This document shows, in pieces, positions 1 through 28,533 of a stretch of DNA of 28,533 bases; within the stretch, counting starts at the first letter, position 1, and each line of letters opens with the position of its first letter. Both the position numbers and the translations under genes were made by a program. The DNA lies in IMG/VR virus record IMGVR_UViG_3300035698_009461, positions 1 through 28,533 of that record. One strand, written 5' to 3'. The notes beneath the pieces were generated by a model. That model saw nothing but the letters and a program-made list of their open reading frames with translations, searched no databases and was not told the origin of the DNA. The stretch comes from a virus.

Positions 1-127
1 ATTTTTGGCACCCTGTCCCCATCGATAGCAGGGGCCATTTTTGGCACCCTGTCCCCATCGATAGCAGGGGCCATTTTTGGCACCCTGTCCCCATCGATAG
101 CAGGGGCCATTTTTGGCACCCTGTCCC
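1..127. repeat. Perfect 36-bp direct tandem repeat, 3.5 copies in window
   Basis: Copies lie at 1-36, 37-72 and 73-108, with a 19-bp partial copy at 109-127. All are identical base for base. Each unit contains a small dyad, CCCTG-N13-CAGGG, and a central ATCGAT palindrome. The array starts at the window edge, so the true copy number is unknown. The period is exactly 12 codons and keeps the minus-strand winged-helix frame open, giving repeats of DRVPKMAPAIDG. Confidence 0.97.
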
Positions 128-518
128 GGCGTCTGGTTGATTCTTCCGCGCGAACTGCCTTCTGGGCAGCAATCCGCTCAGCACGCGACGCCTGCTCTGC
201 CGTTAGCCGATAGCTTCGCCAGGCATCACACGCACGATAGGATCCGCTGTACCCCGATCCGCATGGCTCAACGAAACCATGCTCCACTAACTCGGCCCGA
301 GCGCGCCTGAAAGTCGTTCGAGAACAGACGCACGCGGCTTTCGCCCACGTGAACTGAACGCCGCCAACGGAGCCGTGCCTCGTCGCGTAGTTCCATCTGC
401 CAACGAACTCCGTAAGCAACACGGTAGCCCTCGTCGAAAGGGCCAAGGCGGCCGGACTGGTGACCATCTCCAGGTCCAGCTTGATGAATTGAGCCGGTGT
501 CTGCGTGTCTTGGGTCAT
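1..518 (-). CDS. Winged-helix protein with C-terminal 12-aa tandem repeats (partial, open at left edge)
   Basis: The frame opens with ATG at 516-518, overlapping the stop of the HTH gene upstream by ATGA, and has no stop down to base 1, so the C-terminus lies outside the window. I translated it by hand. Residues ~20-105 look like a winged helix: a hydrophobic helix (VLLTEFVGRWNY), then a recognition-helix-like segment (SRTTFRRARAELVEHGFVE), then a Gly/Tyr/Ser-rich wing. A charged linker (AERIAAQKAVRAEESTRRR) leads into exact repeats of DRVPKMAPAIDG: three whole copies plus part of a fourth in view. Small phage and plasmid replication initiators or regulators often have this wHTH layout. Coupling to an excisionase-like gene fits an early regulatory or replication role. 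The function is inferred; the reading frame and repeat are directly seen. Confidence 0.75.
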   Translation of the reverse strand, partial: MTQDTQTPAQFIKLDLEMVTSPAALALSTRATVLLTEFVGRWNYATRHGSVGGVQFTWAKAACVCSRTTFRRARAELVEHGFVEPCGSGYSGSYRACDAWRSYRLTAEQASRAERIAAQKAVRAEESTRRRDRVPKMAPAIDGDRVPKMAPAIDGDRVPKMAPAIDGDRVPK

Positions 519-745
519 CGGTCTGCCTTTCGGCATTGGACTAGGCTTTGCTCAATCCAGAGGTCAAGGTCTTGGGTGCGATACCGGATGCTCTTTCTGC
601 CGAGACGGACGTAAGGGGGGCCGTTCCGCGACTCGTTCTTCGGCCTGTAGTGTCTGGACTTCCGTAGCCATTGGGGGGACAGGCTGACGTACTCGGCTGC
701 CTCGGCTTCGGTCAACAAATACGTGGCTTTCCCTTGCTCGCTCAT
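515..745 (-). CDS. Excisionase/AlpA-like helix-turn-helix protein
   Basis: A 76-residue protein. It begins with LLTEAEAAEYVSLSPQWLRK, the canonical HTH_17/excisionase opening in which a short helix pair is followed by a Leu-Arg-Lys recognition helix. PPYVRLGRKSIRY (the wing strand) and a final DLDLWIEQ helix follow. I chose the ATG at 743-745 because AAGGAG lies a few bases upstream of it; an in-frame ATG at 764-766 would put that site inside the gene. This family binds DNA to steer integrase toward excision, or acts as a transcription activator (AlpA type). Its stop overlaps the next start (ATGA). It is transcribed away from the integrase, which lies on the other strand. Confidence 0.8.
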   Translation of the reverse strand: MSEQGKATYLLTEAEAAEYVSLSPQWLRKSRHYRPKNESRNGPPYVRLGRKSIRYRTQDLDLWIEQSLVQCRKADR

Positions 746-870
746 TGCATTCTCCTTGGTTGCCATGCCAGATTTTGTCTCTCATGGCTTCACCGTGGAG
801 AACCGTACCAAGACAAATCAACCCCCAATTAATGGCGGATGAAGGGCATTCATATCCAATAGGTACGCTG

Positions 871-899
871 TTGAATTCTCTCGCATCAGGTGCAATACT
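871..899 (+). promoter_or_regulatory. Putative sigma70 promoter for the Lar-like/integrase genes
   Basis: TTGAAT at 871-876 and AATACT at 894-899 are separated by 17 bases, each matching consensus at 4 of 6 positions. A start site near 906 would give a 35-base leader before the ATG at 941. A short dyad, ATGAA-N5-TTCAT (839-853), sits upstream and could be an operator. The 746-940 gap separates divergent genes, so it must also hold the leftward promoter, which I could not identify. Confidence 0.45.
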
Positions 900-940
900 T
901 TGATCCTTGGTGATTTCTGCTTTCTTGGAAGGAAGGCCCT

Positions 941-1516
941 ATGCGCCCCGCCCTACAGCCCTGCCCGTTCTGCGGAAGCCATCGGCCCGCCGTGCGTCGG
1001 CGCATGCTGGGCTACTCAGACACCCTGCTGGCCTACGGCGTGGGCTGTCTCTGCGGAGCCCATGTGCTTCGAGACTACGAGCGCGGCCGGATATCGGTCC
1101 GCGACTGCCGACAGCAGGCTATCGACGCATGGAACGCCCGAACCCCCGTCGAGGCGCCGACGTGCCCGTGCTGCGGCTCTGAGGAGCTCGCCTGCGGTAT
1201 TGGCGACTGGACAGCCTGGGCACAAGTCAATGCGCCGGTCCATTTCGCCAGTTGCGCGGCCTGTGGGCTCACGACGCTGGGCATGCCACCGCCCCATCTC
1301 ACGATGTACACCGCGCCCGTCTGGCACATCGACGGCGTCACCAGGTGGAACGTCCGCGTTTCGCCCGAGAAGTGGATCGACCCGCGCGCCATCGAGCAAG
1401 CCGACACGAAGGCTACGGACGAGTGGTTGCTTGCCGGGTGGCAATATGATCTGCATATGGAACAATTGCTGTACAAGTGCGCGATGCGGGCGCACCCGCC
1501 GAAGTGGAACAAGTAG
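941..1516 (+). CDS. Lar-like restriction-alleviation family protein with two zinc ribbons
   Basis: A 191-residue protein. The N-terminus carries LQPCPFCGS, with Cys8/Cys11 paired with Cys36/Cys38 (GCLCGA), then AIDAWNAR at ~60-67. This is the signature of Lar/restriction-alleviation zinc ribbons from lambdoid phages. A second ribbon follows, with CPCCGS (Cys75/77/78) and CAACG (Cys105/108). Typical Lar-type proteins are about half this length, so the second ribbon and the ~80-residue tail are extra. GGAAGG lies upstream of the ATG. The family name implies modulation of type I restriction, but most members are uncharacterised. The gene lies directly before the integrase, with about 20 bases between stop and the preferred integrase start. 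Confidence 0.7.
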   Translation: MRPALQPCPFCGSHRPAVRRRMLGYSDTLLAYGVGCLCGAHVLRDYERGRISVRDCRQQAIDAWNARTPVEAPTCPCCGSEELACGIGDWTAWAQVNAPVHFASCAACGLTTLGMPPPHLTMYTAPVWHIDGVTRWNVRVSPEKWIDPRAIEQADTKATDEWLLAGWQYDLHMEQLLYKCAMRAHPPKWNK

Positions 1517-1533
1517 GGGGAGTTTTGTCCCAA

Positions 1534-2670
1534 GTGAGACAAAATAGGTCAGACGGGCCGGTGGTCACCGCGCGGCCCAATCGCAAACGCGGCACGTGGT
1601 ACGCAGACGTGCTCTGGCAAGACTCCGGCAAGCGGACCCGGCCGTCCCTCGGAGTGCCCATCGACCAAGACCCGGCGGCCGCGCTCGCAGATTTCAAGCG
1701 TGAGATTCTTCCGGGTATGATTCGAGAGCACCACCAGGCCCAGTTCGTGGCATCGCACGAGTCCTCCGAGACCGGGGAAGCCGGGCCGCGACTTCGGGAT
1801 CTGGCCGATTGGATGGTCGACGTCCACCTGCCGTTCCTCGGGCGCGCTCCGAAGACGATCATGCACTACCGGCGCGTCCTCACGGACTTCGTGGCCTACT
1901 GCGCTACGCGCCACGTTGCCCGCGCTAGCCAACTCTCCTGGCGAATCGTCCAAGAGTGGCAGACGTGGGCCGGGACGATTCGCGGGGATGGGGCGCCGTC
2001 CCGGGATCAGCTTCGAGCCGTGCGCCACTGGCTGAACGAAGCCCACGAGGCGGGGGAACTACAGGAAGCCTCGAATATCAAGTGGACGTTGCCCAAAAAG
2101 AAGAAAGGCTCGCGATTTCGGGCCATAGATCGGGAAGAAATCGCCCGTTTTGAGGCGGCCCTGCAAGACGGGAAACCGGCCCTGTATCCCGTCATCGCCT
2201 GGTGCTACGCCACGGGCTGGCGAATCTCAGACGTGCTCGATCTCCGGTGGGGCGAAGTGGACACGAAGCGGGGCATGATCGAGCGAGAGCAGATCAAGAC
2301 CTCGGCCGCTTTGCCGTATCCCATCACGCCGCGCATGCGGGAACTGCTGGGCGTTGCCCGCGCCGGACTGCCGAAGAAGATGGCGCCGGCCGCCTACGTG
2401 TTCCGGGACGCCAAGGGGAAGCCGTGGACCTACCACCGCTTCAAGAAGAAGCTCGAGTACTTCATCAAGAAGCGATGGGATGGGGAGAACATCACGCCCC
2501 GCGATCTCCGAAAGTCGTTCGGCTCGCACCTGGCTATGGCCGGCTGTCCTCCGAACGTTTTGAAAGAGCTACTCGGTCATGAAGACGTGGCCTTGACGCT
2601 TTCCTTCTACGTTGACGTGGACATGGGCCGCATGGCCGAGTGGGCTGTCAGGCATCAGGACGGGCGATAG
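1534..2670 (+). CDS. int: Tyrosine recombinase (phage integrase)
   Basis: A site-specific recombinase for integration and excision. With the GTG start at 1534 it has 378 residues. The N-terminal part is an arm/core-binding SAM-like domain (LRDLADWMVDVHLPF... TIMHYRRVLTDFVAYC). The catalytic domain shows Arg230 in ATGWRISDVLDLRW, Lys255 in EQIK, Arg326 in PRDLRKS, His349 in LLGHED and the nucleophile Tyr359 in LSFY. The first His of the usual HxxR box is Arg here (RDLR). Start choice: AGGGGGAG at 1515-1522 lies 11 bases before GTG 1534; in-frame GTG 1477 and TTG 1525 are alternatives, the former overlapping the upstream gene. Its 3' end overlaps the opposing small gene by 23 bases. Confidence 0.93.
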   Translation: MRQNRSDGPVVTARPNRKRGTWYADVLWQDSGKRTRPSLGVPIDQDPAAALADFKREILPGMIREHHQAQFVASHESSETGEAGPRLRDLADWMVDVHLPFLGRAPKTIMHYRRVLTDFVAYCATRHVARASQLSWRIVQEWQTWAGTIRGDGAPSRDQLRAVRHWLNEAHEAGELQEASNIKWTLPKKKKGSRFRAIDREEIARFEAALQDGKPALYPVIAWCYATGWRISDVLDLRWGEVDTKRGMIEREQIKTSAALPYPITPRMRELLGVARAGLPKKMAPAAYVFRDAKGKPWTYHRFKKKLEYFIKKRWDGENITPRDLRKSFGSHLAMAGCPPNVLKELLGHEDVALTLSFYVDVDMGRMAEWAVRHQDGR

Positions 2671-2839
2671 CGGATTCGTCGACGTGCTCGACGCAAAGCC
2701 GGACACCTTCAGACAGGTTGCCGTTGCCAATGCGTTCGGCTTTGGCAATCTGGTCGTTGGTCAGAAGCACGCCCACCGTTTTCTTGGGGCCTTCGGGGGT
2801 GCGTGGGCGGCCGCGGCCGCGCTTGGGCTTGTTGGTCAT
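2648..2839 (-). CDS. Small AT-hook plus ribbon-helix-helix-like DNA-binding protein
   Basis: A 63-residue protein. Residues 6-13 (KRGRGRPR) form an AT-hook, a minor-groove binder of AT-rich DNA. After it comes a strand-like VGVLLTNDQ followed by helices with IGNGNLSEGVRLCVEHV, which resembles short CopG/Arc-type ribbon-helix-helix proteins. It is the last gene of the three-gene leftward operon; its start overlaps the preceding stop by ATGA. Its tail overlaps the 3' end of the convergent integrase gene, so the two transcripts are complementary there. It is likely a small repressor or nucleoid-type regulator. The AT-hook is directly visible; the RHH call is by resemblance. Confidence 0.7.
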   Translation of the reverse strand: MTNKPKRGRGRPRTPEGPKKTVGVLLTNDQIAKAERIGNGNLSEGVRLCVEHVDESAIARPDA

Positions 2840-3090
2840 GGCGTGGGCTCCCCGAGGTACGCCAGGACGTTGCGCGCACCGATCTTGTTCGTCAGCGTGG
2901 TTGACGTGGCGTCATGCGGAAGGCGCAGCACATGCTGAGCCCTTGCAATCAGTTCCTCACGTGGGCCGACACCCCAGCGGGCGATACCCACGCCGCTTGT
3001 TTCTCCCGTCTTCACAACCTGTAGCCACTTGGTTGTGTCTGGGTGAAGGAACGAGTAGATGTAGATGCTCATCTCTGTCGCTGTCGTCAT
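2836..3090 (-). CDS. Small protein of unknown function, middle gene of three-gene operon
   Basis: An 84-residue protein I do not recognise. It has an aromatic N-terminal stretch (MSIYIYSFLHPDTTKW), a central ARWGVGPREELIARAQHVLRLP that is probably helical, and a C-terminal LTNKIGARNVLAYLGE. There is no signal peptide, membrane span or metal motif. ATG 3090 is preceded by AAGGAG at good spacing; a second in-frame Met (3069) is possible. The end overlaps the AT-hook gene by ATGA, so both are probably translated together. Confidence 0.65.
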   Translation of the reverse strand: MTTATEMSIYIYSFLHPDTTKWLQVVKTGETSGVGIARWGVGPREELIARAQHVLRLPHDATSTTLTNKIGARNVLAYLGEPTP

Positions 3091-3124
3091 CGCCTCTCTC
3101 CTTGCCGGGCCGGTGCCCGGCGGG

Positions 3125-3379
3125 TTACGCCTCGAAGATTGTCAGGATGCGCTGATCGCCATCCCACTCGTATGCCACGGCGTTATCGTCCTCGTCGCGG
3201 ATAATCGGATTAACGTCGCCTCCACACTGGCAGTCACCACCAGAGCAGCCTGTCTCGCGTACCTTGCGCGATTGAGACTTGCTCAGATCGTGGGGCCAAC
3301 TGTCGCGACTCGGGACTACGATGCGCGCAACCATGCGCGCGTGGAACGGGCTGCTGACTGTCAACGTCGCTGTGCTCAT
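3125..3379 (-). CDS. Small cysteine-containing protein of unknown function, first gene of operon
   Basis: An 84-residue protein I do not recognise. I chose the ATG at 3377-3379 (MSTATLTVSSPFHARMVARI), which follows GGGAGGA at good spacing, over the longer in-frame version starting at 3418. Mid-protein it carries CSGGDCQCGGD, a tight cluster of three cysteines that could bind metal, and it ends in an acidic, beta-like tail (IIRDEDDNAVAYEWDGDQRILTIFEA). It is the first gene after the strong leftward promoter and is separated from the next by 34 bases. Confidence 0.65.
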   Translation of the reverse strand: MSTATLTVSSPFHARMVARIVVPSRDSWPHDLSKSQSRKVRETGCSGGDCQCGGDVNPIIRDEDDNAVAYEWDGDQRILTIFEA

Positions 3380-3421
3380 CGCTCTATCCTCCCTGTTGCT
3401 TGCCCTGTGTTGCCTCAACTG

Positions 3422-3457
3422 TATCTATATTGTATACTATTCTATTCTATTTGTCAA
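3422..3457 (-). promoter_or_regulatory. Near-consensus sigma70 promoter driving the 3379-2648 operon
   Basis: Read on the minus strand, TTGACA (3457-3452) is a perfect -35, followed by exactly 17 bases and TACAAT (3434-3429), a 5 of 6 match to the -10. The predicted start is near 3422, giving a leader of about 43 bases before ATG 3379. The spacer is a run of AATAG repeats, and the whole stretch is much more AT-rich than its surroundings. This is the best promoter in the window. Confidence 0.85.
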
Positions 3458-3823
3458 GGGGTTTGGCAATCTTTTTTCTAGGCTGTAAGTCGTTGGGCGA
3501 TAAGGCGTTATGGCGATTTGGGCGAAAAGTGTACAAAAAAGAACAGAAAAAAGGCAAACCACTGAAAATCCAGGCACGCACCTGGCACGCATCCTGAGAC
3601 CCCTGCAAACATTGAGCGAAAGGGGCCTCAACAGCCTGTCCCCTAGGGGCTGCCAAATTACCTAACCCCTTGCTATGTAAGGGGTTATCTTTTTGCCCAG
3701 GGCGCGATAGGGGCTGAAATTGGGCCTTTTCCACTGAAAATCTGGCACGCGCGCCAAAAGTGTGCCAAGGAATCGGCGCGGATCTCGGCACAAGGCGGGG
3801 GTTTGGCAGGGGGATAGTACAAT
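3458..3823. other. Gene-free, repeat-rich region (candidate attP, origin or terminator region)
   Basis: I find no supportable gene here. It holds the 12-base direct repeat CCACTGAAAATC at 3559-3570 and 3731-3742, each followed by GGCACGC (3573-3579, 3584-3590, 3744-3750). It also holds a series of CCCCT/AGGGG dyads: 3600-3604 with 3621-3625, the palindrome CCCCTAGGGG at 3640-3649, and a long hairpin at 3663-3687. On the minus strand, the TGGCAC/GTGCCA stem (3743-3767) and the CCAGG/CCTGG stem around 3570-3586 each run into GATTTT or ATTTT, so they could be weak tandem terminators for the leftward late operon. The position beside the lysogeny genes also suits a phage attachment site. Confidence 0.55.
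3663..3694 (+). terminator. Rho-independent terminator-like hairpin
   Basis: TAACCCCTT (3663-3671) pairs perfectly with AAGGGGTTA (3679-3687) across a 7-base loop and is followed on the plus strand by TCTTTTT (3688-3694). The form fits termination of rightward transcription, yet no rightward gene lies just upstream, so what it terminates is unclear. On the minus strand the stem has no T-run after it. Confidence 0.55.
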
Positions 3824-3952
3824 CTACTTGCGTCGACGTTGCCGGCGGCGCCGTTGGCCCGCCGTGAGCTGGTGGCCACGCCATGAGATCGAGAACAGCT
3901 TGACCATGCGGCCGCGCAATCGGTCTTTAAGCCAGTCCCGGAGTTTCGCCAT
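3824..3952 (-). CDS. Small arginine-rich ORF overlapping the endolysin 3' end
   Basis: A 42-residue frame. ATG at 3950-3952 follows GGGAG at a spacing of about 8 bases, and the stop is at 3824-3826. The first 26 bases overlap the end of the lysozyme gene in another frame. The N-terminal half (MAKLRDWLKDRLRGRMVKLF) would form a basic amphipathic helix, and the C-terminus is QRRRRQRRRK. I know no family for it. It could be a last gene of the late operon (membrane-active or nucleic-acid-binding), or a chance frame in GC-rich DNA. The ribosome binding site favours a gene; the size and composition call for caution. Confidence 0.4.
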   Translation of the reverse strand: MAKLRDWLKDRLRGRMVKLFSISWRGHQLTAGQRRRRQRRRK

Positions 3953-4397
3953 CGAGCCGCTCCCATAGTTCAGCCTCGGCGGCCCGTCTCCGGACCAGGC
4001 CCGCGAGCGTGATCTTCTTGCCGGTGTCCGGATCCGTGGCTTTCACCCACCGTTTGAGCTGTCCGGGGATCTCGTCATAGTGGCTTGCGTTGATCCGATT
4101 CTTGAGCGTGGACTTGAACAGCGCGCCACGGCCAAGGTTGAACGTCCACGAGCAGAGCGCCGCGTGCTGGTTTCCGCCCAGGGCCACGGCGACCAGTTCG
4201 GCCACGGCCTCCTCGGCCTCCTCCAGGTCTTCCGTGAGCCATTGCTCGGCCTCACGACACGTGCAAACGTCGCCTTCCTGCACGCCCGCCGTGTGCCCGT
4301 ATCCGATGGTCCAGACACCGGCCGGGCACCGGTACGCTTCAAACCGGAGACCCTCGAAGTCGCGGATCAGGGCTCGGCCCGATTCGTTGCATCTCAT
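3927..4397 (-). CDS. GH24 phage lysozyme (endolysin)
   Basis: A 156-residue muramidase that cleaves the peptidoglycan MurNAc-GlcNAc bond at lysis. Glu15 in RDFEGLRFEAYRCPAGVWT is the general acid. Eight residues on, Cys24 takes the place of the T4-type Asp, and Thr30 follows five residues later (IGYGHT). This E-x8-C-x5-T form is common in phage endolysins. The C-terminal half (NQHAALCSWTFNLG, then LAGLVRRRAAEAELW) is the usual GH24 fold. No signal-anchor is seen at the N-terminus, so export should depend on a holin, plausibly the 24-kb holin-like gene. GAGGAG precedes the ATG, which overlaps the upstream stop (ATGA). Confidence 0.93.
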   Translation of the reverse strand: MRCNESGRALIRDFEGLRFEAYRCPAGVWTIGYGHTAGVQEGDVCTCREAEQWLTEDLEEAEEAVAELVAVALGGNQHAALCSWTFNLGRGALFKSTLKNRINASHYDEIPGQLKRWVKATDPDTGKKITLAGLVRRRAAEAELWERLDGETPGLA

Positions 4398-4696
4398 GGC
4401 TTTTTCTCCTCGGCCTCGGCCGGGGTCGCCGTCTCGTCGCGCATGAAAGCGGTATATTGGCGCAGGCTTCCCATGATCGCATTGACCTTGTTCGGAGTAG
4501 TCGACAGCACCGACTCGCCCAAGACGTTCGCGAGCGCGTTCAGGGCGCGATCCGCCCCGTCGTGCATCTGGGCGAATATGGCCGCCTTGTCCGGCTGGGG
4601 CTCCGGCCCCGTGTTGAGTTTGCCCTCGTCCGGTTTGGGCTTCGGTTTGGCGGGCGGCTTCTTGCGTGTCGGTCTTGCCTTTGCTTTCGTTGCCAT
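4394..4696 (-). CDS. Unknown phage protein with Lys/Pro-rich N-terminus
   Basis: A 100-residue protein. Residues 1-35 are a low-complexity Lys/Pro/Ala tail (MATKAKARPTRKKPPAKPKP) likely to be disordered. Residues 38-85 are probably helical (AAIFAQMHDGADRALNALANVLG), and the last residues are acidic. There is no membrane span. GAGGGG precedes the ATG, and the stop overlaps the endolysin start, so it is coupled to lysis. I do not recognise a family. Confidence 0.65.
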   Translation of the reverse strand: MATKAKARPTRKKPPAKPKPKPDEGKLNTGPEPQPDKAAIFAQMHDGADRALNALANVLGESVLSTTPNKVNAIMGSLRQYTAFMRDETATPAEAEEKKP

Positions 4697-4732
4697 GGTA
4701 TTCCCCTCTCGGTTGTGTTTCGCGTGTGCTTC

Positions 4733-4990
4733 CTATGGTTCTGGAATTGGATCAAGCTCGGTGTATATGTTCTTCGCCGTATTCCACGACGTGAGCAGGC
4801 CTGGAGCGTCTGCCGTGATGTTCGCGAGTTCGGCGGCCTTCTGCTCCTCGGTCGCGGGAGTGCCAATCTCTTCAAACCGCGCCTTTTGTACGAGCGCGGC
4901 CCGTGCCTTCTTGGATGCACGTTTCGCGAGACGCCAATGCGCATCCATCGCGTCCGCGAACTCGTCGAGGTTTTCCCATAGTATCGCCAT
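4733..4990 (-). CDS. Small helical protein of unknown function downstream of the tail fibre
   Basis: An 85-residue, mostly charged and Ala-rich sequence (MDAHWRLAKRASKKARAAL, then ATEEQKAAELANITADAPGLL) that should be largely alpha-helical. There is no transmembrane segment or motif I recognise. A clear AAGGAG precedes the ATG. It begins 12 bases after the tail-fibre stop in the late operon. Small genes in this position are sometimes fibre-assembly helpers, but the sequence gives no proof of that here. Confidence 0.65.
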   Translation of the reverse strand: MAILWENLDEFADAMDAHWRLAKRASKKARAALVQKARFEEIGTPATEEQKAAELANITADAPGLLTSWNTAKNIYTELDPIPEP

Positions 4991-5002
4991 GACGTTCTCC
5001 TT

Positions 5003-6790
5003 TTAGACGGCTGAACCGTCTGTGTCTGCGGTGGGTTGTGCGGTATGGCGTCGAAGAACCCCGGCATCCGTTACCCAGAAGTAATAGTCCGTCCCATCCT
5101 GAGATTCGAGTCTTAGTGTGCCCGCTTTGTTCGCACCGCCGTAATGAGCATATAAGGAACCTCTAACAACTCCTGCTTCGCCAGAGACTATGTTTCCACC
5201 TGCGGTCACAGACCCTGACAATGCAGCCGTTGAGGCTGCTAAGGAGGCCGCCGTCAGCGCGCCCACCACGCCAGCATCGCCGCCTACGTCAAGGTCGGTG
5301 GTTACATCGAGGTCTGCGCCGAAGGAGGCGTCCATCGTGGAGCGGGTGACCTGAAGAGCCTGCCCGATCAGATTTTCATCGTCATCAAACGCGCTCAGAG
5401 TCCAGTCTGATCCAGCATTCGCCCCAGCCTCAGCGGTCGCGTTGCATTGTGCTTTCCAACGAGCTTCTGTGCCTGTATTCCATTGAAAGGCCCGCGCATA
5501 TCCTGCGTCGGATTCTATCTTAACCTGGCGATGCGCCGCCCCGCCGCCGAACGTTGCGCCCGTCCCCGTTACTGCGCCGTCGGACGCTACGGAACTCGCC
5601 GAGAACGCGCCATCGACATCTACAGCGGTGCTGAAGACGAATTGGCCTGGATCTTCATCCCACCAAAGCTTTGGCGCGCCGGTCACGTCAACGGTTACGA
5701 TGTCCACGTCCGCATCGCCCACGGGGTTAAAGTTCACACCGTTCGCACCTGCGATAGTAATCGCGCCGCTCGTATCAAGCGTCGTGAATGCTCCCGCTGC
5801 TGGCGTTACGCTGCCGACGGGACCATCGATGGTCCCAGCCGTGAAAGCGCCATCGACGTCAACGGCCCCCGTAAACGTGCCGCCTGTGATCGGAATGAGA
5901 TTCCAGAACGTTGCGAAATCAACTCGTCCAATCCCGCCCCCATAATAAGACCGATAGACCTCGCGCCAACTGCCGTCCGTTTCCCACCATGCCAACAACA
6001 CGTAATAATTCAAATCGCGCAGAATTAAGTCTTGGCTTCCCGCCAGCAAGATATTTCCGGTTCCATCCTTGACGGTGATATCCTCAGAGCTGCCGTACAG
6101 CATAAGCAGGCCGCCGTCTGGATAATTGTCCGCGTTGATGGTGTCGAGATCGTCAGCCGCGCCGCCCTCGCCTTGCAGCCCAACTTTGCCTCTGTCTGGC
6201 GTGATCTCTCCAGCAGCAATGGTCTCATGGCCGGTCGTTGCCCCGCCCGGAATCATCGCCGCATGATGATAATTGAAATCTCGATAGTCCGTTATGTCTG
6301 CTTCGCCCGCGCCAGCGACATCGTCTATCGCGGTGTCGCCCACGGCCCAATCGATTTCGGCAAGTTTCAGTTCGCCGTCGTCCACGGTTGGGGCAACGGG
6401 CACAGCACCCTCGACGCCCTCGTGGATCACCATCGTCGCGGTCAAGGCGTCAATCGCTACCGTATCGATCCGAGGATCCACCAGCGGAGCCACGAGCGAA
6501 GCGGAGGTCTGTGTGGCCGACACGGTAAAGGGGATCGAGTCCACCATCCCGGCCCCCACCGAGAGCGTGATCTTCATTGAAACCGGATCGGTGGCGACAA
6601 TTTTCAGGCTATCTTGCCAGTATGGATGGTATGAGAAAGCGCCGTCCTGGTTTCCGCCAAGCGAACGGACCGCGCCTTGCAGATCAACGATGGCCTCGTT
6701 CACGTCTTCGAGCCAGGCGACATGATCTGCGGACTTCCGCGATCCCGTCGCGTTGACGGGCGGGCTATCTGGAAAGACTATCGCGGCCAT
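5003..6790 (-). CDS. Tail fibre-like structural protein
   Basis: A 595-residue protein, rich in Ala/Gly/Asp/Thr and poor in Cys, as in beta-structured fibres. Residues ~20-60 (WLEDVNEAIVDLQGAVRSLG) are probably a short coiled-coil attachment. A beta-rich module follows (DLDTINADNYPDGGLLMLYG, then DGTGNILLAGSQDLIL, then SWREVYRS), a pattern I associate with phage tail proteins. The second half has short imperfect repeats around VDVDGAFTAG and VDVDGAFSAS plus many DVGGDAG/AALSGSVTAG turns, suggesting a repetitive beta shaft. It sits two genes after the tail-tip protein and before the lysis genes, which fits. GGAG precedes the start. The receptor is unknown. Confidence 0.8.
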   Translation of the reverse strand: MAAIVFPDSPPVNATGSRKSADHVAWLEDVNEAIVDLQGAVRSLGGNQDGAFSYHPYWQDSLKIVATDPVSMKITLSVGAGMVDSIPFTVSATQTSASLVAPLVDPRIDTVAIDALTATMVIHEGVEGAVPVAPTVDDGELKLAEIDWAVGDTAIDDVAGAGEADITDYRDFNYHHAAMIPGGATTGHETIAAGEITPDRGKVGLQGEGGAADDLDTINADNYPDGGLLMLYGSSEDITVKDGTGNILLAGSQDLILRDLNYYVLLAWWETDGSWREVYRSYYGGGIGRVDFATFWNLIPITGGTFTGAVDVDGAFTAGTIDGPVGSVTPAAGAFTTLDTSGAITIAGANGVNFNPVGDADVDIVTVDVTGAPKLWWDEDPGQFVFSTAVDVDGAFSASSVASDGAVTGTGATFGGGAAHRQVKIESDAGYARAFQWNTGTEARWKAQCNATAEAGANAGSDWTLSAFDDDENLIGQALQVTRSTMDASFGADLDVTTDLDVGGDAGVVGALTAASLAASTAALSGSVTAGGNIVSGEAGVVRGSLYAHYGGANKAGTLRLESQDGTDYYFWVTDAGVLRRHTAQPTADTDGSAV

Positions 6791-6799
6791 TTCAGTCTC

Positions 6800-7786
6800 C
6801 TACCATTCCACGAGCACGGCCCCGGCCGTCCCCGCTGTTCCGTCGGTCCCTGCGGCACCGGTACCGCCCGCGCCCGCGGCCCCCACGGTCACCGTGATCG
6901 TTTCGCCCGGCGTGACGGCCAACTCAATGGCCACCGCCGTATCTACCGCGCCGGATGCACCGGACGCGCCACCGCCCGCACCACCCGTACCATCACCACC
7001 CGCACCGCCTCGGCCATAGGGGTCCAAGGCTGTGGGGAAAGCTCGCCCGCCCTGGCCCGATAGCGTGTCTCCGTCGCCGTTGTGGCCTGGTTGGGCCTGT
7101 GCGCCTGCGTTTGTGCCACCTGTGCCCGCTGAGGCCCCTCCGCCGCCCGCTGCGCCGCCCGCGGCCGTGATCGTGTCAAACACCACCGATGCGCCCGCGC
7201 CGCCCGCGTTGCCAGCCGCGCCAGCCGTTGCGCCTTCGCCACCACCCCCACCGCTCCCCACCGCCGTGACATACAGGGTCGTGACGCCCCAGGGCACCGT
7301 GAATGTGCCCGTGGCCGTTTTTATCTCTTTGCCATGTTGCGCAATCGGGGACCGGCCCGCCCGGAAGACCTCATACCAGACGGTCCCGCGCAGATGGAGC
7401 AAGATCGCGGAATGCGTGGCGTCTAGCCGATAGTTTTCCTCGCCCGCTAGGCGAACATTGTTCGCCGCCTGCTGTTTGAGCGTCACGACCTTGGCGGGAT
7501 CAATGGGCGTCAAGAGGAGCAGTTCGCCGCTCCGGAAATTGGTCGCGGCGATCTGTGACAGCGTTTGAGAAGCCGCCGCCAGGTACGGCTGGATCCGGTG
7601 GGCGTTCGCCGTTGGGATCAATTGCGTGCTCACGCAATCCAGATCGGACATCGCTTCCGCGCCGATGATGTGCTTGTCCGCCGCCAGCCACGCTTCCAGC
7701 GCCGTGGCCATCTCGGTATTGGTGAAATCGGCCGGCGTGCCCGGAACGTCAAAGGTTGTCGCTGCTGGAAACGGGTTGCTGGCCAT
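6800..7786 (-). CDS. Tail protein with C-terminal glycine-rich domain
   Basis: A 328-residue protein. Residues 1-150 are a mixed alpha/beta attachment part. From ~150 (TFTVPWGVTTLYVTAVGSG) a glycine-rich domain begins and runs to the end: long Gly/Ala stretches, then VTPGETITVTVGAAG and a final AGAVLVEW. This fits glycine-rich, polyglycine-sandwich-like adhesin domains on phage fibres, where the loops between Gly runs contact the receptor. It lies 3 bases after the J-like gene stop and 9 bases before the fibre start. It is probably a tip adhesin or distal fibre protein; receptor specificity cannot be read from sequence. Confidence 0.8.
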   Translation of the reverse strand: MASNPFPAATTFDVPGTPADFTNTEMATALEAWLAADKHIIGAEAMSDLDCVSTQLIPTANAHRIQPYLAAASQTLSQIAATNFRSGELLLLTPIDPAKVVTLKQQAANNVRLAGEENYRLDATHSAILLHLRGTVWYEVFRAGRSPIAQHGKEIKTATGTFTVPWGVTTLYVTAVGSGGGGGEGATAGAAGNAGGAGASVVFDTITAAGGAAGGGGASAGTGGTNAGAQAQPGHNGDGDTLSGQGGRAFPTALDPYGRGGAGGDGTGGAGGGASGASGAVDTAVAIELAVTPGETITVTVGAAGAGGTGAAGTDGTAGTAGAVLVEW

Positions 7787-7789
7787 CTG

Positions 7790-10700
7790 TTAATACCCCT
7801 GCACAACTGCGTCAAGAATCCCAGCCACGCGAGACCCGTCCTTGTCGAAAACCTGGACTTCGGGGCCGTCTGTTTCGTCCTTGTCGATCACTTTGAAACT
7901 CATCGCCGTAGCCGTTCCTGCTGAGTATTCGAGCGTGAGCGTCACGCATTTGATTGCCGTGAACTCCTTCGTTATGGGCAACCGTACCGTCCCGCTTCCA
8001 GCGACGGAGAAGTTCTCGATGTACTCGACAATCCAAGGGCGATCCCAGCTTTCCGTCACTCCCTGGATTATGAGTTGGTTTTCCGCGCCCGGCACGCGGA
8101 TCCGGAAGTCATAGGTCACGTCGTCTACGGCCTCGATTTTGCCCACGCAGGCGCCCCAGAACATCCCGACTGGCCAGAACGGGGATTCCATCAGTAGGGG
8201 CCAGATGTCTTGATCGTCCTCTTCCGGCCACAGCATATCGCCGTCGTGTTTCATTTCGAGGAGCCAATCGTCCCCATCGTCCACGGTCACGTCGACGCCG
8301 AAATCGTATGGCAGATCGCCCGCGTCCGACGTGTGGCTCCATTCGTAGAGCGCCCGGAGATAGTCGGTCTGATAGAAGGCGTGATCCCCATCGCCACAAT
8401 AGGCAGGCTGGCCTTCGTCGCGCCACGCACCCACCGCGGCCCCGGCATCCGCTTCCAGATAGCTTGTGCCGCCGTTGATCGTGCAGTTCGTTTTCGTGCC
8501 GGGGAATGAGTTGCCAAAATGCGAGTAGGTGTACTGCACGCTTTCGAGGGGCAGCGGGCCAAGGTCCACCACCACCCGGGCCGCGCGCCGCGACGTGATC
8601 CCCGCCACGTCCACGGCCTTGACGAAATAGGTCCGCGGCCCGCCCTGATCGTTCGGGACTGACCACGAATTGCCACGGAGCACGCCATCATGGGCCGGTT
8701 GCGCGAAACCCCACGCGGCCGCCTCTCCCTGGACAACCCGCACCAGAAATCCGTCATGGTCGATCGGCGGATCGGTGTATTCCCAGCGCAATTCGCCGTG
8801 GAAATGTTCCACCCGGTCAACGTTCGGGGGCGGTTTCATCTGTCCCCAGACAAGGATATTCCACCGCTCGGACCACTTCGAGGTCATGCCCGTGACGGTC
8901 ACGAATCGGATTCGGACATCGTAGATCTGGCCGTCCACCACGCCGTCCACATAGACGGTGTCGATTGTGCCGGACCGCTTGGCAAGTCGGGTCCATTGCG
9001 GGATCGGCCCCGTACGCTCCACTCCGCCAATAGTGATCGGAACGTACAGCGAGAGAGACAGCCGATAGTCGATCTCCGCGCCGTCCACGAGTCCCGCTGC
9101 CAGCCGTTCCGCTGCATTCTCGCCTCGAGGCACGCGCAACGAGAGCGCGATCCGGCTTTGTAGCAGTCCGTTCGGGAGCCGTATCAATGCCCGTTCGTCC
9201 GTCTGGACGCCCACGATTGACGGCGCGGGCGGCCTCACCCATTCGGGGCGCGGGGGGATCGTGATGTGCGGGTCGTAGTCCGGAATCACGCCAGCGGAAT
9301 GGACCCCGGGGGCCTCGTCGACCAGCGTTACCATGGCGCGGAGGTCCGATTGCGGGCGGATCTCCGTCACCAGGCACCGGGCGGACACGGTCTCCGTTTC
9401 GCCCCATAGGATCAAATCGCCCTCAGCCGCGCCCGTGGGCATATCGGGTGAGAAGTCGAGCCGGGCCTGTGCGCCGTCATACGTGGTGCAAAGCGCCTCG
9501 ATGATGTCTCCGTTCGATTTCCGGAGCTGGGCGGCGTACGTGGTACCGGCCACCATCGTGGCTTCCTCGTCAATCAGCACGTAGTCCGTGCCAACGCTCC
9601 CGGCATGGACCGACGTCACCCGGGCCGAGCCGAGACCCCACATAGTGACGTCCGATTCCACGAGCACACAATCGCCGCGCTCGAACGTGAGATGTTCCCA
9701 GTCCACCTGTACTTTGTAGACCTCGGGCCGGAGTTGGCCTACCCCGATAGCATACCGGGCGATGGCCTGGGCGTGTTCGCGGCGCGTGATCCCGGCCAGG
9801 TCCAACGTCTCGTATATCGTGGCCGTTGCGCCGTCCGGACCGTAACCGTCCACATAGACGAGGATCTCCTCGGCCGAGTAATCCTGATCGGCGTCGATGT
9901 ACCGGACGCGGAGCGCGTGCGGGAGCTCTGCGAACGCCTTCGAGGCCACCATTTCGCCGCCCGTCCGTGTCGAGATCACGGCCACGGGCGTATTGTCGCC
10001 GGTATCGTAGATCACGGCATACTGACCGTCGCGCACTGTGGGCGAACCTTTGCCAACCCGCGACACCAGCCGGAGACAGGCCTGGAGGGTTGCGCTGCGC
10101 TCGAACACGTGATCGAACTGGTACTGCTGGGCCGCGCACCATGTGGCCCACTCGCCGAGGCGAGTCTCGTCAATGTAGGTGTCTGCCACGGGTTTCCGGT
10201 TCGCGGATCCCCGGAGAATGTCCGCATAGACCCACGCGGGCGAGCGGTACTTGCTTTCCCATGTGGTATCGTCCGGCGTCGGATCCACCCAGGCACTTGT
10301 CCCGTCGTCATACCACGGGATCGGCGCGTCGATCATGCAATTGAGCTGATCCACCGCACCGCTTACCAATTCGGACGCCCGGAGTCGCACGGCGAGAAAG
10401 GCGTACTTGGCCAAGGCTTCGTCCGATACTGCGGGCGCGTCCGCCACGCACCGCATGGCGTAGACGTTGCATCGGTCATGGACGCCGGAATTGGCCGGGA
10501 CCACAACGTCATCCCACCGCCACAGGTCCAGCGGGTCATACACTGCTGTATGCTCGTATTCGAGCCCGCCCGGTTCCGTGATCCGCATAACCTGGACCTC
10601 GTACCGGCCCACCGGGACCGGCCAGTGGACGGAAAACCACCGCTGTCCCGGCTCCGCATCCATGTTCGTGAGCGCAAACGAACCCTCAGTCGGCGCGCCG

Positions 10701-12199
10701 AAAAACCTCTCGGTTCCGTGCATCGTGATAACGAACCGCTGAAACCACGTAAGCGTTTCGAGGTCCGGCCCCATCGCCTGATCCTCGTACCGGCCCACTC
10801 TCACGAGCCCGTCAATGAAATTCCCGACGGTGATCACGGTCGATAATGCATCATTGAACGCGGAGGCCCCCTCGGCCAGCCGCCCCGAAACCTCCGTGGC
10901 TGTGCTGAGGAGGTTCTGCACCTGGAGCAAATTGGCCTTGACCGACGTGGCTTTTGCGGTTTTGGCGGCATCCAGATCTTCCTCGTCCATCCAGGCACCG
11001 ACATAGCCTTGCCAAGACCCCAAGCGAGAATCAAGCTGGTCAGCAAGAAGATCCGAGACCGTCCGTAATCCGATGTCCACGGCTTCCAGGGACGGCACGA
11101 TAATGTCAAGCAGGGCATCAGCATCCTCCATGAATTGCCAAATATCCGAGTCGGTCCAGGTCCGGACAATGGCCGCATCCTCAGCTATCACCCACTCGGG
11201 GATCACACGTTCCCATGCGTTATCGGAAGAGCCGCCGAGCATCCGGTACCGGACGGCAACGTCCACGCGCTCGCTCTTCAGTTCGTTTCCGTCTTCGCGG
11301 GACAGGCCCTCGGGGAAAACGATGTCAACGCCGATCTCTGTCGTGTTCTCGTCCGTGTCCCACGCCACGACGTTTTGGTGCCACTCGCGCAACTCGTCCG
11401 GATCGTCCCAGGTCTCCGCATAGAGCAGTGGCCGGTCCAGAATCTCTTCGTGTACGTCATCGGAGAATAACGTGATCTCGTCTTGCTGGCCGCGCCAGCC
11501 TGCGGCGATCTCAATGGCCACCGAGCCGTAGCCCGTCTCGTTCTCCCGGTCGTCTCGGGACAGCTCGCCCAGGGACAGATCGCCGATCCGGATATCGGAC
11601 ACCTGGACCGGTTGATGGCCCAAGCAGAACAAGAGCCGGATATAGTGCTCCTGGCCGTGCGCCTCGGTTATTGCCTCGGCGGCCAGGGGCGGGACCATCA
11701 TGGTCCGACCGTACACTCGAGGGACCACACCCCACTGGTTCGTCTGGTTCATCCCTCCCATGAGACTGAACGATTCCACTTCGAGCGGTTCGTCCGGGGG
11801 CGCAATCAATGCGCTCGATATCAGGACACCGGCCAATCCGCCCACCACCTGGATCACCATGCCCCATGGGCCGCCCACCGCCAGACCGATCCCCGCAGGG
11901 ACCAGGGTGCCGAGGATCCCGGCCAACGTCCGCAGGATCGTGTCGCCTTCCGCGCCGCCTATGCCCCCAGGAACGGCTACCACGCCCACAATGGACCCCG
12001 GCAAGGGCTTTTCGTCCCACCGTTCGCGCGGCACAGAGACGCCCTGCACGGTCACCACGAGAAGACCTTGTGCCCACGCGGGAAGGCAAAGCGCGTCAAC
12101 GATTGCCGCGTATGTTTGGCCCCCGGGGATCGTGCGGGTCTTGCGCGGGATCGGCATGACCATTGAGCCGCTCTGGACGGTGATCAGGTCATTGGGCAT
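7790..12199 (-). CDS. Tail tip / host-specificity protein, lambda J-like, with an I-like N-terminus
   Basis: A 1469-residue protein. Residues 1-80 (TYAAIVDALCLPAWAQG, VSVPRERW) resemble the small ubiquitin-like part of lambda gpI-type tail proteins. Residues 87-132 are strongly hydrophobic, as in the C-terminus of gpI. From ~141, LMGGMNQTNQWGVVPRVYG, then EHYIRLLFCLGHQPVQVSDI and IGDLSLGE, is the J-type signature. About 985-1215 looks like two fibronectin III-type modules (YDVRIRFVTVTGMTSKWSER; RTYFVKAVDVAGITSRRAAR). The C-terminal ~250 residues are beta-rich and probably receptor-facing. GGAGG precedes the ATG, which overlaps the NlpC/P60 gene end by 11 bases. In lambda, I and J are separate genes; a fusion is inferred here. 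Confidence 0.9.
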   Translation of the reverse strand: MPNDLITVQSGSMVMPIPRKTRTIPGGQTYAAIVDALCLPAWAQGLLVVTVQGVSVPRERWDEKPLPGSIVGVVAVPGGIGGAEGDTILRTLAGILGTLVPAGIGLAVGGPWGMVIQVVGGLAGVLISSALIAPPDEPLEVESFSLMGGMNQTNQWGVVPRVYGRTMMVPPLAAEAITEAHGQEHYIRLLFCLGHQPVQVSDIRIGDLSLGELSRDDRENETGYGSVAIEIAAGWRGQQDEITLFSDDVHEEILDRPLLYAETWDDPDELREWHQNVVAWDTDENTTEIGVDIVFPEGLSREDGNELKSERVDVAVRYRMLGGSSDNAWERVIPEWVIAEDAAIVRTWTDSDIWQFMEDADALLDIIVPSLEAVDIGLRTVSDLLADQLDSRLGSWQGYVGAWMDEEDLDAAKTAKATSVKANLLQVQNLLSTATEVSGRLAEGASAFNDALSTVITVGNFIDGLVRVGRYEDQAMGPDLETLTWFQRFVITMHGTERFFGAPTEGSFALTNMDAEPGQRWFSVHWPVPVGRYEVQVMRITEPGGLEYEHTAVYDPLDLWRWDDVVVPANSGVHDRCNVYAMRCVADAPAVSDEALAKYAFLAVRLRASELVSGAVDQLNCMIDAPIPWYDDGTSAWVDPTPDDTTWESKYRSPAWVYADILRGSANRKPVADTYIDETRLGEWATWCAAQQYQFDHVFERSATLQACLRLVSRVGKGSPTVRDGQYAVIYDTGDNTPVAVISTRTGGEMVASKAFAELPHALRVRYIDADQDYSAEEILVYVDGYGPDGATATIYETLDLAGITRREHAQAIARYAIGVGQLRPEVYKVQVDWEHLTFERGDCVLVESDVTMWGLGSARVTSVHAGSVGTDYVLIDEEATMVAGTTYAAQLRKSNGDIIEALCTTYDGAQARLDFSPDMPTGAAEGDLILWGETETVSARCLVTEIRPQSDLRAMVTLVDEAPGVHSAGVIPDYDPHITIPPRPEWVRPPAPSIVGVQTDERALIRLPNGLLQSRIALSLRVPRGENAAERLAAGLVDGAEIDYRLSLSLYVPITIGGVERTGPIPQWTRLAKRSGTIDTVYVDGVVDGQIYDVRIRFVTVTGMTSKWSERWNILVWGQMKPPPNVDRVEHFHGELRWEYTDPPIDHDGFLVRVVQGEAAAWGFAQPAHDGVLRGNSWSVPNDQGGPRTYFVKAVDVAGITSRRAARVVVDLGPLPLESVQYTYSHFGNSFPGTKTNCTINGGTSYLEADAGAAVGAWRDEGQPAYCGDGDHAFYQTDYLRALYEWSHTSDAGDLPYDFGVDVTVDDGDDWLLEMKHDGDMLWPEEDDQDIWPLLMESPFWPVGMFWGACVGKIEAVDDVTYDFRIRVPGAENQLIIQGVTESWDRPWIVEYIENFSVAGSGTVRLPITKEFTAIKCVTLTLEYSAGTATAMSFKVIDKDETDGPEVQVFDKDGSRVAGILDAVVQGY

Positions 12200-12620
12200 G
12201 GGCCACGGCCTCCGTCTGCTCGTATCGCCATATCCCTATCAGTCGTTTGGCCCACACTGGCCCCTTGAACGGTTCGATCCGGGGCCCAACGTCTTCCCTC
12301 GTGTGAAGCATGCGCGTGGCGTTCACCGCCACCCCGCAATGGAGCGGGAACCCGGCGATTGAAAACACCAGCACGTCCCCAGCCACGGCATCCGTCGTGG
12401 CGTGCCATTTGGGATCTTTGGAGCAGCTCGTCATCGCTACCTCGGCCGTTTCGACGGAGGGCGCGATATCGCCCAGCGGGTCCGGGAGATCGATCTTGAA
12501 CACGTCCCGGTATACCGCAAGAACCAAACCCCAGCAGTCGAACCGGTCCGGGCCGCGCCCGCCCGCATGGAATCGCGTGTGGAGATATGGCGCGGCCCAC
12601 GGCGTAACCCGGGCGCACAT
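12189..12620 (-). CDS. NlpC/P60 tail tip peptidase, lambda K-like
   Basis: A 143-residue protein starting at ATG 12618-12620, which overlaps the upstream stop (TGATG). The papain-like NlpC/P60 layout is clear: catalytic Cys29 in GPDRFDCWGLVLAVYRD, GDVLVFSI before the second half, then catalytic His94 in LHCGVAV and a third polar residue His106 in MLHTRE. Phage members sit in the tail tip and are thought to cut peptidoglycan cross-links or take part in tip assembly. Unlike lambda K it has no N-terminal JAMM domain. Gene order (DUF1833-like - NlpC/P60 - J-like) is standard for this tail class. Confidence 0.9.
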   Translation of the reverse strand: MCARVTPWAAPYLHTRFHAGGRGPDRFDCWGLVLAVYRDVFKIDLPDPLGDIAPSVETAEVAMTSCSKDPKWHATTDAVAGDVLVFSIAGFPLHCGVAVNATRMLHTREDVGPRIEPFKGPVWAKRLIGIWRYEQTEAVAHAQ

Positions 12621-13114
12621 CAAAACAGCCCCGCGAAGTCTTGCGGGGTGAACTGACCCGCAGGAAACTGGTTTTGATCGCCCGTCGAAAACGTGAGCTG
12701 GCCCCGGATCTTCTGCGAGTCATACGAGAGACTGAGCAGCCGGAGCGGGAGGAATGCCTGTTCCACGGTATCGAACTCGGGCGGGTCCGCAGCGGCGTCC
12801 GTCACGCTCACTCGTTTGAGTGTCATCCACAGATCACCCGACAGCGTCCGGATCGTGGGAGTCAAGGCCCGGAGCGGATTGGAGATCTCGATCTGTGCCC
12901 GAGGTACCCCGCTCTCCTTTTCCGCAGGCGGCGTGATCGTGATTCCACAGGCCGTGTACGTCTCGCCGCCCACGGAGATGTCCTCGGTATTGCGCACGAG
13001 CCGGATCGGTTCGTCCAGATCGTCGTGGTCAATCTCGATCACGTCGAGCAGGATCACGGACGATTGCTGTGCAAGCATCCCCGCCGTGACAGCCGATCCG
13101 AGGCTACGGGGCAT
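12620..13114 (-). CDS. Minor tail protein, DUF1833-like
   Basis: A 164-residue protein. The core (IEIDHDDLDEPIRLVRNTED, then ETYTACGITITPPAEKE) and a C-terminal pattern ending in a Phe-rich GQFTPQDFAGLF resemble DUF1833, a family found between minor tail and NlpC/P60 genes of siphophages. It occupies the slot of lambda L, the tail-tip hub protein, though it is shorter and has no visible Fe-S cysteines. It ends in TGATG overlap with the NlpC/P60 gene and starts one base after the preceding gene's stop. It is probably part of the baseplate ring. Confidence 0.75.
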   Translation of the reverse strand: MPRSLGSAVTAGMLAQQSSVILLDVIEIDHDDLDEPIRLVRNTEDISVGGETYTACGITITPPAEKESGVPRAQIEISNPLRALTPTIRTLSGDLWMTLKRVSVTDAAADPPEFDTVEQAFLPLRLLSLSYDSQKIRGQLTFSTGDQNQFPAGQFTPQDFAGLF

Positions 13115-13115
13115 A

Positions 13116-13490
13116 TTAGATCACCTCAAGCGAAAGAGTGAGGTTGTAGCGCCGGTTTGCGGTTGCGCTGGCTGGGGTCCAATGGCCAAACGCGGGCGTT
13201 TTCAGGAACCGGTACCGGGGTGTGGACCCGTCGAGAGGATCGCCGCTCGTCCAGTCGAATGGAAGCGAACCTCCGGCCAAGGTGTCATTGAAAAACGTCC
13301 GAAGCGTGGCCATCTGTGTCCCGGTAAGCTGAAGCGGGATCTGGCGATGGCGGATCTCCTTGGTTGTCCGTCGCCGCACCTTTCGCGGACCGGCCGCGGG
13401 CGCATGTGACACGGTTTGCGATTGGGGATCTTCTTTCCATCCCGCTCCGGCCTCGGTCGGTAGTGTCGCGGGCCACGTTGCCACTGCCAT
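13116..13490 (-). CDS. Minor tail protein, M-like
   Basis: A 124-residue protein starting with TAATG coupling to the tape measure stop. Features are WPATLP near the N-terminus, a central LTGTQMATLRTFFNDTLAGG followed by LPFDWTSGDP, and a C-terminal RYNLTLSLEVI. This resembles small minor tail proteins encoded directly after the tape measure in lambda-like phages (position of gpM, distal tail ring). The assignment rests on position and this pattern; no catalytic motif is expected. Confidence 0.65.
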   Translation of the reverse strand: MAVATWPATLPTEAGAGWKEDPQSQTVSHAPAAGPRKVRRRTTKEIRHRQIPLQLTGTQMATLRTFFNDTLAGGSLPFDWTSGDPLDGSTPRYRFLKTPAFGHWTPASATANRRYNLTLSLEVI

Positions 13491-16400
13491 TAGACGGGTT
13501 TCCTTGTCATGCCATACGCTCCGGCGAAAGCGTAATCGAGTTCGCCATTGGCCAGGCCTTGACGCACCGCGTCAAGGATCATGATGTCCACGTGCGTTTT
13601 GCCGTCCACTTCGGACGTTTCCACCTGCACCGCTTCGCCGGATGTGCGATGGTCGTGGACGTTCACAGTCACGGCGCCGCCGCTACCACCCGTGCTCCGA
13701 ACGCCCAGCGTGCCGTCTGCCAGGCGCACGGCGGGCATAATGACTTCGGTTCCTGCTTCACCCGCTACGGCGGGCCCGGACTTGGTGTCGAAGTACGTGG
13801 GAGAATTGACCACCGCGCCTTTGTCGAACGCGCCGCCGTCTGCGAACCCGCTGAACGCGCCAGTGAGCGCGCCCATCATGGGTTCCAGGACCATGGTGGA
13901 AATCGAGATCTTGAAGATCTCATCAAGCATGTACTGGACCAGTTCCCCCACGGCCATTTTGCCGGTCTTGACGAACGTCAACAGATCCTCGGCGATCCGG
14001 TCGGTCCACTGTTCGCTGGCCTGCTGGAGTTCGTCCATCATCTTGGCCATGCCCTTGAGTTCTTCCTGGGCTTTTCCTCCCATGAAGCCGAAGGTTTCAG
14101 CCAAAACCTGCACAGCCGCAGTAATTGCAGCAAGCGCAACGCCCCCTTCCGCCAATGCCTTCGCTATTGCAGCCGCCTCAATAGCCACCTTGAGCGCCTT
14201 GAATGCAGTAATAGCAGACTTGATTCCCTGAATAAGGGAGCCGATGCTTGATACCGCTGCTCCGAACTTCTTCGCAGTCGAGTTTCCGACACTGTCTGCC
14301 ACGGAGTTGATCCGGTACCCAAGCTGAGACATGGATTCGCCCCAAGAGACGGCTTGCTCTTGAGCTTCGCTCTCTTTGTCGATCAACATCTGGAATGCCA
14401 CGGCCGACGCGGGGGCGATTTCGTGGAGCTTGTCGATCATGCCTTGCAGCGCGTATGTGCTTTCGTCACGCAGGCCGCTCCAGTAATCCTTTGCTAGAAG
14501 ATTTTGCGCTTCCAAAGACAGATCGCCGGTCATCTTCAACTGCTCAATTTCGGCGGTCATGTCCGCAAACGTGCCGGTAGGCGTGATGCGATCCACGATG
14601 GACTGAGACGCCTTTTCTTGTGCCGCCTGCGCCGCCGCCGCACCGGCGTTCTCGAATCCCGCTACCACGACGCCGAACTCGGGGCCCATGTTCTTGAGCA
14701 GTTCGGTTAGATTCGTGATGGCCTCGCCGCCCCTGCTCTTCATCGTTTCGTAGAGTTGCGCGCCTAGCAGGCTGCCTACGGGGTCGGACATCTTGCCGGC
14801 CTTCTTGAGCGTGTCGATCTTGCCTGTGATGTCGGCCAGGGCCTCTTGTGCGGGGTGGAGGGATAGGTAGATGGACTCGGCCTGCTCTTTGAGACGGTCC
14901 ATCGCGGCCGCCTTGGCTTTGCCGCTCTTGTCCGCGCCTGCAATGCCGCCCGATACAGACTTTTCGACGGCCTTCTTCAAGTCTTCGATCATCTTTTCGG
15001 TGTTGGCCGTGATCTCTTCTGACGTGGGCATCCATCCCGTGAACCATTCCACGACACTATCTTGCAACCGCACCAAGGCGTCACCGCTGATTTCGATACC
15101 GAGATCTTCTTCGAGTTGCTCCTTGAGAGCTTGACCGAACTCGGGCATGAAGTCGGCGACGGTCTTGTAGAGTTCTTTTGCGCCCGCATTGATTTCATAG
15201 CCCCACTGAGAAATGCCGTCTGCGACTTTCTTGCCGCCCTCAGCGATTACGAGACCCCATTCCGAAAGGTAGTCCCGGCTCGCAAGCATGGCGCGGTCCG
15301 CTTCAGTCATGGAGCCTGTCGTGACAAGGGCCTTCCACCAGTCGAAGTAGCCAATTGCCTTGTTCCCGAAATCCTTGATTACGCCGAGCACGCTCGCCGC
15401 TGTGTCCACAAACCCATCGTAGAACTTGCCGATGAAGTCTTTGACCGGTGTCCATGCGGCGGTGAACACGTCATTGATGGTTTTGCCGATGTCCGTCAGA
15501 ATATCGCCCATGCCGCCAAGGTTCTTGTTCCACACCACGCGCCAAGCGTAGACCGCCGCGCCAACGATTGCGATGGCAGCCACCACCCCCGCTACGGGCG
15601 CAAGAATTGACATCCACGCAAAGTTGGCAGAAACTCCGAGGGCGACGAAACCGACCTTCAGCGCCGCCACCGGAAGCGTCAACATCTTCAGGGCCGTGCC
15701 CACGCCCCCAATCAGGAACGACGCTGTAGACATGGCCACAGCAACCGTACCGACCGCGATACCCATTCCCACGAACACCACCGTCCCGAGCGCGACCTGC
15801 GCTATCAGCCGACCATGGCTCTTGATCCACTCCGTAATCTCTTCGTTGTAAATGGACAGGTAGTCGTTGACCGCCCCGAGCCCCTTCTTCATGTACGCGA
15901 AGATCCCCGAGTTCATGACGGTGTAGCGGAACATGAGCCACTTGTCCTGAATCATCGAGATCTGGCCAGCCCACGTCTCTTTCAGTTTTTCGGTTGTGCC
16001 ACGAAACTTAGATTCAACATCGCTCCATGATTCGACAAGCTTCTTCCTCGTTTCCTCTGCCGAATAGGACACGCCCGCTTGGAATCCAAGCATTGCGAGG
16101 ATGCCGCGCTCGCGGAACATGTCGGCCGTCTGCGCGCCAGCCGAGAACATGCGGATGAATTGCCCCATGGTTTCGCGCAGACCAAAGCCCGACGCCGCAG
16201 CCAAGTCGCCGATGAGTGGCATCCACGCTTTGACTTCGTCGACGCCCCCTCTCACGATTCCAGAAAGCTGTGTTGCCGCGCCCATGACTTGCTCGAACTG
16301 AAAAGGAACGCGCCCAGCGTAGTCGGCCATCTCCTGAAACATCCGATTGCCTTCTGCCTGCGAGCGGAGCAGTACGCTCAGGCGCACTTGATACTGTTCC

Positions 16401-16651
16401 ATGGTGCTTGTTGCTTGTACGAACGAACGCCCTACCAGCGCCAGCCCAGCCGCCGCCACCCCGGACATCATCCCGAGCCTCTTCCCGAAGTCCGTGAAGT
16501 CTTTCGCGACTGCCCGGACGCGCGCCCCGGTGTTGGCAATATCTTTGCGCACGTCTACAAGGCCGCGTTTGACTTGCTTGATCCGCTCCTGCCACTTCTT
16601 GCGGATGTCCAGGACCATCTCGGCTTTGATTGATCCGACGCTGTTGGACAT
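13490..16651 (-). CDS. Tape measure protein
   Basis: A 1053-residue protein, the longest helical one here, directly after the tail chaperone frames. Residues ~1-110 are a charged coiled-coil-like region (WQERIKQVKRGLVDVRKDI). About 285-370 hold hydrophobic helices (VALGTVVFVGMGIAVGTVAV; LAPVAGVVAAIAIVGAAVYA) as used for DNA passage through the membrane. Ala/Glu-rich helices fill 450-920. The C-terminus (GFADGGAFDKGAVVNSPTYF, then GPAVAGEAGTEVIMPA) is the typical lambda H-type ending. GAGG precedes the ATG. In this family, length sets tail length; using about 1.5 angstrom per residue gives a tail of roughly 150 nm, which is an inference. Confidence 0.95.
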   Translation of the reverse strand: MSNSVGSIKAEMVLDIRKKWQERIKQVKRGLVDVRKDIANTGARVRAVAKDFTDFGKRLGMMSGVAAAGLALVGRSFVQATSTMEQYQVRLSVLLRSQAEGNRMFQEMADYAGRVPFQFEQVMGAATQLSGIVRGGVDEVKAWMPLIGDLAAASGFGLRETMGQFIRMFSAGAQTADMFRERGILAMLGFQAGVSYSAEETRKKLVESWSDVESKFRGTTEKLKETWAGQISMIQDKWLMFRYTVMNSGIFAYMKKGLGAVNDYLSIYNEEITEWIKSHGRLIAQVALGTVVFVGMGIAVGTVAVAMSTASFLIGGVGTALKMLTLPVAALKVGFVALGVSANFAWMSILAPVAGVVAAIAIVGAAVYAWRVVWNKNLGGMGDILTDIGKTINDVFTAAWTPVKDFIGKFYDGFVDTAASVLGVIKDFGNKAIGYFDWWKALVTTGSMTEADRAMLASRDYLSEWGLVIAEGGKKVADGISQWGYEINAGAKELYKTVADFMPEFGQALKEQLEEDLGIEISGDALVRLQDSVVEWFTGWMPTSEEITANTEKMIEDLKKAVEKSVSGGIAGADKSGKAKAAAMDRLKEQAESIYLSLHPAQEALADITGKIDTLKKAGKMSDPVGSLLGAQLYETMKSRGGEAITNLTELLKNMGPEFGVVVAGFENAGAAAAQAAQEKASQSIVDRITPTGTFADMTAEIEQLKMTGDLSLEAQNLLAKDYWSGLRDESTYALQGMIDKLHEIAPASAVAFQMLIDKESEAQEQAVSWGESMSQLGYRINSVADSVGNSTAKKFGAAVSSIGSLIQGIKSAITAFKALKVAIEAAAIAKALAEGGVALAAITAAVQVLAETFGFMGGKAQEELKGMAKMMDELQQASEQWTDRIAEDLLTFVKTGKMAVGELVQYMLDEIFKISISTMVLEPMMGALTGAFSGFADGGAFDKGAVVNSPTYFDTKSGPAVAGEAGTEVIMPAVRLADGTLGVRSTGGSGGAVTVNVHDHRTSGEAVQVETSEVDGKTHVDIMILDAVRQGLANGELDYAFAGAYGMTRKPV

Positions 16652-16655
16652 GTCG

Positions 16656-16946
16656 TTACCTCTTCTTGTGGCCTAGGATGGACATCAACTCTTCACGGTT
16701 ACGCCGCCACTCGGCTTTCTGCGCCTTGCTCGCCGCGTCCGGGTCAACGTCTTCAACCAGCTTCGTTTCCGCCACCAACCGTTTCATGGCGTCTTGCCGC
16801 GCTTCTTGCGTCCACCACGGGTACGTCGACGCATCGAACGCTTCTATCTGGCGCCGTGCATGCCACCGTGTCGCTTCGTCGTGCCAAACTTCCGAATCCT
16901 GCCTGCTCAGTCCGAGCAGTTCACGGAGCCGGAACCCCGGGAACAC
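16656..16946 (-). CDS. Tail assembly chaperone, T-like frame (probably made by -1 frameshift)
   Basis: The frame from GTG 16946 encodes 96 residues: FPGFRLRELLGLSRQDSEVW, then WWTQEARQDAMKRLVAETK and a basic end. Downstream tail-chaperone frames often have this Leu-rich start. No good ribosome binding site precedes the GTG. The same frame is open further upstream, overlapping about 80 bases of the preceding chaperone gene in the -1 phase, with no ATG. That is the lambda G/GT arrangement, in which a small fraction of ribosomes slip back and make a fusion. It ends 4 bases before the tape measure ATG. A stand-alone product from GTG is the alternative. Confidence 0.7.
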   Translation of the reverse strand: MFPGFRLRELLGLSRQDSEVWHDEATRWHARRQIEAFDASTYPWWTQEARQDAMKRLVAETKLVEDVDPDAASKAQKAEWRRNREELMSILGHKKR

Positions 16947-16960
16947 GGCCCATATGTGGG

Positions 16961-17269
16961 CTAACCTCTCCGCCCTTTGCCGCGCGAGGCTTTTCTCATA
17001 GGGTCCGTGGAGTTTTCCATGATGAAATTCAGCGGACCCATCAGCTTGCGGAGTTCAATGCCTGCGAAGGCTTCCGGGTCTGTGTTCGTGAGCAAGGCGA
17101 GCTGCCTCGATACGGACGCCACCGGACCGAGACCGTCGATCTCGGCGATGGCCTCGATTTCGTCGAAGACTTCGTCCGTCATCGGAATCACGGAGTATTC
17201 CGTGCCGCCCAGCGTGAACGTCACCGGGTTTCGCAATTGGCTTGCCGTGTCTGCATTGAAATGTGGCAT
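16961..17269 (-). CDS. Tail assembly chaperone, G-like
   Basis: A 102-residue protein. The N-terminus (ADTASQLRNPVTFTLGGTEY, SVIPMTDEVFDEIEAI) and the helical end (AGIELRKLMGPLNFIMENST) fit small tail chaperones encoded between the tail tube and tape measure in siphophages, which coat the tape measure during tail assembly. GAGGGG lies 9 bases before the ATG. It is the zero frame of the likely G/GT frameshift pair. Confidence 0.75.
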   Translation of the reverse strand: MPHFNADTASQLRNPVTFTLGGTEYSVIPMTDEVFDEIEAIAEIDGLGPVASVSRQLALLTNTDPEAFAGIELRKLMGPLNFIMENSTDPMRKASRGKGRRG

Positions 17270-17297
17270 TGTTCTTTTCCCCTCATGGGTTGTCCCT

Positions 17298-17331
17298 GGG
17301 GGCGTACCGCGCGAAATGCCGGTACGCCCCC
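17298..17331 (-). promoter_or_regulatory. 12-bp perfect stem-loop after the tail tube gene
   Basis: GGGGGCGTACCG (17298-17309) pairs perfectly with CGGTACGCCCCC (17320-17331) across a 10-base loop. It lies 15 bases after the tail tube stop, between that gene and the chaperone. There is no T-run on either strand, so it is not a simple terminator. A role in stabilising the 3' end of the abundant tail tube mRNA, or in partial attenuation before the low-demand chaperone and tape measure genes, is likely. Confidence 0.75.
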
Positions 17332-17346
17332 AAGCGGGTCAGTTGA

Positions 17347-17889
17347 TTACGCGACGTATCCGAACTGCGCGAGCACATTAACGGCGTACTCGGGCGAGCC
17401 CGAATTGTAGAGATGGCCGTCCGCGGCGATGTCGGCCGCAAGGACCGGCAACGCCTGGATGTCGAACGCGAAAACCTTCTGGTTTTGCAGCTCGAAAGGA
17501 GTATCGATCTCGGCCGAAATAACACCCTTGGGGATGTACAGCCAATCGGCCGCGGTGACGCTGACAGTGCCCTCTTCGACCGGCTTCAAAATGATCTCGG
17601 CCGCATCGTCGGCAAGGTCTTTGCCTGTGCGGTCCGAGATGACCAGCTTTGTGGTTGTCACCGTCCCGCCTGTGAGTAACGCGAGCTGTGCAAGGGTGGC
17701 CTCTGTGACCGCGCCCTTCACGCCCGCGTCCGTGCCGGTTACGACGATTGCACGTGCCGTATCACCGGTAACGTCGGCCTTCGTTGTGACTTTGCCCTCC
17801 TTCAACCTGAAGGTAGCACCGCCGTGGATCAGGCCAACACTGACCCCGCCAACGTATACGTTGCACGGGCCTATGTTTTTGCTCCACAT
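17347..17889 (-). CDS. Major tail (tube) protein
   Basis: A 180-residue, beta-rich protein of tail tube type: NVYVGGVSVGLIHGGATFRL at the start, LKPVEEGTVSVTAADWLYIP in the middle, VLAADIAADGHLYNSG near the end. Hexamers would stack to form the tail tube. It lies between the tail terminator and the chaperone pair, the normal slot for lambda V-type proteins. GGAG precedes the ATG at about 11 bases. There is no extra C-terminal Ig-like domain. Confidence 0.85.
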   Translation of the reverse strand: MWSKNIGPCNVYVGGVSVGLIHGGATFRLKEGKVTTKADVTGDTARAIVVTGTDAGVKGAVTEATLAQLALLTGGTVTTTKLVISDRTGKDLADDAAEIILKPVEEGTVSVTAADWLYIPKGVISAEIDTPFELQNQKVFAFDIQALPVLAADIAADGHLYNSGSPEYAVNVLAQFGYVA

Positions 17890-17892
17890 CGT

Positions 17893-18282
17893 TTAGTTTT
17901 CTCCTACACGAGCGGTCACCGTCGCGTTCGCGCTGAACTTGCTCCGGTTCTTCTCGTCGGTTCCGATGTCGGCCAGTTCGCTACAGTCCGCATCGTATAC
18001 ATACCAGCCATCAAGCTGGACACCCTGCATATCAAATAGTGCATCGTTCACGAGCGTGGCGCGCGTCCATGCAGTCTTGTAGGACGGGCCACGGCCGATG
18101 ACCTGGAACCGGCGCTGGCGCTTGTTCCGGTTGTAGCCATCGCGCGGCATGGGCACGCGCTCCATCAGGCAGGCGGCCAGGTCGAGCGCACCCGCCGGGA
18201 TACGGCCAAAGTGAATGGACGTTCCAAGAACAAGGCCTGTCTCGATCGCCAGATACCTCGTCACCGCCTCAAGAAGATCCAT
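17893..18282 (-). CDS. Tail terminator / tail completion protein
   Basis: A 129-residue protein. The opening (MDLLEAVTRYLAIETGLVLG), the middle (RRFQVIGRGPSYKTAW...LVNDALFD) and the final KFSANATVTARV match the pattern of small siphophage completion proteins that cap the tail at the head-proximal end (lambda U slot). Its start overlaps the 3' end of the upstream gp10-like gene by 14 bases, and its stop is just before the tail tube start. I assign it mainly from gene order and general pattern. Confidence 0.75.
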   Translation of the reverse strand: MDLLEAVTRYLAIETGLVLGTSIHFGRIPAGALDLAACLMERVPMPRDGYNRNKRQRRFQVIGRGPSYKTAWTRATLVNDALFDMQGVQLDGWYVYDADCSELADIGTDEKNRSKFSANATVTARVGEN

Positions 18283-18754
18283 GGCTCAGGCCCTCCTCGA
18301 TGGCTTTGGCGGCGATGGCCTTGAAGTCGGGGGCGTTTCCGAACAACTTCTCTTCGAGGAACTTGCCGCCGGAACCGGGTTCGACGAACTCAAAATCTGG
18401 ATTCTCGTGTAAGTGGGTCGCATAGGGCGTATTGAATCCGGTCGCCATAACGATTACGCCCGGGCCAACCTTCGATCCCGGGCTTGCCATCGGCTGGCCG
18501 TCGCAAACGTCGTTCCTCTTCGTTGGGAGGCCAAGATCCGCTGCCGTGCCCGTGGGCATGTTATCCACGTGGACAGAGCCCGAGCCGCGTAGCGTGCCCT
18601 CGTCCAGCGGCGCCGTGGGCTGTTTCGTGATGGCGAGGTACAGGAGATGCATACCGGCCAACGCCATGCCCTTGGCCGCGGACTTCTCCAGTTGCTTGTC
18701 CGTGCGGTCCAGGCCTTCCATGACTTCCGATATGTCAATGGTCATGCCGTTCAT
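18269..18754 (-). CDS. HK97 gp10-like head-tail connector / minor virion protein
   Basis: A 161-residue protein. The N-terminal helix (MEGLDRTDKQLEKSAAKGMA) is followed by PLDEGTLRGSGSVHV and the signature NTPYATHLHENPDFEF, then GSGGKFLEEKL and a C-terminal helix. The small-to-large residue pattern around YA-HxHE and G-GKFLE is typical of gp10-type proteins, which sit at the head-tail interface. The ATG overlaps the upstream stop (ATGA). Confidence 0.8.
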   Translation of the reverse strand: MNGMTIDISEVMEGLDRTDKQLEKSAAKGMALAGMHLLYLAITKQPTAPLDEGTLRGSGSVHVDNMPTGTAADLGLPTKRNDVCDGQPMASPGSKVGPGVIVMATGFNTPYATHLHENPDFEFVEPGSGGKFLEEKLFGNAPDFKAIAAKAIEEGLSHGSS

Positions 18755-19536
18755 GCGATGGCCACCTTGTAACCGAGGATCCGGGAAAAGACCTTGATTT
18801 CGCGGTAGGACAGGATCGCGTGCTCGACGCCATCAATTCGGAACTTGTCCTCGCCGGGGGTAGGCTTGCTGGCCATGTCGACGGTGGCGGCCGCGAGGCG
18901 TTCGGTGCCGCTCTGGTCAACCACGCGGCGTTCCCCCCACTCGACACGAGCGGAGATGGTCGTTTCGGTAGTCGTGCCGGGTTCGCCCAATTCGTCCAGG
19001 GCGGCGGCCTGAATCCACACAATCGAATCTCGTCTGTATGCGGTTCCATCTGAGGAAGCCACAGTCGCCGCGCTGTACGTGCGCGTGAACTGCGCCGCGG
19101 CCACGTTATCGTTGCCCGCCCCGTCCACACAGACAGCCGCCGCAATGTCCGCCGTGACTTCGCCATTCACTGTCGGTGTGATATCGAACGTGTAGTCGGC
19201 GCCACTGCCTGCGAAATTGCCAGCCGTGCCGTTGGTGACGACGATGTCAGTGAGCACGAAACCTGTTACAGACTCAGAGAAGGTGATAACGCACGCGATT
19301 GGACTATCGTTGGTGTAGCCGATTGCCGCGCTCGAAATACACGGCAGGGGATCGACTGTGTCTACAACATCAAGCGCGCCTTCAAACTCTGTCCCGCCGC
19401 CCCCGTACGTGGTGCCGTCGCGCACGTCGGACTCTGCGGCGCTTGCGTAATCGCCCCTAGCTCGTACCAACACGTCATCCGCGTCGAGGCCGAGCGGCCA
19501 GCCGAGCGTCCTGATATTTCCAGTCATGATCGCCAT
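18751..19536 (-). CDS. Head-tail connector carrying an inserted Ig-like domain
   Basis: A 261-residue protein in three parts. Residues 1-58 are a short head (DDVLVRARGDYASAAE, TYGGGGTEFEGALDVV). Residues ~63-155 form a bacterial Ig-like (Bap-type) domain: CVITFSESVTGFVLTDIVVT, TNGTAGNFAGSGADYTFDIT, VDGAGNDNVAAAQF. Residues ~160-261 look like a head-tail joining protein (VEWGERRVVDQSGTERLAAA, KVFSRILGYKVAIA). Ig-like domains on virions often bind host-surface or mucus glycans weakly. It starts in TAATG overlap and ends in ATGA overlap, so it is firmly in the operon between the repetitive 334-residue protein and gp10. Confidence 0.7.
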   Translation of the reverse strand: MAIMTGNIRTLGWPLGLDADDVLVRARGDYASAAESDVRDGTTYGGGGTEFEGALDVVDTVDPLPCISSAAIGYTNDSPIACVITFSESVTGFVLTDIVVTNGTAGNFAGSGADYTFDITPTVNGEVTADIAAAVCVDGAGNDNVAAAQFTRTYSAATVASSDGTAYRRDSIVWIQAAALDELGEPGTTTETTISARVEWGERRVVDQSGTERLAAATVDMASKPTPGEDKFRIDGVEHAILSYREIKVFSRILGYKVAIA

Positions 19537-20540
19537 TACGAGACCGTTACCGTCCTATCAGTGTCGTTCCACACGATCGACAGGCGAGTTGTGGCCGTCC
19601 CGGGATCTTTGATGGTGAATTCCGTCCCCGCAACGTTGCCCGTTACGTCGCCCGCCGCCGCCGCATAGATCACCTTGTATGACGTTGCTGCTTCAAGCGC
19701 AGTAATCACCGCCGCCGCGTCGTGAGTGCTGAATCCTGCGGCCGTGGCCCAAGTGCTGTCGCCGTGCGTTTCGACCGCCGCCAACTCCACGCTTGTGGCT
19801 ATCGCCGATACGTCCGCCTTGCTCGCCGTGCGGCTTGCGCTGTCAGTAGTAACCTCGAAGCCGAATGCCGTCAACGTTTTCGTCGCTGCGCCCCAGACTG
19901 CCGTCGCTATATCGGCCACCAACGTGCCGAACGAACTCAGCGTCCGTGTGCCAACAGACCAAACGTCCGCCGCTGCGTGCGTGCTGAAACCCGTCGCCTT
20001 GTAATCGGCTGGCGTGCTTAGCTCACGACTACCTACAGACCATACATTAGCCGCCGCGTGCGTGCTCGCACTATCCGTTCCGCGCATCACATCAGATGCC
20101 ACAAGCGTGGGGGTCGCCACGTCAAACAACTTCTTGAACGCAGCCGCAAGGTATCCGGCGCTGGTCTCTGTCAAGGCTGTACCCAAAATCGCCGCGGCGT
20201 CTACTTCAAGCGTGTCTGCGCCGAATAGTGAATCCCAAACGTTCGCAGGCAAGACCATGAAATCGTTCCACACCGGCAACGCGCCGGATTCGTGGATATG
20301 TACGCGCACCGTGCCTAGCGTGGCTGTATCGGTATCGTCAAGCGGTACGCCGTAGTTGCCTTTTTCGTCGTGCGTCGCCCCGGCTGCGTTGTGGGTCTGT
20401 GCAAATGCGCCACCGTTTTTGCTCACGCGGATGTCTGCCTGCGAAATAGTGAGCGCATCCTCCACCGTGTTCCCATCTGTCGAATCGAGGAACGGCCCCA
20501 TTTTTATGGTCACTGCGGTGGACTGTTTAAGCCAAAACAT
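19536..20540 (-). CDS. Repetitive virion-type protein of unknown role
   Basis: A 334-residue protein. Residues 1-120 (FWLKQSTAVTIKMGPFLDST, LTISQADIRVSKNGGAFAQT, ESGALPVWNDFMVLPANVWD) form an N-terminal domain I have seen repeatedly in uncharacterised phage virion-region proteins. The rest has short repeats: STHAAANVWSVGSREL, STHAAADVWSVGTRTL, DIATAVWGAATKTL, then GFSTHDAAAVITAL. The last ~50 residues are beta-rich (TKLSIVW-like, DTDRTVTVS). Repeats of this kind suggest a solenoid or trimeric shaft, so a head fibre or neck whisker is possible. Both ends use TAATG coupling. Confidence 0.7.
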   Translation of the reverse strand: MFWLKQSTAVTIKMGPFLDSTDGNTVEDALTISQADIRVSKNGGAFAQTHNAAGATHDEKGNYGVPLDDTDTATLGTVRVHIHESGALPVWNDFMVLPANVWDSLFGADTLEVDAAAILGTALTETSAGYLAAAFKKLFDVATPTLVASDVMRGTDSASTHAAANVWSVGSRELSTPADYKATGFSTHAAADVWSVGTRTLSSFGTLVADIATAVWGAATKTLTAFGFEVTTDSASRTASKADVSAIATSVELAAVETHGDSTWATAAGFSTHDAAAVITALEAATSYKVIYAAAAGDVTGNVAGTEFTIKDPGTATTRLSIVWNDTDRTVTVS

Positions 20541-21295
20541 TACGCTACCCTCGTGTTATGGTAGTGGTGCATCATTGCTGGGATGTATGTCGCGGCTGCG
20601 CCTGTAGGCACCCATATCCTGCGTGCTGGTGCGCGGAACGCGGCGTAGGGGTCTATGTAGAGGTCTTGGATTTCGTTAGGAGTTAGAGCGCGGTTGTAGA
20701 TGCCAAAACTATGAATACCACCAAGCCAACGACCTTCATAGCTAAAACGCTGTCCTATATGTAGTATACTAGCCAATCCCCCACCATGCGCTGTATCAGT
20801 GGTGTAATATTGTATCCCGTTTTTGTAATAAATTTGCTTATCACTTGACCGTGCATCATCAAACGAAATAGCACAAGTAGTCGTTTCTCCGTTTGGAATC
20901 CAATCTTCAGGAACGTTCGCTATTCCGTTTCCGCTGAGATACAGTTGCCATGCGCCAGTAGCGCGGTGCCACAACAAATAGCGGGTCGAACCCTCACTAT
21001 CAAATATATATTTAACTACATTTGCGGCAAAATTGCGCCGTACAGTAAACGTGATTGTCCCGCTCGTTAGTAACCCCGCGTTTTGCGGCCACACACCTAC
21101 TAGATAATCATTTGTGCCATCGAGTACGGCCCCTTTTGCATCCCAACCAACGGAACCCGTGCAGTCGTTGCCGTGCCCGCTCATGTCGTGCGCAATGATT
21201 CCGCCGCGCTCGTTGAGCAGCCACGCGCCGACCAGGTCGTCTGCAAACGAGTGACTGCGGTCTAGCTGCGCGCCTATGGGGGGTTTGAGTAGCAT
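20540..21295 (-). CDS. LamG (concanavalin A-like) domain protein
   Basis: A 251-residue protein with one LamG/pentraxin-type jelly roll over residues ~15-230. It starts with DDLVGAWLLNERGG, continues with HDMSGHGNDCTGSVGWD and LDGTNDYL, and ends with GGIHSFGIYNRALTPNEIQD. This ending is the standard Laminin_G_3 signature. These domains bind glycans, so a virion head or neck decoration that sticks to surface carbohydrate is likely. It has no signal peptide. It begins immediately after the stop of the 70-residue gene, and its own stop overlaps the next ATG. Much of the gene is 33-47% G+C in the stretches I counted, far below its neighbours, a sign of recent acquisition. Confidence 0.85.
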   Translation of the reverse strand: MLLKPPIGAQLDRSHSFADDLVGAWLLNERGGIIAHDMSGHGNDCTGSVGWDAKGAVLDGTNDYLVGVWPQNAGLLTSGTITFTVRRNFAANVVKYIFDSEGSTRYLLWHRATGAWQLYLSGNGIANVPEDWIPNGETTTCAISFDDARSSDKQIYYKNGIQYYTTDTAHGGGLASILHIGQRFSYEGRWLGGIHSFGIYNRALTPNEIQDLYIDPYAAFRAPARRIWVPTGAAATYIPAMMHHYHNTRVA

Positions 21296-21508
21296 TTATT
21301 TAGCCTTGGGGCTCCCAATAGAAAGAAGCAAATCGAGCTTCTTTACATAAGCCTGAATGTCCAATTTGTCATACCAGACTCTATACATAGATTGGAGCAG
21401 TTCAGTGTTTCTGGCGGGTACCTTTACAGGCTCAAGTTCTTCACCAATCCACATGCCCACGATTCCGTTCTGGAGGAGGTGCTCAATGTTTAGTTGCATT
21501 GTGCTCAT
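21296..21508 (-). CDS. Small protein of unknown function
   Basis: A 70-residue protein (MSTMQLNIEHLLQNGIVGMW, then TELLQSMYRVWYDKLDIQAY, then a basic end). It is probably all-alpha. AAGGAG precedes the ATG, and its TAA directly abuts the LamG gene ATG. It shares the lower G+C of the LamG gene, so the two probably arrived together. I do not recognise a family. Confidence 0.65.
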   Translation of the reverse strand: MSTMQLNIEHLLQNGIVGMWIGEELEPVKVPARNTELLQSMYRVWYDKLDIQAYVKKLDLLLSIGSPKAK

Positions 21509-21526
21509 AAGTAGATTCTCCTTCTG

Positions 21527-22075
21527 TTATTGGGCCTCGTCAGTAATCGGCACGAGCGCAACGAACATTTCTACCGCATCGCCCTCAAACGCCTGCCCAC
21601 CTTCGTTCCAAACTACAATCTGTCCATAGCGAGTTGGCGGTGTGAACTCACCCAAGGTTGCCATCTGCACAACGGTATCAGCGTCAGAAGTCAGCGTAAG
21701 CACGCCTATCAGTGTCAGTTGCTTTACGGTGTCCGCAATCGAGTCGCCCGCCGTCCCTGTGTAGGCCGCGTCAGAGCCTGTACACGCACCGTCATTACCG
21801 GTGGCCGCCGTGCCGCTTATGCTGGCCGACCAGTAGTAATAGACAGCCGCTCCAGACGCCGGAGCAACATCCATCTCAACACCGACACGCACGGCGAACC
21901 GCGCTGCACGGGCCGCACCCAAGTCGGCCTTTGCGCCCTGTCGCGCTGCTGCGTCTGCGAGGCTTGTGAGGTCAATCTGGTGTGTACGCGTGAAGCCTGA
22001 GATAGTTGAGACATAATCGGTCGTGTCTGCCCAGACTATTGGCGTGCCATCTTTTACGAGAATTTCAGTAGCCAT
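21527..22075 (-). CDS. Probable virion protein of unknown function
   Basis: A 182-residue, Ala/Thr/Gly-rich, beta-leaning protein (GTPIVWADTTDYVSTISGFT, AVYYYWSASISGTAATGNDG, TRYGQIVVWNEGGQAFEGDA). It has no signal peptide or membrane span. Composition and position, between the 101-residue gene and the LamG pair, suggest a structural protein such as a decoration protein. It is too short to be a standard major capsid protein. GGAG lies 7 bases before the ATG, and its start is 2 bases from the preceding gene's stop. Confidence 0.65.
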   Translation of the reverse strand: MATEILVKDGTPIVWADTTDYVSTISGFTRTHQIDLTSLADAAARQGAKADLGAARAARFAVRVGVEMDVAPASGAAVYYYWSASISGTAATGNDGACTGSDAAYTGTAGDSIADTVKQLTLIGVLTLTSDADTVVQMATLGEFTPPTRYGQIVVWNEGGQAFEGDAVEMFVALVPITDEAQ

Positions 22076-22077
22076 GA

Positions 22078-22383
22078 CTAGGCTCCCTGAGCGAAGATAT
22101 CGACCACCGCGTCCACGTTGTCCTGAATTGTCGAGTCGCCCGCGCCGAGAATCGCTTCCACTGACGCCGTCTTGTTGGCGATGATGATGGCAGTCTGCAC
22201 GTCGTTCGCAATCGCAACCGGGTTCTCAAACGCCCGCTTGGCCCAGATGATGCGGTTCGCGTGGTTCGCTACATCCACGGCTTCAGTGCGAATGGTGTCT
22301 GCCGCGACACACACAGCGACCGCGATCTTGTTGCGGAATGCGCTGTTGTTCTTGATGTCGAAAAGATCTTTGTACTCTGCCAT
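22078..22383 (-). CDS. Small helical phage protein of unknown function
   Basis: A 101-residue, Ala/Ile-rich all-alpha protein (FRNKIAVAVCVAADTIRTEA, NHANRIIWAKRAFENPVAIA, NDVQTAIIIANKTASVEAIL). I recall similar ~100-residue proteins in siphophage structural regions, but know no assigned function. AGGAG lies 7 bases before the ATG. The 123 bases upstream of it contain no gene and no promoter I can support. Confidence 0.65.
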   Translation of the reverse strand: MAEYKDLFDIKNNSAFRNKIAVAVCVAADTIRTEAVDVANHANRIIWAKRAFENPVAIANDVQTAIIIANKTASVEAILGAGDSTIQDNVDAVVDIFAQGA

Positions 22384-22506
22384 GGTCGTGCTCCTATCTG
22401 TCGCGCGCGCTATCAGGCCGCGCCGTCATGTCCCGAACCTATGACCGAAGATCGCTTGCACGACTCCATATGAGGGAACCGTACCGGGGAAAGGGAAGGG
22501 GCGGCG

Positions 22507-23568
22507 TTACGCCTCGGGGTAGGGTTTCCGGTTGCCTGGCGGATACGGGACGGGCTTTCCTTCCAGTCTCGCTTTCGTGTTCGCCCGGGCCCGCCGCTTG
22601 CGCTCTGAACGGGCCAGGTACCGCTTCCGTTGTTCTTTCACGATCTTCTTGTCCAAAGCCATGGACTCGGGATAGCCCGCCTGGCCCGGCTTGATTGCGC
22701 CGTCCTGCAAACTGGCCTTGGACAAAGCTTCCAGTTCGTCTTCTTTGCCGGGGACGGGGACATAGCATAATAGTACATGCCTACAGTTCGGATGGTAAGG
22801 CGGCTTTTTGTCCAGCAGCGGGAACCGAGGATCCTCTACGAGAGAGTAGATCTTGCCTTCAAACGGGACGCACAGATCGCAGGCACCCGCGTGCCGGGAC
22901 ACCTGATACAGCGTCACGCCGTATTCCACGCCGCGCGCAATGGCCCCTTGCGTCACGGCTTCCCGGGTCCGGGTCCGCGTCACGAGTTCGGCGTAGTAGT
23001 CCGGCGTGAAATGGCGCGAGCCCGCTTGCACCTTCATGCCTTCGTCGAGTTTGTCCGTGATGGACTTGGCCAGGCTCTTGGACGTTGTCCGGCGGGCTTC
23101 CCCCTCAATCAGGCCACGGCCAAGAATGCGGTTGATATCGGCTTCCTGAATGGCCTTCTGCTGCGTTTGGTGGAGGAAGTTCTTCGCGGACTTCGCGATA
23201 CCTTGCGCGGATGTGGCCAGTTCGACGGCCATCTGGTTGGCGATGGTTTGCACGGCCGCCGTGTGGATTTGGTTGCCCATGTCGAGCGCGCCCACGGACA
23301 CCCCTTGCACGCGGAGCGCCACCGCCCCAAGGTCCGCGCCCCCTTTGTAGTAGGCGGACACCAGTTCGTCCGCCGCGCTCGCTACGCTGGCCTCCAGGGC
23401 CGCGACAATGGCGTCGACCTGTCTCAGTTGCTCGGCCAGCCGGAACGCCCTGAACGGCATATTGGCAGCCGCCACGAGTTGCACGTTGATGTCCGCCTGA
23501 GCGGCCTTGTACAGCGCAACGAGCTGCGCACGCTGGGCTTCGACAGCCGGGGGCAGTTTTCGACCCAT
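22507..23568 (-). CDS. Minor head protein, SPP1 gp7 / phage Mu F-like
   Basis: A 353-residue protein starting at ATG 23568, just after the upstream gene's stop; the longer in-frame version would overlap that gene. Helical N-terminal two-thirds lead to a C-terminal head-morphogenesis domain. Its signature is ACDLCVPFEGKIYSL (Cys230/Cys233) followed by PPYHPNCRHVLLCYV (His259, Cys261, His264), a probable metal site. Such proteins enter the procapsid with the portal and help head assembly or DNA ejection. The last ~50 residues are very basic (KKIVKEQRKRYLARSERKRR). It normally follows the portal gene, which is not in view. Confidence 0.85.
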   Translation of the reverse strand: MGRKLPPAVEAQRAQLVALYKAAQADINVQLVAAANMPFRAFRLAEQLRQVDAIVAALEASVASAADELVSAYYKGGADLGAVALRVQGVSVGALDMGNQIHTAAVQTIANQMAVELATSAQGIAKSAKNFLHQTQQKAIQEADINRILGRGLIEGEARRTTSKSLAKSITDKLDEGMKVQAGSRHFTPDYYAELVTRTRTREAVTQGAIARGVEYGVTLYQVSRHAGACDLCVPFEGKIYSLVEDPRFPLLDKKPPYHPNCRHVLLCYVPVPGKEDELEALSKASLQDGAIKPGQAGYPESMALDKKIVKEQRKRYLARSERKRRARANTKARLEGKPVPYPPGNRKPYPEA

Positions 23569-23578
23569 GTTGGACACT

Positions 23579-23905
23579 CTACCCCCCTGCGGTCGCTGCC
23601 TTGGGGCCGTGCCGTTCTTCGCACAGGGCCTCGGTGCGTTCGATGCGCCCCTCGGCTTGAGAGACACGGACGGAGAGTCCGGCGCGCGCTTCCTGAGCCC
23701 GCTCTTGTTCGTGTTGCAGGGCGGAGATCGGTTCTGCCTTCAGTTCAAGAGCCCGCATCCGCTTAAAAAGTTCTTTCATGTTGTCCAGAAGGCTTTTGTT
23801 GCTGCTCTCCAGGGCTTTTACTGCCCATCGTAAGCCAGCCAGAACGGAACCAATCGTTGCCGCGTTGACACACAGTGTCACCACAAGCTGGGGCGTGAAC
23901 TCCAT
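23579..23905 (-). CDS. Single-span membrane protein with coiled coil (lysis-type candidate)
   Basis: A 108-residue protein. Residues ~7-29 are a hydrophobic span (LVVTLCVNAATIGSVLAGL), and residues 30-95 are charged, heptad-like helix (SLLDNMKELFKRMRALELKA, then a Gln/Glu-rich part). One N-terminal anchor plus a long coiled coil is the layout of i-spanins and of some class III holins. It lies directly after the holin/lipoprotein gene, which supports a lysis role. A head-assembly accessory protein is the alternative, as it precedes the minor head gene. No Rz family motif is evident. Confidence 0.6.
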   Translation of the reverse strand: MEFTPQLVVTLCVNAATIGSVLAGLRWAVKALESSNKSLLDNMKELFKRMRALELKAEPISALQHEQERAQEARAGLSVRVSQAEGRIERTEALCEERHGPKAATAGG

Positions 23906-23945
23906 AGGGTTTCTCCGTCGCGCGTTGGGGGCATGGGGTGGACGC

Positions 23946-24560
23946 TTACGAACCCGGCTTGGGCATGTTGTCGGCGGGGTCCGGCACCCCCGAAGCCGGT
24001 GTGTCCGTGGGCGGCGACAAAATCAAAGCGAGGAAGGAGTCGAGCGCCTGCTGCGCCCGTTCGCGTTTGGCGATGTCTTGGGCGTCGTCGGCGGCGTCTC
24101 TTTCGCCCTTCAATGCCAGGTATTCGCGGACATACGGCTCGGCGAAGTCGCCACACAATTGGACGATCTGACCGACAGCCACGAGGGCCTCAATGTCGGC
24201 ACTCGTTTCCGTCACGGTCCCGTCCGGCGCGATGCTGCGCGTCTGACACCCGACACCGCCGGCCGCCAGGCCAGCGATGAGGAAGAACACGATCATGGGC
24301 GTCTTATTGCGCGAGAGGCCAGCAGAGGCCCGATGCGCCTTCTCGGGGTTGCGCCACTTGGCAAACCACCGGGAGCAAAGCGGGCCGAGAATCATCACAA
24401 GGAGCATGTCGATCTTGAGGTCCAGCTCTGCGGGCCATGGCAGGATGTCCGGGGCAAACGAGCGGAGCAGGGCCAACACACCGGCCACCACGCCCGTGCT
24501 CGCCGCGGTACCGGCCGCAACGTTCTGGGTGGTTCTCGATTTGAACAGTTTCTTGAACAT
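23946..24560 (-). CDS. Holin-like two-span domain fused to a lipoprotein domain
   Basis: A 204-residue protein. I start at ATG 24560 (MFKKLFKSRTTQNVAAGTAA), which has GGAGG about 8 bases upstream, over a longer in-frame version. Residues 14-33 and 48-64 are two membrane spans in a short basic-tailed unit that resembles ~80-residue phage holins. After ~80 residues, MIVFFLIAGLAAGGVGCQ gives a third hydrophobic segment ending in a lipobox with Cys105, followed by a helical, charged periplasmic-type tail. Holin and o-spanin-type lipoproteins are normally separate genes. The fusion could be real, or the lipoprotein may also start at an internal ATG (Met89), which lacks a clear ribosome binding site. 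Confidence 0.6.
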   Translation of the reverse strand: MFKKLFKSRTTQNVAAGTAASTGVVAGVLALLRSFAPDILPWPAELDLKIDMLLVMILGPLCSRWFAKWRNPEKAHRASAGLSRNKTPMIVFFLIAGLAAGGVGCQTRSIAPDGTVTETSADIEALVAVGQIVQLCGDFAEPYVREYLALKGERDAADDAQDIAKRERAQQALDSFLALILSPPTDTPASGVPDPADNMPKPGS

Positions 24561-24625
24561 CTTTCGTGTCCTCCGTCTGGCCTTCCAGGCCGCGTAGACT
24601 GCTCTGATGGTTCGGAACTTCACGG

Positions 24626-25045
24626 CTAACGTTCCACGGGGAACGAGCCGGAATGTATGGATCCAGTTCGGTATTCTTCGATACGGCAGGCCGCGAGGTA
24701 ACAAATGGGGATTGCCCCGCCGAGCCCCGCATAGGCCTCGCCTACCGGCGTCGATGACGTGACGCCCTGCCTTTGAATGGCCGCGCGGACCTCCATGTCC
24801 GGATCTAAGAGGCGGAACAACGCCTGCTCAAAGACGGCCGCCTTCATGGGATCCGTCGGGTCTTCGGTCAGGTCTTCGAGATCGCCATCAAGGAAGGTGT
24901 AGTGCTCCGCCGCTTCGATGTCGGCCTGGGCCGTCGTGAGCACGGCGGTTTTCGTGGCCTTGACGGATGGCCATTTGGCCGCGGCTCCGTGCCGAGTCAC
25001 CATGTAGGCGTCTGCCTCTGTAATCGTTACCCAAAGATCGCTCAT
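24626..25045 (-). CDS. Probable head-tail connector (neck) protein
   Basis: A 139-residue protein from ATG 25045, which has GGAGG 7 bases upstream and overlaps the methylase stop (ATGA). It opens with VTITEADAYMVTRHG, an N-terminal pattern frequent in gp6/DnaT-like phage neck proteins. A helical middle follows (QADIEAAEHYTFLD, AAVFEQALFRLLDPDMEVRA), then QRQGVTSSTPVGEAYAGLG and a short end. Proteins of this pattern join the portal to the tail. The name is by resemblance, and the position before the lysis-type genes is unusual for a connector. Confidence 0.55.
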   Translation of the reverse strand: MSDLWVTITEADAYMVTRHGAAAKWPSVKATKTAVLTTAQADIEAAEHYTFLDGDLEDLTEDPTDPMKAAVFEQALFRLLDPDMEVRAAIQRQGVTSSTPVGEAYAGLGGAIPICYLAACRIEEYRTGSIHSGSFPVER

Positions 25046-25914
25046 CGTGCTGCCTCCATAAGTTCCATTTGTTTCGCGCCCACGCAATGCGGCGAGAACC
25101 AGATCCGCTCACGGTTCGCGTTGTCCTTGCCGCGCCCGTCGCCCTGCGAGCCGTAGCCGCCCGCCGCTTTCCACGCCACGCATTCCCAATCGTCCGGCAT
25201 GGCGTGCTCGCCGTCGTAGCCACACAGTGCGATCCGGTATTGGTCGTTGTCGCCGTGCTCGATTGCCCAAGCGCGCGCCCGGGCCGACGTGTCGTCCTCG
25301 TTGTGCGCGTAGACCTTCATGCAGTCGCTTGAGTACGGCGGATCAAGAAACATGCCCGTCTGGCCTAGCCGCTCAGTCACACACGGCGTCGCCACACGCG
25401 CCCAGTCGCCGCACGTCACACGGGTATCGCGTAGCCTGTTAGCTAACGCCGCCATGATCCCACGAATGTAATCGCGACGGTTGATGCCCATGCCGGGGTC
25501 GCCGAGGTGCGTGCTGTCCGGTTTCCAACTGTCGCCTATCGTGCAGCAAACACCCCACACCCAAACGCCCGCCACCTCCACGTCGTAGAAGTCCACCTCG
25601 TGCCGCATACGCTGTTCAAGGTCGGGCTGCTGCGCAAAACACCAGCGCCGCCGCGCCGCGAGGTCGAGTTCGTTGACCGGCCAGTCCGCCGCCTCAGCTA
25701 CCGCGTCCGGGTCGTGCTTGACCGCGCGCCAGAAGTTCGCTATGAAGCCGTCCATATCGTTGACCGTCTCGGTCTTGGGCTCGTGTGGGCGCGCCAGGAG
25801 CACAGCCAATGAGCCCGCGAACGGCTCGACGTAGTTCGGCACGTTCCCGAACCGTTGCCAGACGATATCCGCGACACGGGACTTGCCGCCGAACCATGGG
25901 AAGGGTGCCTTCAT
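25042..25914 (-). CDS. Dam-type (D12 class) DNA N6-adenine methyltransferase
   Basis: A 290-residue protein. N-terminal PFPWFGGKSRV (residues 4-14) and YVEPFAGSLAVLL (28-40) make up the AdoMet-binding part, and FLDPPYSSD (189-197) is the catalytic DPPY motif. This order is that of the D12 class to which Dam and DpnM belong. No restriction gene is nearby, so it is a solitary phage methylase, which could shield phage DNA from host nucleases or affect packaging and gene control. Its target is probably GATC-like but unproven. AAGGAG precedes the ATG, which overlaps the upstream methyltransferase stop; its stop overlaps the neck gene (ATGA). Confidence 0.85.
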   Translation of the reverse strand: MKAPFPWFGGKSRVADIVWQRFGNVPNYVEPFAGSLAVLLARPHEPKTETVNDMDGFIANFWRAVKHDPDAVAEAADWPVNELDLAARRRWCFAQQPDLEQRMRHEVDFYDVEVAGVWVWGVCCTIGDSWKPDSTHLGDPGMGINRRDYIRGIMAALANRLRDTRVTCGDWARVATPCVTERLGQTGMFLDPPYSSDCMKVYAHNEDDTSARARAWAIEHGDNDQYRIALCGYDGEHAMPDDWECVAWKAAGGYGSQGDGRGKDNANRERIWFSPHCVGAKQMELMEAAR

Positions 25915-26801
25915 TGTGTCGCGACTCCTTGCAGTTCGAGGATGGTCCGGGTGCGCCGGACGTTGTGCTGATATCGCCGGACAAGTACCTGGGCATCGGG
26001 CAAAAGATCCACCACGTCCCGACAGTCGCCGGACATCGGCGGATCGATCAGCTCGACATAGACGGCCCGACGTGCCCGAGCCTGGAGCCCAGCCACCGTT
26101 TCGGCAAGAATCTTGTATTCTTTGTCAATCTGGTGGTGAACGCTCAGGTAGAAGATGAAATCAAAGCAATCCGTGCCCCACCCGGCCACGGAATTGGAGA
26201 ACGTCACGTCGCACATTTCGATGCTGTCGTTGATGGTCCGCGCCGCCTCGATGCACTTGGGCTTGTCGCTTCCGTGGACGCGCGCACCCGCCTTGGCGGC
26301 CTGGAAAGCGAAGAATCCATAGTGCGTGCCGATGTCGAGCACGGAAGCGCCGCTCCATTGGCCTTGGTTGATTGCATCCCATACCATGGCCGAATCCGCC
26401 CGCTGTGGCCCCCACGGGAAGGACTGGAACCAATACCCTTGCTCACGGATCCAGTCTTCGCGCTCGTCATCGGAAAACGGGCTCAGGGTCTCGACATCGA
26501 ACGGCTGGCCATCCTTCAAGTAGTCCGGGAACGGCGCTTTCGAGAAAACCTCTATCACGGTCGGGTGGATTTTCGAGCCATCCCATTTCAGGGCGTAGCC
26601 GTAGTGCTCCCCGGCCAATCGCACGAGGTAGAGTCGTCCGATGGCGTTGACTCGTGCCGGACGTGCATCTTCCGGGAACGGCATTGCGCATCGGACATTG
26701 AACGTGCCGATCATCGGACACCCGAAGGTTTCTTCGTGCTTGGCGCGCGTGGACGCCACCCCGCCGCCGTTTTCGTATTTGCCAGTGGTTCGATGGATCA
26801 T
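25911..26801 (-). CDS. SAM-dependent methyltransferase (small molecule/sugar type)
   Basis: A 296-residue protein from ATG 26801, with GGAG 8 bases upstream and ATGA coupling to the glycosyltransferase stop. Residues ~154-180 (ASVLDIGTHYGFFAFQAAKA) are class I motif I with an acidic end to strand 2 (GARVHGSDK). FDFIFYLSVHHQID resembles motif IV. The N-terminal ~130 residues are extra and include FNVRCAMPFPED and WFQSFPWGPQRAD. The acceptor is unknown; given the neighbours, a sugar or a nucleotide-sugar is likely. DNA methylation is less likely, as there is no DPPY or PC motif. Confidence 0.8.
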   Translation of the reverse strand: MIHRTTGKYENGGGVASTRAKHEETFGCPMIGTFNVRCAMPFPEDARPARVNAIGRLYLVRLAGEHYGYALKWDGSKIHPTVIEVFSKAPFPDYLKDGQPFDVETLSPFSDDEREDWIREQGYWFQSFPWGPQRADSAMVWDAINQGQWSGASVLDIGTHYGFFAFQAAKAGARVHGSDKPKCIEAARTINDSIEMCDVTFSNSVAGWGTDCFDFIFYLSVHHQIDKEYKILAETVAGLQARARRAVYVELIDPPMSGDCRDVVDLLPDAQVLVRRYQHNVRRTRTILELQGVATQ

Positions 26802-27652
26802 GTCGGTTCTCCAAAGGCGAGAGCGGTCAGTTGCCTGGCCAAGGCGGCGGGGGACAGGTGCGCGTTCCAATACTCCCGGCCCGCGTTGGCAATCCGAGCC
26901 CGGCCCGCGTCATCGGCCAAGAGCGCATCGACCTTTTCGACCAGGTCCGACCAGTCCCGCTTGACGGTTACAAGACAGCCGCCGTAACATGCTGGCCAGA
27001 CGCAATCGGTTTCAGGCATCACGAGACAGCAACCGAGGGCCAACGTTTCCATGTGACGCCAGGTCTTTTCGCCAATGCCCATGGGGGCAATGCAAACCTT
27101 GGAACGCCGCTGGTTGCGGTAGTTTTCCTCGGGGGAGAACTTCTTCCCGATGATTTCAGGTGGCACGATGGGCCTGTTTCTGGTTTGCGCCAGCGTCGCG
27201 TATGCGTTCCAGTGCTTTTGCGCACGGATGGTCTGAACCAATGTCACCCGGCTTTCGTAGTTTGTGCTGCGCATCACACAGTAGACGTCCCATTCCGGCG
27301 TTGGCATCGGTTCACTTCGCATGGAGTAGAGCGTATCGAGGAGGCCCGGTAACGTGATCTGCAATGTGGCCTGCATGCTCGGAGACAGGTCTTTCCGAAG
27401 TAGCTCGATCTTTCCACACGGGTCAGGAAGGGTCGTGTCTACCTCGGAAAAGTCCGACCAATCCCACCAAACGCGGCGCCGGACGCCGTTCCGTTCGATG
27501 TCCACGGCCATCATGCTGTGCGGACGGGTAGATTGCTCTGGCGTGACAATGACATCCGTGTCTTCGCCGTAGGCGTCTCGAAATCCTCGGGACAGATAGG
27601 CGACGTAGACGTTATGGTCTCGTCGCTCGTGCGATGGCACCCAAATTTTCAT
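26798..27652 (-). CDS. Glycosyltransferase-like protein (GT-B type)
   Basis: A 284-residue protein. ATG 27652 follows AAAGGAG at 8 bases; longer reading frames upstream of this overlap other genes and are not supported. It starts MKIWVPSHERRDHN and has a late segment SKVCIAPMGIGEKTWRHMET, LGCCLVMPETD, YGGCLVTVKRDWSDLVEKVD and a closing AGREYWNAHLSPAALARQLT. That ending (conserved Gly/Glu-rich donor region, then a helix with WNAHLSP) fits GT-B/GT4-like enzymes or spore-maturation-type glycosyltransferases. It is likely to glycosylate a virion protein or a surface glycan. The donor and acceptor are not readable. It is coupled on both sides by ATGA. Confidence 0.65.
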   Translation of the reverse strand: MKIWVPSHERRDHNVYVAYLSRGFRDAYGEDTDVIVTPEQSTRPHSMMAVDIERNGVRRRVWWDWSDFSEVDTTLPDPCGKIELLRKDLSPSMQATLQITLPGLLDTLYSMRSEPMPTPEWDVYCVMRSTNYESRVTLVQTIRAQKHWNAYATLAQTRNRPIVPPEIIGKKFSPEENYRNQRRSKVCIAPMGIGEKTWRHMETLALGCCLVMPETDCVWPACYGGCLVTVKRDWSDLVEKVDALLADDAGRARIANAGREYWNAHLSPAALARQLTALAFGEPT

Positions 27653-28224
27653 TCCTGATAGGCTCCTTTGAAAATGAAGAGCCCGACGTCCCCGCGCGGA
27701 GCCGGGAACCGTTGCACAGACAGACAGCCAGGCATTTCGACAACCATGCTCTCCGTCCATGCGCTCTTGTGCTCTTCGTAGGGATTGATCGCGCGATAGG
27801 CCGAATTGGCCCCGAGCCACTTTTCGCCAAGCGGAATGCTCAGGATGGCCAGTTTCCGGGCCCGGGCGATACATTGCCACGCCAACGCCTGGCCCTCTTT
27901 GCTGTTCTGGTGTTCGATCATGTCGATGGCCAACACCACATCGGCCGGGGCAAGGGTCGGCAGGACTTCGCAGGCGTTGCCGATGTAGATCTGGTCGTAG
28001 TAGTACTCGGTGGCCGGGTTGATGTAGCCGGGGAACACCTCGATCCCGGCGATGTTGACCAGCCATTCGTCGCGGTCCGGACGGCAAGCCCAGATGTCCG
28101 TGTATTCGCGGACCAGATGGCCCCATTTCCCGAAGCCTACGCCCACATCGATCACGGTATGAGGATCGGCGCCTTGGACGGCCCGGATAACGGCAGGAAC
28201 ATGATCTATGATGCTGGAAGGCAT
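27649..28224 (-). CDS. SAM-dependent methyltransferase
   Basis: A 191-residue class I methyltransferase. HTVIDVGVGFGKWGHLVREY is motif I. AGIEVFPGYIN supplies the acidic residue that binds the ribose, and DVVLAIDMIEHQ is the motif IV-like strand. It is short and has no extra domain, similar to methyltransferases found in glycan or O-methyl sugar loci. AAAGGG precedes the ATG, which overlaps the upstream partial gene by 19 bases. Its stop overlaps the glycosyltransferase start. The substrate is unknown, but gene coupling points to the same pathway. Confidence 0.8.
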   Translation of the reverse strand: MPSSIIDHVPAVIRAVQGADPHTVIDVGVGFGKWGHLVREYTDIWACRPDRDEWLVNIAGIEVFPGYINPATEYYYDQIYIGNACEVLPTLAPADVVLAIDMIEHQNSKEGQALAWQCIARARKLAILSIPLGEKWLGANSAYRAINPYEEHKSAWTESMVVEMPGCLSVQRFPAPRGDVGLFIFKGAYQE

Positions 28225-28533
28225 GCGGTTCCCTTTCTTTGTGCCCGACTGGCCTGCATCTGTTCGATGACGGGGCTGCCGAGGCTGGCCATGGAATCAA
28301 AGATCTGGTTGTAGGACATGGGGATATCGAAGACCGGCGGGAGTTCATAGCCGCCCTTGATCATGGCCTGGAGCACCCGCTGTTCCCATTGATCCGAGTT
28401 GGCCGCCTTGTCCATCTGGGCTTGCCAGTCATCGAGCAAACGGAACACGGCGGGCGTGGGCTTGAAGAGCATCACGGCGGAACTGAGTTCCCGGCCCGTG
28501 CGTTTGCAGTCGGGCACCGCGTCCCAGTCAAAG
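28206..28533 (-). CDS. C-terminal part of a nucleotide-sugar transferase-like protein (partial)
   Basis: The frame is open to the right edge, so the N-terminus is missing; about 108 residues are visible. Near the edge is FDWDAVPDCKRTG, then ELSSAVMLFKPTPAVFRLLD, SDQWEQRVLQAM and IPMSYNQIFD. A small-residue pair before VMLF, the DQ before a helix and the closing YN-IFD fit the last third of GT-A type nucleotide-diphospho-sugar transferases of the glycogenin/GT8-like kind. It is first of the visible cassette and overlaps the next methyltransferase start. The family call is by pattern only. Confidence 0.6.
   Translation of the reverse strand, partial: FDWDAVPDCKRTGRELSSAVMLFKPTPAVFRLLDDWQAQMDKAANSDQWEQRVLQAMIKGGYELPPVFDIPMSYNQIFDSMASLGSPVIEQMQASRAQRKGTACLPAS

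Follow-up and report, generated by a model that had tools for sequence, protein, structure and literature searches.

The window analysed here is a 28,533-bp virus record of IMG/VR, classed linear, which begins inside a minus-strand winged-helix gene cut by the contig edge. From an ATG at position 518, its frame reads MTQD...STRR(DRVPKMAPAIDG)x3 DRVPK and is still open at the edge, and a tandem repeat array makes up the 3' end of the gene without breaking the frame. A small HTH_17 gene is located upstream in the same operon, and the winged-helix start overlaps its stop codon as ATGA. The features of this region are the following:

1-127, minus strand: tandem array of candidate iterons, 36-bp period, 3.5 exact copies
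101-123, minus strand: A-tract-centred dyad 1, CAGGGTGCCAAAAATGGCCCCTG, core site 103-121
65-87, minus strand: dyad 2, identical to dyad 1, core site 67-85
29-51, minus strand: dyad 3, identical to dyad 1, core site 31-49
3-518, minus strand: winged-helix ORF, predicted replication initiator with an iteron-encoded tail, 172 codons seen, no stop, cut by the edge
129-518, minus strand: winged-helix domain and C-terminal helix, 130 aa (AlphaFold2 model, mean pLDDT 79)
515-766, minus strand: HTH_17 or AlpA/Xis-like small protein (HTH_17 E 2.9e-6; phrog_66 excisionase E 2.4e-4)
941-1516, plus strand: Lar-like restriction alleviation protein, divergent neighbour (Lar_restr_allev E 5.1e-9)
1477-2670, plus strand: tyrosine integrase, marker of an early/integration module (Phage_integrase E 9.5e-23; phrog_1 E 8.9e-40)

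A gene for a D12-class adenine DNA methyltransferase is present at 25042-25914 (E 2.5e-11) and, together with the Lar-like gene at 941-1516, could provide two anti-restriction functions.

Tandem Repeats Finder returned a single array in the window, at positions 1-127, with a period of 36 bp, 3.5 copies and 100% match, which confirms the original prediction of an exact repeat forming the tail of an open winged-helix frame. Its 30-bp core occurs three times with no mismatch, where shuffled sequences are expected to give none. The perfect repeat is exactly 127 bases long, and 127 is the largest k commonly used by metagenome assemblers; a contig ending on such a stretch therefore suggests that the real array is longer than 127 bp and that the assembler left its copy number unsettled. 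The identity of the copies at synonymous positions had been put forward as a mark of constraint at the DNA level. This argument fails, because the spacers between the dyads are as identical as the dyads themselves, and the exact copies in the window are best read as the product of a recent tandem amplification. Since the 36-bp period corresponds to 12 codons and is divisible by three, units could be gained or lost in frame, and the copy number is probably variable. An exact 34-mer of the repeat had no match in IMG/VR. The looser 19-base site had one, a hairpin-like palindrome with a T tail; no winged-helix ORF was seen close to it, and it was taken as a chance match. Another motif, GGGGACAAAATGTCCCC (peptide GDKMSP), was retrieved in 44 contigs, nearly all with single scattered sites and with no winged-helix tails seen, and was dropped.

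Both elements originally predicted in each unit, CCCTG-N13-CAGGG and ATCGAT, are present, but the dyad centred on ATCGAT is probably not the relevant one. A stronger dyad lies half a period away, centred on an A-tract and reading CAGGG-T-GCCA-AAAA-TGGC-CCCTG on the gene strand. It comprises nine pairs, one bulge and a 4-nt centre, and is equalled by shuffled units with P = 0.006 (0.6%). As single-stranded DNA, the A-centred unit folds with z = -3.0 (0/200 shuffles as good), against -2.3 for the ATCGAT-centred frame. By hand calculation, a plain 6+4+6 dyad is expected in a 36-mer with a chance of ~0.8, so that the plain form with 6-bp arms is not evidence alone, while the extended nine-pair form is. 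The window sites can thus be described as semi-palindromes converging on the A-tract, CAGGGTGCCA-AAAA-TGGCCCCTG, with a 1-bp asymmetry. Their core has no occurrence elsewhere in the window, and the three identical copies pass the shuffle cut of p <= 0.02 used below for the relatives.

No close relative of the window phage was found in the repeat, winged-helix and integrase searches. The winged helix had no tblastn match in phage and plasmid collections, the integrase had none in IMG/VR, and a single-sequence search with the winged-helix protein gave one match in IMG/VR, at 39% (L002). An alignment of the window with L002 and L004 led to a single locus, L050 of Lutimaribacter, among 84,980 species genomes, and profiles built from these sequences brought in more members in the Rhodobacteraceae and across the Pseudomonadota. 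At the thresholds used, a profile match was obtained in 38 genomes (249 Rhodobacteraceae searched) and in 32 (398 Pseudomonadota searched), the true number being lower because some of the Rhodobacteraceae matches are weak matches to GntR regulators. Conversely, a profile of 45 relatives, from which the window, L002 and L004 were excluded, found the window ORF over the whole domain (51-55 bits; 51.2 bits, E 2.4e-15) as its only significant match among 339 window ORFs, with the caveat that these relatives had been gathered with profiles holding the window as one row of 4 or 11. On this profile evidence, the window gene belongs to a divergent family of mobile-element winged-helix initiators (profile A4/A5). 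One member of the family (L060, G091) is ended by a stop codon after the winged helix, and the DNA that follows resembles an inserted transposase gene.

The affiliation of the family to replication proteins was obtained from members scanned one by one. The DnaD-like helicase loader family phrog_186 was matched by 30 of the 48 members (best 3.7e-12), the replication initiation protein family phrog_270 by 22, and the O-like families 678 and 345 by 10 and 9, respectively. HTH_36 (PF13730), the commonest Pfam match (27/48), is also a domain of Paracoccus plasmid Rep proteins (PMC3832669) and of the pPR9 initiator (PMC5703833). The phage replication protein O model (PF04492 / TIGR01610) was matched by one of 48 relatives and did not match the window; in the sole annotated phage record reached, that of Pseudomonas phage vB_Pae_U1, the gene is labelled “replication protein O”. 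For the window protein itself, the best PHROG match was not significant (phrog_428, replication, E 0.37) and neither PHROG nor Pfam gave a match at 0.001, so that its link to initiators rests on the family profile. For the structural model, the eight best fold matches in the PDB are N-terminal domains of RepA_N initiators (4pt7, 4pta, 4pql, 5kbj), followed by the DnaD N-terminal domain (2v79), the RepA_N matches being modest (E 0.03-0.1, TM 0.45-0.51). In the sequence profile, RepA_N structures align over positions 9-96, most of the domain, whereas transcription factors align mainly over the HTH. These comparisons place the winged helix among the relatives of replication initiators from phages and plasmids.

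Repeat arrays at the gene end are a frequent trait of this family. A shuffle-based de novo scan, calling an array at three or more copies with p <= 0.02, detected significant private dyad arrays at the end of 27 of the 48 genes tested, window included, against 5 of 130 3' ends of other ORFs and one of nine GntR gene ends; the shuffles were mononucleotide, which makes individual p-values rough and the 5/130 control rate the better guide. Applied to lambda O, the same scan returned exactly the four annotated iterons of lambda. The relatives' dyads are 15-18 bp long, in 3-6 copies per gene end, and differ from one element to another, for example GTTCAGAAACTGAAC (L109), CCGCAGAAACTGCGA (L115), GTAACGAAAACGTTAC (L002), GTCCGTTCTAAGCGGAC (L100) and CTTCGATAATCGAAG (L111). 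The signal is highest where the 300-bp windows cover the stop codon of the winged-helix gene, with 34-49% of genes above 20 shuffles; elsewhere in the loci it stays at background, mostly 4-15% of genes. Either some members have no array or theirs is too degenerate to be picked up by the scan: the p-value was above 0.05 in 20 of 48 members, and L004 is a family member with no detectable array (p 0.36).

The geometry of these arrays is regular. Spacings of up to 60 bp cluster at 22-24, 31-33, 42-45 and 52-54 bp, with a periodicity near 10.75-11 bp (vector length 0.78), as expected for sites placed on one face of the helix at whole helical turns. The 36-bp spacing of the window falls off this series (22/32/44/53), the nearest value among relatives being 35 (L103, L111). 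The centres of the dyads are A-rich on the gene strand (50% A vs 28%). In the Rhodobacteraceae loci L050 and L051, three copies of GGTTC-N7-GAACC are present at the gene end, at spacings of 32 and 31 bp, with a fourth near-copy past the stop codon, and other Rhodobacteraceae genes keep their sites at the same spacing. A conserved block, CACTAATACTAACCACTC, directly follows the fourth dyad and precedes the ribosome site of the next gene in L051, L053-L059 and L091; a melting element, a promoter or a protein site are the candidates for its role. In L002 (2533-2938), GTAACG-N4-CGTTAC dyads are distributed in the coding tail, across the stop and in the intergenic region. Six AT-rich repeats resembling ATGATAACT come next, along with a number of CGTTAC half sites, so that this segment looks like a complete origin whose AT-rich repeats would resemble a melting region.

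The manner in which the sites overlap coding DNA indicates what is conserved. Coding copies are read in the three phases in numbers of 34, 19 and 16, and about one third of all copies lie beyond the stop codon. In L050 and L051, site 2 is read as VPFENP and sites 1 and 3, in a different frame, as GSxSEP; in L051 and L053, site 4 lies past the stop and its DNA is nevertheless kept. The arrays of L067, L110, L114 and L117 are wholly downstream of the stop, which makes the coding overlap optional. Pseudomonas phage vB_Pae_U1 (L121 4164-4290, PP003913.1) carries four identical GTACAGAAACTGTAC palindrome cores, at -51, -29, +25 and +60 relative to the stop. The initiator gene contains two of them and the next gene, annotated as a DNA primase, the other two, and the cores are read as VQKLY and as GTETVP; a protein module is no explanation for sites spanning two genes in two frames. 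Moreover, the relatives keep their dyads while their spacers vary. Because copies occur in all three frames, and often past the stop or in the next gene, selection on the relatives' arrays acts on the DNA and not on the peptide. The copy-number-variable protein module, which the original prediction had offered as an alternative, is consequently disfavoured. It is the relatives that give the decisive evidence for the reading as probable origin iterons, a role suggested by extension for the array of the window.

With the array, the homology and the DNA-level conservation of such arrays in relatives established, we consider it likely that the window gene is a replication initiator holding the origin iterons in its own 3' end. 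That the window protein binds the window repeats, and that these repeats are the origin, is what we infer from the relatives. An origin is the best reading of several sequence features taken together: the initiator relatives, a position at the 3' end of the gene as in PICIs and SGI1, the occurrence in int-containing elements, and the AT-rich repeats of L002. The Rhodobacteraceae members and L002 are carried by such elements, among which L002 and L088 also have an AlpA-like gene; no other replication gene was recognised there in an annotation that was not exhaustive. The L002 element (int-alpA-HNH-TerL-capsid-portal) is possibly a capsid-forming satellite. L082-L089 are small integrative elements of Rhodobacteraceae in which the integrase gene is followed by a variable gene, then by small genes and the initiator with iterons. 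A gene of roughly 200 aa and one for a Cys-rich protein (RCTAxSKRTGxRC) often come next. The variable gene behind the integrase could be a cargo or defence slot. The parallel drawn in the original prediction with lambda O is well supported at the level of the family, with its initiator relatives and phased dyads at the gene end in any frame, and extends to the window by analogy. The original hypothesis was right in kind, its synonymous-identity argument was not.

Intragenic iteron origins are already known from lambda O, SPP1 gp38 and pSK41 Rep, and each offers a partial likeness. In lambda, a winged-helix initiator also bears iterons inside its gene, and these are likewise A-tract-centred dyads, CCCTC-AAAAC-GAGGG, found by the same scan. 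Stx phages may carry six iterons instead of four, adding 13 aa to O (PMC7466680), an in-frame change in copy number that the period of the window, divisible by three, would allow. The iterons of lambda, however, are mid-gene, 20-24 bp apart and followed by the C-terminal domain of O, whereas the window array is at the gene end with sites 36 bp apart and no known C-terminal domain, the window being cut inside the array; in relatives, the stop falls shortly after the array or before it. Compared directly by profile, lambda O shows weak similarity (E 9e-5, 8.8 bits as a single sequence). The RepA_N initiators of pSK41 and pTZ2162 and the PLE RepA are the best matches by sequence profile and fold. 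The pSK41 rep gene contains four Rep boxes, and the linker that they encode is dispensable (PMC5703833); in RepA_N systems, semi-palindromic iterons converge on a poly-A tract (PMC7145576). These proteins differ by an identity of 12-15%, by a Pfam model (PF06970) that is not listed for the window nor, in the 25 families displayed out of 28, for the relatives, and by a CTD that is host-genus-specific and binds DnaG in pSK41; in PLE, the origin is in a non-coding region and not in repA. SPP1 gp38, a phage origin-binding protein, binds the oriL repeats inside its own gene (PMC6316719), which likewise places origin repeats within the gene of the initiator, but this phage also possesses a second origin, oriR, and encodes a helicase loader (gp39) and a helicase (gp40) of its own. 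PICI and SGI1 rep-oriV modules, finally, have their origin immediately 3' of rep in integrative elements (PMC6092414, PMC7433901), a position and a context shared with the Rhodobacteraceae members and L002. They encode larger Rep proteins, of primase/helicase or RepA_C type, and the iterons have been described downstream of rep, or on the flanks of an AT-rich region after it, and not inside the gene.

The proposed mechanism involves a small phage initiator composed of a winged-helix DNA-binding domain of about 130 aa and an unstructured tail. Each 36-bp repeat would be an iteron with one binding site, formed by inverted repeats converging on the A-tract. Bound next to one another on the array, dimers of the initiator would bend the adjacent DNA and help to open it, and the bound initiator would recruit a helicase or primase of the host or the phage. 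The origin would hence lie within the coding frame of the initiator itself and immediately beyond it, and the 36-bp period would permit in-frame growth and shrinkage of the array, the exact copies representing a recent expansion. Several sequence indicators were compared with this model. The AT enrichment after the relatives' arrays is small (+0.06 in the first 50 bp) and may reflect intergenic DNA; near the arrays, no exact DnaA box and no enrichment of such boxes was found. Covariation with the sites was r 0.58 for the recognition helix vs 0.51 for the rest of the protein over all members, and 0.20 vs 0.16 outside the Rhodobacteraceae clade; because the recognition helix barely exceeds the rest of the protein, this measure cannot separate binding from kinship.

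Phased dyads could also be used by any dimeric winged-helix regulator, and the HTH core of the family matches MarR, Crp and GntR models as well; in the Rhodobacteraceae, the CACTAATACTAACCACTC block after the fourth site is moreover found just before the start of the next gene. The protein could then be a transcription regulator and the repeats an operator cluster for the promoter of the next gene or for gene expression in the module, replication not being involved. We regard this as unlikely, given that replication initiators give the best matches, by family and by fold, across most of the domain and that the arrays are at the 3' end of the gene and not at its own promoter. GntR genes from the same search do not have such arrays, with one exception in nine, and in vB_Pae_U1 the copies continue into the coding gene that follows. 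A search of window positions 1-1600 gave no promoter-like site.

The two other explanations concern the repeat itself. A coding minisatellite, either neutral or serving as a repetitive protein-interaction module, with its copies identical only through recent slippage, would fit the identity of copies and spacers alike, a period that is a multiple of three and a probably variable copy number. It leaves aside that the relatives' dyads are read in different frames and outside the ORF, that they are kept while spacers vary, and that the A-centred dyad is improbable by chance even in one unit (P 0.006), and it appears still less probable than an operator. An assembly artefact at the contig end, which the location of the repeat at the very edge and its length of exactly 127 bases, a common assembly k as generally known, could evoke, is very improbable: a perfect repeat as long as k is expected from a real, longer array that the assembler did not resolve, and the repeat is in frame, at the position where the relatives have their arrays. 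Origin iterons in the 3' end of an initiator gene are thus retained as the preferred reading of the window array.

In the literature searched, which covered few subscription papers, no description was found, for phages and satellites of proteobacteria, of a winged-helix-only protein whose gene has the array at the stop codon or across it; the provisional novelty therefore lies in a short protein with an array at or across its own stop. Beyond the window, and with confidence only a little better than even, we propose a widespread and apparently undescribed family of minimal initiators, made of a winged helix and an iteron-written tail, that would serve temperate phages and small satellites across the Pseudomonadota. 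Each would have private phased iterons running across the stop and into the next gene, initiator specificity and origin diverging together as one compact replicon cassette. If true, phased dyad arrays at the end of winged-helix genes would constitute a computable locator of origins in many uncharacterised prophages and satellites. The family would also offer a natural series of initiator-origin pairs with different specificities, informative on site choice by winged helices and of use in building compatible replicons. Finally, the protein tail would be dictated by a function of the DNA, and the low-complexity tails of such genes need not imply a function of the protein.
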